Below are positions 1 to 64,000 of a DNA stretch of 64,000 nucleotides, piece by piece. The translations under genes and the position numbers were made by a program. This stretch comes from Pelosinus sp. UFO1 (GTDB lineage Bacteria; Bacillota; Negativicutes; DSM-13327): assembly GCF_000725345.1 (NCBI RefSeq), contig NZ_CP008852.1, forward strand, positions 496,001 to 560,000. Direction: 5' to 3'. Below the pieces are notes generated by a model. It made no database searches. It saw only the letters and a list, made by a program, of their open reading frames with translations, and had not been told where the DNA came from. The number at the start of each line of letters is the position of its first letter. Positions within the stretch are counted from its first letter, which is position 1.

Positions 1-252
1 GAGAAAAAGGCAGGAGTTCAAATAACTGTACAAAACTCTGGGGCATGGATTGATGAAGAACTAGGAGATAGCATCTATGTACGGGGGATTTCAGGTAAAG
101 GCAGTAATAGAGGGTATGGCTTGGCCTTAGTATCAGAAAAGGTGCTTCTAAATAATGGAGTAGTCTCCCATTCGAACTTACCAGCAGGCGGCGTGGAATT
201 TAAGGTGTGGATTCCGTATAATAGTAAAGGTGACAGATATGAAGAAAATTAA
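1..252 (+). CDS. Sensor histidine kinase, C-terminal fragment (CitA/DcuS type)
   Basis: The window opens inside this gene; 83 codons remain before the TAA. The visible part is the end of a HATPase_c ATP-binding domain. The G2 box reads GYGLALVSEKV, preceded by a SGKGSNR loop, as in the CitA/DcuS/DctB-like kinases that sense carboxylates. The G1 region (NSGAWI) is degenerate compared with the usual DxGxGI. The last 23 bases overlap the response regulator gene that follows, so the two are translationally coupled and form a two-component pair. The ligand cannot be told because the sensor domain lies outside the window. The DASS transporter at 6107 is a possible regulatory target, by inference only. 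Confidence 0.8.
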   Translation, partial: EKKAGVQITVQNSGAWIDEELGDSIYVRGISGKGSNRGYGLALVSEKVLLNNGVVSHSNLPAGGVEFKVWIPYNSKGDRYEEN

Positions 253-913
253 AGTATTGATTGTAGAAGACGATCCAATGGTTGCTGATATTAATAAAAG
301 GTTTACGGAGGCAGTGGATGGTTTTACGGTAGTTGGTATTGCCGATAATGGTACAAAGGCAATAGACATGGCGAATAAGCTGCATCCTGATTTAATCATA
401 CTCGATATTTATATGCCAGAAGTTGACGGTATGGGTGTATTAGCCTCACTACGAAAACGAGATATAGAAGTGGATGTTATTTTAATTACGGCAGCGAATG
501 ATAGCGATATGATTAGTAAGGTTATGCGCTCGGGGGTAATTGATTATATTATAAAACCATTCAAATTTGATCGTTATCGTAATACATTAGAGGCATACCG
601 AGATTTTAATAGTAAGATAGTAGAACAAGATAGCTTTAGTCAGGTAGAACTTGATAAGTTTTTTTCCGCGAAAATGGCAAAGGCTAGCTCTCATTTGCCT
701 AAGAATATGCATGGGCAGACATTGGATTCCGTTATTGATTTACTAAGTTGTCAATCAGAAGCTTTATCCGCTGATGATGTAGCAGGCCAAGTAGGAATTT
801 CTAGAGTGACTGCTAGGCGTTATTTAGATTATCTAGTAGTTGAAGGTAAACTTCAAATGCTGCTTGAATATATGCCTGTAGGAAGACCGATTCATCGGTT
901 CAAAATGAGATAA
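230..913 (+). CDS. Response regulator, CitB/DcuR/MalR family
   Basis: 227 residues with an N-terminal receiver domain and a C-terminal helix-turn-helix. Receiver residues are in place: acidic pocket E13-D14-D15, phospho-acceptor D59 (in LDIYMP), T87 and K109 (KPF). After a linker, residues about 165-225 form the HTH typical of regulators of citrate and C4-dicarboxylate metabolism (DDVAGQVGISRVTARRYLDYL). The start shown is a GTG that overlaps the kinase gene; an in-frame ATG at 239 is an alternative. It should bind DNA when phosphorylated by the upstream kinase. Regulators of this family usually activate transport or fermentation genes for organic acids, which would fit the anion transporter 5 kb downstream, but no direct link is visible. 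Confidence 0.9.
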   Translation: MTDMKKIKVLIVEDDPMVADINKRFTEAVDGFTVVGIADNGTKAIDMANKLHPDLIILDIYMPEVDGMGVLASLRKRDIEVDVILITAANDSDMISKVMRSGVIDYIIKPFKFDRYRNTLEAYRDFNSKIVEQDSFSQVELDKFFSAKMAKASSHLPKNMHGQTLDSVIDLLSCQSEALSADDVAGQVGISRVTARRYLDYLVVEGKLQMLLEYMPVGRPIHRFKMR

Positions 914-987
914 TATAATGCAGGTATAGACTGATGGTTTCCGATTGGAAGGATAGCTGGTTTTGTATAAAAAATGTTAGAGAGATA

Positions 988-1040
988 ATATCAAAAAGAC
1001 GGCTGCTTTGAGACTTTCAAAGCAGCCGTCTTTTTGATAT
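988..1040. terminator. Bidirectional intrinsic terminator
   Basis: A perfect 24-bp inverted repeat (arms 988-1011 and 1017-1040) has a 5-base loop. The GC-rich core GACGGCTGC is flanked by A5 on the left and T5 on the right, so it can end transcription in either direction. It closes the two-component operon. Confidence 0.85.
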
Positions 1041-1078
1041 AGTTAGGGTACTATTCGGGCAAGAAGAGGGGATACAAA

Positions 1079-2359
1079 ATGGGGCACATTGGTAATAGTG
1101 ACCGAGAATATCGTTTGTTGCAACAACGCTTGGACTATAATATAACCGGAGCACCCTATTCGCCAGTGTTTATTGCAATACTAAAACTATTATTTTCTAC
1201 AGAAGAAGCTGAGCTTGCCAGGCAAATTCCTCTGCGTCCTACTTCTCTTACAGTTTTAGCATGTAAGCTTGGTATTCCAGTAGAATCATTAAAGTATAAA
1301 ATAACAATTATGGCAGAGCGAGGTTTAGTTTTTGATTTAGAATACAAGGGAGAATGTTATGTAGTCTTAGCGCCTGTCGTGATTGGGTTTTTTGAATTTA
1401 TTTTTATGCGAACGCGCGATGAATTACCGATGAAGGAGCTCGCAGAGCTTTTTGATCAATATATGTTTCAAGATGATCGTTTTGCTCATAGTATATTCGA
1501 AGAGAGCACCCAATTAGGGAGATCCTTAGTTCGTGAAGAAGCAATATTTGAAGATGATTATACTGAGGTTCTAGATTGGGAGAAAGCAAGCTTAGTGATT
1601 ACCTCTGCAAAAACCATTGGTTTATCTTTATGTGCCTGTCGTCATAAGGCCAGTCATCTGGGGAAAAGTTGCAGCGCCCCGCAAAAGACCTGTATGACAT
1701 TTGGTAACAGCGCAGAGTTATTAATCAAAAAAGGAATGGCTGAGCCAATTACAACAGCTGTTTCTATGATGATTCTAGAACAATGTAAAACTGCTGGCTT
1801 AGTACAAATTGCTGACAATGTACAAAAAAATGTAGGATTTCTTTGTAACTGTTGCGGCTGTTGCTGTGGGATGCTACAGTCTATGAAAAATTTCAACATG
1901 GGTCACGCCGTAGTTACTTCCAATTGGGTAGTCCAAATCAATAATCAGAAATGTATAGGCTGTAATTCATGTGTAAAAGCTTGCCCACTAGGAGTAATTA
2001 GTTTGGTAAAAGGGCAGCAAACAAATAAGCATAAAAAGGCGGTCTACGAAGAAGATTTATGCTTAGGTTGTGGTGTTTGTGTAACTACCTGTAAATTTGG
2101 CTGCATTCAAATGAAACCTCGGGAAAAACGAGTGCTTGTACCAGAAACAACCTTTGATCGAATGATTGCTATGGCTATCGAGCGGGGGAAGCTATCTCAT
2201 TTTATCTTTGATGATCCTTCCCGTTTCAGCCATCGTGCCTTGGGGCGAATTGCTTCCGTCATCGAGAAATCTCCCCCTGTAAAAGCATTAATGGCGATTG
2301 AGTCGATTAAATCAGTATTTTGCCGAAGTATTATAGCAGGTGCAAAGAAATATACATAG
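1079..2359 (+). CDS. Cys-rich 4Fe-4S protein with winged-helix-like N-terminus
   Basis: 426 residues. Residues 25-110 look like a winged-helix fold (FSTEEAELARQIP, then a LACKLGIP helix). A first Cys cluster follows, C185-A-C187-R with C198 and C205 (Cx3PxxxCxxFG style). A dense second cluster is C256, C258, C259, C261, C262, C263. Two classical 4Fe-4S ferredoxin motifs come last: C292/295/298/302 and C328/331/334/338. Similar proteins occur in anaerobes as uncharacterised ferredoxin-domain proteins; I know no proven function. No membrane segment or signal peptide is evident, so it is probably a cytoplasmic redox or redox-sensing protein. The gene stands alone between a terminator and the DUF2157 gene. 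Confidence 0.75.
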   Translation: MGHIGNSDREYRLLQQRLDYNITGAPYSPVFIAILKLLFSTEEAELARQIPLRPTSLTVLACKLGIPVESLKYKITIMAERGLVFDLEYKGECYVVLAPVVIGFFEFIFMRTRDELPMKELAELFDQYMFQDDRFAHSIFEESTQLGRSLVREEAIFEDDYTEVLDWEKASLVITSAKTIGLSLCACRHKASHLGKSCSAPQKTCMTFGNSAELLIKKGMAEPITTAVSMMILEQCKTAGLVQIADNVQKNVGFLCNCCGCCCGMLQSMKNFNMGHAVVTSNWVVQINNQKCIGCNSCVKACPLGVISLVKGQQTNKHKKAVYEEDLCLGCGVCVTTCKFGCIQMKPREKRVLVPETTFDRMIAMAIERGKLSHFIFDDPSRFSHRALGRIASVIEKSPPVKALMAIESIKSVFCRSIIAGAKKYT

Positions 2360-2410
2360 AGCAAACCAATAGGTTATCGGGTAGAGCTTAACTTTTAGGA
2401 GGTGTTTATC

Positions 2411-3451
2411 TTGGAGATCACTCGTAAAGAAATAAAACAAGCTATAGAGGAAAACATTATCTCACAGGAACAGGGAGATAAATTATGGAAGTTATGGGAT
2501 GAACGGCAGATTAATGAGCCGAAATTTCAACTTTCCCACTTAGCCTATTATTTTGGTGCCCTTCTAGTTATTTCAGCCATGGGTTGGTTTATGAATAATA
2601 CTTGGAATCAATTTGGTGGTATGGGGATTTTTTCCATTGCAGTACTTTATGCAGTTTGTTTCACTGGCATAGGAAAGATGCTATGGGAAAAGAAGGGGCT
2701 CAGGGTTGCGGCAGGCTTACTGATTGTCATGGCAGTATGTATGACGCCGTTGGCTATTTTTGGTTTAGAGCGGGCTCTAGGGTGGTGGCCTCATTCTGAG
2801 CCTGGTAATTATCGCAGCTTTTATCATTGGATTCGTGGTGGCTGGTGCTTCATAGAAGTGGGAACCATTGCTAGTGCTTGTATTGCCTTACGATTTTTTT
2901 CATTTCCTTTGCTAACTGCACCTTTATATATTATCTTATACTTTTTATCAATGGATATAACGCCACTTTTATTTGGGGTGGAGCATAATTGGGTTATTAC
3001 CCGCTGGGTGTCCTTGTTTTTTGGTTTGACAATGATAGTCATCTCTATGCTTGTTGACTATCGCTGCCAGAGGAAGATTTATCAAGGAGACTATGCTTTT
3101 TGGGGATATTTATTTGGAACATTAGCTTTTTGGTCCGGACTTACTTTTCTTGATAGCAATAATGAATGGTCTAGGATTGCCTATTGTTTGATTAACCTTG
3201 GTTTACTAGTATTGGGGATATTATTACGACGTAAGGTTTTCCTTGTATTTGGTACAATAGGCGTGAATGGGTATATTGGACATTTAGCTTATCGTGTGTT
3301 TAACGATTCCGTGTGGTTTCCCTTTATTTTAAGCTTTGTTGGAATTGGAATTATTTATCTTGGTGTTATTTATAATAAAAAGCAAGATAAAATACAGGCC
3401 TTCCTCAGGGGAAGGGTACCAGAAAAAATTAGGCGGTTTTTGCCAGAATGA
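2411..3451 (+). CDS. DUF2157-type multi-spanning membrane protein
   Basis: About 346 residues. A soluble N-terminal segment of roughly 45 residues (EITRKEIKQAIEENIISQEQ), predicted helical, is followed by eight or more hydrophobic segments. It is of the DUF2157 type and has no known activity. I chose TTG at 2411 because a strong Shine-Dalgarno AGGAGGTG lies at 2397-2404, six bases before it. The in-frame GTG at 2402 overlaps that site and is unlikely. The stop overlaps the hrpB start (ATGA), so the two genes are coupled. Confidence 0.75.
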   Translation: MEITRKEIKQAIEENIISQEQGDKLWKLWDERQINEPKFQLSHLAYYFGALLVISAMGWFMNNTWNQFGGMGIFSIAVLYAVCFTGIGKMLWEKKGLRVAAGLLIVMAVCMTPLAIFGLERALGWWPHSEPGNYRSFYHWIRGGWCFIEVGTIASACIALRFFSFPLLTAPLYIILYFLSMDITPLLFGVEHNWVITRWVSLFFGLTMIVISMLVDYRCQRKIYQGDYAFWGYLFGTLAFWSGLTFLDSNNEWSRIAYCLINLGLLVLGILLRRKVFLVFGTIGVNGYIGHLAYRVFNDSVWFPFILSFVGIGIIYLGVIYNKKQDKIQAFLRGRVPEKIRRFLPE

Positions 3452-5967
3452 AAAAATTACCCATCGAAGATATTTTACTTGAATTACAGACAAAATTAAG
3501 CACTTCTAAAAATATTGTTCTCGTGGCGCCACCAGGAGCAGGGAAAACTACACGGATTCCCTTGGCTTTATTAGATGAGCCCTGGCTTTCGGGGCAACGA
3601 ATTTTACTATTAGAACCCCGCCGTTTAGCGGCTCGATCAGCTGCTCGTTATATAGCGGCCTTGTTAGGAGAGCAAGTAGGAGAAACTGTCGGTTACCGAG
3701 TTCGGCTAGATACTTGTGTTGGTCCGAAGACTCGAATCGAGGTAATTACAGAAGGAATTTTGACTCGTCTATTACATAGGGATCCTTCTCTTGAAAATGT
3801 CGGTATTGTAATTTTTGATGAGTTTCATGAACGAAGTATACATGCAGATCTGGGATTAGCATTGTGTTTGCAGTCCCAGGCACTGCTGCGAGAAGAATTA
3901 AAACTTTTGGTGATGTCGGCGACGTTAGATACTACTCCAGTATCTTCCATCCTTGGAGATGCACCCGTCGTTATCAGTGAAGGAAAATCATATCCTGTAG
4001 AGACGTATTATAATAAGCGTCCTATTGAGGGACATATAGAGCTAGCTGTTGTTCGCAAAGTGCAAGAGGTTCTTTTAGCTGAACAAGGAGATATATTAGT
4101 TTTTTTGCCAGGTGTAAGGGAAATTCGTAGAGTAGAGTCTCAGCTTTTGGCAATGGTAAATGAGAATGAGGTATTTATATATAAGCTTTATGGTACCTTA
4201 CCACAAGAAGAACAAGATGTAGCTTTATTACCAGCACCCGCTGGAAAACGAAAAGTAGTATTAGCTACTTCTATTGCTGAAACGAGTATTACGGTACAAG
4301 GAGTAGGGATTGTTATTGATAGTGGTCTGATGCGGGTATCTCGCTTTTCGCCAGGTACAGGAATGACCCATTTAGAAACGGTAAAGGTCAGTCGGGCTGC
4401 TGCTGATCAACGGCGTGGACGGGCAGGGCGTTTAACTTCAGGTATTTGTTACCGATTATGGACGCCTCAAGAAGACTTAACTCACAGGGCGGGAAACACG
4501 CCAGAAATTTTGGAGGCAGATCTTACAGCTTTAGCTTTGGAACTTGCCTTATGGGGTATAGAAGATCCAGAGGAGTTATTGTGGCTTGATCCGCCGCCTA
4601 AGGGAGCTATTGCGCAAGCGAGGGAGTTATTACAACAATTAGGTGCTTTATCGAGTACAGGGCGTATTACTGCCCATGGTCAACAAATAGCTGAGGTGGG
4701 AATTCATCCTCGCCTAAGTCATATGATTTTGAAGGGCAAATCCTTAGGATATGGGAAATTAGCTTGTGAGATTGCTGCATTACTCAGTCAAAGGGATTTA
4801 TTCCAAAATGATAAAAGTATGCCTGATGCTGATTTGCGTTTACGTATTGAGGTACTGCATGGTGGAAAGAAAGCGGGAATTGTTGGTCCTTCAGGGTATA
4901 AAATTGATTCTAAACTCTATCAGCGAATTCAGGTTGAAATTCGTCATTGGACTCAGCTATTTTCCATTTCAGATGAGGATACTGATGATATTAGTGCTTG
5001 CGGAGTCTTACTGGCTTTTGCTTATCCAGACCGAATCGGTCAAGGGAGAGGAGATGGAAGATTTCTCTTACGAAATGGTCGTGGGGCTACGTTTATTGGT
5101 CCCCAATCTTTAGCGCAAGAGCCCTACTTGGTGGCAGCCGAGTTAGGGGGAGATCAGCAGCGGGATAATCGTATTTTTCTCGGAAGTTCGATTGATGTGA
5201 AAGAAATACGTCAGTATTTTAACGAACAGATTGAGGTTCAAGAAGATATTAGCTGGGATCACGAAGCGCAGATAGTGAGAGCAAGGCGCTATGAGAAACT
5301 CGGTGCCTTGATTCTAGAAAATACTCCGATTGTAGGTTGTGATCCAGCAAAGTTAGCAACAGCTTTATTAGAAGGAATTCGAGAAGAAGGACTGAAAATT
5401 CTTCCATGGACAAAGGCCGCCTTACAACTCCGCCAACGGCTTGCGTTTATGCATTCCTGCCAGCCTAACTGGCCGAATGTATCAGAGGAAGCTTTACTAG
5501 CTACCTTAGAGGATTGGTTAGGACCTTATCTATATGGTAAGGCCAATCCAAATCGGATTGAAGGGCTAAATTTAGTATTAGTACTTAGATCGATGCTCAC
5601 TTGGGAGCAAGGGCAGCAGCTTGATAATTGGGCCCCAACACATATTGCTGTTCCGAGTGGTCAACGTATACCTATTGATTACAGCCAGACTTCTATTCCT
5701 GTGCTAGCTGTGCGTTTGCAAGAAATGTTTGGTTTAGAAGAAACCCCTCGAATCGGGCAAGGTAAGGTAGCCCTTACGCTTCACCTGCTATCACCTGCTC
5801 ATCGCCCCATTCAAATTACCCAAGACCTTGCAAGTTTTTGGAAAAATGCTTATTTCGAAGTGAAAAAGGATTTAATGGGACGTTATCCGAAACACGCCTG
5901 GCCTGAAGATCCTCTACAAGCGATGCCAACTCACCGCACTCATGTTCATTTAAAAAAAGATAATTGA
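3448..5967 (+). CDS. hrpB: ATP-dependent helicase HrpB
   Basis: 839 residues, the usual HrpB length. The Walker A motif APPGAGKTT is at residues 27-35 and the DEAH-box variant DEFH at 124-127. Motif SAT (SATLD) and the C-terminal helicase motifs TSIAETSITV and RRGRAGR follow. The rest matches the HA2-like and HrpB C-terminal regions, ending in a PKHAWPEDP-type tail seen in this family. HrpB is a DEAH-box RNA helicase homologue whose bacterial role is poorly defined. The ATG overlaps the stop of the DUF2157 gene by four bases. Confidence 0.93.
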   Translation: MKKLPIEDILLELQTKLSTSKNIVLVAPPGAGKTTRIPLALLDEPWLSGQRILLLEPRRLAARSAARYIAALLGEQVGETVGYRVRLDTCVGPKTRIEVITEGILTRLLHRDPSLENVGIVIFDEFHERSIHADLGLALCLQSQALLREELKLLVMSATLDTTPVSSILGDAPVVISEGKSYPVETYYNKRPIEGHIELAVVRKVQEVLLAEQGDILVFLPGVREIRRVESQLLAMVNENEVFIYKLYGTLPQEEQDVALLPAPAGKRKVVLATSIAETSITVQGVGIVIDSGLMRVSRFSPGTGMTHLETVKVSRAAADQRRGRAGRLTSGICYRLWTPQEDLTHRAGNTPEILEADLTALALELALWGIEDPEELLWLDPPPKGAIAQARELLQQLGALSSTGRITAHGQQIAEVGIHPRLSHMILKGKSLGYGKLACEIAALLSQRDLFQNDKSMPDADLRLRIEVLHGGKKAGIVGPSGYKIDSKLYQRIQVEIRHWTQLFSISDEDTDDISACGVLLAFAYPDRIGQGRGDGRFLLRNGRGATFIGPQSLAQEPYLVAAELGGDQQRDNRIFLGSSIDVKEIRQYFNEQIEVQEDISWDHEAQIVRARRYEKLGALILENTPIVGCDPAKLATALLEGIREEGLKILPWTKAALQLRQRLAFMHSCQPNWPNVSEEALLATLEDWLGPYLYGKANPNRIEGLNLVLVLRSMLTWEQGQQLDNWAPTHIAVPSGQRIPIDYSQTSIPVLAVRLQEMFGLEETPRIGQGKVALTLHLLSPAHRPIQITQDLASFWKNAYFEVKKDLMGRYPKHAWPEDPLQAMPTHRTHVHLKKDN

Positions 5968-6008
5968 ACATTAAGTTTGCTTAGATGAGATTTGTTCATG
6001 TCTGTTTT

Positions 6009-6039
6009 GAACAAAATGACCAAAAGGAACAAAAGGTTC
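6009..6039 (+). promoter_or_regulatory. Three tandem 9-bp repeats upstream of the DASS gene
   Basis: Three consecutive 9-mers, GAACAAAAT, GACCAAAAG and GAACAAAAG, run without gaps from 6009 to 6035. GTTC follows and makes the last unit partly palindromic. An upstream TTTGTTC pairs with the first unit. The position, about 70-100 bases before the transporter start, suits an activator or repressor array. The binding protein is unknown; the CitB-type regulator at 230 is one candidate. Confidence 0.4.
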
Positions 6040-6050
6040 TTCCTACCTGG

Positions 6051-6076
6051 AATTCATGCTAGTATTAACATGAATT
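6051..6076 (+). promoter_or_regulatory. Palindrome before the DASS transporter gene
   Basis: Perfect 8-base arms AATTCATG and CATGAATT are separated by 10 bases, ending 30 bases before the start codon. It fits a dimeric regulator site or a leader hairpin. Confidence 0.4.
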
Positions 6077-6106
6077 TTCGAAAAATGTAAAGGTAGGAGT
6101 GTTATT

Positions 6107-7507
6107 TTGAATAAAAAAATTGCAGCTTTATTGACAGTTGGGCTTGTAATAGCGCTATGGTTTATACCTGTACCTGCAGGCTTAAAACCTCAAGCTTGGC
6201 ATTTATTCTCCATCTTCATGGGTACAGTGGTTGGTTTTATTTTGCAACCTATCGAGGCGGGTTCTGTAGCCCTAATTGCTATGGTAATGGTAGCATTGAC
6301 GAATACCATAAAATTTACAGAAGTATTAACAGCTTTTAGTGGCTCTACTGTATGGTTAATTGTTTCTGCATTTATTCTTGCGCGGGCATTTATTATTACG
6401 GGCCTAGGTAAACGTATTGCTTACTTAGTTATGCGATCATTTGGTGATAGCAGTCTGAAGTTAGTATATTCTTTAGTGATTAGTGATGTAATTATTGGAC
6501 CAGCGATCCCTTCTAACTCGGCTAGGTCGGGGGGGCTGGTTTTCCCTATTGTGGCCAGTTTGTGCCAAGCTTTTGATTCTCATCCAGGGACGTCCTCTAG
6601 AAGAATCGGTGCTTTTCTAATGACATCTGTATTCCACATTGACTTTGTTGTATCAGCTATGTTTTTGACGGCCATGGTAGGCAATCCCATTGCTGCCGAA
6701 TTGGCCAAAAAGATTTTAAATGTTGATATCACATGGATGAGTTGGTTCATAGCAGCAGTTGTTCCAGGCGTTGTAGCCCTTATTGCAATTCCGTATGTAC
6801 TTTATAAAATTTATCCGCCAGAAATTAAAAACACTCCGGAAGCAAAAGAAATGGCCAATAAAGTATTACAAGAAATGGGTCCTATCTCAAAAGGCGAAAA
6901 AATTATGTTGGCTGTATTCATTGGTTTGCTTGTGTTATGGGCAACCGCTGAATTTACCAAACTTAATGGTACCTTGATTGCCTTTATGGGACTTTGTGTG
7001 CTGCTTATGACCAAAGTTCTTACATGGGATCATGTGATCAAAGAAACAAAAGCATGGGATACCCTAGTGTGGGTAGGTAGTGTTATTTTAATGTCAGATT
7101 ACTTAAATAAAACAGGTTTTATTCCCTGGTTTGCCAAGATACTAGAGAATCAAATGGTAGGGGTCAGCATGATTACGGCTATTGTATTGTCTTTTGCCAT
7201 TTACTTATATAGTCATTATTTCTTCGCTAGTATGTCAGCTCATATTACATCTATGTATGGAGCTTTGATTACTCTTGGGGTTGCAGCAGGTGCACCGCCT
7301 TTTATTTCAGCATTTGTTGTAGCCATGGCTTCAAATATTTGTGGATGCTTAACTCATTTTGGCTCAGGTCCGTCACCCGTTTATTTTGGTGCAGGTTATG
7401 TTGATCAAAAAACTTGGTGGAAACTTGGTTTTGTTGTATCGATCCTGCATATTATTATTTGGGTCGGTGTCGGTGGTGTATGGTGGAAAATTCTTGGGTA
7501 TTGGTAA
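6107..7507 (+). CDS. DASS-family anion/Na+ symporter
   Basis: 466 residues with about 12 hydrophobic segments. It belongs to the divalent anion:Na+ symporter family (SLC13/CitT-like). Two family hallmarks are visible: a first hairpin motif SNSARSGG at residues 136-143 and a C-terminal SNICGCLTHFGSGP motif, which together form the substrate and sodium site. Related proteins move 2-oxoglutarate, malate, citrate, tartrate or succinate; the substrate cannot be fixed from sequence. The start is a TTG after a good GTAGGAG Shine-Dalgarno. The upstream DNA carries tandem repeats and a palindrome suggesting dedicated regulation. Confidence 0.88.
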   Translation: MNKKIAALLTVGLVIALWFIPVPAGLKPQAWHLFSIFMGTVVGFILQPIEAGSVALIAMVMVALTNTIKFTEVLTAFSGSTVWLIVSAFILARAFIITGLGKRIAYLVMRSFGDSSLKLVYSLVISDVIIGPAIPSNSARSGGLVFPIVASLCQAFDSHPGTSSRRIGAFLMTSVFHIDFVVSAMFLTAMVGNPIAAELAKKILNVDITWMSWFIAAVVPGVVALIAIPYVLYKIYPPEIKNTPEAKEMANKVLQEMGPISKGEKIMLAVFIGLLVLWATAEFTKLNGTLIAFMGLCVLLMTKVLTWDHVIKETKAWDTLVWVGSVILMSDYLNKTGFIPWFAKILENQMVGVSMITAIVLSFAIYLYSHYFFASMSAHITSMYGALITLGVAAGAPPFISAFVVAMASNICGCLTHFGSGPSPVYFGAGYVDQKTWWKLGFVVSILHIIIWVGVGGVWWKILGYW

Positions 7508-7548
7508 AATTGAATTAGAATATAAAGATAATGATGCGATGCATAGTA

Positions 7549-7588
7549 AAGAAGCCACTTAAACGATAAGTTAAGTGGCTTCTTTTTT
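7549..7588 (+). terminator. Intrinsic terminator of the DASS gene
   Basis: Arms AAGAAGCCACTTAA (7549-7562) and TTAAGTGGCTTCTT (7571-7584) are followed by a T-run. Repeat A begins immediately after it. Confidence 0.85.
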
Positions 7589-7590
7589 GC

Positions 7591-7686
7591 GGAATCAGAA
7601 AGTATAACACTTTCTTGATTCCAAGTAAGAACGACTAAGGCTTCTGCCTGCGTCTGAGGACTTGGCCTAAGCCAAGTCTTTTCTTA
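7591..7686 (+). repeat. Dispersed repeat A, copy 1
   Basis: A 96-base element matching 24457-24552 at 93 positions. It contains two hairpins. The first pairs GGAATCA-GAAAGT with ACTTTCTTGATTCC and carries one bulged base. The second is GACTTGGC/GCCAAGTC followed by TTTTCTTA, a terminator-like end. Like the second copy it starts within a few bases of a gene terminator. Partial copies lie near 52222 and 54750. Confidence 0.85.
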
Positions 7687-7705
7687 ACCTTAAAGCTGAA
7701 CCATC

Positions 7706-8197
7706 TTATAATATCTTTTTTAAGATTGCATAAGATATAATATCACTGACATTTTCAACAAAAGGAATGTTGCTTGGGTTGCGGCTTGCAATAGCGCCAC
7801 GTAAGATTACAGGAGTCAAATCAAGGTCAAGGGCACCTCGGTAAGTAGACAAGACGCAGAACTCTGCGCAATAGCCTGTGATAACAAGAGTATCAATATT
7901 CTGTTGCCTTAGTAACTCCTCTAAAGGTGTTTTATTAAAAGCATTACCATAGGTTTTGTGAATATGAGGATCAGTTGGCAAGATGGAAAGAGAATCTGGT
8001 AAGTCAAATCCTTCTGTGCCTGGTAAAAGTCCATTTTCTTTCACCATGTGTTGAATACAAATAATGGGTAATCCTTTTTGCCTAAATAAATCAATTCCAG
8101 CATTGATTTGTATAATGGCTTTATTGAGGGAATGACTTGTTTCAGGATCTTTAAAGAATGCTTTTTGCACATCAATGACTAAAAGAGCAGGCTTCAT
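7706..8197 (-). CDS. Isochorismatase-family cysteine hydrolase
   Basis: 163 residues, short for the family but complete. The catalytic triad D9 (VIDVQ), K81 and nucleophile C114 (GYCAEFCVLST) is intact, with the nonproline cis-peptide context before the Cys. Members hydrolyse isochorismate, nicotinamide, N-carbamoylsarcosine or ureas; the substrate cannot be assigned here. It is a single gene convergent with the DASS gene, with repeat A between them. Confidence 0.85.
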   Translation of the reverse strand: MKPALLVIDVQKAFFKDPETSHSLNKAIIQINAGIDLFRQKGLPIICIQHMVKENGLLPGTEGFDLPDSLSILPTDPHIHKTYGNAFNKTPLEELLRQQNIDTLVITGYCAEFCVLSTYRGALDLDLTPVILRGAIASRNPSNIPFVENVSDIISYAILKKIL

Positions 8198-8433
8198 GAA
8201 AAGACACCTTCTTCTTATAAAATTTTATAGTATAATATACGACAATGATATTTCCAGTCCTGCCAAAATAATGGGTTTATTTTTTATTCTTCTAATAATA
8301 CTAGAGTTAATGTGGCTTTTTTATTCAGAATTATTATGGGTGAAATATAATAAGTATGTTATAATTTTGTAATAAGGATTAAATAGTAGTTGTTATTAAG
8401 AAATAGATTAAAAGAAAAATATGGAGGTTTCAA

Positions 8434-9063
8434 ATGGAAGAAGTTATGAATGCAGTAACTCATGGGATAGGTACTTTGCTAGCCGTTGCGGGATTAGTTT
8501 TATTAACAGTATTTGCTTACTTGAATGGGAGAATTTGGCATATCGTTAGTTTTAGTATTTATGGTACCACGTTAGTGTTACTATATTTAGCTTCCACACT
8601 CTACCATAGTTTTACGAACGAGCGAGTCAAAAGAATTTTTAAGATATTGGACCATTCAGCTATTTATTTGCTAATAGCAGGGACCTATACGCCCTTTACT
8701 TTAGTACCTTTGCATGGTGTTCTGGGCTGGACTGTATTTAGTTTGGTTTGGGGATTGGCGATCATTGGAATTGTCCTAAAGGTTTTTTTTGTAGGACGCT
8801 ATAAGGTTTTATCAACATTGTGTTATCTTGGCATGGGTTGGTTTATTGTCTTTGCAATTAAACCTTTGCTTGCTACTGTGCCGGCATTAGGTATGATTTG
8901 GTTATTTGCTGGTGGTTTATTTTATACATTAGGCAGTGTTTTTTATCTTTGGAAAAGGCTTCCTTATAATCATGCAATATGGCACTTGTTTGTTTTAGCG
9001 GGCAGCATATCACATTTTATTGCAGTATTTTTCTATATTCTTCCTATTCCTCTTCATTCATAA
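8434..9063 (+). CDS. Hemolysin III / TrhA-like membrane protein (PAQR superfamily)
   Basis: 209 residues with seven hydrophobic segments. Metal-site hallmarks of the PAQR/HlyIII family are present: an early THGIG with H11, a STLYHS motif, an LDHSAIYLLIAGTYTPF block, and a late HAIWHLFVLAGSISHF. The bacterial members are integral membrane proteins, one of which (TrhA) links to unsaturated fatty acid homeostasis; the hemolysin label is historical. GGAGG stands 8 bases before the ATG. It is monocistronic. Confidence 0.9.
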   Translation: MEEVMNAVTHGIGTLLAVAGLVLLTVFAYLNGRIWHIVSFSIYGTTLVLLYLASTLYHSFTNERVKRIFKILDHSAIYLLIAGTYTPFTLVPLHGVLGWTVFSLVWGLAIIGIVLKVFFVGRYKVLSTLCYLGMGWFIVFAIKPLLATVPALGMIWLFAGGLFYTLGSVFYLWKRLPYNHAIWHLFVLAGSISHFIAVFFYILPIPLHS

Positions 9064-9180
9064 TTGTAGATATTTACTCAATATTGAAAAATATGGAGAT
9101 ACCTGATTGTTAAAAGAAGGTGAATTACTGTTACAGATAGAATTTAATTTGACCTTGAAAATTGCATAGGGGGGAGAGCA

Positions 9181-10491
9181 ATGAAGAATAGACTTGAAAG
9201 TAAAGAAGAATTTTTATGTAAAATAAATAAGCCTGACTCCAAATTGCTGGGGAAAAAGGGTTATTGCTGTTCTCTCGATAAAGATAGTGGCGGTGTAAGA
9301 TATGCCTTCCATGTATCTACTAGGAAAATTATTGAGGTCAATGATGCTTTTTTAGCATTACTTAAGTATAGTAGTGAAGATGTAACTGATTTATATGTAG
9401 AAGATATTATCGTTGCTGAACTGCAGGAGATCGAGTCTAATATTAATAAAATTCTAAACTATGGTTTGACCGAGATTAGCCTGCGCCAATATCGCTGCAA
9501 AGATGGGGACATGTTGTTTGTTGAAAGTTCTTTTGAAATAGTTAATTTATACAATGAACAGTATTTGGTGGCAACCATTAAGGACGTAACAGAGTGGCAA
9601 CAATTACAAAATCGTTTACGATTAGCGGCACAGGTATTTGAGAGTGCCAGCGATGGTATCCTTGTTACAGATGTGGAAGGGGTTATTCAATTTGCCAATC
9701 CAGCCTTTCTAAAAAATACAGGATATTCACTAGAAGAAATTATGGGCCTAACGCCGCGTATCTTAAAGTCTGGCATACATTCAGATGAGCTTTACCATGA
9801 GATGTGGCATTCCCTACAAAAGAATGGGCAGTGGAAAGGCGAGATCAACAATAAACGGAAAAACGGCGAAATCTACTCTGAGTGGTTAGTAGTAGATGCG
9901 ATTAAAAATGACTTAGGTCAAATTACTATGTATTCTGGAATATTTAGAGACTTATCAGAACGTATGAAATACGAGGAAAAGATAAAGTTTCATGCTTATC
10001 ATGATGGGCTAACAGGTTTGCCCAATCGCATATTATTTTACGAAAAGATGAGCCAATGTTTTAATGCTGCTAAACGTTATCGTCATATTATGGGTGTGAT
10101 GTATGTCGATCTAGATGGTTTTAAATATGTAAATGATACCTTTGGTCATGATAAAGGTGATTTATTGCTGCAAGCAGTTGCCTTAGGCTTAAAAGAATGT
10201 GTTCGTGAAAGTGACATTGTAGCCCGGATGGGTGGCGATGAATTTACCATAATCTTACCGGAAATGGCGAGGTATCAGGAGGCAGAAGTTGTAGCTAAAA
10301 AGATACAAGAAAGATTAAATCAGACATTTATTTTATTAGACTGTGCTGTCAAAATTTCTAGTAGCATTGGAGTGAGTATTTTTCCTAAGGATGGAGAGGA
10401 TGCAGACACTTTAATCAAAAAGGCGGATAATGCTATGTATCAAGCCAAAGCAGCAGGTAAGAATACTTATCGTTTTTCTAATAATGGATAA
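9181..10491 (+). CDS. Diguanylate cyclase with two PAS domains
   Basis: 436 residues, no membrane segment. PAS domain 1 is about residues 38-140 and PAS domain 2 about 150-265 (ASDGILVTDVEGVIQFANPAF). A GGDEF domain follows from about 275 to the end (HDGLTGLPNR opening). The active site is intact GGDEF at 351-355. A product-inhibition I-site, RESD, sits exactly five residues upstream (342-345), so the enzyme should make c-di-GMP and be feedback controlled. There is no EAL domain. The PAS domains suggest redox or ligand sensing in the cytoplasm. Confidence 0.92.
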   Translation: MKNRLESKEEFLCKINKPDSKLLGKKGYCCSLDKDSGGVRYAFHVSTRKIIEVNDAFLALLKYSSEDVTDLYVEDIIVAELQEIESNINKILNYGLTEISLRQYRCKDGDMLFVESSFEIVNLYNEQYLVATIKDVTEWQQLQNRLRLAAQVFESASDGILVTDVEGVIQFANPAFLKNTGYSLEEIMGLTPRILKSGIHSDELYHEMWHSLQKNGQWKGEINNKRKNGEIYSEWLVVDAIKNDLGQITMYSGIFRDLSERMKYEEKIKFHAYHDGLTGLPNRILFYEKMSQCFNAAKRYRHIMGVMYVDLDGFKYVNDTFGHDKGDLLLQAVALGLKECVRESDIVARMGGDEFTIILPEMARYQEAEVVAKKIQERLNQTFILLDCAVKISSSIGVSIFPKDGEDADTLIKKADNAMYQAKAAGKNTYRFSNNG

Positions 10492-10544
10492 TGAATTAAA
10501 TGTTTTACTGCAGTTGAGGACGATTTTAAATGGGGTGGCACCTG

Positions 10545-11438
10545 ATGAAAGAAACGTTAAGAGAATTTTGTAAATCAATTGGTATTGAATCTATGGGGAT
10601 CGCTCCTACCGGGCCTTATGTGGAATTACAACAAATTCTAAAAGAAAGAATTTCAAAGGGGCGGTTTACGGAATTTGAAGAGCAAGAACTACAGGTAAGG
10701 GTAAACCCTCAGTTAACAATGGACAGTGTGCAATCTATTATCGTCTGTTTATTCCCTTATTATCCAGGGGAAAAAAAAGCAGCAAATGTAGCTAAATACA
10801 CCTACTCTGTTGATTATCATAGGATTATAAGAAGGAAGTTAGAGGAAGTTGGTGATTTCCTAGGAAAAAAAATACCAGGATTCGAATATAAGGCCTATGT
10901 TGATAATGGACCGCTAGTAGATCGGTACCTTGCTTATATAGCAGGACTTGGCTTCTACGGATTAAATAGCCATATTATTACTGATGCATATGGTTCTTAT
11001 GTTTTCATTGGCTATATCCTTACGAATTATCCATTTGAGACAGATATACCCTTAAAGCGGACCTGTATGAAATGCGGAGCGTGTAAAAAAGCATGTCCAG
11101 GTTCAAGTATTCTTGGCGCTAATGGAATAGATCCAAGGACTTGCCGCTCTTATTTAACACAGAAAAAAGGTGAGTTGACGAGGCTGGAAATCGACGTGAT
11201 CAGAAAAACAAACCTAGTTTTTGGTTGTGATAGCTGTCAAGAGGTATGTCCCCATAATGCCGGGATTGCATTGTCAAATATAGAAGAGTTTCAAGAAGAT
11301 AGAATGGAAGAGCTAAACTATGATGAATTGGTAGGGATATCTAATAAGGAATTTATGCGAAGATATGGTAATCGTGCCTTTAGTTGGCGGGGCAGAAAAT
11401 TGCTTGTTAGAAATTTTGAGTATCTGAAAGACAGCTAA
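10545..11438 (+). CDS. QueG-like epoxyqueuosine reductase family protein
   Basis: About 297 residues from the ATG at 10545. I prefer this start over the ATG at 10530 because GGGGTGG stands six bases ahead of it. An N-terminal DUF1730/corrinoid-binding region contains DNGPLVDRYLAY, with the conserved acidic residue of QueG. Two 4Fe-4S motifs follow: CMKCGACKKACPG and CDSCQEVCPHN. The protein lacks the HEAT-like C-terminus of long QueG enzymes. The usual GxxGKNTxLI segment reads GFYGLNSHII, with Lys replaced by Leu. It could be a true QueG or a paralogue with another cobalamin-dependent reduction. It follows the GGDEF gene by about 50 bases. Confidence 0.78.
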   Translation: MKETLREFCKSIGIESMGIAPTGPYVELQQILKERISKGRFTEFEEQELQVRVNPQLTMDSVQSIIVCLFPYYPGEKKAANVAKYTYSVDYHRIIRRKLEEVGDFLGKKIPGFEYKAYVDNGPLVDRYLAYIAGLGFYGLNSHIITDAYGSYVFIGYILTNYPFETDIPLKRTCMKCGACKKACPGSSILGANGIDPRTCRSYLTQKKGELTRLEIDVIRKTNLVFGCDSCQEVCPHNAGIALSNIEEFQEDRMEELNYDELVGISNKEFMRRYGNRAFSWRGRKLLVRNFEYLKDS

Positions 11439-11478
11439 AGACTCCCACTTAATGAAGTAGGAGTCTTTAGTTGTTTTT
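11437..11478. terminator. Bidirectional terminator between queG-like gene and pflA
   Basis: Arms AAAGACTCCCACTT and AAGTAGGAGTCTTT have one mismatch, with T-rich sequence after and A-rich before. It serves the convergent queG-like and pflA genes. The ACTCCCACTT arm resembles part of repeat B. Confidence 0.75.
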
Positions 11479-12200
11479 TAGATAAGGTTTGTGATTCCTT
11501 CGGCTCTGAGAAGAGTAGCTACTGATGCTACATCTTGGGCGGTAGCATCAGGTACGTCATCTAAACTATATTTCATTTGTAAAGCCTGCCACTTTTGCCG
11601 CCCTAAGGAATGATAAGGTAGTAATTCAACGGTAATGGGAGCTGGTAAGGAGTGAATTAGGTTAGCTAATGCTACTATATCTTCATTTGTTGTTGTAATT
11701 CCTGGAAGAACGACATAGCGCAATGTTACTGGGATATGCTCTGTGAGATATTTTAAATTGCTAAGAATTTGCTCGTTATCAAATCCAGCTAACCAACGGT
11801 GTTTTTCTGGATTTACAGCTTTAATACTAAATAGTGCTGCATTGGTATAGGGCAAAATATCGGTAATGTTTTGCTTATCATAATATCCTGCAGTATCAAT
11901 GGTGGTATGAATGGTATGTTTTTGGCAGGCTGCAAAAAGTTCAGCTACAAATTGGGATTGCAACAAAGGCTCCCCACCGCTTACAGTAATGCCTCCCTTG
12001 GAACCATCATAAAAGTGACGATAGTGTAGTAAATCAGACAGCACTTTCTCTGTGCTAATTACTTTACAACCTTTTTGCCAGGTATCGGGATTATGACAGA
12101 AACGGCAGCGTAATTGGCAACCTGATAAAAATAAAACATAGCGGATGCCTCGTCCATCTACTGTTCCAAAATGCTCAATGGAATGGTAATAGCCTTGCAT
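11478..12200 (-). CDS. pflA: Pyruvate formate-lyase activating enzyme
   Basis: 240 residues. The radical-SAM cluster motif CxxxCxxC is C28, C32, C35 (GCQLRCRFCHNP), preceded by the family hallmark FGTVDGRGIRYVLF. The SGGEPLLQ SAM-binding motif is present. It installs the glycyl radical on PflB using SAM and a reduced 4Fe-4S cluster. It lies downstream of pflB on the same strand; the gap is filled by a large palindromic repeat that would sit in a shared mRNA. Confidence 0.95.
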   Translation of the reverse strand: MQGYYHSIEHFGTVDGRGIRYVLFLSGCQLRCRFCHNPDTWQKGCKVISTEKVLSDLLHYRHFYDGSKGGITVSGGEPLLQSQFVAELFAACQKHTIHTTIDTAGYYDKQNITDILPYTNAALFSIKAVNPEKHRWLAGFDNEQILSNLKYLTEHIPVTLRYVVLPGITTTNEDIVALANLIHSLPAPITVELLPYHSLGRQKWQALQMKYSLDDVPDATAQDVASVATLLRAEGITNLI

Positions 12201-12224
12201 AAGAAATACCCCCTAGTTATTATG

Positions 12225-12333
12225 AAAACCACAAAGACACAATGCTGCTATCGCAGCACACAAAGGGAATTGATGGAACCCTTTTTAGAGTATCCTTTTT
12301 CCAATCTTTGTGCCCTCTGTGTCTTTGTGGTTC
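12225..12333. repeat. Dispersed palindromic repeat C, copy 1
   Basis: Outer arms AACCACAAAGACACA and TGTGTCTTTGTGGTT flank the element. Inside, GCTGC-tatc-GCAGC forms a small hairpin. CACAAAG and CTTTGTG give a second inner pairing, so the RNA or single strand can fold as a branched structure. It sits between pflB and pflA. Other copies lie at 25678, 32312, 39281, 53394 and 54785. Confidence 0.85.
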
Positions 12334-12381
12334 AAATAGTGATCTATGTTTTCTCTTGCTTACATAATTGTTACACTTTTA

Positions 12382-14613
12382 CTATAAGGATTGGTAAAAT
12401 GTCCGTTCAATAACTTCAGCTTGCTGAGCGGGAGTTAGTTTGATGAAATTAACAGCATAGCCAGATACGCGGATCGTTAATTGTGGATATTTTTCTGGAT
12501 GTTTTCTTGCATCCTCTAATACGCTGCGGTCAAGAGCATTTACATTAATATGATGCCCTTTCTTGGCAGAATAGCCATCTAATATACTTGCTAAATTTTG
12601 AATTTTAATAGGATCAGCTTTTCCTAAGGTGGCAGGCAAAATAGAGAAGGTGTAAGAAATACCATCGCGGCAGTCATCATAAGAAAGTTTGCAGACAGAT
12701 TGCATAGCAGCCAGTGCACCTTTTTTGTCCCTGCCATGCATTGGGTTGGCACCAGGGGCAAAGGCTTGTCCTGCTTTACGTCCATCAGGAGTTGCACCTG
12801 TCTTTTTGCCATACATTACATTAGAAGTAATGGTAAGTATAGATAAGGTATGTTCAGCATCACGATAAGTAGGGTGTTCTTTTAATTTTCGGCTGAATTC
12901 ATGGCTTAATTCGGTTGCCAAAATATCTACAGTATCATCGTCATTGCCGAAGAATGGGAAATCCCCTTCGATGGCAAAGTCTTTGGCAATGCCAGCTTCG
13001 TTACGTAATGCTTTAACCCGAGCGTGACGGATAGCGCTTAGCGAATCTGTGGCTACAGATAACCCCGCAACGCCAAAGGCCATAATACGTTTTACATCTG
13101 TATCATGCAGAGCAAGCTGGGCTTTTTCGTAGGCATATTTATCATGGCTAAAGTGGATCAGATTCATAGTATTGACATATAAACCAGTGAGCCAAGTAAG
13201 TACTTGTGATAAGTTATTACGTACTACTTCATAATCTAGGTATTCTCCTGTAGGGATTGGCATGATAGGAGCTAATTGTTCGCCAGTATTTTCATCACGA
13301 CCACCGTTAATGGCTAAAAGTAAGGCTTTTGCCAAATTGGCTCTGGCACCAAAAAGCTGCATTTGTTCTCCAATTCTCATCGCGGATACGCAGCAGGCAA
13401 TGGCATAGTCATCTCCGTAGACAGGTTGCATAATATCATCATTTTCATATTGAATAGCACTGGTATCTAAAGATACTTTTGCGCAGAAGTTTTTAAAATC
13501 CGTAGGTAAATTAACAGACCACAAGATAGTTAGATTCGGCTCAGGAGCAGGACCTAAATTATATAAGGTGTGGAGAATACGGTAAGACGTACGAGTTACC
13601 AAAGTGCGCCCATCCAGTCCCATGCCACCAATTGATTCCGTTACCCATAAAGGATCGCCAGCAAACAATTCATTATAATCAGGTGTGCGTAAATGACGAG
13701 CTAATCGTAGCTTAATTACCATTTGATCAATTAACTCTTGCGCTTCCATTTCGGTAAGAATGCCATTTTCTAAATCTCTAGCTAAATATATATCGAGGAA
13801 AGTAGAAACCCGGCCTAAAGACATAGCGGCGCCGTTTTGTTCTTTTATAGAAGCAAGATAACCCAAATATAACCATTGAACGGCTTCTTTTGCAGTTTCA
13901 GCTGGGCGACTAATATCAAAACCATAAGATGCAGCCATGGCGATCATATCTTTTAGGGCTGCAATCTGAGCAGAAACTTCTTCTCGTAGGCGTAATGTTT
14001 CCTCAGTCATTGGTTTGTTCGCAAGATCTTCTAAATCAGCTTTTTTTGTTGTCATTAAGTGATTGATTCCATAGAGCGGAATGCGGCGGTAGTCACCAAT
14101 AATCCGACCGCGACCATAGCCATCAGGTAATCCTGTAATAATCCCTAGTTTACGAGCTTTTTTCATTTCATCAGTATACATATTAAAAACAGCAGTATTA
14201 TGGGTCGTTACATGGTTGCGATAGATGTTACTAATTTCTGGATTAAGCTTATAACCATAGGCTTCGCAAGCCTGCTCAGCCATACGAACACCGCCATTAG
14301 CAATTACGCTGCGTTTTAAGGGAGCATCCGTTTGTAAACCATAGATTACTTCTAAACTTTTTTCAATATAGCCTGGCTTATGAGATGTAATAGTAGAAAC
14401 GATAGTAGGATCTACATCCAGGACTCCATTTTTTTCACGTTCTTCTGCTAAGAGGGCGCTGCATTTGTCCCACAATTTTTTAGTGCGAGGTGTTACGGTA
14501 GCTAAGAAATCACTATTACCCTCATAAGGTAAGTAATTATTTTGAATGAAATCTCGTACGTTTATCGATGTTTGCCATTTTCCTGGTTTAAATTGTTGCC
14601 ATGCTTTGTTCAT
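12382..14613 (-). CDS. pflB: Formate C-acetyltransferase (pyruvate formate-lyase)
   Basis: 743 residues. The catalytic pair C407-C408 lies in [10 protein letters not shown]. The glycyl radical site G718 lies in the C-terminal [10 protein letters not shown]. It converts pyruvate and CoA to acetyl-CoA and formate under anoxic conditions. Both catalytic features favour a genuine PFL over a diol dehydratase-type glycyl radical enzyme. AGGAGG precedes the ATG, and palindromes upstream suggest control by iron- or oxygen-responsive regulators. pflA follows. Confidence 0.96.
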
Positions 14614-14634
14614 AGTATTTCCTCCTATAATTAT

Positions 14635-14649
14635 TGATAATTGTTATCA
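14635..14649 (-). promoter_or_regulatory. Fur-like 7-1-7 box upstream of pflB
   Basis: TGATAATTGTTATCA is a near-perfect palindrome, one base from the TGATAATnATTATCA Fur-family consensus. It lies just beyond the pflB Shine-Dalgarno, 22-36 bases before the ATG. Binding by Fur or PerR is inferred from shape only. Confidence 0.45.
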
Positions 14650-14684
14650 TTTAACTATATTATAACTATATTATATGGTTTTGA

Positions 14685-14702
14685 ATATGATATAAATCAT
14701 AT
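14685..14702 (-). promoter_or_regulatory. CRP/FNR-type palindrome upstream of pflB
   Basis: Perfect arms ATATGAT and ATCATAT have a 4-base spacer. The core ATGAT-N4-ATCAT is close to the FNR consensus TTGAT-N4-ATCAA. pfl genes are classic FNR-type targets. The region is very AT-rich, so chance palindromes are likelier here. Confidence 0.4.
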
Positions 14703-14802
14703 AATATTTACATTTGGTATATTATGATTGTAATTATTGTAGCAGCAAAAGTCAATAAATAGTATTAATAAATAATTGATATCATTTATTGTTCATTTTG
14801 TT

Positions 14803-14853
14803 CACAAGAAAAGACCGCCTGAACATAACGAACTAAGTTATGCCCAGGCGGTC
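14803..14853 (-). terminator. Terminator of the PAS histidine kinase gene
   Basis: A long hairpin pairs GACCGCCTG with CAGGCGGTC and an inner CATAAC with GTTATG. On the minus strand it is followed by TTTTCTTG. The rest of the 400-base gap between pflB and the kinase is AT-rich with no convincing gene. Confidence 0.7.
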
Positions 14854-15014
14854 GGCTTATATCTAGATACAGTCCCTTGTGGTTATTCCACGATCCGCCA
14901 GTTCTGCATCTGTTTTATTATATTATTTCAAAGGTATGATCTTTCTTATGTAACAAATTCTATAGCTTTCTTTTTCTCTTGTCAATAAGAATTTATTGGT
15001 AGAGTAGAAGATTG

Positions 15015-16481
15015 TTAAGGGAGCTTAAATTTCACATAAAAGGTGGTTCCAAGAGGGCTAGTGTCAAAAACTATCTCTGCTTGGTGTCTCGCAGCAATAT
15101 TATAGCAGATAGCCAAACCTAAACCTAGCTGATCTTCCTTAGTTGTGAAGAAAGGGGTAGCTAGTTTGTCCAAATCTTCAGGAGAAATTCCTATTCCTTG
15201 ATCTTTAATAGCGAGAACGATCCTGTTCTGTTCCACATACGTACGAATTACTAATTCAGTCCGAGGGAACATGGCTTCAAGACCATTTCGGGCTATGTTG
15301 AGAATAAGCTGGCTTATTTCTTTATCATCCATTTCAAAATCTGGAATGGATTCAAGCTGAGTAGAAATTTTTTTATTTGCAATAATTGCGTCTGCCTGTA
15401 ATAGGGGGAGTAAGGAGCTGATAAGGGTATTCAAATTGTGTGATTCTAAGGTTAAAGACTTATTTTTGGCTAAGGATATAAATTTACTAATAATTCGATT
15501 TGCATCGTCAATTTCAGTAACCATAAGTTCCACTAATTCTTTATAATTTTGAAAAGCGCTTTTTTTCGAGAACATTTGTAAAAAACCACGTACCGTAGTC
15601 ATAGGATTGCGAATTTCATGACCGATACTGGCAGCCATCTCTCCAACTAAGTGTAAGCGATCGAATCGAGTCAAATGTTGCTGCATTTGTTTAAGTTCAC
15701 TAATATCACGGATTATCAAGACGAAATCATTTTCGTTGCTCGCTGTAATTCTACCTTCACAATAATAAGTAATTGAATTTACTGTAGTTTGAAATTCAAA
15801 AAATTGCATAGTATTTGTAGTTACTGCCTGATCAAAGTAATGCATAATTTTTGAGGCTATTAAGGGCAGTACATCCTTAATGTTTCTATTTTGAAGATTG
15901 ATAGGGGGGAAGAAGGGAAATGTATTTTTCGACTCTTGATAATCCAGGATAAAACCATTCCTGTCTAACACAAATAAGGTATCAGGTATTGAATTGAGTA
16001 GAATTTGCGTACGATCTTGATTTTTCTTTAATGATTGCTCAGCTTTCTTTAAGTCTGTGATATTGCGAAGGGTACATAGTACATATTCAACAGAACCATC
16101 GGCTCCAAGCTCTGGAACTAACAGGGCATGATAATACATTGTTCTTTTATGTAAAGTTTTAAAATCAGACTGAAAACTTAGACTTTTTTTAGATTTAAAA
16201 ACTTTGTTAATTTCAGTTTTCCATAGTTGATAATAATGAGAAGAAAGACCAAGGTCTGAGAGTTTGGTGCCAATCAGATTTTCGGCTAGTATACCCGTGA
16301 TAATTTTAATTGCGGGATTTGCATAGATAAAGCAGAGGTTCCTGTCAAAACGAATGATAGCATCGGGAGAATTTTCAGCGAGAGATTTGAAGTCGTGTAC
16401 ACGTTGCCAGGGTGGAATCGGTTCTTCTATAGAAAATTTTCGCGGAGAATCATTCATAAAAAAACGTACCCCCATATACAA
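15015..16481 (-). CDS. PAS-PAS sensor histidine kinase (sporulation-kinase-like)
   Basis: Up to 488 residues. PAS 1 is about residues 30-145 and PAS 2 about 155-268. The HisKA domain has phospho-acceptor H288 in GHEIRNPMTTVRGFLQ, a sequence typical of KinA/KinE-like kinases that feed the Spo0F phosphorelay. The HATPase N, G1 (KDQGIGI) and G2 (GLGLAICY) boxes are present. No membrane segment is seen, so it is cytoplasmic. The first codon shown is TTG at 16481; ATG at 16457 (MNDSPRK) after a G-rich stretch is the more likely start. There is no adjacent regulator, so it is an orphan kinase. The link to Spo0F (50306) is inference. Confidence 0.85.
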   Translation of the reverse strand: MYMGVRFFMNDSPRKFSIEEPIPPWQRVHDFKSLAENSPDAIIRFDRNLCFIYANPAIKIITGILAENLIGTKLSDLGLSSHYYQLWKTEINKVFKSKKSLSFQSDFKTLHKRTMYYHALLVPELGADGSVEYVLCTLRNITDLKKAEQSLKKNQDRTQILLNSIPDTLFVLDRNGFILDYQESKNTFPFFPPINLQNRNIKDVLPLIASKIMHYFDQAVTTNTMQFFEFQTTVNSITYYCEGRITASNENDFVLIIRDISELKQMQQHLTRFDRLHLVGEMAASIGHEIRNPMTTVRGFLQMFSKKSAFQNYKELVELMVTEIDDANRIISKFISLAKNKSLTLESHNLNTLISSLLPLLQADAIIANKKISTQLESIPDFEMDDKEISQLILNIARNGLEAMFPRTELVIRTYVEQNRIVLAIKDQGIGISPEDLDKLATPFFTTKEDQLGLGLAICYNIAARHQAEIVFDTSPLGTTFYVKFKLP

Positions 16482-16595
16482 ATAATATTTGAAATCCTTT
16501 GAAAGATTATTTGTAGCATAGCATTCGTCAAAGATAGATAGTTTCCCTTTAGATAATTTGTCGAAAAAACAGGAATGTAAAAAAATATACTATAT

Positions 16596-16624
16596 TACTG
16601 TTATATCCAGTATGATATACAGTA
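16596..16624 (+). promoter_or_regulatory. Palindrome upstream of the NRAMP gene
   Basis: TACTG-t-TATATC and GATATA-CAGTA form 11-bp arms with one bulge around a 6-base centre, about 130 bases before the transporter start. It does not match the MntR or Fur consensus that I know. It could regulate the transporter, the divergent kinase, or both. Confidence 0.35.
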
Positions 16625-16754
16625 ACAAATTGGTAGCTTTACTTTACCGTAATTTTAAAGAAGGGAAAAAGGCACTTAAAAAAGAATAAATATTATATAC
16701 AAGTTATATAAAGTATTATGCAAAAAGAAATAAATTCACAAAGGGGTTTTATAA

Positions 16755-18017
16755 ATGCTCAAAATAGTGAAAAGATTTTTCCAAGAAGAGCATGGCTTAA
16801 ATCAACGGGCAAGGGAAATATTACGGTATATTGGCCCTGGAATACTAGTAACAGTAGGATTTATTGATCCAGGGAATTGGGCTGCTAATATGGCGGCAGG
16901 GGCCGAATATGGATATAAATTGTTGTGGATGGTGACGCTGTCTACAATTATGCTAATTGTATTACAGCATAATGTGGCCCATCTAGGGATTGTCACAGGG
17001 CGTTGTTTATCCGAAGCAGCCACAGAATATTTGCGGCCCTTAGTCTCACGGACCGTACTCTTATCTGCAGTAACGGCTTCTGTTGCGACAGGTCTAGCAG
17101 AAATACTGGGTGCAGCGATTGCTTTAAATATGTTATTTCATATTCCCTTAAAGGTGGGCGCTATATTTACGGCTTTAGGATGTGGCTGGATGTTGTGGGC
17201 CAATTCCTATAAGCGATTAGAAAAATGGATTATGGGTTTTGTATCGATTATTGGATTAGCATTTTTATTTGAGCTTAGTTTGGTGAATATCAATTGGCCT
17301 GAGGCTGCTATTGGCTGGGTTTCTCCTGTCATTCCCGAAGGAGCTATGCTTGTAGTGATGAGTGTGCTCGGGGCAGTGGTAATGCCACACAATTTATTTT
17401 TACATTCCGAAATTATTCAAAGTAGGCAATGGAATTTGGAAGATGAAGCTGTCATTCAAAAACAGCTTAAATACGAGTTTGCAGATACTTTGTTTTCAAT
17501 GTGTATTGGTTGGGCAATTAATAGTGCCATGATTTTAATAGCCGCAGCTGTGTTTTTTAGCAATCAGGTACAAGTCGAAGAATTGGAACAAGCTGAAATT
17601 ATGCTTCGTCCCTTACTTGGAAATGCCGCAGCAGTTGTTTTTGCCATAGCACTATTATTTTCTGGTATTTCTTCTACGATTACAGCCGGTATGGCTGGTG
17701 GAAGTATTTTTGCTGGTATGTTTAGTGAGCCATATGACGTTAAGGATCGCCATTCCTGGATGGGAGTAGCTCTTACTTATGGTTTGTCAGTACTTTTAAT
17801 TCTTTTTATTGAGAACCCTTTCCAGGGGTTGGTTTATTCACAGATGTTTCTCAGTGTTCAACTGCCGTGGACAATATTTTTACAAATTTATTTAACATCG
17901 TCAAAGCAAGTCATGGGCAAGTATGCCAATACAGGTTTGCAACAAATTATGTTATGGGCAATTGGTATTATTGTTTCCGTATTAAATATGATGTTGTTAT
18001 GGGATTTCATTAAGTAA
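16755..18017 (+). CDS. NRAMP-family divalent metal transporter
   Basis: 420 residues with about 11 membrane segments. The metal-site motifs are present: DPGN in TM1 (D38-N41) and AVVMPHN in TM6 (A207, M210, H212). The methionine and the DPGN motif point to a proton-coupled Mn2+/Fe2+ importer (MntH type) rather than a Mg2+ or Al3+ branch. A GLAEILGAAIALN segment matches the family. GGGG precedes the ATG. It is a single gene divergent from the histidine kinase, with a palindrome in between. Confidence 0.9.
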   Translation: MLKIVKRFFQEEHGLNQRAREILRYIGPGILVTVGFIDPGNWAANMAAGAEYGYKLLWMVTLSTIMLIVLQHNVAHLGIVTGRCLSEAATEYLRPLVSRTVLLSAVTASVATGLAEILGAAIALNMLFHIPLKVGAIFTALGCGWMLWANSYKRLEKWIMGFVSIIGLAFLFELSLVNINWPEAAIGWVSPVIPEGAMLVVMSVLGAVVMPHNLFLHSEIIQSRQWNLEDEAVIQKQLKYEFADTLFSMCIGWAINSAMILIAAAVFFSNQVQVEELEQAEIMLRPLLGNAAAVVFAIALLFSGISSTITAGMAGGSIFAGMFSEPYDVKDRHSWMGVALTYGLSVLLILFIENPFQGLVYSQMFLSVQLPWTIFLQIYLTSSKQVMGKYANTGLQQIMLWAIGIIVSVLNMMLLWDFIK

Positions 18018-18039
18018 CCCAGGTGCTATATTTTATATC

Positions 18040-18068
18040 TTGCATTTACAAATTGAATTTGCTACAAT
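18040..18068 (+). promoter_or_regulatory. Vegetative promoter of the ribU leader
   Basis: -35 TTGCAT and -10 TACAAT are separated by exactly 17 bases, which predicts a transcript start near 18075. It sits just ahead of the Fur-like box and the FMN riboswitch. Confidence 0.7.
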
Positions 18069-18077
18069 GTATCCATA

Positions 18078-18103
18078 ATAATCATTTTTGAGAATGATTA
18101 TCT
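18078..18103 (+). promoter_or_regulatory. Inverted repeat with Fur-like box at ribU transcript start
   Basis: Arms ATAATCATT and AATGATTAT surround a 6-base centre. The right part, TGAGAATGATTATCT (18089-18103), matches the 7-1-7 Fur consensus at 12 of 14 specified positions. It directly follows the predicted transcript start, a position where a bound repressor would block transcription. Confidence 0.45.
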
Positions 18104-18131
18104 CCGGGGCTGAAATTAAATAAATTGAAAC

Positions 18132-18252
18132 ATCTTCAGGGCAGGGTTTAATTCCCGACCGGTGGTAAGCAGTGGATTCTGCAAGCCCACGAACCGCAAG
18201 GTTGATTTGGTGTAATTCCAAAGCCGACAGTATAGTCTGGATGAAAGAAGAT
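18132..18252 (+). ncRNA. FMN riboswitch (RFN element)
   Basis: The conserved RFN blocks appear in order: ATCTTCAGGGCAGGG, ATTCCCGACCGGTGGTAAGC, AGCCCACGA, GATTTGGTGTAATTCCA, AGCCGACAGTATAGTCTGG and ATGAAAGAAGA. FMN binding should favour the terminator that follows and so shut off the riboflavin transporter gene downstream. It has the usual length. Confidence 0.95.
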
Positions 18253-18290
18253 ATACTAGCACATGATTAGATGTGTTTCCTTGTGCTACT

Positions 18291-18324
18291 AACTTCCCGA
18301 AGATATTTCGGGAAGTTTTTGTTT
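18291..18324 (+). terminator. Riboswitch-controlled terminator
   Basis: AACTTCCCGAA and TTCGGGAAGTT pair around GATAT and are followed by TTTTGTTT. This is the expression platform of the FMN riboswitch, upstream of ribU. Confidence 0.88.
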
Positions 18325-18346
18325 CTATGATTAAGGAGGAATCTGT

Positions 18347-18931
18347 GTGGTTTACAATACACGTTATATAACAAAGGTAGGAATCTTATCTGCAATTGCT
18401 GTCATTTTGATGTTTTTTGAGGTGCCGTTACCTATGATGCCAAGTTTTCTAAAATTGGATGCCAGTGAACTGCCTGCTATCCTTGGTGCTTTCCTATTAG
18501 GACCAATCGCTGGTGTTGGCATTGAGTTGATCAAGAACCTAATACATGGGGCAAATAGCCAAACGATGGGGATTGGGGAAGTTGCTAATTTTCTGGTAGG
18601 CGTATCATTTATTCTTCCGGCAAGCTGCTTATACCAGAGATATAGTAGTCGTAACGGGGCTATTATAGCTCTAGGCGTTGGAACAATTTCTATGATGTTT
18701 TCCGCTTCTTTATTAAATTATTTTATACTATTACCTCTTTATCAGGCAGTATTGCATTTTCCTCTTGAGCAAATTATATCCTTGGGGACAGTAGCCAATC
18801 CTCAGGTTGTGGATTTAAAATCTTTCATCACCATGGCCATTGCACCATTTAATCTGATAAAGGGAATTGTCATATCTATTTTTACCATGATGATTTATAA
18901 AAAAATCTTTCCCGTTTTATGTGAAAGATAA
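18347..18931 (+). CDS. ribU: Riboflavin ECF transporter substrate-binding subunit
   Basis: 194 residues with about six hydrophobic segments. It matches the RibU/FmnP S-component of energy-coupling factor transporters: the conserved KLDASELPAILGAFLLGP block and a GELANFLVG-like GEVANFLVG follow. The EcfA/EcfT energising module is not in the window and must be shared from elsewhere. The start is GTG after AAGGAGG. Placement behind an FMN riboswitch makes the substrate assignment firm. Confidence 0.95.
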   Translation: MVYNTRYITKVGILSAIAVILMFFEVPLPMMPSFLKLDASELPAILGAFLLGPIAGVGIELIKNLIHGANSQTMGIGEVANFLVGVSFILPASCLYQRYSSRNGAIIALGVGTISMMFSASLLNYFILLPLYQAVLHFPLEQIISLGTVANPQVVDLKSFITMAIAPFNLIKGIVISIFTMMIYKKIFPVLCER

Positions 18932-18934
18932 GAG

Positions 18935-18985
18935 ATAGTGAAAGAGGCTACTCCAATACAAGGAGTAGCCTCTTTCACTATTCTA
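18935..18985. terminator. Terminator after ribU
   Basis: ATAGTGAAAGAGGCTACTCC pairs perfectly with GGAGTAGCCTCTTTCACTAT (18962-18981). T-rich sequence is weak, but the 20-bp stem is very strong. Confidence 0.75.
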
Positions 18986-18999
18986 AAAAGTGCTCTTTT

Positions 19000-19027
19000 C
19001 TCTGTGTCCTCTGCTTCTTTGCGGTTT
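19000..19027. repeat. Remnant of repeat C (one arm)
   Basis: CTCTGTGTCCTCTGCTTC followed by TTTGCGGTTT resembles the right-hand arm of repeat C. No matching left arm is seen, so it is probably a decayed copy. Confidence 0.4.
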
Positions 19028-19046
19028 AAAAGATGTCAAACAATTA

Positions 19047-19898
19047 TTATAGTTGTTTGGTACTTGGTAGTGTAAAACCTCTGCCCATGACTTCGACGGC
19101 ATCTTGCACAATCATAAAGGCGTTAGGGTCTGATTCTTGTACAAGAAGTTTTATCTGACCAATTTGCGTAAGAGTTACAACAACAAAGATGACCTGTTTG
19201 TCTTGTCTTGTGAAAGCTCCTTCTCCACGAAGGATGGTAGCGCCGCGACCAACTTCTTTCAAAATCGCTTTTAAGATTTCATCAGTTTTATAAGAAACAA
19301 TATAAACCGTTTTCTTGCGATTGATCCCTTCCACGACATTATCCGTAATGTTAGCGGCAATAAACATAGAGATTAATGTTAAAATGGCCAACTTGATGCC
19401 GAAGAGGATGGCAGCAATCAGCATAATCACACAATTAATGGAAAAGGAAGCAGCGCCAACATTCATAGAATAATACTTTTTGATAATGCTGGAGACGATA
19501 TCAAGTCCTCCACCACTTCCGTTGGCTTTAAAAATCAGGCCAGAACCAATTCCTGTAATAATGCCACCGGTGATTGCTGAAAGAATCGGATCATCTACCA
19601 CAGTGAAGTTTGCCAAGTAGCCTGTTGCATCGACAAAAAAGGAAAATAGGGCTGTTCCATAAAGGGTCTTTATAGTGTACTCTTTTCCCAAAAGACGATA
19701 AGCAGCATAAACAAGTGGAATATTCATTACAAGAATTTGCACGCCGATGGGGAATTTAAATAAATAATAAAGAATAATGGCGATGCCACTAACTCCACCA
19801 CTCAAAAGATGGTGGGGGACGAGAAAACTATTAATAGCTACAGCGCTTAGCAGGCAGCCAACACCAACCGAGAGATATTGATAAATTTTATAGCGCAT
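19047..19898 (-). CDS. YitT-family membrane protein
   Basis: 283 residues. About six hydrophobic segments occupy the first 195 residues (DUF161). A soluble C-terminal DUF2179 domain follows, with GRGATILRGEGAFTRQDKQVIFVV. This is the standard YitT architecture. The function of the family is not established. AGGAGG precedes the ATG. The leader contains an interrupted palindrome (19943-20012). Confidence 0.9.
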   Translation of the reverse strand: MRYKIYQYLSVGVGCLLSAVAINSFLVPHHLLSGGVSGIAIILYYLFKFPIGVQILVMNIPLVYAAYRLLGKEYTIKTLYGTALFSFFVDATGYLANFTVVDDPILSAITGGIITGIGSGLIFKANGSGGGLDIVSSIIKKYYSMNVGAASFSINCVIMLIAAILFGIKLAILTLISMFIAANITDNVVEGINRKKTVYIVSYKTDEILKAILKEVGRGATILRGEGAFTRQDKQVIFVVVTLTQIGQIKLLVQESDPNAFMIVQDAVEVMGRGFTLPSTKQL

Positions 19899-19942
19899 CT
19901 GTTCCTCCTATAGAAGTTTAATTAAGTAGTATCAATAGCAAT

Positions 19943-20012
19943 CTTCAGGAATTGGCTATAGGGGGGAGTCGTTACGTAGGAAGTAGACGATCCTTATATC
20001 CGATTCCTGAAG
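19943..20012 (-). other. Structured leader candidate of the yitT-like gene
   Basis: Perfect 10-base arms CTTCAGGAAT and ATTCCTGAAG are 50 bases apart. An inner GTCGT/ACGA pairing and a run of six G/C lie within. Read on the minus strand it falls in the 5' leader of the YitT gene, ending 45 bases before the ATG. It matches no riboswitch I recognise. Confidence 0.35.
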
Positions 20013-20059
20013 AAATTTTACTGATATTTATTTACTCCCTGAAGTAGGGATGATTTTTA

Positions 20060-20410
20060 CTATAGTTTGTTAATGAATCCTTGAATGAAAGGGTATTGAT
20101 AGCTTTCCCCGTTGAATGCCTTAACAGCTGCCATAATAGAGGTTACGATGAGGATTAGCCACAAAATACCTACTATGGGGAGTAATAAGACTCCAATCAG
20201 GAGTGTACATAGCAGTCCCACAAGGCAAGAAGTAACTAATATGGCCAAATGAGCCACCAAAGATTGCTTAGCATGCTCGTAAACAAAAGGATCATTCTTT
20301 TTTAATAAAAAAATGACTAAAGGTGCAATAATAAAACCCAGACCGCCTAAAAAATAGGATATATGAGCGAGGATGGCTAGCAATTTTTGCTCTCCTGTAA
20401 TTCCATTCAT
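20060..20410 (-). CDS. DUF4870-type small membrane protein
   Basis: 116 residues with three or four hydrophobic segments. The order GEQKLLAILAHISYF, then GFIIAPLVIFLLKKNDPFV and EHAKQSLVAHL is characteristic of DUF4870 (Tic20-like) proteins. The family has no proven function. GGAGG stands before the ATG. It is a single gene on the minus strand. Confidence 0.85.
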   Translation of the reverse strand: MNGITGEQKLLAILAHISYFLGGLGFIIAPLVIFLLKKNDPFVYEHAKQSLVAHLAILVTSCLVGLLCTLLIGVLLLPIVGILWLILIVTSIMAAVKAFNGESYQYPFIQGFINKL

Positions 20411-20498
20411 AAAAACACCTCCTAAGTATATTTTATAGTAGGTTGGTTCTTTTGTATATCCTATTCATAAAGATTGAAAATCACACTATAATAAAACC

Positions 20499-20731
20499 TT
20501 GTTTTTGAAATGCAGTTTATGATATTATCAAGAGGAACATTTATAGCAGAGGTTTTCTTTAGGTGGTATCGTAATGAACCATACTATAAAAAAGGAATCT
20601 TCAGCTGTGAAGGATCAATATAGCTATATGTTAATACTGGTATTATATCCGCTTAGATCTATGATGGACTGAGACGGGAGGTTACATAGGAAAAGTATGC
20701 CTTTCGGACAAGTGCCGGAAGGCTTTTTTTA
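20499..20731 (+). ncRNA. Candidate small RNA or leader with own promoter and terminator
   Basis: A possible promoter, TTGTTT-N18-TATTAT (20499-20528), precedes about 195 bases with no convincing reading frame. The stretch ends in a clean intrinsic terminator, GCCTTTCGG/CCGGAAGGC plus seven T (20699-20730). I see no match to FMN, SAM, TPP, cobalamin, T-box or SRP consensus blocks, though AGGTGGTATCG faintly recalls a T-box. Another 140 bases separate it from panG. It may be a free small RNA or an attenuator. The rest of the 460-base gap holds nothing else. Confidence 0.4.
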
Positions 20732-20870
20732 TATTCTTTTCCTAGGGCGTTTATTAGTATGTTATTAAGAGAGTACATCTATCATACTTTTTCTCAGAAG
20801 TAGGATCGGGAATTGATTGTTATCTATACTATTAAATCGGCTTATATAGTGGATAAAAAGGAGAAGCAGC

Positions 20871-21767
20871 ATGAACAAGCCAAAGGTGCTAATCGTCGGA
20901 GCTGGTAAAGTAGGCAGTGTGTTGGCCCGAGCCTTATATAGTCAGGGTTATGAATTAGTAGGAATCGCTAGCCGTACTTTAGATTCGGCCCGTGAATTGG
21001 CTAAACAGTTTGGTGTAAAAGCAGGGACAGAAGCAGTAGATTTTACGAAAGAGGCGAATATTGTCTTACTTACAACTCCTGATCGCTATATTGGTAAAGT
21101 AGTAGAGGAACTGGCTAAGAAAAGTGGCTTTAGGCCAGGACAAGTTGTTATCCATACTTCAGGCTGCCTGCCTACCGAAATATTGAAACCTGCTAGAGAG
21201 CAGGGAGCTTTCATTGGCTGTATGCATCCCCTTCAGTCGTTTGCCAATAAAGAACTATCTATAGAAGCTTTATCTGGTGTGTATTTTGCACTGAGCGGAC
21301 ATGATGAGGTGATAGTAGCAGGAAAAAAAATAGTCGAGGATTTAGGCGGAAACGGTTTTGTTATGTTGGATAAGGACCGGGCACTATATCATGCTGGGGC
21401 CTGTATTGTATCGAATTATACAGTTTCGTTGATACATTGGGCGAGTCAACTATATAGTAGTTTTGGTTTATCTAGAGAAGAGGCTTCAAAAGCCTTATTG
21501 CCCTTATTGCAGGGCACAGTGAATCAAATAAAAGAACTTGGTCCTACGGAGGCCTTAACAGGACCTATTAGTCGAGGGGATAGTATTACCATAGAGGCTC
21601 ATCTACAGGTTTTAGAAAATGATGAGGAAAAGAAGTTGTATCAAAATCTTGGATTATATACTCTAGGGGTTGCTTTAGAAAAAGGAACAATAGATCAAAT
21701 GCAGTCAAATAGCATGACAGAATTATTGAAAATGAAACTAAAGGAGAAAGAAGATGAGCAGCAATAA
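20871..21767 (+). CDS. panG: Rossmann/DUF2520 protein, probable PanG-type ketopantoate reductase
   Basis: 298 residues. The N-terminal NAD(P)-binding Rossmann fold opens with VLIVGAGKVGSVLARAL. The C-terminal half is DUF2520, with GCMHPLQSF and an all-helical region including GPTEALTGPISRGD. It is first in an operon with panB, panC and panD and overlaps panB by 14 bases. PanG, a DUF2520-type ketopantoate reductase, was described in Francisella with homologues in Clostridium difficile. The context strongly suggests that this enzyme supplies the reductase step in place of PanE. The assignment rests on context plus family. Confidence 0.75.
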   Translation: MNKPKVLIVGAGKVGSVLARALYSQGYELVGIASRTLDSARELAKQFGVKAGTEAVDFTKEANIVLLTTPDRYIGKVVEELAKKSGFRPGQVVIHTSGCLPTEILKPAREQGAFIGCMHPLQSFANKELSIEALSGVYFALSGHDEVIVAGKKIVEDLGGNGFVMLDKDRALYHAGACIVSNYTVSLIHWASQLYSSFGLSREEASKALLPLLQGTVNQIKELGPTEALTGPISRGDSITIEAHLQVLENDEEKKLYQNLGLYTLGVALEKGTIDQMQSNSMTELLKMKLKEKEDEQQ

Positions 21768-22593
21768 ACGTATTACAACAACGGTGATTCAAGAGAGAAA
21801 GGTTGCTGGTAAAGCAATAACCATGCTGACAGCATATGATTTTTCTATGGCGAAATTTTTAGATGACGCTGAAGTAGATATGTTGTTAGTTGGTGACTCT
21901 TTAGGCAATGTAGTATTAGGGTATGATTCTACACTCCCTGTTACGATGGAAGATATGATTCATCATGGGAAAGCTGTGTGCCGAGGGGCAAAAAGGGCAA
22001 TGGTGGTTGTGGATATGCCTTTTATGTCGTATCAAGTTTCAACAGAGCAGGCCGTGACAAATGCAGGGAGAATCATGAAGGAAACAGGGGCTCAAGCTGT
22101 TAAATTGGAGGGGGGGCAAGAGGTTGCTGATGCGGTAAAAGCCATTGTCAGAGCTGGTATCCCTGTGGTAGGACATTTAGGACTAACCCCCCAATCGGTT
22201 CATAGTTTAGGTGGGTTTAAAGTGCAAGGCAAAGAAGAAAAAGGTGCACAAAAATTGTTAGATGATGCGAAACGCTTGGAAGAGAGCGGGGCTTTTGCAG
22301 TGGTATTAGAGTGTGTGCCTGCATTGTTAGCACAAAAGGTTACCGATTCCATTGTGATACCAACCATTGGTATTGGTGCAGGGGTATATTGTGATGGACA
22401 AGTATTGGTTACCAATGATTTATTAGGTCTTTTCCCTGGTTTTACTCCGAAATTTGCGAAACAATATACCAACCTTCATATTCAGCTGGCTCAGGCAATC
22501 GCCGAATACAGAAAAGAGGTAGAAGAAAGAGCCTTTCCTGGCGCAGAGCATAGTTTTAAAATTTCGGATGAAGTATTGGAAAAATTGTACTAA
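21754..22593 (+). CDS. panB: Ketopantoate hydroxymethyltransferase
   Basis: 279 residues, the normal length. The metal-binding acids appear in VGDSLGNV (D48) and VVDMPF (D87), followed by VKLEGG and the GHLGLTPQSVH signature. It transfers a hydroxymethyl group from methylene-tetrahydrofolate to 2-oxoisovalerate, the first committed pantothenate step. Translation is probably coupled to panG through the 14-base overlap; panC follows after 18 bases. Confidence 0.97.
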   Translation: MSSNKRITTTVIQERKVAGKAITMLTAYDFSMAKFLDDAEVDMLLVGDSLGNVVLGYDSTLPVTMEDMIHHGKAVCRGAKRAMVVVDMPFMSYQVSTEQAVTNAGRIMKETGAQAVKLEGGQEVADAVKAIVRAGIPVVGHLGLTPQSVHSLGGFKVQGKEEKGAQKLLDDAKRLEESGAFAVVLECVPALLAQKVTDSIVIPTIGIGAGVYCDGQVLVTNDLLGLFPGFTPKFAKQYTNLHIQLAQAIAEYRKEVEERAFPGAEHSFKISDEVLEKLY

Positions 22594-22611
22594 TAGAAGG
22601 GGGACATTCAG

Positions 22612-23457
22612 ATGAAAATAATTTCAGACATACAGGAGATGCAATTCTTTGTTAGGCAGGCAAAAGAGAAAGGGATGAGTATTGGACTAGTACCAACTAT
22701 GGGGTCCCTGCATGAGGGGCATCTCACCTTAATGCGTCAAGCAAAGAAAAGTTGCGATATAGTTGTAGCAAGTATCTTCGTCAATCCAACGCAATTTGGT
22801 CCTACGGAAGATTTTGCTAAGTATCCTCGGGATTTATCTGGTGATAGCCAGCAGGCTGCTAAAGCTGGTGTAGATGTCATCTTTCATCCTCAGCCAGAGG
22901 AGATGTATCCAGCAGGATATAGCAGTTTTATTGAGATTAATGGTATTACTCAGAAATTATGTGGTTTATCACGACCAGGTCATTTTCGTGGCGTAGCTAC
23001 CGTTGTAACTAAATTATTCAATATTATTCAGCCGGATAAAGCTTTCTTTGGCCAAAAAGATGCCCAACAGGTGTTGGTACTTAAGCGTATGGTGGCTGAT
23101 TTGAATATGAGCGTTACTTTGGAAGTAGTGCCTATTGTACGGGAGGAGGATGGTTTAGCCATGAGCTCTCGTAATGCTTTCTTATCTCCTGAGGAGCGTA
23201 AGGCTGCCTTGGTTTTATCGCAAAGTCTACAGCTTGCGCAAAAGCTGGTTGATCAAGGGCAAGTCAATGCTCGGAACATTAAGGAGCAGGTAATACTTAA
23301 AATTCAAAAAGAAAAATTAGCGCAAATCGACTATGTAGAAGTATATAGCTATCCCCAATTAGAAAACCTGGATGTTATAAGGGACAAAGCTCTTCTTGCT
23401 TTAGCTGTCCGGATTGGGAATACTCGTTTAATTGATAATACAATTTTGGAGGGATAA
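22612..23457 (+). CDS. panC: Pantothenate synthetase
   Basis: 281 residues. The nucleotidyltransferase HxGH motif is H34-E-G-H37 in [18 protein letters not shown] and the KMSKS-like AMSSRN are present. It joins pantoate and beta-alanine using ATP. It lies between panB and panD, with GGGGG before the ATG. Confidence 0.97.
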
Positions 23458-23461
23458 TATT

Positions 23462-23845
23462 ATGTTTATTACTTGTTTAAAAGCAAAACTTCATTGTGCC
23501 ACGGTGACAGAGGCCAATCTTAATTACATGGGTAGCATTACAATCGACGAAAGCTTATTAAAAGCTTCAGGGATTCTACCTAATGAAAAAGTGCAAATTG
23601 TTAACAATAATAATGGGAACCGTTTTGAAACCTATGTAATTACAGGAGCAAAAGATTCAGGTGTTATTTGTTTAAATGGGGCAGCGGCTCGTTTAGTGCA
23701 GCCTGGTGATAAGGTCATTATCATTGCCTATGCTATGATGACTAACGAAGAGGCAAAAGACTTTACTCCTACGGTGGTAATGGTGGATGAAAAAAATCAA
23801 GTGAAGGAAATTCGTTCTAAGGAAACTCATGGTCAGATAGAATAA
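23462..23845 (+). CDS. panD: Aspartate 1-decarboxylase proenzyme
   Basis: 127 residues from the ATG at 23462, which has GGAGG 9-14 bases ahead and gives the normal N-terminus. A longer in-frame reading from 23432 overlaps panC and is not needed. The self-cleavage site G24-S25 (YMGSITID) generates the pyruvoyl cofactor, and K9, Y22 and the NGAAAR loop are conserved. It makes beta-alanine for PanC and completes a four-gene route to pantothenate. Confidence 0.96.
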
Positions 23846-23932
23846 CAAAGGAAAGACAATACTAAATAAAGAATAGAGTAAAATACCTTAAAAAGGTAGG
23901 AATCTGGGAGGATCGATAAGGGGGACAAAAAA

Positions 23933-24403
23933 TTGATTTACGGACAACTAAAAAACTTGGAACAAGAGAAATCTGCATTTTCACCTGTGTTGCAAAAAGC
24001 GCTGTTGTATTTAAAAAATACAGATTTAGCAAAGTTAACAATTGGACGACATGATATTGAAGGGGACACTATATTTGCTTTAGTTTCTGAATACCAAACC
24101 GAACCTAAACAAGATAGACGCCCAGAGGCTCACCAAAAGTACATCGATATTCAATATTTGGCTTCAGGTGAAGAGATAATTGGCTGCAGCTTATTGTCAG
24201 ATCAGTGTATAGTGCTTCAAGACGAACTAAAGGAAAAAGATCTTATTTTTTATAAAGAGATCATGGAAGAAACCGATATGGTATTAGAGCCAGGAACCTA
24301 TGCCGTACTCTTTCCTAATGATGTACATCGTCCTTGTTGCATGAGAAGGACCGCACAAACAGTAAAAAAGGTAGTCATTAAAATTGCAATTTCTCAATTA
24401 TAA
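23933..24403 (+). CDS. YhcH/YjgK/YiaL (NanQ-like) family protein
   Basis: 156 residues of the DUF386 beta-barrel family. Visible hallmarks are the EAHQKYIDIQYL block and the metal-site FPNDVHRP, plus a C-terminal VKKVVIKI strand. The E. coli members are linked to sialic acid or sugar-acid metabolism (anomerase). No sugar genes flank this copy. The start is TTG after a GGGGG Shine-Dalgarno. Confidence 0.85.
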   Translation: MIYGQLKNLEQEKSAFSPVLQKALLYLKNTDLAKLTIGRHDIEGDTIFALVSEYQTEPKQDRRPEAHQKYIDIQYLASGEEIIGCSLLSDQCIVLQDELKEKDLIFYKEIMEETDMVLEPGTYAVLFPNDVHRPCCMRRTAQTVKKVVIKIAISQL

Positions 24404-24409
24404 AAGAAG

Positions 24410-24455
24410 AGAACTCCACATCAGAATGGCAGCTGCTTGTGGAGTTCTTTTTTTA
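24410..24455 (+). terminator. Terminator after the YhcH-family gene
   Basis: AGAACTCCACA pairs with TGTGGAGTTCT (24438-24448) and is followed by a run of T. Repeat A copy 2 starts two bases later. Confidence 0.85.
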
Positions 24456-24456
24456 C

Positions 24457-24552
24457 GGAATCAGAAAGTATAACACTTTCTTGATTCCAAGTAAGAACGA
24501 CTAAGGCTTCTGCCTGCGTCCGAGGACTTGGCACAAGCCAAGTCTTTTCTTA
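24457..24552 (+). repeat. Dispersed repeat A, copy 2
   Basis: 96 bases differing from 7591-7686 at three positions, all in or near the second hairpin (GTCCGAGG; GGCACAAGCC). It occupies the same place relative to a terminator as copy 1. Confidence 0.85.
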
Positions 24553-24658
24553 TACATTCTATAGAATACATTCAAAGGAGAATACTATAATATATATAAT
24601 ACAGACTATTTACAGTAGTAAAAAAGTAGTCTATTATGTAGTATTAGAAGTGCATTTT

Positions 24659-24760
24659 ATCCGATGACTAAACCTGCTCTAAGACCCCCATTCTAATAAG
24701 TGGGAGTTAAGAGTCCTTGGATTCAGTTGTAGGTAAAACTCCATCTGAATCAAGTCTTCT
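24659..24760 (-). repeat. Dispersed repeat B, copy 1
   Basis: Inverted relative to 34401-34538. Shared blocks are TATCCGATGACTAAACC, GCTCTAAGA, AAGTGGGAGTTAAGAG and AACTCCATCTGAATC with CAAGTCTTC. It lies in the leader region of speD. The remainder of the 450-base gap has no gene that I can support. Confidence 0.8.
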
Positions 24761-24852
24761 TTATAAATGGTACATGTCTAAAGAAAGGACACTTGATGGT
24801 GCCGTTGTTCAGGGCATAACTTTTAAATTATACAAAAAGTAAGGAGAGAAAG

Positions 24853-25665
24853 ATGGAAATAAAATCAATTAAAAAATTGAAATTATATGGATTTAATAAC
24901 TTAACCAAGACGCTTAGCTTTAATATGTATGATATTTGTTATGCCAGAAGTCCAGAACATCGTCAAGCTTACATTGAATACATCGATGAAGAATATAATG
25001 CAGAACGGCTTACCAATATTTTAACAGAAGTCGCCAATATGATTGGAGCTAATATCTTAAACATTGCCAAACAGGATTATGACCCCCAAGGTGCTAGTGT
25101 AACCATGCTCATTTCCGAGGGTAAAATTGCCGCTGATGAGCTGGAAGAAAACGAACTATCAGATCCTCAGTCCGATGCAGTTGTTGCACATTTGGATAAA
25201 AGTCATATTACTGTACACACATATCCGGAAAGTCACCCAGATAAAGGGATTAGCACTTTTCGTGCCGATATTGATGTTTCTACTTGCGGAGAAATCTCTC
25301 CTCTGAAGGCATTAAACTATCTAATTAATAGTTTTAGCTCTGACATTGCGATTATTGATTATCGAGTACGAGGTTTTACTCGTGATGTCAGTGGTAAAAA
25401 ATTCTATATTGATCATAAAATTAATTCTATCCAAAATTATATTGCACCCGATACGCGTGAGTTATATCAAATGCTAGATGTGAATGTATATCAGGAAAAT
25501 ATCTTCCACACAAAAATGATTCTCAAAGAATTTGATTTAGATAATTACTTGTTTGGTACAGCAAAAGGGGAACTTTTGCCAGGGGAAAAGAAAAAAATAA
25601 AACAACGTTTGAAAAAAGAAATGTCTGAAATTTATGCTGGTCGCAACATTCCTAAAGTAAAATAA
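24853..25665 (+). CDS. speD: S-adenosylmethionine decarboxylase proenzyme (E. coli type)
   Basis: 270 residues, matching the E. coli-like class rather than the short 120-residue Bacillus/archaeal class. The self-processing site K116-S117 ([14 protein letters not shown]) yields the pyruvoyl group on S117, with H122 nearby. [17 protein letters not shown] is present. It produces decarboxylated SAM for spermidine synthesis. speE is not adjacent. AAGGAG precedes the ATG. Confidence 0.95.
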
Positions 25666-25677
25666 AAAAACTTAAAA

Positions 25678-25779
25678 AATGAACCACAAAAACACGATAC
25701 CGCTTTCGCGGTACACAAAGAGGAGGCAAATATGCTGGTGTCCACTCCTTTGTGTCCTTTGTGTCTTTGTGGTTCATTT
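25678..25779. repeat. Dispersed palindromic repeat C, copy 2
   Basis: Outer arms AAATGAACCACAAA and TTTGTGGTTCATTT flank the inner hairpin ACCGC-tttc-GCGGT and an inner CACAAAGAGGAG/CTCCTTTGTG pairing. It lies between the convergent speD and LysR genes, where it may also act as a terminator. Confidence 0.85.
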
Positions 25780-25783
25780 TCAA

Positions 25784-26665
25784 CTATAACAACTCAATAA
25801 ATTTCTGTGCTGCAATTGGAACTGGTAAACAATCATACGTTATAATCCCTAATTCACGCTTCGGTATCTCTGTAGTGAGGGTGAGGGGGAATAACTGATT
25901 GTCAGCCAGTTCTTTCTGTATATATTCACGACTAATAAAAGAAATCCCCAAACCAATCTTAGTTAATTCTATCATTAAATCCACACTGCCTAATTGAATT
26001 TCTGGTTGAAAGAGGATGTTGTGTTGGGCAAATAAAGTATCTAAGAAGGTCCTAGTAGTCGTATTTTTTTCTAAGGTGAGAATTGGCAGTGCTGCAACCT
26101 CATCGAAGGTTAAAAGAGATCCTTGTAGATGGGAAAAGGCGGGGCTAGCAAAAAATACATCATGAAGCATCTTGCATTTACTAATTGTCATCTTAGGGTA
26201 GGACTTTTCTGGGGCAAGGTTGACAACACTAATGTCTACTAAACCTTTTTTTAATAAATCGACGCAGACAGGTGAAGGGCGGTTGGTAACATTAAGTTTG
26301 ATTTTAGGATATAGTTGATTAAATTGCTTAAAATAAGGAAGTAAATAATATTTGCAGATTGTATCGCTGGCGCCTATCTTTAATTCTCCTTGTTCAAGAG
26401 TATAGAGTTCGCTAAGGCTGCGTTCCCCAGTTTTAAACAAATGAAAAGCCTGTTCAACATGAGTAAATAAAAGTAGACCAGATTCCGATAGCTGCACTTG
26501 CTTTGTACTACGAAAAAAAAGTTTGGTGTTAAGTTTCTCTTCCAGAAGTTTTATAGCTTGGCTAACAGCGGATTGGGAGATGTAGAGCTCGTTTGCGGCT
26601 GCCGAAAAGCTTAAGTATTTAGCAACGTAATAAAATACTTTATATAATTCAAAGTTAATATCCAT
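25784..26665 (-). CDS. LysR-family transcriptional regulator
   Basis: 293 residues. The N-terminal winged HTH is at residues 1-60 (FSAAANELYISQSAVSQAIKLLEEKL), followed by a linker helix and a periplasmic-binding-like effector domain (GELKIGASDTI). It is divergent from purL with about 100 bases between the starts. LysR regulators often control a divergent gene, but purL would be an unusual target, so the regulon is unknown. Confidence 0.9.
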   Translation of the reverse strand: MDINFELYKVFYYVAKYLSFSAAANELYISQSAVSQAIKLLEEKLNTKLFFRSTKQVQLSESGLLLFTHVEQAFHLFKTGERSLSELYTLEQGELKIGASDTICKYYLLPYFKQFNQLYPKIKLNVTNRPSPVCVDLLKKGLVDISVVNLAPEKSYPKMTISKCKMLHDVFFASPAFSHLQGSLLTFDEVAALPILTLEKNTTTRTFLDTLFAQHNILFQPEIQLGSVDLMIELTKIGLGISFISREYIQKELADNQLFPLTLTTEIPKRELGIITYDCLPVPIAAQKFIELL

Positions 26666-26766
26666 ATATAAGCTCTCCTAATGATTTATATTAAAATTAT
26701 TAATTATTATAATCAATGATAGTATACTACAATAAGAATAGCAAGAGGATATAGGAGGTAGTAAAA

Positions 26767-29700
26767 ATGCCACATCAAGTAAAACGAATTTTTGTTGAGA
26801 AACGTGTAGATTTCGCCGTAGAAGCAAAGGGTATGTATGCTGACCTTACTCAAAACCTTGGCATTAAAGGCTTAAAAAACGTACGTATAATTAATCGTTA
26901 TGATATATCTGGCATTAGCGAGCAAGAATTTGCGGATGCAAAAAATAGTATTTTTTCAGAACCGCCAGTTGATGATGTATATGATGAAGTACTGTCAATC
27001 AATCAAGAGGATCACATTTTTGCGGTAGAATTTTTGCCTGGTCAGTATGACCAACGTGCTCATTGGGCGGCCCAATGTGTGCAAATACTTACGAAAACAG
27101 AAGATCTATCCATTCGTACTGCAAAAGTGATTGTACTACAAGGTAATATTGGAGAAGATGAGTTTGAAAAAATAAAAGCCTATAGTATTAATCCAGTAGA
27201 GGCTAGAGAAGCTCGATTAGACAAGCCTTTTAGTCTTGATCTGACCGTGGAGAGTCCAAGTAATGTAGCAGTTATTGAAGGCTTTACTAGTAAGACAACA
27301 GAAGAGTTGGCAATGATATTGGGGCATATGGGACTGGCAATGGGACTTGGGGATATTGCTTTTTGTCAACAATACTTTCGTGATGTTGAAAAACGCAATC
27401 CTACTATTACTGAAATAAAAGTATTAGATACCTATTGGTCCGATCACTGTCGTCATACAACTTTTTTTACGGAGATTGAAAAGGTAGACATCGAAAAAAG
27501 TCATTTTACTCAACCGATAGCCAAAGCGTATGAGCAATACCTCAAGGCTAGAGACGTGGTATATAAAGATAAGAAAAAAGATATTTGTTTAATGGATATT
27601 GCCATTATGGGCATGAAGGAATTACGGCAAGCGGGTTTGTTACCTGATTTGGACCAATCGGAGGAAATCAATGCTTGTAGTATTGTGGTTCCTGTAGATG
27701 TTGATGGTGTAGTAGAAGAGTGGTTAGTGATGTTTAAAAACGAAACTCATAATCATCCGACAGAAATTGAACCTTTTGGTGGTGCGGCTACTTGTCTTGG
27801 TGGAGCAATTCGCGATCCTCTGTCAGGCAGATCTTATGTATACCAAGCAATGCGTGTTACCGGTAGTGGTGACCCACGGGCTAAAGTAGAAGAAACTCTG
27901 GCTGGAAAACTGCCACAGCGAAAAATCACCTTAGGAGCAGCTGCAGGATATAGTTCCTATGGCAACCAAATTGGATTGGCGACAGGTCAGGTGGCAGAAA
28001 TTTATCATGAGGGTTTTATCGCAAAAAGAATGGAAGTTGGTGCTGTCATTGCTGCTGCTCCTAAATCCAATGTTGTCCGTAAACAGCCTACAGAGGGAGA
28101 TGTAGTTATTGTCTTAGGCGGCAGAACAGGTCGAGATGGTTGTGGTGGTGCTACTGGCTCATCCAAAGAACATACAGAAGAATCTCTAGCAACTTGCAGT
28201 GCTGAAGTGCAAAAGGGCAATCCGCCAACAGAACGGAAAATTCAACGGTTGTTTAGGCACCCTAAAGCAAGTGAAATGATTAAACGCTGCAATGACTTTG
28301 GGGCAGGTGGAGCATCTGTCGCCATAGGAGAATTGACAGATAGTCTCGTAATCGATCTTGATGCTCTGCCTAAAAAATATGCTGGGCTGGATGGTACGGA
28401 ACTCGCTATTTCAGAATCTCAAGAGCGTATGGCAGTGGTTGTGGCTCCTGAAAATGTAGAAGATTTTATGAACTATGTAGCAGCAGAAAATTTAGAAGCC
28501 GCAGTAGTAGCCAAGGTAACAAATTCTGGGCGTCTTGTTATGTTGTGGCGAGGCCAGCCTATCGTAGATATTAGTCGTGACTTTTTAAATACCAATGGTG
28601 TTAAACAAAAAGTCGATGTACAAGTAATTGCACCGACAGAGGCTGATAATTTTTTTGCGAGTACTAGAAAAGATAGTGAAAATCTTGAAGCAGCCTGGTT
28701 GGACAATTTGCGTAACATCAATGTATGTAGTCAAAAAGGCCTTGTAGAAATGTTTGATAGTACCATTGGTGCAGGCACGATCTTGATGCCTTTCGGGGGA
28801 AAATATCAGGCAACACCAGCAGAAGGAATGGCAGGCAAAATTCCTGTTCTTCATGGTAGTACAAACACGGCGACTTTAATGACCTATGGCTTTGATCCGG
28901 AGTTATCATCATGGAGTCCCTTTCATGGTGCAGTGTATGCAGTCGTAGAAGCGGTAGCGAAAGTGGTAGCCATGGGGGGAGATTATCAAAAAATCCGCCT
29001 AACCTTACAGGAGTATTTTGAGCGATTGGGTCTTGATGCTACAAAATGGGGTAAACCTTTTAGCAGTTTACTAGGGGCTCTTCATGCCCAAGAACAGTTT
29101 GGTATTCCTGCCATCGGTGGCAAGGATAGTATGTCTGGGACATTTAAAGAACTAACAGTGCCTCCTACCTTAGTTGCCTTTGCTGTAAATGTGGTTAAGG
29201 CAGACACTGTACTTTCTCCCGAATTTAAAAAGCCACAAAGCCAAGTTGTACTCGTACCTTTAGTTCGTGATGCCTTCGAATTACCAGACTTTCCAGTATT
29301 GTGTCAAGGTTATGACAAAATTAATCAATTAATTAAAGCAGGTAAAGTTCTTGCTGCTCACACGGTAAAAATGGGTGGCTTAGCTGCAGCGATTAGTAAA
29401 ATGAGCTTCGGTAATCGTATTGGGATGAATGTGACTGCCTCCTTATCTCCTAAGGAGTTATTTGGGGTTGAATATGGTTCTTTGATATTAGAAATCCCTG
29501 CAGGTGTGGACGTACAACAAGCTTTTGGTAATATAACTTACAAAGTACTTGGACAAACTCAAGAGAAACCAGTAATTGAAGTAAATGGCCATTCGATTGA
29601 TATTATAAAAGCACAAACAGCTTGGGAGAAACCTTTAGCTGCTGTTTTCCCTACTGAAGTAGAAAGCGTTAGCGAAAAACCGAAGGCAGAATTATTTGCT

Positions 29701-30531
29701 AGTAGCCCCAAAAAATCGAAACAATCTTTCGCTAAACCGCGTATTTTTCTACCTGTGTTCCCAGGAACTAACTGCGAATATGATTCAGCAAAGGCTTTTG
29801 AAGTAGCGGGAGGCAATGTCGACACCATGGTCATTCGGAACCTTACACCTGCTGCGGTAGAAGACTCTATAGAGGAAATCGTAAAACGAATTAAAAACTC
29901 TCAAATTATTATGCTTCCAGGTGGCTTTAGTGCCGGAGATGAACCAGATGGCTCAGGTAAATATATTGCTACTATGTTTAGGAATCCAAGAATTAAAGAA
30001 GCAGTACGTAATTTTCTATCTGAGCAAGATGGGTTAATGTTAGGTATTTGTAATGGTTTTCAGGCACTGATTAAATTGGGATTAGTTCCTTACGGCGACA
30101 TTGTTGATCTGACTCCTAACTGTCCTACCTTGACTTATAATCAGATCGGGAGACATATTTCCTGTATGGTGAAAACGAAGGTAGTATCAAAGCTTTCTCC
30201 TTGGTTTAATAATGTAGAACTAGGGGATATGCATACCATTGCTACTTCTCATGGGGAAGGACGTTTTGTCGCTGGCAGTTCATTAGTAAACGAGTTGCGT
30301 CAAAAAGGACAGATTGCCGCTCAATACGTAGATGAGCAAGGTGAACCTACTTATGATATACGTTATAACCCTAATGGATCTGTAGAAGCTGTAGAGGCAC
30401 TTACCAGTCCAGATGGACGAATTTTAGGCAAGATGGGGCATTCAGAAAGAATTGGTAACCAGGTAGTGAAAAATGTTCCTGGAAACAAGGATCAACAACT
30501 TTTTGCTGCGGGTATTGAATACTTTAAATAG
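26767..30531 (+). CDS. purL: Phosphoribosylformylglycinamidine synthase, single-chain
   Basis: 1254 residues, a fusion of synthetase and glutaminase as in the large clostridial and enterobacterial form. The AIRS-like ATP-binding halves contain KNETHNHPTEIEPFGGAAT and the GGKDSMSGTF segment. The C-terminal class-I amidotransferase starts at FPGTNCEYD, with nucleophile C1095 in GICNGFQAL and a SHGEGRF His-Glu region. It makes FGAM in purine synthesis. It stands apart from other pur genes. GGAGG precedes the ATG. Confidence 0.96.
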   Translation: MPHQVKRIFVEKRVDFAVEAKGMYADLTQNLGIKGLKNVRIINRYDISGISEQEFADAKNSIFSEPPVDDVYDEVLSINQEDHIFAVEFLPGQYDQRAHWAAQCVQILTKTEDLSIRTAKVIVLQGNIGEDEFEKIKAYSINPVEAREARLDKPFSLDLTVESPSNVAVIEGFTSKTTEELAMILGHMGLAMGLGDIAFCQQYFRDVEKRNPTITEIKVLDTYWSDHCRHTTFFTEIEKVDIEKSHFTQPIAKAYEQYLKARDVVYKDKKKDICLMDIAIMGMKELRQAGLLPDLDQSEEINACSIVVPVDVDGVVEEWLVMFKNETHNHPTEIEPFGGAATCLGGAIRDPLSGRSYVYQAMRVTGSGDPRAKVEETLAGKLPQRKITLGAAAGYSSYGNQIGLATGQVAEIYHEGFIAKRMEVGAVIAAAPKSNVVRKQPTEGDVVIVLGGRTGRDGCGGATGSSKEHTEESLATCSAEVQKGNPPTERKIQRLFRHPKASEMIKRCNDFGAGGASVAIGELTDSLVIDLDALPKKYAGLDGTELAISESQERMAVVVAPENVEDFMNYVAAENLEAAVVAKVTNSGRLVMLWRGQPIVDISRDFLNTNGVKQKVDVQVIAPTEADNFFASTRKDSENLEAAWLDNLRNINVCSQKGLVEMFDSTIGAGTILMPFGGKYQATPAEGMAGKIPVLHGSTNTATLMTYGFDPELSSWSPFHGAVYAVVEAVAKVVAMGGDYQKIRLTLQEYFERLGLDATKWGKPFSSLLGALHAQEQFGIPAIGGKDSMSGTFKELTVPPTLVAFAVNVVKADTVLSPEFKKPQSQVVLVPLVRDAFELPDFPVLCQGYDKINQLIKAGKVLAAHTVKMGGLAAAISKMSFGNRIGMNVTASLSPKELFGVEYGSLILEIPAGVDVQQAFGNITYKVLGQTQEKPVIEVNGHSIDIIKAQTAWEKPLAAVFPTEVESVSEKPKAELFASSPKKSKQSFAKPRIFLPVFPGTNCEYDSAKAFEVAGGNVDTMVIRNLTPAAVEDSIEEIVKRIKNSQIIMLPGGFSAGDEPDGSGKYIATMFRNPRIKEAVRNFLSEQDGLMLGICNGFQALIKLGLVPYGDIVDLTPNCPTLTYNQIGRHISCMVKTKVVSKLSPWFNNVELGDMHTIATSHGEGRFVAGSSLVNELRQKGQIAAQYVDEQGEPTYDIRYNPNGSVEAVEALTSPDGRILGKMGHSERIGNQVVKNVPGNKDQQLFAAGIEYFK

Positions 30532-30540
30532 AAATCTAAA

Positions 30541-30598
30541 AAAAGACTAAGTTTTAGCCGGTTTCTAAAAAAGATTTGGCTAATCCTTAGTCTTTTCT
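30541..30598 (+). terminator. Terminator after purL
   Basis: AAAAGACTAAG pairs with CTTAGTCTTTT, with an inner TTAGCC/GGCTAA stem. Confidence 0.8.
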
Positions 30599-30861
30599 TA
30601 TAATGCGAAATGTCTTTTTAAATGGTATACAGTATTTTATTCGCAAAAAAGGAAAAAAAGAAAAGTAGGAGTTCAAAATTCAGTATTTTATGGTATCATA
30701 TATTAGGTTGTAAGTAGAATAAAGAAAGGGATAGTGTAAAAATTTATAATGGTGTATTATACAAAAGTACTTTGTGTGTAAACAATGTTATAAATCGATA
30801 GTGAGATTTCTTGTTTTTGTATACTTACAAATAGTAATACGAGAAGGTGGGAGTAAAGTAG
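30599..30861. other. Gene-free leader region of the NSS transporter
   Basis: AT-rich, no supportable gene. The only structure seen is a distant inverted repeat, TTGTAAGTA (30708-30716) and TACTTACAA (30822-30830), with 105 bases between. It could be a pair of operator half-sites or chance. Confidence 0.4.
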
Positions 30862-32232
30862 ATGTCCGTAGTTAAAAAAAGAGAAACTTTTTCCTCAGGT
30901 TTAGCAGTATTTTTTGCAACCTTAGGCTCTGCAGTAGGTTTGGGGAATATATGGAAATTTCCTTATCTGACAGGGCAGAATGGTGGCGGAGCTTTTTTAT
31001 TGGTATATTTTTGTTGTATTTTATTTGTAGGTCTGCCAATCATGTTGAGCGAGTTTTATATTGGACGTAAAACAAGAAAGAATGCAGTAGGTGCATTAGA
31101 ACAGTTAAAGCCCGGAACTTCCTGGAAAAATATTGGTCTTATGGGAGTAAGTGCAGCCTGTATTATTATGTTTTTTTATAGTTGTGTAGCAGGCTGGGTA
31201 TATTTCTATTTGTTTAAAGCCATAGCTGGGGATTTTGTTGGTGTCACACTAGAGGTTGCTAAAGCCCAATTTGGTGCTGTGATTATGGGACCTTTATCGC
31301 CAATTCTTTGGCAGTTCATTGTTTTAGCCGTAGTAGCTGGAATTTTGACCATGGGTGTTAAACAAGGCATTGAGAAAATTACAAAGACATTAATGCCATT
31401 ATTATTCGTTCTTATTGTTATTTGTGATATTCGTGCCTTAACATTGCCAGGGGCGGCTGAAGGCGTTAAGTTCTTATTTCATGTCGATTTTGGACAACTA
31501 TCAGCTGCAGCTGTTTTAGCGGCATTGGGTTTAGCCTTCTTTAAATTATCTCTTGGTATGGGCACTATGATGACTTATGGGAGTTACTTTACGGAAGATA
31601 ATAATATGTTTACGACAGCATTAAAGGTAGCTCTGTCAGATACTTTAGTTTCTATGTTAGCAGGACTCGCCATATTTCCAACAGTATTTTCCTTTGGTAT
31701 GGAACCAACTGCTGGTCCTGGTCTATTATTTATGACAATTCCCCTTGTATTCTCCCAAATGCCTTTAGGTAATATTTTATTAATTGCCTTTTTCTTCCTT
31801 ACCGCGATAGCAGCTACAACGGCTATGTTATCGTTAGTGGAAGTGCCTATCGCTTATTTGTCTGAAGAAAGAGGTATGTCAAGAAAAAGTGCGGCAATTT
31901 TGACTGCAACTATTATGTTCGTAGTTGGTATTTTAGCTACTTTGTCAGTTGATAAGGCTAGTGTACTTGGTCATATTACCTTCTTTGGCATGGGATTCTT
32001 TGATTTATTCGATTATATTTCATCTAATATTTTATTGCCTATCGGTGGATTATTAATTGCTCTGATGATGGGATATTCGATAAAGCGTGAGGACGTAGTG
32101 ACTGAGTTATCGAATAATGGCAAAATGAAAGTTGCCGCTTTGGTAAATGTATATTTCTTCCTGATTCGCTATGTCACCCCGTTATTGCTTATTGTAGTCT
32201 TTTTAAGCTCAATTGGAGTACTTAAATTCTAA
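30862..32232 (+). CDS. Neurotransmitter:sodium symporter (NSS) family transporter
   Basis: 456 residues with about 11-12 membrane segments. The TM1 signature GSAVGLGNIWKFPYLTGQNG at residues 17-36 holds the unwound sodium and substrate site of LeuT-like proteins. TM6 and TM8 segments follow, the latter with GTMMTYGSYF. Bacterial members import amino acids such as tryptophan, tyrosine or leucine with Na+; the substrate is not decidable. GGTGGGAG precedes the ATG. It is monocistronic, with a terminator following. Confidence 0.93.
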   Translation: MSVVKKRETFSSGLAVFFATLGSAVGLGNIWKFPYLTGQNGGGAFLLVYFCCILFVGLPIMLSEFYIGRKTRKNAVGALEQLKPGTSWKNIGLMGVSAACIIMFFYSCVAGWVYFYLFKAIAGDFVGVTLEVAKAQFGAVIMGPLSPILWQFIVLAVVAGILTMGVKQGIEKITKTLMPLLFVLIVICDIRALTLPGAAEGVKFLFHVDFGQLSAAAVLAALGLAFFKLSLGMGTMMTYGSYFTEDNNMFTTALKVALSDTLVSMLAGLAIFPTVFSFGMEPTAGPGLLFMTIPLVFSQMPLGNILLIAFFFLTAIAATTAMLSLVEVPIAYLSEERGMSRKSAAILTATIMFVVGILATLSVDKASVLGHITFFGMGFFDLFDYISSNILLPIGGLLIALMMGYSIKREDVVTELSNNGKMKVAALVNVYFFLIRYVTPLLLIVVFLSSIGVLKF

Positions 32233-32240
32233 AAAAAATA

Positions 32241-32278
32241 AATGCTGCTTCCGAATATACTCGGAAGCAGCATTTTCT
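32241..32278 (+). terminator. Terminator after the NSS gene
   Basis: AATGCTGCTTCCGA pairs with TCGGAAGCAGCATT around ATATAC and is followed by TTCT. Confidence 0.82.
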
Positions 32279-32311
32279 ACTTAAAAGCAAGATTATGGAG
32301 AACAAGCATTT

Positions 32312-32394
32312 AAACGTGAAGGTTGCGAAGATGTGCGAAGGAAACAAAGAGAAGGTTATAATATTCTCTTTGTTTCCTTCGTGTCTTCGCGTTT
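32312..32394. repeat. Dispersed palindromic repeat C, copy 3 (AAACGCGAAGA subtype)
   Basis: The left arm AAACGTGAAGG..GAAGATG and right arm CTTCGTGTCTTCGCGTTT pair imperfectly. An inner perfect stem AACAAAGAGAA/TTCTCTTTGTT flanks GGTTATAATA. It belongs to the same subtype as 53394-53478. Confidence 0.75.
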
Positions 32395-32494
32395 CAAGTC
32401 TTTTTTAAAAGAGCAGGACAGCATTTTCTTTTGCATACTTGCCAGCATTGAGTATAATAGTTATAGTACAATTTTAGTTGTGAGAGGAAAGTTT

Positions 32495-34399
32495 ATGAAT
32501 ATAGTATCAATTGAGAAGTTATCCAAAAGTTATGGTATGAAGAATTTATTTAGTAATGTTACTTTTGGAATTGACGAAAACGATAAAATTGGTTTAATTG
32601 GTGTAAATGGAACGGGAAAATCTACTTTTCTAAAAGTAATAGCAGGGTTAGAGGAAGCGGATGATGGCAAGGTGAGCCAAGGAAATCAGGTAGAGATACA
32701 ATACCTATCTCAAAATCCTGATTTTGATCCTTTAGATACGGTACTGGATCAGATATTTAAAGGTTATTCTCCAATTATGAAGCTACTAAGGGAGTATGAG
32801 CAGGTGCTATTGGCTGTTAATAATCAGCCTAATGAAGGTCTAGAGAAACGCTTGATAGCCTTAAGCCAGGAAATGGATGCTATGAATGGCTGGCAGTTAG
32901 AGAGTGAGGCAAAGAGTATTTTAACCCGGCTTGGTATTACCGATTTTACAGCTCATGTAGGTACCTTATCTGGAGGTCAACGTAAACGGATTGCCTTAGC
33001 AAGTGCCTTAATCCATCCAGCAGATCTCTTGATATTGGATGAGCCTACCAATCATATTGATAATGATACTGTGGCTTGGCTTGAGGATTATTTACACAAA
33101 CGTAAGGGCGCTCTACTCATGATTACTCATGATCGTTATTTTCTTGATCGAGTAGTCAATCGAATTATTGAGCTGGATAAAGGTAATTTGTATAGTTATA
33201 CTGGAAATTATAGCCTCTTTTTAGAACTTAAAATGCAGCGTGAAGCAGACCAAGAGGCCACCGAGAGTAAACGTCAGAATTTACTGCGTAATGAGTTAGC
33301 TTGGATGCGTAGAGGGGCCAAAGCACGTACTACTAAACAAAAGGCTAGGATTGAACGCTTTGAAAAGTTGTCAGATGAAAAGGTAGATTTAAGCCAGGAT
33401 AAGGTTGAGATAACAGCCGGCGCTAGTCGCTTAGGGCGAAAAATAATTGAATTATCCAATGTAACGAAGAGTTTTGAAGAACGGACAGTCATTCAGGACT
33501 TTAGTTATATTGTGCTTCGTGACGACCGTATGGGGATTGTGGGACCTAATGGTAGTGGGAAATCTACTTTGCTAAATCTAATTACCCAGAGGATGGAACC
33601 TGACAGTGGTGTGATTGAAATTGGCCAAACTGTAAAAATTGGCTATTTTTCCCAAGAAAACGGAGATATGGATGAGAATCTTAGGGTCATCGAATATATT
33701 AAAGAAGAAGCAAACTACCTGCCATCGGCAGATGGCGGTGTCATTACAGCTTCTCAAATGTTAGAACGTTTTCTTTTTCCACCTGAATTACAATGGACAC
33801 CGATTCGTAAGTTATCTGGCGGAGAGAAACGTCGTTTATATTTGCTCCGCGTGTTGATGGGGGCGCCCAATGTCCTGCTCCTTGATGAGCCTACCAATGA
33901 TTTAGATATTCAGACATTGACAATTCTGGAAGATTATCTCGATGAATTTCCCGGGGCGGTTATTGTAGTGTCTCATGACCGCTATTTTTTAGATCGAGTC
34001 GTCGAAAAATTATTTGCCTTTGAAGAGGATGGATCTATTAAGCAGTACGTGGGAGGTTATTCTGACTATCAGGAAGCCTTGGCATCTAAAGGGATTAGCG
34101 AAGGTAACAAAGAAAAAGAGACGGTCGCTCACCCGTCTCAAGTTGAAAAACCAAAAGAACGTTCTCGTAAATTTACATTTAAAGAACAAAAAGAATATGA
34201 AGAGATTGATGCCGTAATTGCCAGTGTGGAAAAAGAAATCCAGATTGTTGGTACACGTATTAATGGGGCAGGGAGTAACTTTGTCTTGCTGCAAGAGTTA
34301 ACAGACTTACAGCAAGAATTAGAACAAAAGTTAGCAGAACTCTTCGATCGCTGGACTTATTTGAATGAATTGGCTGAGGAAATCGAAAATAATAAATAA
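32495..34399 (+). CDS. uup: ABC-F family ATPase, Uup-like
   Basis: 634 residues from the ATG at 32495, preceded by GAGAGGAAA. A longer in-frame reading from 32333 runs through repeat C and is rejected. It has two ABC cassettes: the first with Walker A GVNGTGKST (36-44), LSGGQ and LDEPTNHID; the second with GPNGSGKST, LSGGE and LDEPTNDLD. A linker joins them. The C-terminal 80 residues form a coiled coil like the Uup DNA/ribosome-binding tail. There are no membrane segments, so it acts on ribosomes or branched DNA rather than transport. Uup and Bacillus YfmR are the closest match in architecture. Confidence 0.85.
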   Translation: MNIVSIEKLSKSYGMKNLFSNVTFGIDENDKIGLIGVNGTGKSTFLKVIAGLEEADDGKVSQGNQVEIQYLSQNPDFDPLDTVLDQIFKGYSPIMKLLREYEQVLLAVNNQPNEGLEKRLIALSQEMDAMNGWQLESEAKSILTRLGITDFTAHVGTLSGGQRKRIALASALIHPADLLILDEPTNHIDNDTVAWLEDYLHKRKGALLMITHDRYFLDRVVNRIIELDKGNLYSYTGNYSLFLELKMQREADQEATESKRQNLLRNELAWMRRGAKARTTKQKARIERFEKLSDEKVDLSQDKVEITAGASRLGRKIIELSNVTKSFEERTVIQDFSYIVLRDDRMGIVGPNGSGKSTLLNLITQRMEPDSGVIEIGQTVKIGYFSQENGDMDENLRVIEYIKEEANYLPSADGGVITASQMLERFLFPPELQWTPIRKLSGGEKRRLYLLRVLMGAPNVLLLDEPTNDLDIQTLTILEDYLDEFPGAVIVVSHDRYFLDRVVEKLFAFEEDGSIKQYVGGYSDYQEALASKGISEGNKEKETVAHPSQVEKPKERSRKFTFKEQKEYEEIDAVIASVEKEIQIVGTRINGAGSNFVLLQELTDLQQELEQKLAELFDRWTYLNELAEEIENNK

Positions 34400-34400
34400 A

Positions 34401-34538
34401 GAAGACTTGATTCAGATGGAGTTTTAACTCCATCTGAATCTTAGCCCTTCTTATCCAGGGACTTAGCCGCTCTTAACTCCCACTTATATAAGTGAGCCTT
34501 GGGTCCGGAGACCCTTAGAGCGGTTTAGTCATCGGATA
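34401..34538 (+). repeat. Dispersed repeat B, copy 2
   Basis: Structured element between the convergent uup and recQ genes. It begins with a 15-bp perfect stem, GATTCAGATGGAGTT/AACTCCATCTGAATC, with a 2-base loop. Next comes a branched part: CCGCTCT pairs with AGAGCGG across CTCCCACTTAT and the GGGTC-cgga-GACCC hairpin. The end TTTAGTCATCGGATA is shared with copy 1 at 24659. It may serve as the terminator for both genes. Confidence 0.8.
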
Positions 34539-34550
34539 ATAGTGTTTGTT

Positions 34551-36680
34551 TTACTTTATAGCATTATATTTACAGAGTACTGCTTTTATGGCAGCATAGT
34601 CGATTTCTTCTGGCAGAGCATCTTTAAGGGGTTTTAATTTTTCAGCACCTAATTCTGCTATTTTACTAAGAATTAGATTTTCATATTGAGGTGGGATGAG
34701 AGCATCCCAATTTACGATATGTCCTTCCTGATAGCAGCGTACGAGATGATCTTGTACTGTAAGAGATTTAAGACCACGAATTTGACTGATTTCATCTAGT
34801 GAACGGCCACTTTGATAAAGTTCAAGACTAACTACATGACTCGGATGTTCTTGACTCTTGCTAGTGCCCTGTTTCGTTTCAGTAGGCAAAACGGTTGGTT
34901 TTATGCTATTCATAGCTGCATATTGTTGCATGACTTCCAAAAATTCATCACCATAACGTTTTCGTTTGCTTTCTCCCACCCCTTTGATTGTCAGCAGGGC
35001 CTCATACGTTGTTGGACAATACTCGCTCATTTCCTTTAGGGTGCTATCAGCGAATACTAGATAAGGTGGTATTTGCTCTCTATCAGCAATTTGCTTTCTT
35101 AGGCTGCGTAATAAGTCAAAGAGGGAATTATCGGTTGTAATCTTTTTAGCACGGGTTGGAACTTTCTGCCATACCTTTGTTTGGTTTTTTAATACAGCAA
35201 TTCCTTTAGGTGCTAGTTTTACTACAGGATATTCACTATCCGTTAACGCTAAGTAATCAGTGGCGATTAAACGGTTAATCGCATCGCGAATTTCTGGTAG
35301 GGTATAGTTCTTCAATAGACCATAAGTAGATAAGCTATCAAAACCTAGTTGCAGAACTTTTTTATCTTTAGAACCTTTTAAAACACTAGCAATTATGGTT
35401 GTACCATAACGTTCTTTAACCCGCATGACACAAGAAAAAATCTTTTGTGCATCTAAGGTGATATCTGTAAGCTCATTATCATCATTGCAGTTACTGCAAT
35501 TGGCACATTCTGCTGTAGTATTTGTCTCGCCAAAGTAGTTTAAAATAAATTTTCTTAGGCATTCAGGGGTATGACAATAATCCACCATCGTTTGCAATTT
35601 GTTTAGTTCATTGGTTTTGCGTTCCGTATCAAAAGTGGTTTGTTCAATTAGGTATCTTTGTAATAACGGATCTTGGGCACCGAATAAAAGAATACATTCA
35701 CTAGGCTCGCCATCTCGTCCTGCACGACCAGCTTCTTGATAATAGGCCTCCATGTTTTTGGGCATATTATAATGTATAACATAACGTACATTGGACTTGT
35801 CAATTCCCATACCAAAAGCATTGGTGGCGACCATAATACTAATATTGTCATAAATGAAGTCTTCCTGGAAACGTTGCCGCTCGTTATCAGGGAGTCCAGC
35901 ATGATATTTTCCCACAGAATAACCCTTTTTGTGTAATTGGCTATAAAGATTATCTACTTCTTTACGGGTAGCAGCATAAATAATTCCTGATTGGTCTTTG
36001 TTGGTGTTAATATAGTTTAAGGTGAAGTCCGCTTTATTTTCACCACGTATGACGGTAAAAGATAAATTCTCACGGTCAAAGCCTGTCATATAAATATCAG
36101 GTTTTTGTAAGGTCAATAAGTTTTTGATATCTTGGGTTACATCTGTAGTAGCAGTTGCTGTAAAGGCGCCAATAATGGGGCGCTTAGGCAAAGAACGGAT
36201 AAAAGAACCGACAGCCCGATAACTAGGGCGAAAATCATGTCCCCATTGTGAGACACAGTGGGCTTCGTCAATGGCTAATAAGGATATCGTCAGAGATTTA
36301 ATAGCAGTCTGGAAACTTTCAGCTTCTAGGCGTTCGGGAGCAATATAGATAATTTTGTAGCGACCACATTTTGCATTATAAATACGCTCACTGACAACAG
36401 AAGCACTAAGAGAACTATTAATAAATGTGGCAGGAATACCTACGCTGTTTAAGGCATCTACTTGGTCTTTCATGAGGGAAATTAAGGGTGATACAACTAA
36501 GGTGGTGCCTGGTAATAATAAGGCGGGGATTTGAAAGCAGAGAGATTTGCCCGCTCCTGTAGGCATAATAGCTAAGGTATCTTTCTTTTGTAATAGACTG
36601 GTGATTATTTTTTCTTGTCCAGGGCGGAAGGTGGTATAGCCATAGTGTTGCTTTAATATTTTTAGGGCGGCATCTAACAT
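34551..36680 (-). CDS. recQ: ATP-dependent DNA helicase RecQ
   Basis: 709 residues from the ATG at 36680, chosen because AGGAG lies 7 bases ahead; the reading frame extends 20 codons further without support. Motifs are Walker A MPTGAGKS (39-46), DEAH in LAIDEAHCVSQWGHDFRP, and motif VI QEAGRAGRDG. A zinc site CLRK..CANCSNC lies in the RQC region, then an HRDC domain (residues about 505-575) and a C-terminal helix-turn-helix (SGRSLDEISQIRGLKSLTVQDHL, read as parts). It unwinds recombination intermediates. Confidence 0.95.
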   Translation of the reverse strand: MLDAALKILKQHYGYTTFRPGQEKIITSLLQKKDTLAIMPTGAGKSLCFQIPALLLPGTTLVVSPLISLMKDQVDALNSVGIPATFINSSLSASVVSERIYNAKCGRYKIIYIAPERLEAESFQTAIKSLTISLLAIDEAHCVSQWGHDFRPSYRAVGSFIRSLPKRPIIGAFTATATTDVTQDIKNLLTLQKPDIYMTGFDRENLSFTVIRGENKADFTLNYINTNKDQSGIIYAATRKEVDNLYSQLHKKGYSVGKYHAGLPDNERQRFQEDFIYDNISIMVATNAFGMGIDKSNVRYVIHYNMPKNMEAYYQEAGRAGRDGEPSECILLFGAQDPLLQRYLIEQTTFDTERKTNELNKLQTMVDYCHTPECLRKFILNYFGETNTTAECANCSNCNDDNELTDITLDAQKIFSCVMRVKERYGTTIIASVLKGSKDKKVLQLGFDSLSTYGLLKNYTLPEIRDAINRLIATDYLALTDSEYPVVKLAPKGIAVLKNQTKVWQKVPTRAKKITTDNSLFDLLRSLRKQIADREQIPPYLVFADSTLKEMSEYCPTTYEALLTIKGVGESKRKRYGDEFLEVMQQYAAMNSIKPTVLPTETKQGTSKSQEHPSHVVSLELYQSGRSLDEISQIRGLKSLTVQDHLVRCYQEGHIVNWDALIPPQYENLILSKIAELGAEKLKPLKDALPEEIDYAAIKAVLCKYNAIK

Positions 36681-36879
36681 ATAGTTTCTCCTGAAATTTA
36701 TTTTTACTAGTAAGTATGAAATAGATGCTAAGATCATCAATTTTAAAAAGATCTTAGTATGACTATTTCATTAGAATATATCATAATATAGTATTTAATT
36801 CGGCTTTTAGTAAGGGGATTCCTGTCGATATAACACCTGCTTTTTGTAGATTGCCATTATATTTTTTCCAACAATCATG

Positions 36880-36918
36880 TATAATGTAAAATAGAGTTTC
36901 GTTTTAGGAGGGATTACC
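36880..36918 (+). promoter_or_regulatory. -10 box and Shine-Dalgarno of the DUF2156 gene
   Basis: A TATAAT lies near 36880 with no convincing -35. AGGAGG at 36906-36911 followed by 7 bases places initiation at ATT 36919. It decides the start of the next gene. Confidence 0.55.
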
Positions 36919-37809
36919 ATTAAGTTTCAACAACTTACTCTAGAGGATAAGCCGCTATTTGATAGGTTCTTTAAGGAGCGGCGGTATGAAAATGCCCATT
37001 ATAATTTCACTAATTTATTTATGTGGCGCAAAGCCTACAATATAAAGTGGACAGTTGAAGGCAAATTTTTATGCGTAAAAGCCTGTTGGGAAGGGGAAAC
37101 ATTTTTTTTACCTCCATTTGGCCCAGAAGAAGGCTTAGCAGATGTAGTTGAAATAATGCTAGAGCATGCTAAGGAAGAGAATTTCCCCTTTTCGTTTCAG
37201 GGAGTAGAAGGCTATATGGTTGAGTGGCTAGAAAAGATAAAACCTGGTTATTTTAGCTGCAAGCCAGAGCGGGATAATTATGATTACGTCTATTTGGCAA
37301 AAGATCTAATTGAGCTAAAAGGGCGCAAATTTCATACTAAGAAAAATCATGTAAATAGTTTTAGAAAGACGTACAGTAACTATCAGTATGTCCCAATGAC
37401 AGCTGACATGACCCAACAGTGTATCGATTTTATGGCGGCATGGTGTGATGAACGGGGTTGTGTGAAAGGTGATAGCCTAGATTGTGAAAGAAATGCCATT
37501 GTTGATGCAATGAATCATTTTACAGTTCTTGGTTTTCAAGGGGGCGCTATTTTTATTGATGGTAAGATGGCGGCATTTACTTATGGTGAAATGAATAACA
37601 ATGATACTGCAGTGATTCACGTAGAAAAGGGCCGCAAAGAGTTTAAGGGTGTTTATGGGGTTATTAATCAAGAGTTTTGTGCTCATAACTACCAGGAGGC
37701 TCTTTACATTAACCGGGAAGAAGACATGGGAATTGAAGGTCTGAGAAAAGCGAAAGAATCCTACCATCCTGTTAAAATGGTAGAAAAATATATTGTAAAA
37801 GTTAAATAA
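36919..37809 (+). CDS. DUF2156 (lysyltransferase C-terminal-like) protein, ATT start
   Basis: 296 residues. A conserved N-terminus, KFQQLTLEDKPLFDRFF then NFTNLFMWRKAY, is typical of DUF2156 proteins, which share the GNAT-like fold of phosphatidylglycerol lysyltransferase. This segment lies upstream of the first ATG (37021). Between the in-frame stop TAG and that ATG there is no ATG, GTG or TTG. A perfect AGGAGG is correctly spaced from ATT at 36919, so ATT is the likely initiator. The family may transfer aminoacyl groups; no substrate is known. It could alternatively be a sequencing or point change from ATG. Confidence 0.8.
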   Translation: MKFQQLTLEDKPLFDRFFKERRYENAHYNFTNLFMWRKAYNIKWTVEGKFLCVKACWEGETFFLPPFGPEEGLADVVEIMLEHAKEENFPFSFQGVEGYMVEWLEKIKPGYFSCKPERDNYDYVYLAKDLIELKGRKFHTKKNHVNSFRKTYSNYQYVPMTADMTQQCIDFMAAWCDERGCVKGDSLDCERNAIVDAMNHFTVLGFQGGAIFIDGKMAAFTYGEMNNNDTAVIHVEKGRKEFKGVYGVINQEFCAHNYQEALYINREEDMGIEGLRKAKESYHPVKMVEKYIVKVK

Positions 37810-37810
37810 T

Positions 37811-37854
37811 AAAAAACGTTACATAAATTATTTTTATGTAACGTTTTTTTTGTA
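37811..37854. terminator. Terminator after the DUF2156 gene
   Basis: AAAAAACGTTACATAAA pairs with TTTATGTAACGTTTTTT, with a long T-run. It can work both ways. Confidence 0.88.
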
Positions 37855-37985
37855 TAGGTGCGGCGCTTTTTTCGTAGTATAAGAATAAAGCATTGGTTAC
37901 CATCTAAAAATATATAGATTGAAAAGCAGGAAAATTACAATATTTTATAAAAGTATGTAGTAAAGAAAAAATAAGGGGTGCAGAA

Positions 37986-39251
37986 ATGAAAAAAGTACAA
38001 TTGGCATATGGTAAAGGCAGTATTAGCATTGAGGTTCCTCAAAGAGCTGTAGTCGTTGAACCCCAGCATTTAGAAAGCTTAAAAGATGAGAAGGCAGCCG
38101 TAATCTCGGCACTGCGCCAACCAGTAGGTACTCCTCCCTTAAAAGAAATGGTGAAAGCCACTGATCGGGTAGCAATTGTAATTTCTGATATTACAAGACC
38201 AACTCCTAATCATAAATTAGTACCTTGGCTGATTGAAGAATTATCTCATGTCCCCAAGGAGAATTTTGTAGTCATTAATGGATTAGGGAGTCATCGGCAT
38301 AATACAAGAGAAGAATTGATTAGCATGTTAGGTCAGGAAGTGGTAGATACCATTCAAGTTATTAACCATGAAGCCTTTGATGATGAACAGCTAGTACATG
38401 TTGGTCGTAATAGTTATGGTTCTGAAGTTTATTTAAATAAAACCTATGTAGAAGCTGATTTTAAAATTGTAACTGGATTTATTGAACCTCATTTCTTTGC
38501 AGGCTTTTCTGGAGGTCCAAAAGGTATCAATCCTGGAATCGTTGGTATAAAAACCATTCAAGACTTTCATAATGCCGAGATGATTGGCAACCCTAAGAGT
38601 ACATGGGGCGTGATTGAAGGAAATGGCGTACAAGATGCGGCTACTCAAAACTGCTTGATGGCAAAACCTGAGTTTATGCTGAATGTTACTTTGAATGGGG
38701 ATAAAGAAATCACTAATGTATTTGCGGGTGATGTTATTGAGGCCCATCGTGTAGGCTGCGCTTTTGTAAAGAGCCATTCTATGGTTGCTGTTGATAACGC
38801 CTTTGACATTGTCATTACGACTAATGCTGGTTATCCTTTGGATCAAAACCTTTATCAAACTGTAAAAGGTATGAGTGCAGGGGCGCAAATCGTAAAAGAG
38901 GGCGGCAGCATTATTAGTGTTGCAGAATGTTCCGATGGACTTCCTAGTCACGGTAATTTTGGTCCTATCTTAAAGATGCGTAATACGCCTCAAGACTTAT
39001 TAGATATGATCAACGATCCTTCTTTTTCTATGTTTGATCAATGGGAGGCACAAGCATTAGCTATGATACAAGTGAAAGCGGATTGTTACTTGTATTCCTC
39101 CCTTGACAAGGAGACCGTAGTGGATTGCATGCTGCATCCAGTTGAAAGCATAGAAAAGACATTAGCAGATTTGATAAAAAAATACGGGCCAGACGCTAGT
39201 ATTGCCGTATTACCTTTAGGACCACTAGTCGTTCCCTATGTGGCTAAATAA
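37986..39251 (+). CDS. larA: Nickel-dependent lactate racemase LarA family
   Basis: 421 residues. Catalytic and cofactor positions are all kept with a constant offset of five from the Lactobacillus enzyme: H103, H169, K179 and H195 correspond to H108, H174, K184 and H200. K179 lies in GGPKG and is the Lys that holds the pyridinium thiocarboxylate nickel pincer. It interconverts D- and L-lactate or a related 2-hydroxyacid. No larB, larC or larE is in the window, so the cofactor must come from elsewhere. GGGG precedes the ATG. Confidence 0.92.
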   Translation: MKKVQLAYGKGSISIEVPQRAVVVEPQHLESLKDEKAAVISALRQPVGTPPLKEMVKATDRVAIVISDITRPTPNHKLVPWLIEELSHVPKENFVVINGLGSHRHNTREELISMLGQEVVDTIQVINHEAFDDEQLVHVGRNSYGSEVYLNKTYVEADFKIVTGFIEPHFFAGFSGGPKGINPGIVGIKTIQDFHNAEMIGNPKSTWGVIEGNGVQDAATQNCLMAKPEFMLNVTLNGDKEITNVFAGDVIEAHRVGCAFVKSHSMVAVDNAFDIVITTNAGYPLDQNLYQTVKGMSAGAQIVKEGGSIISVAECSDGLPSHGNFGPILKMRNTPQDLLDMINDPSFSMFDQWEAQALAMIQVKADCYLYSSLDKETVVDCMLHPVESIEKTLADLIKKYGPDASIAVLPLGPLVVPYVAK

Positions 39252-39280
39252 AAAATAGTATACGCAGAAGAGAACGGTTG

Positions 39281-39355
39281 AACCACAGAGAGACAGAGAA
39301 CACAGAGAAGAGGGGAATGGGATATGCCCTCTGTGTTCTCTGTGCATCTGTGGTT
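39281..39355. repeat. Dispersed palindromic repeat C, copy 4 (CACAGAGA subtype)
   Basis: AACCACAGAGAGACAGAGAA and a CACAGAG block face CTCTGTG and TTCTCTGTGCATCTGTGGTT. It is a diverged form in which AAAG blocks are replaced by AGAG on both arms, so pairing is preserved. Confidence 0.75.
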
Positions 39356-39407
39356 TCTTTTTAGCTCTCTAAAAAAACTAATAATATTCCTATATCTGAT
39401 CAACTGG

Positions 39408-39437
39408 GTATAGTGTCATAGGTATTGTTTCATACTA
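39408..39437 (+). promoter_or_regulatory. Sporulation-type (sigma-G/F) promoter candidate
   Basis: GTATA, 18 bases, then CATACTA, which equals the Bacillus sigma-G -10 consensus. The predicted start would leave only about 10 bases of leader before the lipoprotein ATG, close to the minimum for the GAGGTGGAG Shine-Dalgarno. The call is therefore tentative. Confidence 0.35.
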
Positions 39438-39454
39438 TGACTGAGGTGGAGTGA

Positions 39455-40453
39455 ATGGAAAATAAACATAGAGTGAAGCAGTTATTATTAGCGATTGGAG
39501 TGTTAGTCATATTAGCAGGGGGATGTTCTTTTTTGCCTTCGCCAGCTCCTAAACCTGCACCGGAAGTTCCGGCACCCAGCCCAGTTGAGCCAATACCAGG
39601 GGTAGAGCTTTTAAATGTTAACAATTATAAAAATGAACCTACCATTACAGTATGGATTGCAGATAAAGGCTATGTAGATAGGATGATGTTAGAGAAATAT
39701 TTGGAGGGGGTTCTGGCTAGGGAAATGGAGCCAAATTGGCCGATAGAAGCGTTAGCCGCGCAAGCCATTACCTCAAGGACACTAACCCTTCATGCAATTG
39801 AAGCAGGCACAATTAGGCGCTTGCACCATGCTGATGTTAGTACCTCAAAGGAAGAGCTACAAGCTTATGCACCTGAACTTGTTAATGAAAATGTCAGAGA
39901 AGCAGTACGTCGTACTCGTGGGCAGGTATTGGTATATGCTGGTGGTCTAATAAACGCTATCTATAGCTCATGTAATGGGCAAATTGCCGCCACGAAGGAA
40001 GAGAGTTTTCCGAAGGAGATTCCGACGCCTACGCCCTATTTTCAGCCCGTGACGGATCAGTGTTTTCAATACGCACCAGAAAAAGAAAAAAACTGGGAAG
40101 TCAAGATACCTGGTAATGAAGTAGCAGCTGCCATAGGTTACCGTGGTAATCCGGCAGATATTAGGATTTTAGAAAAAGGACCTTCAGGCCGTATCCTGAC
40201 CATAGGCGCAGGAAATCAAAAAATATTTGGTGCTGAATTTAGAAAGGCAGTCGGCTATGATCGGCTGCGATCCACATTAATTACAGAAATGAATTATGAT
40301 GGTCAAAATTTTGTATTTAAGGGCATGGGCTGGGGTAATGGTGTAGGGCTGTGTCAATGGGGGGCCTATACTTACGCAGAGCAAGGGAAAACAGCAGAGG
40401 ATATTGTAAAAGCTTATTATGTCGGAGCAGATGTAATAAAATTGTGGCAATAA
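39455..40453 (+). CDS. SpoIID/LytB-domain lipoprotein
   Basis: 332 residues. It has a lipoprotein signal peptide with lipobox LAGGC, Cys24, followed by a Pro/Ala-rich linker of about 25 residues. The SpoIID/LytB domain follows with the catalytic-Glu block YLEGVLAREMEPNWPIEALAAQA and the C-terminal signature GWGNGVGLCQWGA. In canonical members that signature reads GHGVGMSQ; here His is Asn and Ser is Cys. Relatives are lytic transglycosylases or amidase enhancers acting on peptidoglycan, SpoIID during engulfment. Membrane-anchored outside the cytoplasmic membrane. Confidence 0.88.
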   Translation: MENKHRVKQLLLAIGVLVILAGGCSFLPSPAPKPAPEVPAPSPVEPIPGVELLNVNNYKNEPTITVWIADKGYVDRMMLEKYLEGVLAREMEPNWPIEALAAQAITSRTLTLHAIEAGTIRRLHHADVSTSKEELQAYAPELVNENVREAVRRTRGQVLVYAGGLINAIYSSCNGQIAATKEESFPKEIPTPTPYFQPVTDQCFQYAPEKEKNWEVKIPGNEVAAAIGYRGNPADIRILEKGPSGRILTIGAGNQKIFGAEFRKAVGYDRLRSTLITEMNYDGQNFVFKGMGWGNGVGLCQWGAYTYAEQGKTAEDIVKAYYVGADVIKLWQ

Positions 40454-40808
40454 GAAGCGGATTTAAAGTAATTTTTTAAAAACTGTATGTATATACTAAT
40501 AGTGGAGAGGCAGTCATATGGCACCTCATCCATATAGGCGCCGCAGTTCCTTTTTAAAAGGGATTGCGGCGCTACGGCATTTTATAAGATCGATTAGGTA
40601 ATAAATAGGTTTCAACAGATTTATTATCTCTTAACTTTTGGCTAGAGAGGTTTAGAAAAAATTGGTGTTTTGGAGAAAAGGATTGGTTAAATTGTAAATC
40701 TTTAGCAGGAATTAATGCGTTCTTATGGAACTTATTATAGATAACTTACTATCGGATGCTGAAAAATAGAGATAAAGAAGGTCCGGCAGCAAAAGGGAGA
40801 TGGCGACA
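40454..40808. other. Gene-free region before the chemoreceptor gene
   Basis: 355 bases without a supportable gene. One strong hairpin, GGCGCCGCA/TGCGGCGCT with inner CCTTT/AAAGG (40537-40573), probably ends the SpoIID/LytB transcript, although the T-run is poor. The rest is AT-rich with nothing recognisable. Confidence 0.6.
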
Positions 40809-41678
40809 ATGGCTGACTATATAATAACCTCGGAAATGGCAGGCTCTTTAGCTCAGTTTATTTATCAAAATACAAACTATCATATCATCATTTGTAACCA
40901 AGATGCTATGATTGTCGGGGATTCTGACGGTGGAAAACGACTTGGAACAAAACACGAAGGGTCACAAAAAATCCTTAGTGGGCATTTGGATGAATATGTA
41001 GTAACTACGGCAGATGTGCAAAAAAATCCAACCTTAAAGGAAGGGCAAAATTATCCAATTGAGGTAGATGGACAGAGGGTGGGTACTTTTGCAATTGCTG
41101 GTCAGTTAGATTATGTCCGTCCCATCGCTAAGGTTGTGGTAGCTTTGCTTAGTAGTCGCTTAAAGCAGGCAAAACAAATCGAAATTGTACAGGGAGTCGC
41201 CCACGCTGTTTCGCGGAATGTAGAACAGGCTGTTGCTGCTATCGAAGGTATTTCTGCATCTTCTCAAGAATTGGCTGCCAATACGGAAAGCGTAGTAAAT
41301 GTTTCTCATGACTCAGTTAGAAGGGTAAAGGACACAGGCAAGATACTTGATATGAGTCGTAAAATTGCTACCCAAACAAAGCTATTGAGTTTAAATGCTT
41401 CTATTGAAGCCGCTAGGGCGGGGAATTATGGTAGAGGTTTTGCCGTTGTAGCACAAGAAATGCAAAACCTAGCTCAAAATAGTGCCGATGCAACCGAAAA
41501 TATCAATAAAATTTTGCAAGAGATACAAGAGTCCATTCAAAAAGTGATTGATGGTATTAATCAGTCTGCTGTAATTTCCAATAAGCAAGCAGGGACAATG
41601 CAAGATATTATTAAAGTCGTACAGGATGTACAAACATCTTCTGCTGATTTGGTAGCGGCCTTTGAAAGAAATGAATGA
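40809..41678 (+). CDS. Soluble chemoreceptor with diacid-recognition-like N-terminus
   Basis: About 289 residues from ATG 40809, which stands 9 bases after GGGAG; ATG 40800 abuts the site. The first 130 residues resemble the sugar-diacid recognition domain of CdaR-type regulators ([28 protein letters not shown]). The rest is a short methyl-accepting signalling domain whose hairpin tip is [24 protein letters not shown]. There is no membrane segment, so it would sense an intracellular ligand and act on CheA. No che genes are nearby. Confidence 0.82.
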
Positions 41679-41773
41679 TAAATTGATGCCAGGCTAAAAA
41701 AACATATTTTAGACATTCTTTTACATACTATAGTAATAGAGCGCGAGCTGTATAACAGACTATTATCTGCAAA

Positions 41774-41818
41774 AGCGCCGCTTGTCTGGTAAGCACAGGC
41801 AGGAGGCGCTATATTTTT
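41774..41818 (+). terminator. Terminator after the chemoreceptor gene
   Basis: AGCGCC pairs with GGCGCT, enclosing CTTGTCTG/CAGGCAGG, and is followed by TATATTTTTTT. Confidence 0.8.
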
Positions 41819-41897
41819 TTATGATAAAATCGTCACCTTTAGTTGCAATATTTGCTGAGTACGCTATAATATATTTCAGGTTGACAAGGGAGATAAT

Positions 41898-42338
41898 ATG
41901 AAAAATGTTGTAGTTACGATAATTGGCACACAAAAGGATGAGCAAAAGGAAGAATCACGGATTGAACTGATCACTTTAGGTCGCTGTTATAGTAAAAATG
42001 GTGTAAACTATATCTTGTATAAAGATAGCGAAATATCAGGTCTTGAAGGTGTCACCACAATGCTAAAAGTGTACGATAAACAGGTGACACTAGTAAGAAC
42101 GGGCAGCGTAGAGCATAAACAAGACTTTCGGTTGGGCGAAAAAAGCCGTAGCGCATATGTTACGCCTTATGGTACTATGCAAATGAGTATAGTGACAAAC
42201 AGCCTGGAGATAACCTCAGATAGTATTACTGGAATTAAAGATCTAGATATTAGTTATGAATTAGAAATGAACGGACAATGGCAAAGCGCTAATACCTTGT
42301 CTATCAGCATACGGGAGGAAAGCAAACGTGGATATTAA
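41898..42338 (+). CDS. DUF1934 (YwiB-like) protein
   Basis: 146 residues of beta-rich sequence, matching the YwiB/DUF1934 calycin-like family (GVNYILYKDSE, TTMLKVYDKQVTLVRTG). In Bacillus subtilis ywiB is next to argS, and here it overlaps argS by 11 bases. The function is unknown; the steady linkage suggests co-expression. AGGGAG precedes the ATG. Confidence 0.85.
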   Translation: MKNVVVTIIGTQKDEQKEESRIELITLGRCYSKNGVNYILYKDSEISGLEGVTTMLKVYDKQVTLVRTGSVEHKQDFRLGEKSRSAYVTPYGTMQMSIVTNSLEITSDSITGIKDLDISYELEMNGQWQSANTLSISIREESKRGY

Positions 42339-43992
42339 AGATTTATTGCAGACGGCAATTTACCAAGCAGCTCATAAAGCCATTGCTGATGGTGTATTTG
42401 CAGATCATGAGTTACCTCAAGTTATCTTAGAGGTGCCACCTAAAAAAGAATTTGGTGATTTTGCTACGAATTTTGCAATGCAGGCAGCTAGAGGAGCGAA
42501 AACCAATCCAAGGGTCATTGCCGAGGCCATTGTAGAACGAATGAATGAAACATGGATGGAAAAAGCCGTTATTGCTGGTCCTGGTTTTATTAATTTTTAT
42601 TTAAAAACAGACTGGTTATATACTATGTTGGCAGATGTGTTAACTCAGGGTGAAAATTATGGGAACAGCCAAGCTGGTGGGAAAGAAAAAATTCAGGTGG
42701 AATTTGTCAGCGCAAATCCAACTGGACCACTTCATGTAGGTCATGGACGTGGCGCAGCAGTCGGAAGTGCATTGGTTAATTTATTAAAAGCTGCAGGTTA
42801 TGATGTAGCGAGTGAATACTATATTAATGATGCTGGTAATCAAATTGATAATTTAGCTGCATCTGTTCATGCTCGCTATTTAGAACTCTTACGTCAGGAA
42901 GTTGATTTTCCCGAAAATGGATACCATGGTGAGGATATTATTGACACGGCTAAAGGTATTATTGATCGAGAAGGAGATGCCTATCTGGCCTTTTCTGTAG
43001 AGGAACGATTAACCAAATTTAAAGAAATCGCATTACAGGAAAAATTAGCGGCGCTAAAAGCTGATCTAGCCTCTTTTAATGTATACTTTGATGTATGGTT
43101 TAGCGAATGTACCTTGCATCAAAATGGTGCATTAGAAAAGACTTGTCAAGTTCTAAAAGATAATGGTTCTATCTATGAACATGATGGGGCTCTTTGGTTA
43201 AAATCCACAGCCTATGGGGATGATAAAGACCGAGTGGTAATTCGGGATAATAAAATTCCTACTTATTTAGCTGCTGATATTGCCTATCATCGCAATAAAT
43301 TAGAGCGAGGGTTTAAGCAACTCATTAATATTTGGGGTGCTGACCATCATGGGTACATATGCCGTGTGAAAGCTGCTATTGGCTCCTTGGGGTATTCTCC
43401 TGAACAATTAGAAGTTCTAATTGTACAAATGGTGAGTTTATACAGAGGCGGTCAATTGGTTAAGATGTCAAAACGCACAGGTCAAAGTGTTACATTAACA
43501 GAACTGATTGAAGAAGTTGGCACAGATGCTGCAAGATTCTTCTTTATTATGCGTTCTCTTGATAGCCAATTGGATTTTGATCTTGACTTGGCGAAATCTA
43601 CATCAAACGAAAATCCAGTCTATTATATTCAATACGCTTATGCACGAATTGCTAGCATATTCCGTCAAGCTACAGAAGATGGTATCACGCTTGGTGAGAT
43701 TGATTATAGTAAATTAAATTTCCTAACAACGGAATGTGAGATCGATTTGATTAAAAAGTTGGGTGAATACAAAGAAGAAATAATTGATGCAGCAAAAGAA
43801 CGGGCACCACACCGTATTGCTCGATACGTACATGACTTAGCAGGACAATTTCATACTTTTTATAACCAATGCCGTATTAAGGGTGTGGATCGTGATTTAC
43901 AATTAGCGCGAATGGGTTTAGCCTTGGCTGTACAAACAACCATTCGTCATGCACTCAATATTTTAGGAATCAGTGCTCCAGAGAAAATGTAG
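42328..43992 (+). CDS. argS: Arginyl-tRNA synthetase
   Basis: 554 residues. It has an N-terminal Arg-S additional domain (residues 1-90), then the HIGH-like HVGHGRGA and the KMSKS-like KMSKRTGQS. The catalytic core and DALR anticodon-binding C-terminus follow. It charges tRNA-Arg. GTG start after GGGAGGAAAG, overlapping the DUF1934 gene. Confidence 0.96.
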   Translation: MDIKDLLQTAIYQAAHKAIADGVFADHELPQVILEVPPKKEFGDFATNFAMQAARGAKTNPRVIAEAIVERMNETWMEKAVIAGPGFINFYLKTDWLYTMLADVLTQGENYGNSQAGGKEKIQVEFVSANPTGPLHVGHGRGAAVGSALVNLLKAAGYDVASEYYINDAGNQIDNLAASVHARYLELLRQEVDFPENGYHGEDIIDTAKGIIDREGDAYLAFSVEERLTKFKEIALQEKLAALKADLASFNVYFDVWFSECTLHQNGALEKTCQVLKDNGSIYEHDGALWLKSTAYGDDKDRVVIRDNKIPTYLAADIAYHRNKLERGFKQLINIWGADHHGYICRVKAAIGSLGYSPEQLEVLIVQMVSLYRGGQLVKMSKRTGQSVTLTELIEEVGTDAARFFFIMRSLDSQLDFDLDLAKSTSNENPVYYIQYAYARIASIFRQATEDGITLGEIDYSKLNFLTTECEIDLIKKLGEYKEEIIDAAKERAPHRIARYVHDLAGQFHTFYNQCRIKGVDRDLQLARMGLALAVQTTIRHALNILGISAPEKM

Positions 43993-44115
43993 CATTTAAA
44001 GCAATATTAAAAGAGGAGTTTCCTCTTGCTTGGTGAATAATACCAGCAAAAATAAGTTAAACTGGTGTTTAAATAAAAATACAAATTAGACGCTAAGTGC
44101 GGAAGGAATAAATAT

Positions 44116-44481
44116 ATGACAGAAATGATGAAACAAGTCTCAGAGGTAGAATTGGCTTATAAAATTTTGCAAAAAACAGGACACTCTATGTATTTTAGAG
44201 ATTTAATAACAGAGGTTTTAGAGCTTAAGGGACGCAGAATTCATTCTTTGGCTCATGCCATGTCCGAAGTGCATACACAAATCAATATGGATAGCCGATT
44301 TGTTCATATGGGAAAAGGTATGTGGGGTCTTATGGACTGGTCGCCTCAACAATTAAGCGCTCACTCCAATGATGAAAACGAGAGTGTAACTAGTTCTTTT
44401 TCATCTCGCCGAGAAAAACTTTTTGAAGAAATCCAGCAAGAATATGTTGCAGCTTCAACAGAGCCTGGTGAGCGAGAATAA
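44116..44481 (+). CDS. rpoE: RNA polymerase delta subunit, short-tailed
   Basis: 121 residues. Residues 5-80 form the HARE-HTH domain (ELAYKILQKTGHSMYFRDLITEVL and FVHMGKGMWGL as separate blocks). The Bacillus delta subunit has a long, very acidic tail of about 80 residues; here the tail is about 40 residues and only mildly acidic, with Ser-rich and Arg residues. It lies between argS and pyrG as in Bacillus. It probably modulates promoter complex stability, although without the poly-acidic tail the mode may differ. Confidence 0.88.
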   Translation: MTEMMKQVSEVELAYKILQKTGHSMYFRDLITEVLELKGRRIHSLAHAMSEVHTQINMDSRFVHMGKGMWGLMDWSPQQLSAHSNDENESVTSSFSSRREKLFEEIQQEYVAASTEPGERE

Positions 44482-44485
44482 ATAC

Positions 44486-44514
44486 TTGACACTGCCCTTT
44501 AGTAAGGATAAAAT
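44486..44514 (+). promoter_or_regulatory. Vegetative promoter of pyrG
   Basis: TTGACA, 17 bases, TAAAAT: a near-consensus sigma-A promoter beginning 5 bases after the rpoE stop. Transcription would start near 44521. The initial GGGC run used for reiterative control of Bacillus pyrG is not seen. Confidence 0.8.
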
Positions 44515-44575
44515 GATTGGCGTACTTGAACTAAATATGGGCGTATAAATAATAGAACTGTTAAAGGCATTTTAG

Positions 44576-46198
<1,623 letters not shown>

Positions 46199-46202
46199 AA
46201 AG

Positions 46203-46241
46203 AAGCAACTGTTGGACGATTTGTCGACAGTTGCTTTTTCC
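46203..46241 (+). terminator. Terminator after pyrG
   Basis: AAGCAACTGT pairs with ACAGTTGCTT and is followed by TTTC. Confidence 0.85.
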
Positions 46242-46290
46242 TATACCTATAGACTTACAGTATTAGGGTTAGACAATAAGGAGGATCCTC

Positions 46291-47241
46291 ATGTATAAAA
46301 AATCAGTTATGGTTGTAATTGGCATATTTGTAGTACTTTCCCTTGTCGGTTTAGCATCTATGGCAAACAGTGCAAAGGAACGGGGAAAGGCAAATCATTC
46401 TGGTAAAATCGCCATCATCCACGTTGAAGGTGTTATTTTAGGCGGTCGAGGGCAAAGCACTGTACTTTTTGAACAAGGTGGTACCGACCAAGTCATTAAG
46501 CAAATCCATGAAGCAAGAGATGACAAAGACGTACAAGCTGTGGTTCTCAGGATTAATAGTCCAGGTGGCAGCGCAGCAGCTTCTCAAGAAGTAGGAGAAG
46601 AACTTAAAAAACTGCGGGCTCAAGGTAAAGTAGTGGTGACTTCTATGGGGGATGTTGCAGCCTCGGGAGGATATTGGCTGGCAGCTTGTACGGATAAAAT
46701 TTATGCAAATCCTACAACGATGACCGGTAGTATCGGAGTCTATATGCCTTATGCAAATTGGGAAGAGTTATATAAAAAAGTTGGTATTTATCAAGAGAAA
46801 ATTAAAAGTGGTCCTCATAAAGATATTATGTCTCCTGAACGACAAATGACACAGGAAGAGCGAGAAATCATTCAAACTATGGTGAATGATATTTACAATC
46901 AGTTTGTGGAAGTTGTAGCTGAAGGGCGTAAGATGGACAAGGACCAGGTGCGGAAGTTAGCTGATGGACGTATTTATACAGGAAATCAAGGGAAGCAATT
47001 AGGTTTGGTTGACGAATTAGGCAATATGTATGATGCCATTGATGGGGCCGCACAGTTGGCGGGTATTGTGGGAAAACCAGAAATAAAGGAGCTTGGCAAA
47101 CAAACCCCTTGGCAAATGCTCTTTGGACCTAGTGAAAAGGTAAGTACTTTGCTAGAACAGTTTTTGTTTAAAAAAGCACAAAATGAGTTAAGTTCTGGCA
47201 TTCCTTTGGAAGCTTCGCCAGAAAAATGGCAGGTGAAGTAA
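46291..47241 (+). CDS. sppA: Signal peptide peptidase SppA
   Basis: 316 residues. It has one N-terminal membrane anchor (residues 4-24) and then an S49 protease domain facing outward. The Ser-Lys dyad S125 (VAASGGYWLAA) and K177 (SGPHKDIMSP) is 52 residues apart, exactly as in Bacillus SppA. It degrades leftover signal peptides. AAGGAGG precedes the ATG. It abuts the Yip1-family gene (stop then ATG directly), so the two are co-transcribed. Confidence 0.93.
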   Translation: MYKKSVMVVIGIFVVLSLVGLASMANSAKERGKANHSGKIAIIHVEGVILGGRGQSTVLFEQGGTDQVIKQIHEARDDKDVQAVVLRINSPGGSAAASQEVGEELKKLRAQGKVVVTSMGDVAASGGYWLAACTDKIYANPTTMTGSIGVYMPYANWEELYKKVGIYQEKIKSGPHKDIMSPERQMTQEEREIIQTMVNDIYNQFVEVVAEGRKMDKDQVRKLADGRIYTGNQGKQLGLVDELGNMYDAIDGAAQLAGIVGKPEIKELGKQTPWQMLFGPSEKVSTLLEQFLFKKAQNELSSGIPLEASPEKWQVK

Positions 47242-47823
47242 ATGGGTAATATATTTGATATTATGTATGATGTATTATTTCAGCCCAAGATGGGGATGAG
47301 GGTTATTGCCGATAAGAAGAATATTAGTCAATCTCTGATTGTGTTTTTTCTTAGTCTATTAATACCTTTATGGGCCTTGTATTTTGGATTAAAGGCTTCT
47401 AGTGTGACAGCCCTAGTTCACTTAGTAATCGGGTTTAAGATAATTGCCAGTCTTATGCTATGGATTATAGGAACTGCCGTGTGGCATTTAATTGCAGAAT
47501 TCTTTGGGGGTAGAGGCACAGCTGTTGGCTTATTTTCCGCTTTAGGCTTTGCCTATTTTCCCTCCGTACTTATTGTGCCATTGTGGGTATTCGCGGCTTT
47601 ATTACCAGCTAATTTTAAGAGTATAATGATGGCCTTAGTAGCGCTCCTAATTTTGAGTTGGTCATTTGTTTTACACATCGTAGCAATTAAAGAAGTGTAT
47701 CAATTTTCTACAGCCAAAGCTGTGCTCGTACTTGTTACGCCAATGCTGATTATGGTATTAGTAGGTGCGGTTGCCTTTACCTTTATTAGCAGTGCGTTGA
47801 TTCAGATGCCAATGTGGTTGTAG
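47242..47823 (+). CDS. Yip1-domain membrane protein
   Basis: 193 residues with five hydrophobic segments. The opening FDIMYDVLFQPKMGMRVIADKK and the GTAVWHLIAEFFGGRG block fit bacterial Yip1/YIF1-like proteins. The function is unknown. It begins directly after the sppA stop and is followed 26 bases later by a large lipoprotein gene, giving a three-gene envelope operon. Confidence 0.82.
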   Translation: MGNIFDIMYDVLFQPKMGMRVIADKKNISQSLIVFFLSLLIPLWALYFGLKASSVTALVHLVIGFKIIASLMLWIIGTAVWHLIAEFFGGRGTAVGLFSALGFAYFPSVLIVPLWVFAALLPANFKSIMMALVALLILSWSFVLHIVAIKEVYQFSTAKAVLVLVTPMLIMVLVGAVAFTFISSALIQMPMWL

Positions 47824-47848
47824 ATCGATAAAAAAAGGGTAGGATGAA

Positions 47849-50197
47849 ATGAGAGGTAAATTTATAGTCATAATGCTGCTTCTAGCAGTTATGCTAGGAG
47901 GGTGTACTGAGAAGCCTTTGACTTTTAAAGCGGGGCTCAGTACTGCTATAGCAGATGAAGCAATAAAATGGGGACTTCCCAATCAACTTTTGCAGCAGGG
48001 TGCAGGAAATTCGTACCGGATTTTGAAGGATGAAGGACAGGGGACAAATATACTGGAACTAGCAGCAGGAAGCAATGGTTCTATGGAATACTTCGTAGAG
48101 ATTGAGGCAAATGATGCGTCTGTTGCTCATATGCGCTTGGAATTTTTATCTACGCAAGGTGGCGGACGGATTAGACTGGCGGCCCTTGATCAAAAAGGAA
48201 ATATTCTTGGAGAAAAGGGGTCTGTTTTTACAGGGAAGATTCCTCCGGAAACGGGACAAAGTAAGTGGCAGGATATTCGTTACAATAATAATTATCAAGG
48301 TGGCTGGTTAGAAGAAACCTACTCTTTTCCCGATATCTTAAGAAGCCTGAACCCTGAGGCTTTGGCAGGTGTGGCAAAGTATCGACTGAGTGTAGAGGTG
48401 AGTGAAGGGCAGCACGCTCTGATAACCCAGTTTAGTGCAGGTATAGATAGTACGAAAGCAGTAAGAATCATACCAAAGATGGTAGAATACACAGCTAATT
48501 TGGGAGATGTATTTTCAATTGAGATGGATATTGAGAATATAACGCAAAATCTCATTCCTTCTGTGGAAGTATTGCTACAGGAACCCTTTGGTTATGGTGT
48601 GATTGCCATAAGTCCAGAGGTGCAAGTTGTAGAGCAACTAGTACCAGGAGAAAAGAGACATCTTAGTTTTCAGGTTAGGGCACAAAGGCCAGATGCAGTA
48701 AACTTAAATCAAGTTTGGCCTGTACAGTTTAGTATAAATGGTAAAAATATACAGACGAAGGTCGGAGTTACTGTAAGAGATACAAGACCGGGCAAAGTGT
48801 TTTATGTAATGACGGAAGACTTAGAGCCTATTGATGGGGCTGGTTATGCAAAAGCCTGGGGAAATTCTGATAGTTGGCTGGAGCCAGAGGAATTTCGAGG
48901 CCAAATGGTAAATAAAGCCGAAGCTATCGATAAAATCGCCGAAAGGCATGGTGCAAAGTGGACCCATTACATTGCTTGGCCTGCTGTAAAGGCAGCCGAA
49001 TGGGCGGCAGGTCAATCCAAGACAGGGGAGTGGCCTAAGGTAGTAGCAGATATTAAAGCTTCCGTACTACGAGAAACTGAAAAAGGGCATGAATATGGAA
49101 TTCATTTTCATACGGATTATGACCCCTATTTACCTGGTAATGTATTGTCTTATAACGGGTCAGTTGATGGTTTGTGGGCCAATCATTTGAAACACGGCTG
49201 GGCTCATTCTATCACTACAGAAGGTGATTTTAGTGATTATAATAGTCGGGCAGGCATGTTATACGAATATCAACGTATTTTAGATCAACTTGCAGCGAGT
49301 TCCTCGCAAGGGCAACTCCTAACAGCGAGAGCTGGTTCCTTCGATTTTGGTAATGGTAGTGCAGAAGAAGCGATGAGTACCAATGCATTTAAAAAGGCAG
49401 GGCTGTGGGGTTCAAGTGATGCTGATGGTAATGCAGGTGGCCTGACAAGTGGTGATTACGGACAAGAAATTTACTTTGCTGCCCCTGATGATATTAACAC
49501 CCCAGGCAAGGACATTAGTTCACTAGGAATTGTAGAGTTTCGTCCCACACCGAGGGAATCGATTGCCTATGATAGCCAAAGTGCTACAGTGATGAATCAA
49601 AAAACTGACCAAGGTATGAAGTACTTTACTACTAGTAGTGGGGACGTAAAGCCTGGAATTCATAGTATAGTAGGATTTACCCACGCCATGTTTATGATGG
49701 GACAAGGGGATTGGAAAAGTCTAGAAGGTGGGCAATTCCAGGCATTAGATGATCATTTATCTTATGTAAAAGATCAATATGCTTCCCGAGGGCTACTCGC
49801 TTTTGGGACTGCCAGTGAATTGGTGGAGGCTTATTTGGATTACTATACACCAGAATTACTGGCTATTTATGGTCAAAGGCAGTCAGATAAATATGGGGTT
49901 GCCGAGTATGCAATCCACATTTTGGGGCATGATATCCCTGCAGATGGGAATCATATCCATAACGTAGGGGTGAAATATCCTCTATATCTACGTGACAGTG
50001 CCTATCGTATCAGTGTGCTAAAAAATGGACAGCCAATCTATAGTACTTGGGGTTTACCTACACCATATAATGATATTTTCTTTGCAGTAGACGATAAATC
50101 TGCCGTATATACTTTGAAAATCTATCATAATGAGCTAGCATATAAGCTAATATCAAAGTTTCGTGTCATAAAAGAAAAAATATTTAAAAAAAAATAG
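47849..50197 (+). CDS. Large lipoprotein with deacetylase-like domain
   Basis: 782 residues. Lipobox LGGC with Cys19 marks it as a lipoprotein. Residues 30-205 look like a jelly-roll carbohydrate-binding fold. Residues 215-315 look like an Ig/NEW3-like beta domain (NITQNLIPSVEVLL). From 315 on, a barrel-like domain contains TEDLEPID (D324) and GIHFHTDYD (H419, H421), resembling NodB-type polysaccharide deacetylase motifs. I do not recognise the family with certainty. It would be an envelope enzyme on glycans, in an operon with sppA and a Yip1 protein. Confidence 0.55.
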   Translation: MRGKFIVIMLLLAVMLGGCTEKPLTFKAGLSTAIADEAIKWGLPNQLLQQGAGNSYRILKDEGQGTNILELAAGSNGSMEYFVEIEANDASVAHMRLEFLSTQGGGRIRLAALDQKGNILGEKGSVFTGKIPPETGQSKWQDIRYNNNYQGGWLEETYSFPDILRSLNPEALAGVAKYRLSVEVSEGQHALITQFSAGIDSTKAVRIIPKMVEYTANLGDVFSIEMDIENITQNLIPSVEVLLQEPFGYGVIAISPEVQVVEQLVPGEKRHLSFQVRAQRPDAVNLNQVWPVQFSINGKNIQTKVGVTVRDTRPGKVFYVMTEDLEPIDGAGYAKAWGNSDSWLEPEEFRGQMVNKAEAIDKIAERHGAKWTHYIAWPAVKAAEWAAGQSKTGEWPKVVADIKASVLRETEKGHEYGIHFHTDYDPYLPGNVLSYNGSVDGLWANHLKHGWAHSITTEGDFSDYNSRAGMLYEYQRILDQLAASSSQGQLLTARAGSFDFGNGSAEEAMSTNAFKKAGLWGSSDADGNAGGLTSGDYGQEIYFAAPDDINTPGKDISSLGIVEFRPTPRESIAYDSQSATVMNQKTDQGMKYFTTSSGDVKPGIHSIVGFTHAMFMMGQGDWKSLEGGQFQALDDHLSYVKDQYASRGLLAFGTASELVEAYLDYYTPELLAIYGQRQSDKYGVAEYAIHILGHDIPADGNHIHNVGVKYPLYLRDSAYRISVLKNGQPIYSTWGLPTPYNDIFFAVDDKSAVYTLKIYHNELAYKLISKFRVIKEKIFKKK

Positions 50198-50224
50198 ATT
50201 AAATCCTAATTTTTCCAGCAAATA

Positions 50225-50252
50225 GGAGGATATTTTTGCTATTGTGCGAATA
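50225..50252 (+). promoter_or_regulatory. Sigma-H-like promoter of spo0F
   Basis: GGAGGATAT fits the sigma-H -35 RnAGGAwwW. Eleven bases later TGCGAATA fits -10 RnnGAATw except for the first base. In Bacillus spo0F is a sigma-H target. Confidence 0.45.
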
Positions 50253-50305
50253 GACATATAACATAGAGCATAAAACGAGTAAAAAGGAATGAGGAGAGGC
50301 GAAGG

Positions 50306-50707
50306 ATGTCTAATATCACACATACAGTATTAGTTGTTGATGATCAGCCAGGAATTAGAAGATTGTTGATGGAAGTTTTAACTGAAGAAGGATATGTAGT
50401 ACATACTGCTGCAAATGGTTATGAAGGCTTACAAAAAGTCAAAGAGGTTAACCCGGTTTTGATTTTGATGGACATGAAAATGCCAGGCATGGACGGAATT
50501 GAAACACTCCGTGAGCTCAAAAGATTAAACCAAGCTAATAAAGTGATTATGATGACAGCATATGGCGAATTGGAACTGGTCAATACTGCCAAAGAACTAG
50601 GTGCTTACGCATATATTACGAAACCTTTTGATATTATTGATTTATGTTCTATGATTAGTACGTTAATATTTGGTAGTGGTAAGGAATGTGAATTAAAGAT
50701 CGGCTAA
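50306..50707 (+). CDS. spo0F: Sporulation response regulator Spo0F
   Basis: 133 residues, a stand-alone receiver domain. The acidic pair D12-D13, phospho-acceptor D56 (ILMDMKMPGMDG), T84 and K106 (ITKPF) are present. There is no output domain, as expected for the phosphorelay carrier between sensor kinases and Spo0B/Spo0A. It lies in the same neighbourhood as in Bacillus (pyrG, spo0F, tal, glpX), which supports the name over a CheY-like protein. The tail is about nine residues longer than in Bacillus. Confidence 0.85.
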   Translation: MSNITHTVLVVDDQPGIRRLLMEVLTEEGYVVHTAANGYEGLQKVKEVNPVLILMDMKMPGMDGIETLRELKRLNQANKVIMMTAYGELELVNTAKELGAYAYITKPFDIIDLCSMISTLIFGSGKECELKIG

Positions 50708-50721
50708 TTGAAACAGTTTCT

Positions 50722-50752
50722 ACACCCAAAGTACAGTCTTTGGGTGTTTTAT
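50722..50752 (+). terminator. Terminator after spo0F
   Basis: ACACCCAAAG pairs with CTTTGGGTGT and is followed by TTTATTT. Confidence 0.85.
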
Positions 50753-50839
50753 TTAGAAAAGACGGTAAGCGGGTTTTTCAAATAGAGGCAGGAATTTTTT
50801 ATTGTTTGGCGAAATCAATAGCGAGAGGAGGGGATGTAT

Positions 50840-51481
50840 ATGATTATTAACACTGTTTCAACACTAGCTTTATATTGTCCGCGTTGTGGCAAATTGCACA
50901 TGCATGATATTTCAAGATTTGATCTGAAAAACACGACTGGCAGAAAGCTTCTATGTAGTTGTGGTCAGTTACAAGCCTCCATTACTAGTGTTGGCGAACG
51001 TCAGTGTTTATTGGACATCCCTTGCGTTTTATGCCAAACTAATCATGTTGTTTGTATTGACAGCAATCGCTTTTGGCGTGCTTCTATGGATAAAATATAT
51101 TGTGTACAGGAAAATTTTGAGCTTGGGTTTATGGGATCGCGGCAATTTATTGCAGAGACGATTGATAAAAATAAAATAGAGTTTGAAAAGATGTCTCTTG
51201 GTATGGATATTGATGAGTATGATGACTATATTGAAAATCCGCAAGTTATGTTTGAAACCTTAAATAAGATACATGATATTGCCGAAAAAGGAAAAGTTTA
51301 TTGCCGTTGCGGTAGTAGCGCGATTGGCGCCGAATTGCTGCCTGAAGGTATTGAACTAGAGTGTGCCCAGTGTGGTGGGCATCTTCTTATTCCAGCCCAA
51401 AGTGAAAAAGATTTGGCCTGTGTGGAAGCATTAGATTCTATTGAAATTATTTCACCGCGCCGTTCACGTCGTAAACATTAG
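50840..51481 (+). CDS. Zinc-ribbon protein of unknown function
   Basis: About 213 residues; ATG 50840 is 9 bases after GGAGGGG, while ATG 50834 is too close. Cys pairs recur as zinc-ribbon knuckles: CPRCG (near residue 15), CSCG (about 40), CVLCQ (about 65), CRCG (about 160) and CAQCG (about 180). The middle is acidic and helical (MDIDEYDDYI). The C-terminus is basic (PRRSRRKH). It is unrecognised but sits between spo0F and tal in the place Bacillus has fbaA. A DNA, RNA or protein-binding role is possible. Confidence 0.6.
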   Translation: MIINTVSTLALYCPRCGKLHMHDISRFDLKNTTGRKLLCSCGQLQASITSVGERQCLLDIPCVLCQTNHVVCIDSNRFWRASMDKIYCVQENFELGFMGSRQFIAETIDKNKIEFEKMSLGMDIDEYDDYIENPQVMFETLNKIHDIAEKGKVYCRCGSSAIGAELLPEGIELECAQCGGHLLIPAQSEKDLACVEALDSIEIISPRRSRRKH

Positions 51482-51550
51482 AATATATTGTGAGTCAGGT
51501 TATAAAAAATTTACACAAGAAGCAAAATAAAGAAATGAGGTGTAGTTAAA

Positions 51551-52195
51551 TTGAAATTCTTCCTTGATACAGCAAACTTTAATGAAATTAAGGACGCTGC
51601 GGCCTTAGGGGTTGTAGCTGGAGTTACGACAAACCCTTCTTTAATTGCAAAAGAAAAAAGAAATATAAAAGAAGTTATAAAAGAAATTTGTGGACTAGTT
51701 GACGGCCCTGTTAGTGCAGAAGTCATTAGTACTGTTTTTGAAGATATGTTGCCAGAAGCACGGGAGTTAGCAGCTATTGCAGACAATGTGGTTGTTAAGG
51801 TCCCGTTAAATATGGAGGGGCTTAAAACAGTAAAGGCTCTAAAAAGTGAAGGGATTAAAACGAATGTTACATTAATCTTTTCTGCGAATCAAGCCCTTAT
51901 GGCCGCTCGTGCCGGAGCTTCTTATGTTAGTCCTTTTGTTGGCCGGCTAGATGATATCGGTCAGGATGGTATTGAATTAGTAAAAACCATAGCTGATATT
52001 TTTGCTATTCATGATATTGAAACAGAGATTATTGCTGCAAGCGTGCGCCATCCGATTCATGTTACCCAATCCGCCTTGGCTGGGTCACACATTGCTACTG
52101 TACCTTATAAAGTGCTTATTAGTTTACTTCAGCATCCTTTAACGGATGCAGGGATAAAAAGATTTCTAGAAGACTGGAAAAACGCAAATTTATAG
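51551..52195 (+). CDS. tal: Transaldolase (TalC/FSA-type small aldolase)
   Basis: 214 residues, TIM-barrel. Schiff-base K83 lies in VVVKVPL. Two positions that separate transaldolase from fructose-6-phosphate aldolase read as transaldolase. E57 replaces the FSA Gln59, and F129 (SPFVGRLDD) replaces FSA Tyr131. It would transfer dihydroxyacetone units in the pentose phosphate pathway. TTG start after GAGGTG. It is grouped with glpX, both for sugar-phosphate flow. Confidence 0.88.
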
Positions 52196-52221
52196 TTTCA
52201 AAGATAATGAGTTTAAAATTG

Positions 52222-52270
52222 GGTTCCAAGTAAGGATAAGTGAGACTTGGCATAGGCCGGGTCTTCTTTA
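52222..52270 (+). terminator. Terminator after tal, related to repeat A
   Basis: AGACTTGGC pairs with GCCGGGTCT (some G-T pairs), followed by TCTTTATT. The preceding GGTTCCAAGTAAG and the hairpin repeat pieces of family A. Confidence 0.7.
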
Positions 52271-52320
52271 TTGCTTTTTAATAGAAAATATAATTGTTGT
52301 TTAAAAGGAGATGTTGCTAA

Positions 52321-53286
52321 ATGGATCGTGAACTCGCACTTGAATTTGTCCGTGTAACAGAAGCCGCGGCGATTGCCTCAGGACGTTGGATGGGTAAAGG
52401 GGAAAAAAACTTAGCCGATCAGGCAGCTGTTGACGCAATGCGTGCAGCTTTTGATAGTGTTAATATTAATGGTAAAGTTGTTATTGGCGAAGGGGAAATG
52501 GATGAGGCTCCAATGCTATATATTGGGGAAGACGTTGGCGGTGGTGGCCTTGATGTAGATATCGCAGTTGATCCTCTAGAAGGAACAAACTTAATTGCCA
52601 AAGGTTTACCTGGTGCTATTGCAGTTCTAGCCATTGCATCCCGCGGTGGTCTTTTACATGCCCCGGATATGTATATGGATAAAATTGCCGTTGGGCCTAA
52701 GTGTGCCGGTAAAGTAAGCATTAAGGCATCGGTTACTGAAAACTTAAAGGCAGTAGCGACTGCTTTAGAGCGTAAAATAGAAGACTTGACAGTTGTTATT
52801 CTAGATCGTCCTCGCCACGCTGACATTATTGCAGAAGCACGTAGTGCTGGCGCGCGAATCAAGCTAATTACAGATGGTGATGTATCTCCGGCTGTTAACG
52901 TATGTATTGAAGGCACAGGCGTTCATATGATGATTGGTATGGGTGGTGCGCCAGAAGGTGTTATCGCAGCTGCTGCGGTAAAATGCTTAGGTGGCGATAT
53001 GCAAGGTATTTTGCGCCCTGAAAATGAACAAGAGATTGCCCGGGCTAAAACGATGGGTATTATGGATATTAATAAAGTATTGACGATTGATGATTTGGTA
53101 AAAGGCGAGGATGTGTTTTTCGCTGCAACCGCTATTACCCAAGGTGATTTATTAAATGGTGTGCGCTATTTTGGTGGCGGTGCACGGACCCATTCTATTG
53201 TTATGCGTTATAAAACTGGTACTGTGCGTTTTGTCGATGCCATTCATAAATTTGACCGTAAACCTTTTTCCATTAAACGAGCATAG
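52321..53286 (+). CDS. glpX: Fructose-1,6-bisphosphatase class II
   Basis: 321 residues. Metal and phosphate sites IGEGEMDEAPML, VDPLEGTN and a GIGGAPEG-like GMGGAPEGV are present. It hydrolyses fructose-1,6-bisphosphate in gluconeogenesis. In Bacillus glpX (ywjI) is in the same spo0F-rho region; murA and rho are absent here. AAGGAG is well spaced from the ATG. Confidence 0.95.
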   Translation: MDRELALEFVRVTEAAAIASGRWMGKGEKNLADQAAVDAMRAAFDSVNINGKVVIGEGEMDEAPMLYIGEDVGGGGLDVDIAVDPLEGTNLIAKGLPGAIAVLAIASRGGLLHAPDMYMDKIAVGPKCAGKVSIKASVTENLKAVATALERKIEDLTVVILDRPRHADIIAEARSAGARIKLITDGDVSPAVNVCIEGTGVHMMIGMGGAPEGVIAAAAVKCLGGDMQGILRPENEQEIARAKTMGIMDINKVLTIDDLVKGEDVFFAATAITQGDLLNGVRYFGGGARTHSIVMRYKTGTVRFVDAIHKFDRKPFSIKRA

Positions 53287-53320
53287 AAATAGGTTTCTTG
53301 CTAGGTGTACTATTATTTAT

Positions 53321-53357
53321 AAAAAGGGACTTGGCATTGGCCAAGTCCCTTTTTGTA
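53321..53357. terminator. Terminator after glpX
   Basis: AAAAAGGGACTTGG and CCAAGTCCCTTTTT form a perfect bidirectional hairpin. Its core GACTTGGC/GCCAAGTC equals hairpin 2 of repeat A. Confidence 0.9.
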
Positions 53358-53393
53358 GTATCAGGGTGTCTAAGTTTTTGGAGTAAAAACACT

Positions 53394-53478
53394 GAAACGC
53401 GAAGAAGCGAAGACACAAAGATAATACGAAGAGAATATTAACTTTGTGTTCTTCAAACTCTTTGTGTCTTTGCGTTTC
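53394..53478. repeat. Dispersed palindromic repeat C, copy 5 (AAACGCGAAGA subtype)
   Basis: GAAACGC..GAAGACACAAAG faces CTTTGTGTCTTTGCGTTTC, with a further inner CACAAAGA/ACTTTGTG relation. The copy lies in a 412-base gap before the M23 gene. Downstream module D, AAAGGACCCGCTAGCG then TTTTTCTTA (53495-53519), also follows copy 6 at 54882. Nothing else is seen in the gap except AT-rich promoter DNA. Confidence 0.8.
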
Positions 53479-53698
53479 AAATGTTTTTATTTTTAAAGGA
53501 CCCGCTAGCGTTTTTCTTAAGGTAGGCACTCGAAATTAGGCCAATCCGTAGAATTACTTTACCTTGTTATCTATGGTATGGACAAATCGTATGCATAAAT
53601 ACTATAATTGGTGCTTATGATATATTATGTGAATATAATATAGAAAGTTTCTATGTTATATTTATGTTTTTTTTTCATAAAAAAGTGGAGGTAATGAT

Positions 53699-54613
53699 GT
53701 GAATTTGATTTGGATACAAAAACAACGATCAAGATTATTATATATGTTGGCAGCTTTTGTTTGTGTGGGATCTCTTCTTTTTTTTGCGGGTAAAACCCCT
53801 AAGAACCAACCAATAGAACAAAAGGCAGAGACAGTTCAATCGGAGGAAAAAGCCAATACAGTAGCTCAGCCAGAAAGCGTTCCTAAAAATAAAATCCACA
53901 CTGTTAAAGAAGGTGAGACCTTAGGTGTGATTGCCGAGCAGTATAATATTGATGTTGATACTTTGCTGGGAGCAAATGAAAATTTAGGAACTGATATTCA
54001 TCCAGGAGATCAATTAGTAATTTTACCGCAAAAAGGTATACTCTATCGTGCAGACATGGGGGATACCCTATGGAGGATTGCGAGTACGTTTCAAGTAGAT
54101 GTAGCTGCTATTATGGCGGCTAATGATAAAAAGGATGAAGATTTAGCGATTGGCGAGAATCTATTCATTCCTGGTGGTAAAAAAATTAAAGAGCCGGAAC
54201 GGTTATTGGCAAGAGCTGAGTCACCGGTCTCACGTGGCGGTGTTAGTAATCGTTTTATTTGGCCGACAGTAGGAGACGTAAGTTCTGGTTTTGGCTACCG
54301 GTGGGGGAGACATCATGACGGTATTGATCTTGCGAATGATATTGGAACAACCGTTCGCGCTGCTCGCTCGGGACGTGTAACCTATAGCGGTTGGTCGAGT
54401 GGATATGGTCGATTGGTTATTATAGAGCACGATCAAGGATATACGACTTACTATGGGCATCTTAATGAATCTCTTGTAGAAAATGGAGAGTACGTAAAAG
54501 CAGGTCAAAGTATTGCTTACATGGGGAACACAGGGGAATCTACAGGCCCACATCTTCATTTTGAAGTGCGGAAAAATGGTACACCGATTAATCCTTATAG
54601 TGTATTACCATGA
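53699..54613 (+). CDS. LysM-LysM-M23 peptidoglycan endopeptidase
   Basis: 304 residues. An N-terminal membrane anchor (residues 10-28) is followed by an acidic linker. Two LysM domains are at about 62-108 and 115-160. A C-terminal M23 (LytM) zinc peptidase domain holds the zinc ligands HHDGIDL and HLHFE. It should bind and cut peptide cross-bridges in the cell wall. Relatives include sporulation and division proteins, but nothing here decides. GTG start after GGAGG. Confidence 0.92.
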   Translation: MNLIWIQKQRSRLLYMLAAFVCVGSLLFFAGKTPKNQPIEQKAETVQSEEKANTVAQPESVPKNKIHTVKEGETLGVIAEQYNIDVDTLLGANENLGTDIHPGDQLVILPQKGILYRADMGDTLWRIASTFQVDVAAIMAANDKKDEDLAIGENLFIPGGKKIKEPERLLARAESPVSRGGVSNRFIWPTVGDVSSGFGYRWGRHHDGIDLANDIGTTVRAARSGRVTYSGWSSGYGRLVIIEHDQGYTTYYGHLNESLVENGEYVKAGQSIAYMGNTGESTGPHLHFEVRKNGTPINPYSVLP

Positions 54614-54699
54614 GAATAAATAAAAGTGGTAATGTAGAAGAAAGTTTTTAGAAATTAAAGCTATATGCTGTTGATTACTATCTATAATAAATAATGGTA

Positions 54700-54747
54700 A
54701 ATAAGCTAAGGGCAATGACGAATACATTGCTCTTAGCTTATTTTTTG
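54700..54747 (+). terminator. Terminator after the M23 gene
   Basis: AATAAGCTAAGGGCAATG pairs with CATTGCTCTTAGCTTATT (one mismatch) and is followed by TTTT. Confidence 0.85.
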
Positions 54748-54906
54748 AGGAATCAGAAAGTATAAGTTTCTAGTTAAAAAGATTGAACCACAAAGACACA
54801 ATGCCGCTATCGCGGCACACAAAGAAGATAGGAATGAAATGGATAGAACCCCTTTGTGACCTTTGTGTCTTTGTGGTTCAAAAAGGACGCGTAGCGTTTT
54901 TCTTAT
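54748..54906. repeat. Mosaic of repeat A fragment, repeat C copy 6 and module D
   Basis: GAGGAATCAGAAAGTATAA is the opening of repeat A. After a few bases comes repeat C (54785-54879) with arms GAACCACAAAGACACA/TGTCTTTGTGGTTC and inner GCCGC-tatc-GCGGC. Module D follows, AAAAGGACGCGTAGCG then TTTTTCTTA (54880-54905). It sits between the convergent M23 and RelA/SpoT genes. Confidence 0.8.
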
Positions 54907-54912
54907 GCCTAG

Positions 54913-55707
54913 TTATTTCAGCTGTTCTTTTAGTTCTTTTATTTTTAGATCCTTTGTCGTTATGGTTTTTTCATATTCTTTTTTTATGTCGCTAAGGTTT
55001 TTATTCAGTTGATTGATAAAGGATGCCATTTCATCAGAGCTGCCAGCGATACGATTAAATAATAAAAGATTAGAAGCCAGTATTTGTGGGATTTCTTTGT
55101 GAGAATATCGCAATTGATGGTCGATTTCACCATAGCCTTCTTCAAAGATTGTTCGTACTTGAATTTCTGCAATTACTTTTTGGTTAGTAGGGAAAAATTC
55201 TATCAAGTAGTGAACGGAACGATAGCCGGATTTTCTTGAATTGATTTTAATCTTTAAGTCTTCAAAACGCTGGGTGTCATCACCTTCTCGAACATTTGCG
55301 GTAATTTCCATAACTTTCCAAGTCTTTGTAATGAAATTATGGATATCATCCCAATCTTCTTTGAAAATATGAATCGCCCTAATTCCGATTAAATCAGTTA
55401 TTTCTTCCTTGTAATTTTCAACTGTAAACTGAAAATCTTTGCCATAAGATTCTTTTCTAGTTGGTGTTTTGCGAATGATTTTCTCGATAAGCCGCTCTGA
55501 TTCTTTGACCCTAGATTTTACAAAATGTATTTTAGGGTGTGTTCTTAGTGTACTAGCGATAAATTCAGCCTGGGTTTGGTACACATATTTATAGTTATTA
55601 AAATCAAGAAAAATATCTGTTATCGTCTCCCAGTTTATTTCACTCTTGATAATATCATCTTCAGAAATATGATGAATTGTTAGAAAAGATTCTTTTATAA
55701 GGCTCAT
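54913..55707 (-). CDS. RelA/SpoT-domain (p)ppGpp synthetase
   Basis: 264 residues from the ATG at 55707, which has GAGGGG ahead; the frame runs 28 codons further without support. The synthetase core has RVKESERLIEKI, DLIGIRAIH, SRKSGYRSVHYLIE and EIQVRTIFEEGYGEIDH. There is no HD hydrolase, TGS or ACT domain, so it resembles a small alarmone synthetase. A C-terminal coiled coil of about 35 residues follows (DIKKEYEKTITTKDLK). It may be a stress synthetase or a toxin-type relative; no antitoxin gene is obvious next door. Confidence 0.85.
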   Translation of the reverse strand: MSLIKESFLTIHHISEDDIIKSEINWETITDIFLDFNNYKYVYQTQAEFIASTLRTHPKIHFVKSRVKESERLIEKIIRKTPTRKESYGKDFQFTVENYKEEITDLIGIRAIHIFKEDWDDIHNFITKTWKVMEITANVREGDDTQRFEDLKIKINSRKSGYRSVHYLIEFFPTNQKVIAEIQVRTIFEEGYGEIDHQLRYSHKEIPQILASNLLLFNRIAGSSDEMASFINQLNKNLSDIKKEYEKTITTKDLKIKELKEQLK

Positions 55708-55885
55708 ATAATATTCCCCTCTGCATGAATAAGCAATATAGATAATGTAATTATAACGAAGAATTCTATAATTAACAATTAATCTTCTCAAGATGCTTAA
55801 GAAAATATACGTGAATTGGTGCTATGGTTGAAATAGAATATTTTATAGCGTTTTTGAGAAATGCTAATAGAATGAGAAGGACCAA

Positions 55886-57073
55886 GTGAACGAAATGTAC
55901 TATTTGGGGGATCTTATGAATCTAGATTTAAACCTTTTACTGCCGTATCTTATTTTTGTCTTTCAGGGGCTCATAGCTCCTCTAGGTAGTGTTATGATCA
56001 TAGAGATTGCTAAGAAATATTCTGTAGATACTTCAATGATTGGTTATGTTTTTGCTCTTAGCATCATAGGGGGCGGGATAGCTGCCTTAGCAAGTGGTTT
56101 TTTGCTAGAGACAATTGGAAAACGCAGACTTATTTTTGTTGGGATTTTGTGTGGAGGATTGGCTGTTGTCTCAATTACGGTTTCTAATCATTTAACGATG
56201 TTTGGGATGGGGGTATTTCTTACAGGTTTAAGCAATTGGCTATTGACGGCTGTTGGTAACGAGATCGTTGTTGAAAATTACCAGGGAAAAAAACGCTCCT
56301 CACAACTTAATTTATTAAATTTCTTTTATAGTGTAGGTGCTCTGGTAACTCCCGCTTTGGCTGGTTCTATGCTAGCGAGGGGCATTCAATGGGAAATGAT
56401 TTTTTTAACGCCCTTTACGTTACTAGGAGCATTGGCTCTATTTGCTTATTTTTTTAAGTCTAACCTATCCAAAGTTCCTGCAAGCTCTTTGGAAAAAGTG
56501 GCGCAATCGAACTCTAGTGAAAGTTGGAACGCGAATATGTATCGGACTAGCATCGCTTTGGGAGTTTACTGTATGTTGGAACTTAGTTATACCTATTGGA
56601 TTGTTGTACATCTTAGGGAGAACTTGTCAGTAGATATTGTGGAGGCAAGTTTGGTTCTGACTATTTTTTATATATGCCAGGCGATAGGTAGATTTATAAC
56701 AGGGATTGTAATAAAATACATATCTCTTTACCGCTATATCATTTCCTGCGCCTTTATTGGTCTTGCTGCTGCTAGTTTCATTATTATTAGCAAAAGCTAC
56801 GTAGTGATACTTTGCCTAACAATCTTATTCGGGTTAGCAGTCGCTGGTTTGTATCCATCAATCCTATCCTATGGAACCTTACAAGCTACGCATTCACCTC
56901 GTGCTGTGACTTTTTTTTTGACATCTGGTCTTGCTGGTTCTGTTGTGGGAATGTTGGTAACAAGTTTTTTAAAACAACAAGTTGGCTCTTGGGCATGTAT
57001 TGTTGTCACGGCTATATCGGCGGCATTGGTTATCCTATTGATAGGAAGTACTATGGAAAAGGGGGAAGGGTAA
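55886..57073 (+). CDS. MFS transporter
   Basis: 395 residues with about 12 hydrophobic segments and the MFS loop GFLLETIGKRR between TM2 and TM3. The substrate is unknown. Two starts are possible: GTG 55886 after AGAAGG, or ATG 55916 after GGGGG. It precedes the sigma-F promoter by about 20 bases and stands apart from that unit. Confidence 0.85.
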   Translation: MNEMYYLGDLMNLDLNLLLPYLIFVFQGLIAPLGSVMIIEIAKKYSVDTSMIGYVFALSIIGGGIAALASGFLLETIGKRRLIFVGILCGGLAVVSITVSNHLTMFGMGVFLTGLSNWLLTAVGNEIVVENYQGKKRSSQLNLLNFFYSVGALVTPALAGSMLARGIQWEMIFLTPFTLLGALALFAYFFKSNLSKVPASSLEKVAQSNSSESWNANMYRTSIALGVYCMLELSYTYWIVVHLRENLSVDIVEASLVLTIFYICQAIGRFITGIVIKYISLYRYIISCAFIGLAAASFIIISKSYVVILCLTILFGLAVAGLYPSILSYGTLQATHSPRAVTFFLTSGLAGSVVGMLVTSFLKQQVGSWACIVVTAISAALVILLIGSTMEKGEG

Positions 57074-57089
57074 CCTAGCCGTTACTGAT

Positions 57090-57120
57090 TGTATAAAGAC
57101 TACCCATATCGGTAATAATA
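57090..57120 (+). promoter_or_regulatory. Sigma-F promoter candidate
   Basis: -35 TGTATA, 15 bases, -10 GGTAATAATA. Every specified position of the Bacillus sigma-F pattern (wGywTA / GGnnAnAnTR) is met. It stands 33 bases before the PrsW-like gene. fin, next downstream, is a sigma-F gene in Bacillus, so the context agrees. Confidence 0.65.
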
Positions 57121-57152
57121 GACTCATTGTAGTTGTATATAAAGAGGTAATC

Positions 57153-57536
57153 ATGGCTTATGTGATTGGCTGTTTAATGGCTGGTTTGAGTTTCTTATTA
57201 AATAAAGTGTTAATACAGTATATTGGCATTAAGGCTGTCATTAGTTATAGCCCTTTGGTAGAAGAAATCACAAAGACACTTTGTTCTTACTATTTGGCGG
57301 CTGATATTTTAGTTACCCATGTTGTTTTTGGTATTTTGGAAGCTGCTTATGATTGGTATTGTGACCAGTTGGGGCGGGGGTTATCTGCAGCTTTATTTAG
57401 TGTAGTAGGTCACACCGTTTTTGGAGCATCTACACTTCTAATTTTACATATGAGTGGCAGCGTGGTCTTAGCAATCCTTGTAGCCAGTTGCATACATTTA
57501 GTTTGGAATGTAACAATGATTCGGTTATCTTCCTAA
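57153..57536 (+). CDS. Miniature PrsW-like intramembrane protease
   Basis: 127 residues, three or four membrane segments. All three PrsW motifs appear in order: EExxK (E37-E38..K41), FxxxE (F59..E63) and HxxxB (H115..N119, with H87 as another candidate). PrsW of Bacillus, about 220 residues, is a membrane glutamic protease that cleaves the anti-sigma factor RsiW. This copy is far shorter, so it may be a minimal core. A sigma-F promoter upstream and fin downstream suggest forespore expression. The family call is from motifs only; no substrate is known. Confidence 0.6.
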   Translation: MAYVIGCLMAGLSFLLNKVLIQYIGIKAVISYSPLVEEITKTLCSYYLAADILVTHVVFGILEAAYDWYCDQLGRGLSAALFSVVGHTVFGASTLLILHMSGSVVLAILVASCIHLVWNVTMIRLSS

Positions 57537-57588
57537 CTAGTTATAACTATAAAGTTTTTACGTATTATTTTGGAGGCGAAAATGAGTC

Positions 57589-57831
57589 ATGAAAATATAT
57601 TATAGTTGTGAACATTGTGGTGATGCTATCGATACAATAGAGGTAGATGAAGTAGATGAAGTTAAGTTCGGTTTTGATTGCTTGACTGCTGAAGAACGCC
57701 AAGATATAATAAAAGTTGATTTAATGAAGAATACCATGTATGTTCATTCTTTATGTGATAAGTGTATAGAGTCCATGGGGTTTTTTGAGGAAGGGCTGCC
57801 TCAAAAGCAGCAAAAAGAGTTTTTACATTAA
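57589..57831 (+). CDS. fin: Anti-sigma-F factor Fin-like (DUF2757/YabK) protein
   Basis: 80 residues. Two Cys pairs C7/C10 and C56/C59 form a zinc ribbon, with the family motif YYSCEHCG at the start and GFDCLTAEERQDII in the middle. In Bacillus subtilis fin (yabK) sits just before mfd, and the same holds here. Fin binds sigma-F and core polymerase and switches the forespore from sigma-F to sigma-G. GGAGG is 12 bases before this ATG, somewhat long; an overlapping 7-codon frame starts at 57582. Confidence 0.8.
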   Translation: MKIYYSCEHCGDAIDTIEVDEVDEVKFGFDCLTAEERQDIIKVDLMKNTMYVHSLCDKCIESMGFFEEGLPQKQQKEFLH

Positions 57832-57925
57832 GAAATCTTCGTCTGCACTAAGTTTAGATGTAGGCACTAAGGGTAGTCGTACTTGCTTGCAAAAAAAAGG
57901 TGGATTACATTTCAATTGTTTGCAG

Positions 57926-57976
57926 TATAATACAGTAAGGTACCAGGGCTTTAGCAACAGCTAAAGCCCCTTTTTA
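57926..57976 (+). other. Terminator just after a TATAAT element before mfd
   Basis: GGGCTTTAGC-aaca-GCTAAAGCCC and CTTTTT (57946-57974) form an intrinsic terminator. It may end the fin transcript. A TATAAT (57926-57931) stands immediately ahead, which could give a very short terminated RNA. The remaining DNA up to mfd shows nothing else. Confidence 0.6.
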
Positions 57977-58110
57977 CCTGTCGCTCTTGTGACTGGCTAA
58001 GGGAGCTGCATGGCATGGTTGTGGTGTGATAAAAGCCGTAATTACTAGTTGTTTTAAATATCATGATATAAGTAGAATATGAAAGTTTTCTGATTGTAGG
58101 ATGAGGTGCT

Positions 58111-61100
58111 ATGAATAATTTATTTGAAATTATGAAAAATGACCCAGGGATAAAGCGGGTACTTGCCGCTTATCAAATGACTGCTAGCCAAAGCCAAATT
58201 TATGGCGTAACAGGTGCGCAAAAAAGCGCATTACTGGCTGCAGCCTATCAATTAAGTCCAAGGCCTACTGTGATTATTACTGGCAATCAGGAGTCGGTGG
58301 AGCAATTGCGCGCTGATTTTGCCACATTACTTCCTGGTACCCTTGTTCTTGAATTGCCTGCTTTGGATATTATTACCTTTACTGCCGCTGCTAAAGGGGT
58401 AGAGTTAGCAGCCCGCCGTATGGATGTGTTAGGACGCATGATTCGGGGGGAAAATCTGATTGTTTTAGCGACGGCTGAGGCAACAATCCAAAAAGTGTTA
58501 CCACGAGAACATTTTGAGAATAATCGTATTACAATAACCAGCGGCACAGAAATTATCCGTGAGGAATTATTAGAATCCTTGGTTCGATTTGGTTATGAGC
58601 GAGTTGAACAAGTAGACGGACTTGGTCAATTTAGTGCCAGAGGCGGAATTATAGATATATTTCCTATTAGCAATAAAGTGCCAATTCGTTTGGAGTTATT
58701 CGGCGACGAAGTAGATTCTCTGCGTGAATTTGATGCTGGAACACAACGGTCTATGCATCCTGTGGTGCAAGTTGATATTTTGCCTCTTTCTGAAGTAGAG
58801 CAAACAGGAACGCCTACCGTGTTTTTATCGTATTTGCCTCCTAGTGCCACCGTAGTATTTGATGAGGCTGCTCGCGTTCGGGAGCAGATGAGTAAGTTGG
58901 TTAAGGAAAATCCTGAACTGAAGAAAAGTACGTTTACTTGGTCAGATATAGTAGCCGTTGCGAAACATTATAATGTAATGTACCTATCTTTAATGTTACA
59001 AAAGATTCCTTACACCCAACCTGATGAAATTGTTAGTATTACGGCTAAAAGTATTGTGCCATTTCAACGTCAGATGGATATGTTACTCGCCGAACTGAAA
59101 AGTTGGCAGGAACATAAATCATATACCATTATTTTCATGTCAAATAGTGAGAAAGCCTTATCACTTCAGCACAGTTTGGTAGAGGACGGCATTCATGCCG
59201 TTTTTTCTGAAACAATTCCTACCCTAGTGGAAGGCTCTGTATTAGTGACCGTAGGCTTATTAACGGCAGGCTTTGAGCTGCCACAGGCTCATATGGCCGT
59301 CATTACAGAAAAAGATATTATGGGCAGGCAAAAGAAAAAGCCTCGTCCAAGAGTGGGTAAAGGGCAGCAAATTGCCTACTTCCGTGATATTAAGATTGGC
59401 GACTATGTTGTACATGTCAATCATGGTATTGGAAAGTATGTGGGAGTAGAGACCCTTGTTGTTGGCAACGTTCATAAAGACTACTTACACATCCGCTATG
59501 CTGGAGAAGACAAACTTTACGTTCCGACAGATCAAGTAAATCTATTACAAAAGTACATTGGTTCAGAAGGGGATGCACCTCGTTTAAATAAAATGGGGGG
59601 CAGCGAATGGCTAAAAGCCAAGGGAAAAGCAGAAAAAGCCGTGGCGGACATGGCAAAAGAATTGCTAGAGATCTATGCCAAACGGGAGATCGTATCTGGC
59701 TACGCTTTTGAGGCGGATACTCCTTGGCAAAAAGAATTTGAAGATGCTTTCCCTTTTGAAGAAACGCCAGATCAATTAAGTGCTATTACTGAAATAAAAG
59801 CAGATATGCAGCAGGCGAAGCCCATGGATCGACTATTATGTGGGGATGTGGGTTTTGGTAAAACAGAGGTTGCTGTTCGCGCAGCCTTTAAAGCTGTTAT
59901 GGGTGGTAAGCAAGTGGCGATTTTAGTACCGACTACAGTGCTGGCTCAGCAGCACTATCAGACGATAAGTGCTCGGTTTGCCGGTTTTGGGCCAGTGGTA
60001 GATGTGATTAGTCGTTTTCGTAGTGCAAAAGAGCAACGTGCAACTATTGAGGCCTTAAGGAACGGCCAAGTAGATGTATTAATTGGGACACACCGTATAT
60101 TGCAATCGGATGTGAATTTTAAAGATATTGGTCTGCTCATTGTCGATGAAGAACAGCGTTTTGGGGTCAAGCAAAAAGAAAAGTTAAAACAGTGGAGCGC
60201 AGGCATTGACGTACTTACCTTAAGCGCTACACCAATCCCACGGACTCTACATATGTCATTAGTAGGGGCGAGGGATATGAGTATTATTGAAACTCCTCCC
60301 GAAGAACGTTTCCCCGTACAAAGTTATGTAGTGGAATATAACGAAGAAGTTATGCGTGATGCAATTAAACGGGAACTAAAAAGAGGTGGGCAGGTATATT
60401 TTGTCTATAATAGAGTGCAAACCATTGATAAAATGCATCGTAGGTTGTCAGAAATGCTGCCTGATGCCAAAATTAGGGTAGCTCATGGGCAAATGCCAGA
60501 AGAAATATTAGAACAAGCTATGCTTGATTTTTATGAGGGTAATGATGATGTATTGCTGTGCACTAGTATCATTGAGAATGGTCTTGATGTACCAAATGCC
60601 AATACCATTATTGTTTATGATGCAGATCGATTTGGTTTATCACAACTTTATCAGATGCGGGGGAGAGTCGGACGTTCTCACCGTATGGCTTTTGCCTATT
60701 TTACCTATCGACAGGATAAAGTTTTGACAGAAGTAGCTGAAAAACGTTTGCAAGCAATTAAGGAGTTTGCAGAATTAGGTGCAGGTTTTAAAATTGCTAT
60801 GCGTGATTTAGAAATTAGGGGTGCTGGAAATCTCTTGGGAGCGCAGCAGCATGGACATATTGTTAGTGTAGGTTTTGAAATGTATTGTCGTTTATTAGAT
60901 GAAGCGGTTCAACAGTTAAAAACTGGACAAAAATTCGAGGCACCGATTGAACCAGTGCTAGAATTTAATATAGATGCTTATATAAGTGGCGACTATATTA
61001 GTGATGCCATGCATAAAATTGAAATATACCAACGTATTGCTGCCAGTAGGAATGACCAACATATTTCAGATCTTGTTGATGAATTGGTAGATCGATTTGG

Positions 61101-61380
61101 TGAACCACCCACCTGTGTGGTTAACTTACTAGAAGTTGTTAGAATTAAAAATTTAGCGAGAGCTATTGGCATTCGGTCAGTTATTCAGCAAAGTAATTAT
61201 ATTGAAGTCACATTTATAGATCGGCCTCATGTAGAACCGGCTCAAATCATGGCTCTAAAAGATGCGTTTCCCAATCGGGTCATGATGTATCCTGAAGGGA
61301 TTCGTCTAAAGACGGCTCAAATTACGAATGAGGCATTAATTGGCTGGTTGGTGAAAGTATTTAAAACATTAGTTCCTTGA
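58111..61380 (+). CDS. mfd: Transcription-repair coupling factor Mfd
   Basis: 1089 residues. The order is UvrB-like N-terminal module, CarD-like RNA polymerase interaction domain (GDYVVHVNHGIGKYVG), then a RecG-like translocase with Walker A GDVGFGKT (578-585) and DEEQRFG box. QMRGRVGRS and the C-terminal D7 domain end it. Mfd removes stalled RNA polymerase and recruits UvrA. Order fin-mfd-spoVT-spoVB matches Bacillus. Confidence 0.97.
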   Translation: MNNLFEIMKNDPGIKRVLAAYQMTASQSQIYGVTGAQKSALLAAAYQLSPRPTVIITGNQESVEQLRADFATLLPGTLVLELPALDIITFTAAAKGVELAARRMDVLGRMIRGENLIVLATAEATIQKVLPREHFENNRITITSGTEIIREELLESLVRFGYERVEQVDGLGQFSARGGIIDIFPISNKVPIRLELFGDEVDSLREFDAGTQRSMHPVVQVDILPLSEVEQTGTPTVFLSYLPPSATVVFDEAARVREQMSKLVKENPELKKSTFTWSDIVAVAKHYNVMYLSLMLQKIPYTQPDEIVSITAKSIVPFQRQMDMLLAELKSWQEHKSYTIIFMSNSEKALSLQHSLVEDGIHAVFSETIPTLVEGSVLVTVGLLTAGFELPQAHMAVITEKDIMGRQKKKPRPRVGKGQQIAYFRDIKIGDYVVHVNHGIGKYVGVETLVVGNVHKDYLHIRYAGEDKLYVPTDQVNLLQKYIGSEGDAPRLNKMGGSEWLKAKGKAEKAVADMAKELLEIYAKREIVSGYAFEADTPWQKEFEDAFPFEETPDQLSAITEIKADMQQAKPMDRLLCGDVGFGKTEVAVRAAFKAVMGGKQVAILVPTTVLAQQHYQTISARFAGFGPVVDVISRFRSAKEQRATIEALRNGQVDVLIGTHRILQSDVNFKDIGLLIVDEEQRFGVKQKEKLKQWSAGIDVLTLSATPIPRTLHMSLVGARDMSIIETPPEERFPVQSYVVEYNEEVMRDAIKRELKRGGQVYFVYNRVQTIDKMHRRLSEMLPDAKIRVAHGQMPEEILEQAMLDFYEGNDDVLLCTSIIENGLDVPNANTIIVYDADRFGLSQLYQMRGRVGRSHRMAFAYFTYRQDKVLTEVAEKRLQAIKEFAELGAGFKIAMRDLEIRGAGNLLGAQQHGHIVSVGFEMYCRLLDEAVQQLKTGQKFEAPIEPVLEFNIDAYISGDYISDAMHKIEIYQRIAASRNDQHISDLVDELVDRFGEPPTCVVNLLEVVRIKNLARAIGIRSVIQQSNYIEVTFIDRPHVEPAQIMALKDAFPNRVMMYPEGIRLKTAQITNEALIGWLVKVFKTLVP

Positions 61381-61477
61381 AAAAAAGATATAAAATTCCG
61401 AATGACCATCCCCTAGTGATTGTTCTATGTTCGAAGGTTCCAACTGTTTGATGAAGGTTTTTTTAACACAAGGTGTG

Positions 61478-61508
61478 TGAATAAAAATATCAAGTTGGAT
61501 ATATACTA
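61478..61508 (+). promoter_or_regulatory. Sigma-G promoter of spoVT
   Basis: TGAATA, 18 bases, TATACTA. Compared with the Bacillus sigma-G consensus TGAATA-N17/18-CATACTA only the first -10 base differs. spoVT is a sigma-G gene in Bacillus, so motif and context agree. Start about 45 bases before the GTG. Confidence 0.7.
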
Positions 61509-61553
61509 TCACTGAAATCAGTTGACAAAAACTGTAGAAAAGGGGGGAAACTG

Positions 61554-62123
61554 GTGAAAGCGACTGGAATTGTAAGAAGAATTGATGATTTAGGTAGAGT
61601 AGTAATACCAAAAGAAATTAGGCGAACACTTAGAATTCGTGAAGGTGATCCACTGGAAATATATGTTGACCGAGAAGGGGAAGTTATTCTTAAGAAATAT
61701 TCTCCAGTAAGTGAGCTAGGTGATTTCGCAAAGGAATATGCTGATTCCTTGTATGAAGCTGTAGGTCATATTGTCTTAATAGCAGACAGAGATACTATAG
61801 TCGCTGTCGCAGGCTCATCGAAGAAAGAGTTCTTGAATAAGCCATTGGGTTCTGTATTGGAAAAAGTAATGGAAGATCGTAAGGCAATCGTATTGAACAA
61901 TCTTACTGACGGTAAAGGTTGTAAAGGCTGTATTATTGACGCAGGTGATGACGATGAAGTATGTAAATTTACATCAGAAGTCATTGCCCCAATTATTGTT
62001 GAAGGTACGTCCATTGGTGCAGTCGTTCTTTGCTCCAAACAGCAGGGAGTGCAGATGAGTGAAATGGAAGTCAAGCTAGCAGAAACTGCTGCAGGATTCC
62101 TTGCAAAACAAATGGCAACATAA
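61554..62123 (+). CDS. spoVT: Stage V sporulation regulator SpoVT
   Basis: 189 residues. Residues 1-50 form an AbrB-type DNA-binding domain (KATGIVRRIDDLGRVVIPKEIRR, read in two parts). The C-terminal GAF-like domain covers residues 60-185. It is a forespore transcription factor that tunes sigma-G genes and spore properties. GTG start after AGGGGGG. Terminator follows. Confidence 0.95.
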   Translation: MKATGIVRRIDDLGRVVIPKEIRRTLRIREGDPLEIYVDREGEVILKKYSPVSELGDFAKEYADSLYEAVGHIVLIADRDTIVAVAGSSKKEFLNKPLGSVLEKVMEDRKAIVLNNLTDGKGCKGCIIDAGDDDEVCKFTSEVIAPIIVEGTSIGAVVLCSKQQGVQMSEMEVKLAETAAGFLAKQMAT

Positions 62124-62143
62124 ATCACTTTTGCGTTAGTCAT

Positions 62144-62173
62144 AAGTAGCGGACACCAGTTCGCTACTTTTTG
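62144..62173 (+). terminator. Terminator after spoVT
   Basis: AAGTAGCG pairs with CGCTACTT and is followed by TTTG. Confidence 0.8.
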
Positions 62174-62290
62174 TATTTGTTCTTTTAGAAAAGAAGTATT
62201 GGCTATTTTTGTACTTTATTATAATATAATATGCACCTTCAGAATAAGTATAGTATGATACGAATGGGAATGCTGGAGGGAAGAAAATAG

Positions 62291-63892
62291 GTGAGTAAAG
62301 ATACTTTTTTAAAAGGGGCATTCATTTTAACTGCTGCCGGTGTTATTGTAAAATTAATTGGATCGGTAAACCGTATTTTACTGTCTCGCCTATTAGGGGG
62401 AGAGGGTATTGGATTATATCAGATGGCTTATCCCATTTATCTTTTGGCGTTAAGTGTTTCATCAGCTGGTATTCCTGTAGCGATTTCTATCATTGTGGCA
62501 GAGAAGGTAGCGTTATCTGATTTTCGTGGGGCAAATCGCGTATTTCGTATTTCGTTAGGTTTACTAATTATGACAGGGGTTACTTTTACTTTCTTATTAT
62601 ATTTTGGTGCGGGGTGGCTAATCGAACATCAATTTATACGGGATCCTCGGGCGTACTATGCTATAGCTGCATTAGCTCCAGCGATACTCTTTGTTACTGT
62701 TTTATCTAGCTATCGTGGTTATTTTCAAGGTTTGCAGATGATGACACCGACTGCCGTATCTCAAATATTTGAACAGCTGCTTCGGGTAATAACCATGATT
62801 GCTCTCGCTTTTTATTTATTGCCACTTGGCCTTGAGTATGCGGCGGCAGGCGCTAGTTTTGGAGCAGCTCCTGGAGCTGTAGCTGGGCTAATTGTACTAA
62901 TGTATTATTACTGGCAACATCGGATTGAATTACAGATGAAGATAGTTGCTGAGCCGATTATCAAACAAGAAGCAAGTAGTAAGGTTATATCTCGCATTAT
63001 AAAACTTGCCTTACCTGTATCATTAGCCAATATTATGCTTCCTGTAGTATCGAGTATTGACTTGTTAATTGTACCTGCAAGGCTAGAGGTTGCCGGCTAT
63101 ACCATTGAACAGGCTACCGAGTTATTTGGTTATTTAACAGGTATGGCAATTGCGCTAATTAACGTTCCAACGATTTTAACAGGGTCTTTGTCATCTAGCT
63201 TAGTGCCTGCCATTTCCGAGGCCTTTACACTTAAGAATTACCACCGAATCTATCAAAGTACGGCCATGGCAATGAGGATTGCCAATTTGATTACAATACC
63301 AAGTTTTATCGGCATGTATCTTTTGGCGACACCAATATCTTTAATGCTTTATGGTACACCAAATGCAGGTGTCTCTATTGCCATATTATCAGGTGGTGTT
63401 GTACTACTAGGGATTCATCAAGTGACTACAGGAGTCTTACAAGGACTAGGGCATACAGCCATTCCTCTTATTAACATGGTAGTTGCTGCTATTGTAAAGA
63501 TCATGTTAAGTTGGACCTTAACAGCGATGCCTTCTTTAGGGATTGAAGGGGCAGCGTGGGCGACAAATGTAGATTTTACCTTAGGGGCTCTTTTAAATGT
63601 ATATTTTGTATATCATTATGTAGGCTTTAGCATTGATGCTAAAGATACGGTAAAAACAGCGATTGCCGCGGTTGTGATGGGGGTGATTGTACTACTGACC
63701 TATGATGGCGTTATGCTTAAGACCTTTGATAATACAACAGCGACGCTTGCTTCTATCAGTGTAGGTGGTAGCATGTATGGTATTATTCTCTTATTACTAG
63801 GAGGAATACAGCAGCGGGATATTGAAAAGTTACCTAAATTTGGTTTACAATTAGCAGGTTTTTTAAGTAAAATAGGTGTACTACGAAAATAA
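62291..63892 (+). CDS. spoVB: SpoVB/MurJ-like lipid flippase (MOP superfamily)
   Basis: 533 residues with about 14 membrane segments. The early motif GSVNRILLSRLLGGEGIGLYQM is typical of the SpoVB/YabM group, whose members flip lipid-linked precursors for cortex or wall synthesis. The place, downstream of spoVT and before yabN, equals Bacillus yabM, a SpoVB paralogue, so yabM-like is equally apt. GTG start after GGAGGG. Confidence 0.85.
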   Translation: MSKDTFLKGAFILTAAGVIVKLIGSVNRILLSRLLGGEGIGLYQMAYPIYLLALSVSSAGIPVAISIIVAEKVALSDFRGANRVFRISLGLLIMTGVTFTFLLYFGAGWLIEHQFIRDPRAYYAIAALAPAILFVTVLSSYRGYFQGLQMMTPTAVSQIFEQLLRVITMIALAFYLLPLGLEYAAAGASFGAAPGAVAGLIVLMYYYWQHRIELQMKIVAEPIIKQEASSKVISRIIKLALPVSLANIMLPVVSSIDLLIVPARLEVAGYTIEQATELFGYLTGMAIALINVPTILTGSLSSSLVPAISEAFTLKNYHRIYQSTAMAMRIANLITIPSFIGMYLLATPISLMLYGTPNAGVSIAILSGGVVLLGIHQVTTGVLQGLGHTAIPLINMVVAAIVKIMLSWTLTAMPSLGIEGAAWATNVDFTLGALLNVYFVYHYVGFSIDAKDTVKTAIAAVVMGVIVLLTYDGVMLKTFDNTTATLASISVGGSMYGIILLLLGGIQQRDIEKLPKFGLQLAGFLSKIGVLRK

Positions 63893-63931
63893 TCTATTTT
63901 TTATTTTAGAATATGAATATGAGGCGATAAC

Positions 63932-64000
63932 ATGGGAGAAATTACAATTGTGGGTTTAGGACCAGGTTCATTTGGTCTTATTACAGTCGATACCCTTGAA
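63932..64000 (+). CDS. MazG/tetrapyrrole methylase-domain protein (YabN-like), N-terminal fragment
   Basis: Only 23 codons are in the window: ATG, then EITIVGLGPGSFGLIT, the glycine-rich start of a tetrapyrrole (SAM) methylase domain. Bacillus yabN joins this domain to MazG and lies after yabM, which supports the call. GAGG precedes the ATG. Confidence 0.8.
   Translation, partial: MGEITIVGLGPGSFGLITVDTLE

Follow-up and report, generated by a model that had tools for sequence, protein, structure and literature searches.

A minimal PrsW-like putative intramembrane protease encoded ahead of fin in Pelosinus sp. UFO1 and kept beside mfd in sporulating relatives

What is the small membrane protein encoded directly ahead of the gene for the anti-sigma-F factor Fin in Pelosinus sp. 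UFO1, and does it take part in spore development? The question concerns a stretch of 64,000 nucleotides (the window) from the 5.1-Mb genome of this organism, in which an initial annotation had proposed a sigma-F-driven unit made of a miniature PrsW-like protease gene, here called mini-PrsW, and fin. The features of the locus are as follows.

57091..57120, plus strand: sigma-F-type promoter, GTATA (-35), N15, GGTAATAATA (-10); the only perfect match in the window
57153..57536, plus strand: mini-PrsW, an open reading frame of 127 aa for a five-helix PrsW/CPBP/APH-1-like putative intramembrane protease
57589..57831, plus strand: fin, anti-sigma-F factor Fin (Pfam PF10955, E-value 4.5e-17, 62.5 bits, cut-off 23.7)
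58111..61380, plus strand: mfd, a DNA-repair gene that regularly follows mini-PrsW throughout the phylum
61554-62123: spoVT, after mfd
53699-54613: LysM-M23 peptidase gene, upstream of the mini-PrsW/fin unit
54913-57073: RelA/SpoT-domain gene (minus strand) and MFS transporter gene, with the M23 gene on one side and the mini-PrsW unit on the other

The open reading frame, the gene order, the promoter match and the identity of fin were confirmed as first proposed. The gap between the mini-PrsW stop codon and fin is 52 bases. The promoter element begins 62 bases ahead of the mini-PrsW ATG, with 33 bases from its end to the start of the frame. Further upstream, the MFS gene adjoins the unit in only 3 of 28 loci and looks like a local insertion. 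The LysM-M23 gene may encode an enzyme of the spore envelope or one like SpoIIQ, and relatives of this gene lie directly before fin in three protease-less Negativicutes loci (L072, L073, and L075).

A search of Pfam and NCBIfam with mini-PrsW gave no model over its cut-off. The PrsW model (PF13367) reached an E-value of 0.095 and 12.7 bits with the window protein, below the gathering cut-off of 23.5. It is the Pfam model touched by most family members (10 of 49, best E-value 4.5e-4); the CPBP model PF02517 was touched by only 3 of the 49. When the PrsW profile was run on this genome, the mini-PrsW gene was the only one found, as two weak collinear pieces. The protein contains the motifs E37ExxK41, F59GxxE63, H87xxxG91, and H115xxxN119. 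Three of them, EExxK, FxxxE, and HxxxN, had been noticed from the start and proved to be conserved in the homologues, while H87xxxG91 is an addition to that list. E37, E38, K41, G60, E63, H87, G91, H115, and N119 occur without exception in the 137 non-redundant sequences aligned, F59 is kept in 136 of them (one F59I), and no further column outside the four motifs is fully conserved. This count covers 137 of 145 non-redundant sequences, the remaining 8 having been left out over start extraction and not for divergence. The homologues are overall as little as 23–30% identical to the window protein, and invariance of the catalytic residues at this level argues for an active enzyme. Recoding of an in-frame TGA was considered for one family (G232, G267, G372, and G395) and rejected, as the codon is a true stop near the C-terminus.

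The structure of mini-PrsW was predicted with AlphaFold2 from 21 sequences (the window protein and those of named loci), which yielded a model with a pLDDT of 90.8 and a pTM of 0.82. The model contains five helices (residues 2-23, 32-47, 52-70, 76-101, and 104-126), and EExxK, FxxxE, the conserved His, and HxxxN lie in successive helices, as expected of PrsW. The predicted fold can be described as a four-helix PrsW/CPBP catalytic core preceded by one N-terminal helix. The distribution of positive charge, in loops 1 and 3 and at the C-terminus, is consistent with an N-out/C-in orientation. A Foldseek search of the PDB with the model gave no significant match, and a profile search of the sequences of solved structures found nothing at E-values up to 1. 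The Foldseek candidates, 493 chains, were re-aligned with VIA-align, from which alone the APH-1 match comes. The first hit was the APH-1A chain of gamma-secretase (Z 11.2, rmsd 2.6 Å) and the second APH-1B (Z 10.5), each aligned over 125 of the 127 residues. Third came a chain of the human BOS complex, chain C (Z 8.2), which we take to be TMEM147, an APH-1-like protein; the next unrelated entry scored 7.6. Rce1 chains are absent among the matches listed, which has no bearing on kinship with Rce1. APH-1 is a member of the PrsW/CAAX superfamily (Pei et al. 2011, as cited in PMC4602095). Helical bundles score high by chance, and a Z below 13 is supportive for a helical protein and not conclusive. 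The value of 11.2 thus supports a shared PrsW/CPBP/APH-1 membrane fold without proving it, and the case becomes convincing when the motifs are added. The structural expectation of the initial annotation was thereby borne out in part: the best solved matches belong to a relative of PrsW, and the Foldseek result fell short of significance.

PrsW of B. subtilis, the protease of the anti-sigma factor RsiW, offers the closest comparison. The published model of it is a core of four helices that carries EExxK, a His in helix 5, and HxxxD and resembles a type II CAAX protease (PMC4602095). Mini-PrsW resembles it in EExxK, FxxxE, the conserved His of the next helix, a final HxxxN/D motif, and the four-helix catalytic core. 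It differs in its length of 127 aa and its five helices, whereas eight helices and four motifs are the rule among PrsW proteins (PMC3482391). It also has HxxxN in place of HxxxD, stays below the Pfam cut-off, is fixed between pth and fin/mfd, and in Negativicutes has a forespore promoter. With the CPBP or type II CAAX (Rce1-like) proteases, it has the EE motif and the final HxxxN in common, but EExxK replaces their EExxxR, and His87 is an extra residue. CPBP proteases carry FxxxH, where mini-PrsW has FxxxE. APH-1, although the best solved match over the whole protein, is a scaffold subunit found in eukaryotes, roughly 240 residues long, whereas mini-PrsW keeps the full catalytic set. By the curated cut-off, mini-PrsW falls outside PF13367, and its motifs are not those of an Rce1-like protein. 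It would work in the manner of the PrsW/CPBP/APH-1 superfamily and is very likely descended from it, forming a new minimal family, widespread and unannotated. The designation as a PrsW-like protease is well supported by the invariant motifs and the predicted fold nearest to APH-1, though not by membership of the Pfam family.

The promoter was examined with the pattern GTATA-N14-16-GGNRANAATA, and loci were scored out of 13 positions. The mini-PrsW promoter is the sole perfect match within the window (0.05 expected by chance). The whole genome gave 6 matches against 5 in a reversed control, so the pattern alone is not specific, and this count was rejected as proof of a promoter; most of the other matches lie within genes or have no clear gene behind them. 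We accept the promoter as real because it is conserved upstream of mini-PrsW across Negativicutes: a score of at least 11 of 13 was found in 30 of 35 non-redundant divergent loci (0.79 expected), and a perfect element in 18 of the 35 (0.01 expected). This conservation settled the sigma-F assignment made from the single perfect match. In the same genome, a similar element, GAATA-N15-GGCAATAATG, is located at -60 of sigG, and GTATA-N15-GGGTAATATA at -52 of gpr; the B. subtilis counterpart of sigG is transcribed by sigma-F (PMC5942855). Among the other classes, the element was enriched upstream of mini-PrsW when fin was present (8 of 26 loci, 0.85 expected) and not clearly enriched when fin was absent (6 of 76, 2.6 expected). 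In L072 and L073, two Negativicutes loci without the protease, a similar element stands before fin. Because it is clearly enriched only with fin and also precedes fin where the protease is missing, the promoter appears to belong to the fin unit, with the protease as its presumptive first gene wherever both occur.

To place the locus in a wider context, its distribution was followed at three depths. A protein search found the mini-PrsW gene in 28 of 60 related genomes, and in 27 of 27 Negativicutes loci with readable sequence, fin adjoins it, followed by mfd where the stretch reaches, in the same order. A profile built from this 27-locus set (A1) detected it in 49 of 150 Negativicutes genomes, namely in 49 of the 55 with a strong match to the sporulation sigma factor gene sigF and in 0 of the 95 others sampled. 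Five sporulating Negativicutes have fin without the protease gene, and the gene ahead of fin is then glpX or one for an M23 peptidase; in the sixth sigF-bearing non-carrier (G098, 72% complete), no match to fin was found either. A wider profile (A3), applied to 299 genomes from the whole phylum, detected mini-PrsW in 112, almost always in a short frame. The sporulation marker spoIIR is present in 245 of the 299 and in 109 of the 112 carriers (Fisher p 6e-9, shared ancestry not corrected for), which supports a general link with sporulation. About 45% of the sampled spoIIR genomes (109 of 245) carry the gene. Since about half of the sporulators do without it, including the five Negativicutes, mini-PrsW is not universally required. 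A plasmid search gave no match and hence no sign of mobility.

The survey of fin-mfd loci revealed the synteny pth - mini-PrsW - (fin) - mfd. Of 111 loci read across the phylum, three end too soon for mfd, and it is the next gene on the same strand in 104 of the 108 testable ones; in 84 of the 111, pth precedes mini-PrsW in the same orientation. An iterated profile located Fin in the interval from the protease to mfd in 27 of 104 loci outside Negativicutes and not in the other 77, about three quarters. The fin-less loci have median gaps of 52 bases on the pth side and 97.5 bases on the mfd side. As fin occurs in so few of these loci, pth and mfd are the constant neighbours of mini-PrsW, whereas fin is an optional one. 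Several loci deviate from this order. In one family, a double GerM-domain lipoprotein-like frame lies between mini-PrsW and mfd (L119, 3913-4821, and L159); it matches Pfam Germane with 197.6 bits in two stretches and is a possible partner or substrate of mini-PrsW. In one family with genomes of 2.4-2.5 Mb (L117, L157, and L188), a shortened Fin of about 50 residues occupies this place and keeps both CxxC pairs and the C-terminal His. In L125, L174, L206, and L153, mfd is not found behind mini-PrsW and the neighbours are aroE-like, reductase-like, or others; L153 still has a Fin-like frame. These four exceptions could help to identify partners of the protease.

Taken together, the small membrane protein is probably an overlooked spore-development protease. 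This reading draws directly on sequence, residue invariance, predicted fold, synteny, promoter conservation, and co-occurrence with sporulation genes. We consider it reasonably likely that mini-PrsW acts as an intramembrane protease of the forespore membrane on a membrane substrate of spore development. It would be a minimal, catalytically competent glutamic-type enzyme, inserted N-out/C-in, in which E37/E38, E63, H87, and H115/N119 form a single intramembrane active site. In Negativicutes, its gene would open a forespore transcription unit that is driven by sigma-F and also holds fin, an arrangement well supported by the conserved promoter, order, and spacing, from which co-transcription may be expected. 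A role in the spore is proposed there because the gene is restricted to sporulators and has a forespore promoter. What counts against a forespore role is that outside Negativicutes, the gene mostly lies clustered with pth and mfd where fin is missing, and the sigma-F promoter signal there is weak or absent. The substrate would be a membrane protein of the developing spore. Fin would not qualify, being soluble and often absent, and it is unlikely to be an essential partner, since about three quarters of the loci outside Negativicutes keep the protease without it. In Negativicutes, the two have a locus and presumably a transcript in common, but Fin (YabK) is an unrelated protein that occurs independently of mini-PrsW in much of the phylum. 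A broader form, in which an ancient, phylum-wide forespore protease, uncatalogued owing to its small size, cuts a membrane regulator and times the forespore programme with fin as an optional transcript partner, is rather doubtful; the steps timed, by an equally tentative estimate, could be the end of sigma-F, the start of sigma-G, or engulfment signalling.

The initial annotation had gone further and suggested a part in forespore sigma control. Spelled out, this means direct control of sigma factors: the protease would cut an anti-sigma factor or regulator bound to the membrane and, with Fin, end sigma-F activity or start that of sigma-G. The proposal is partly a special case of the forespore protease. 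PrsW itself cleaves an anti-sigma factor (PMC4602095), mechanisms other than Fin, yet to be identified, are said to contribute to sigma-F shut-off (PMC5942855), and the promoter and order common to mini-PrsW and fin in Negativicutes, with the enrichment in other fin-bearing lineages, fit it. The tie to fin is weakened because 77 of 104 loci are fin-less and the promoter is not clearly enriched there; Fin is a soluble zinc-ribbon protein, and a membrane anti-sigma gene was not seen beside the mini-PrsW locus. We regard direct sigma control as unlikely. Of similarly low probability is a housekeeping membrane protease that serves translation or quality control and is expressed together with pth and mfd. 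The tight packing with these genes in fin-less loci speaks for it, as does the sigma-F-type promoter before fin alone in L072 and L073. The added suppositions that the sporulation link is a by-product of lineage retention and that the promoter serves fin seem just as improbable. Against this reading, none of the 95 sampled Negativicutes that lack sigF has mini-PrsW, though pth and mfd are housekeeping genes; spoIIR accompanies nearly all carriers, and in Negativicutes the promoter precedes the protease and not fin directly. A pseudo-protease or scaffold like APH-1 in gamma-secretase, suggested by the nearest solved folds, is very improbable, as the predicted catalytic residues, EExxK included, are kept in 137 sequences without exception, as in enzymes.

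The forespore protease thus remains the reading we prefer. A literature search that reached few subscription journals found no description of the mini-PrsW gene or its neighbourhood, and none of the Pfam or NCBIfam families covers it despite its frequency among spoIIR genomes. Model work on sporulation rests on Bacillus subtilis, in which fin sits in the slot of mini-PrsW. Even in that species, sigma-F shut-off is described as poorly understood (PMC5942855). The gene offers a target that is precise down to the catalytic residues in Sporomusa, Pelosinus, and thermophilic sporeformers. Few proteins with a full PrsW-type active site may be smaller than mini-PrsW, a property that would be of use in structural studies.
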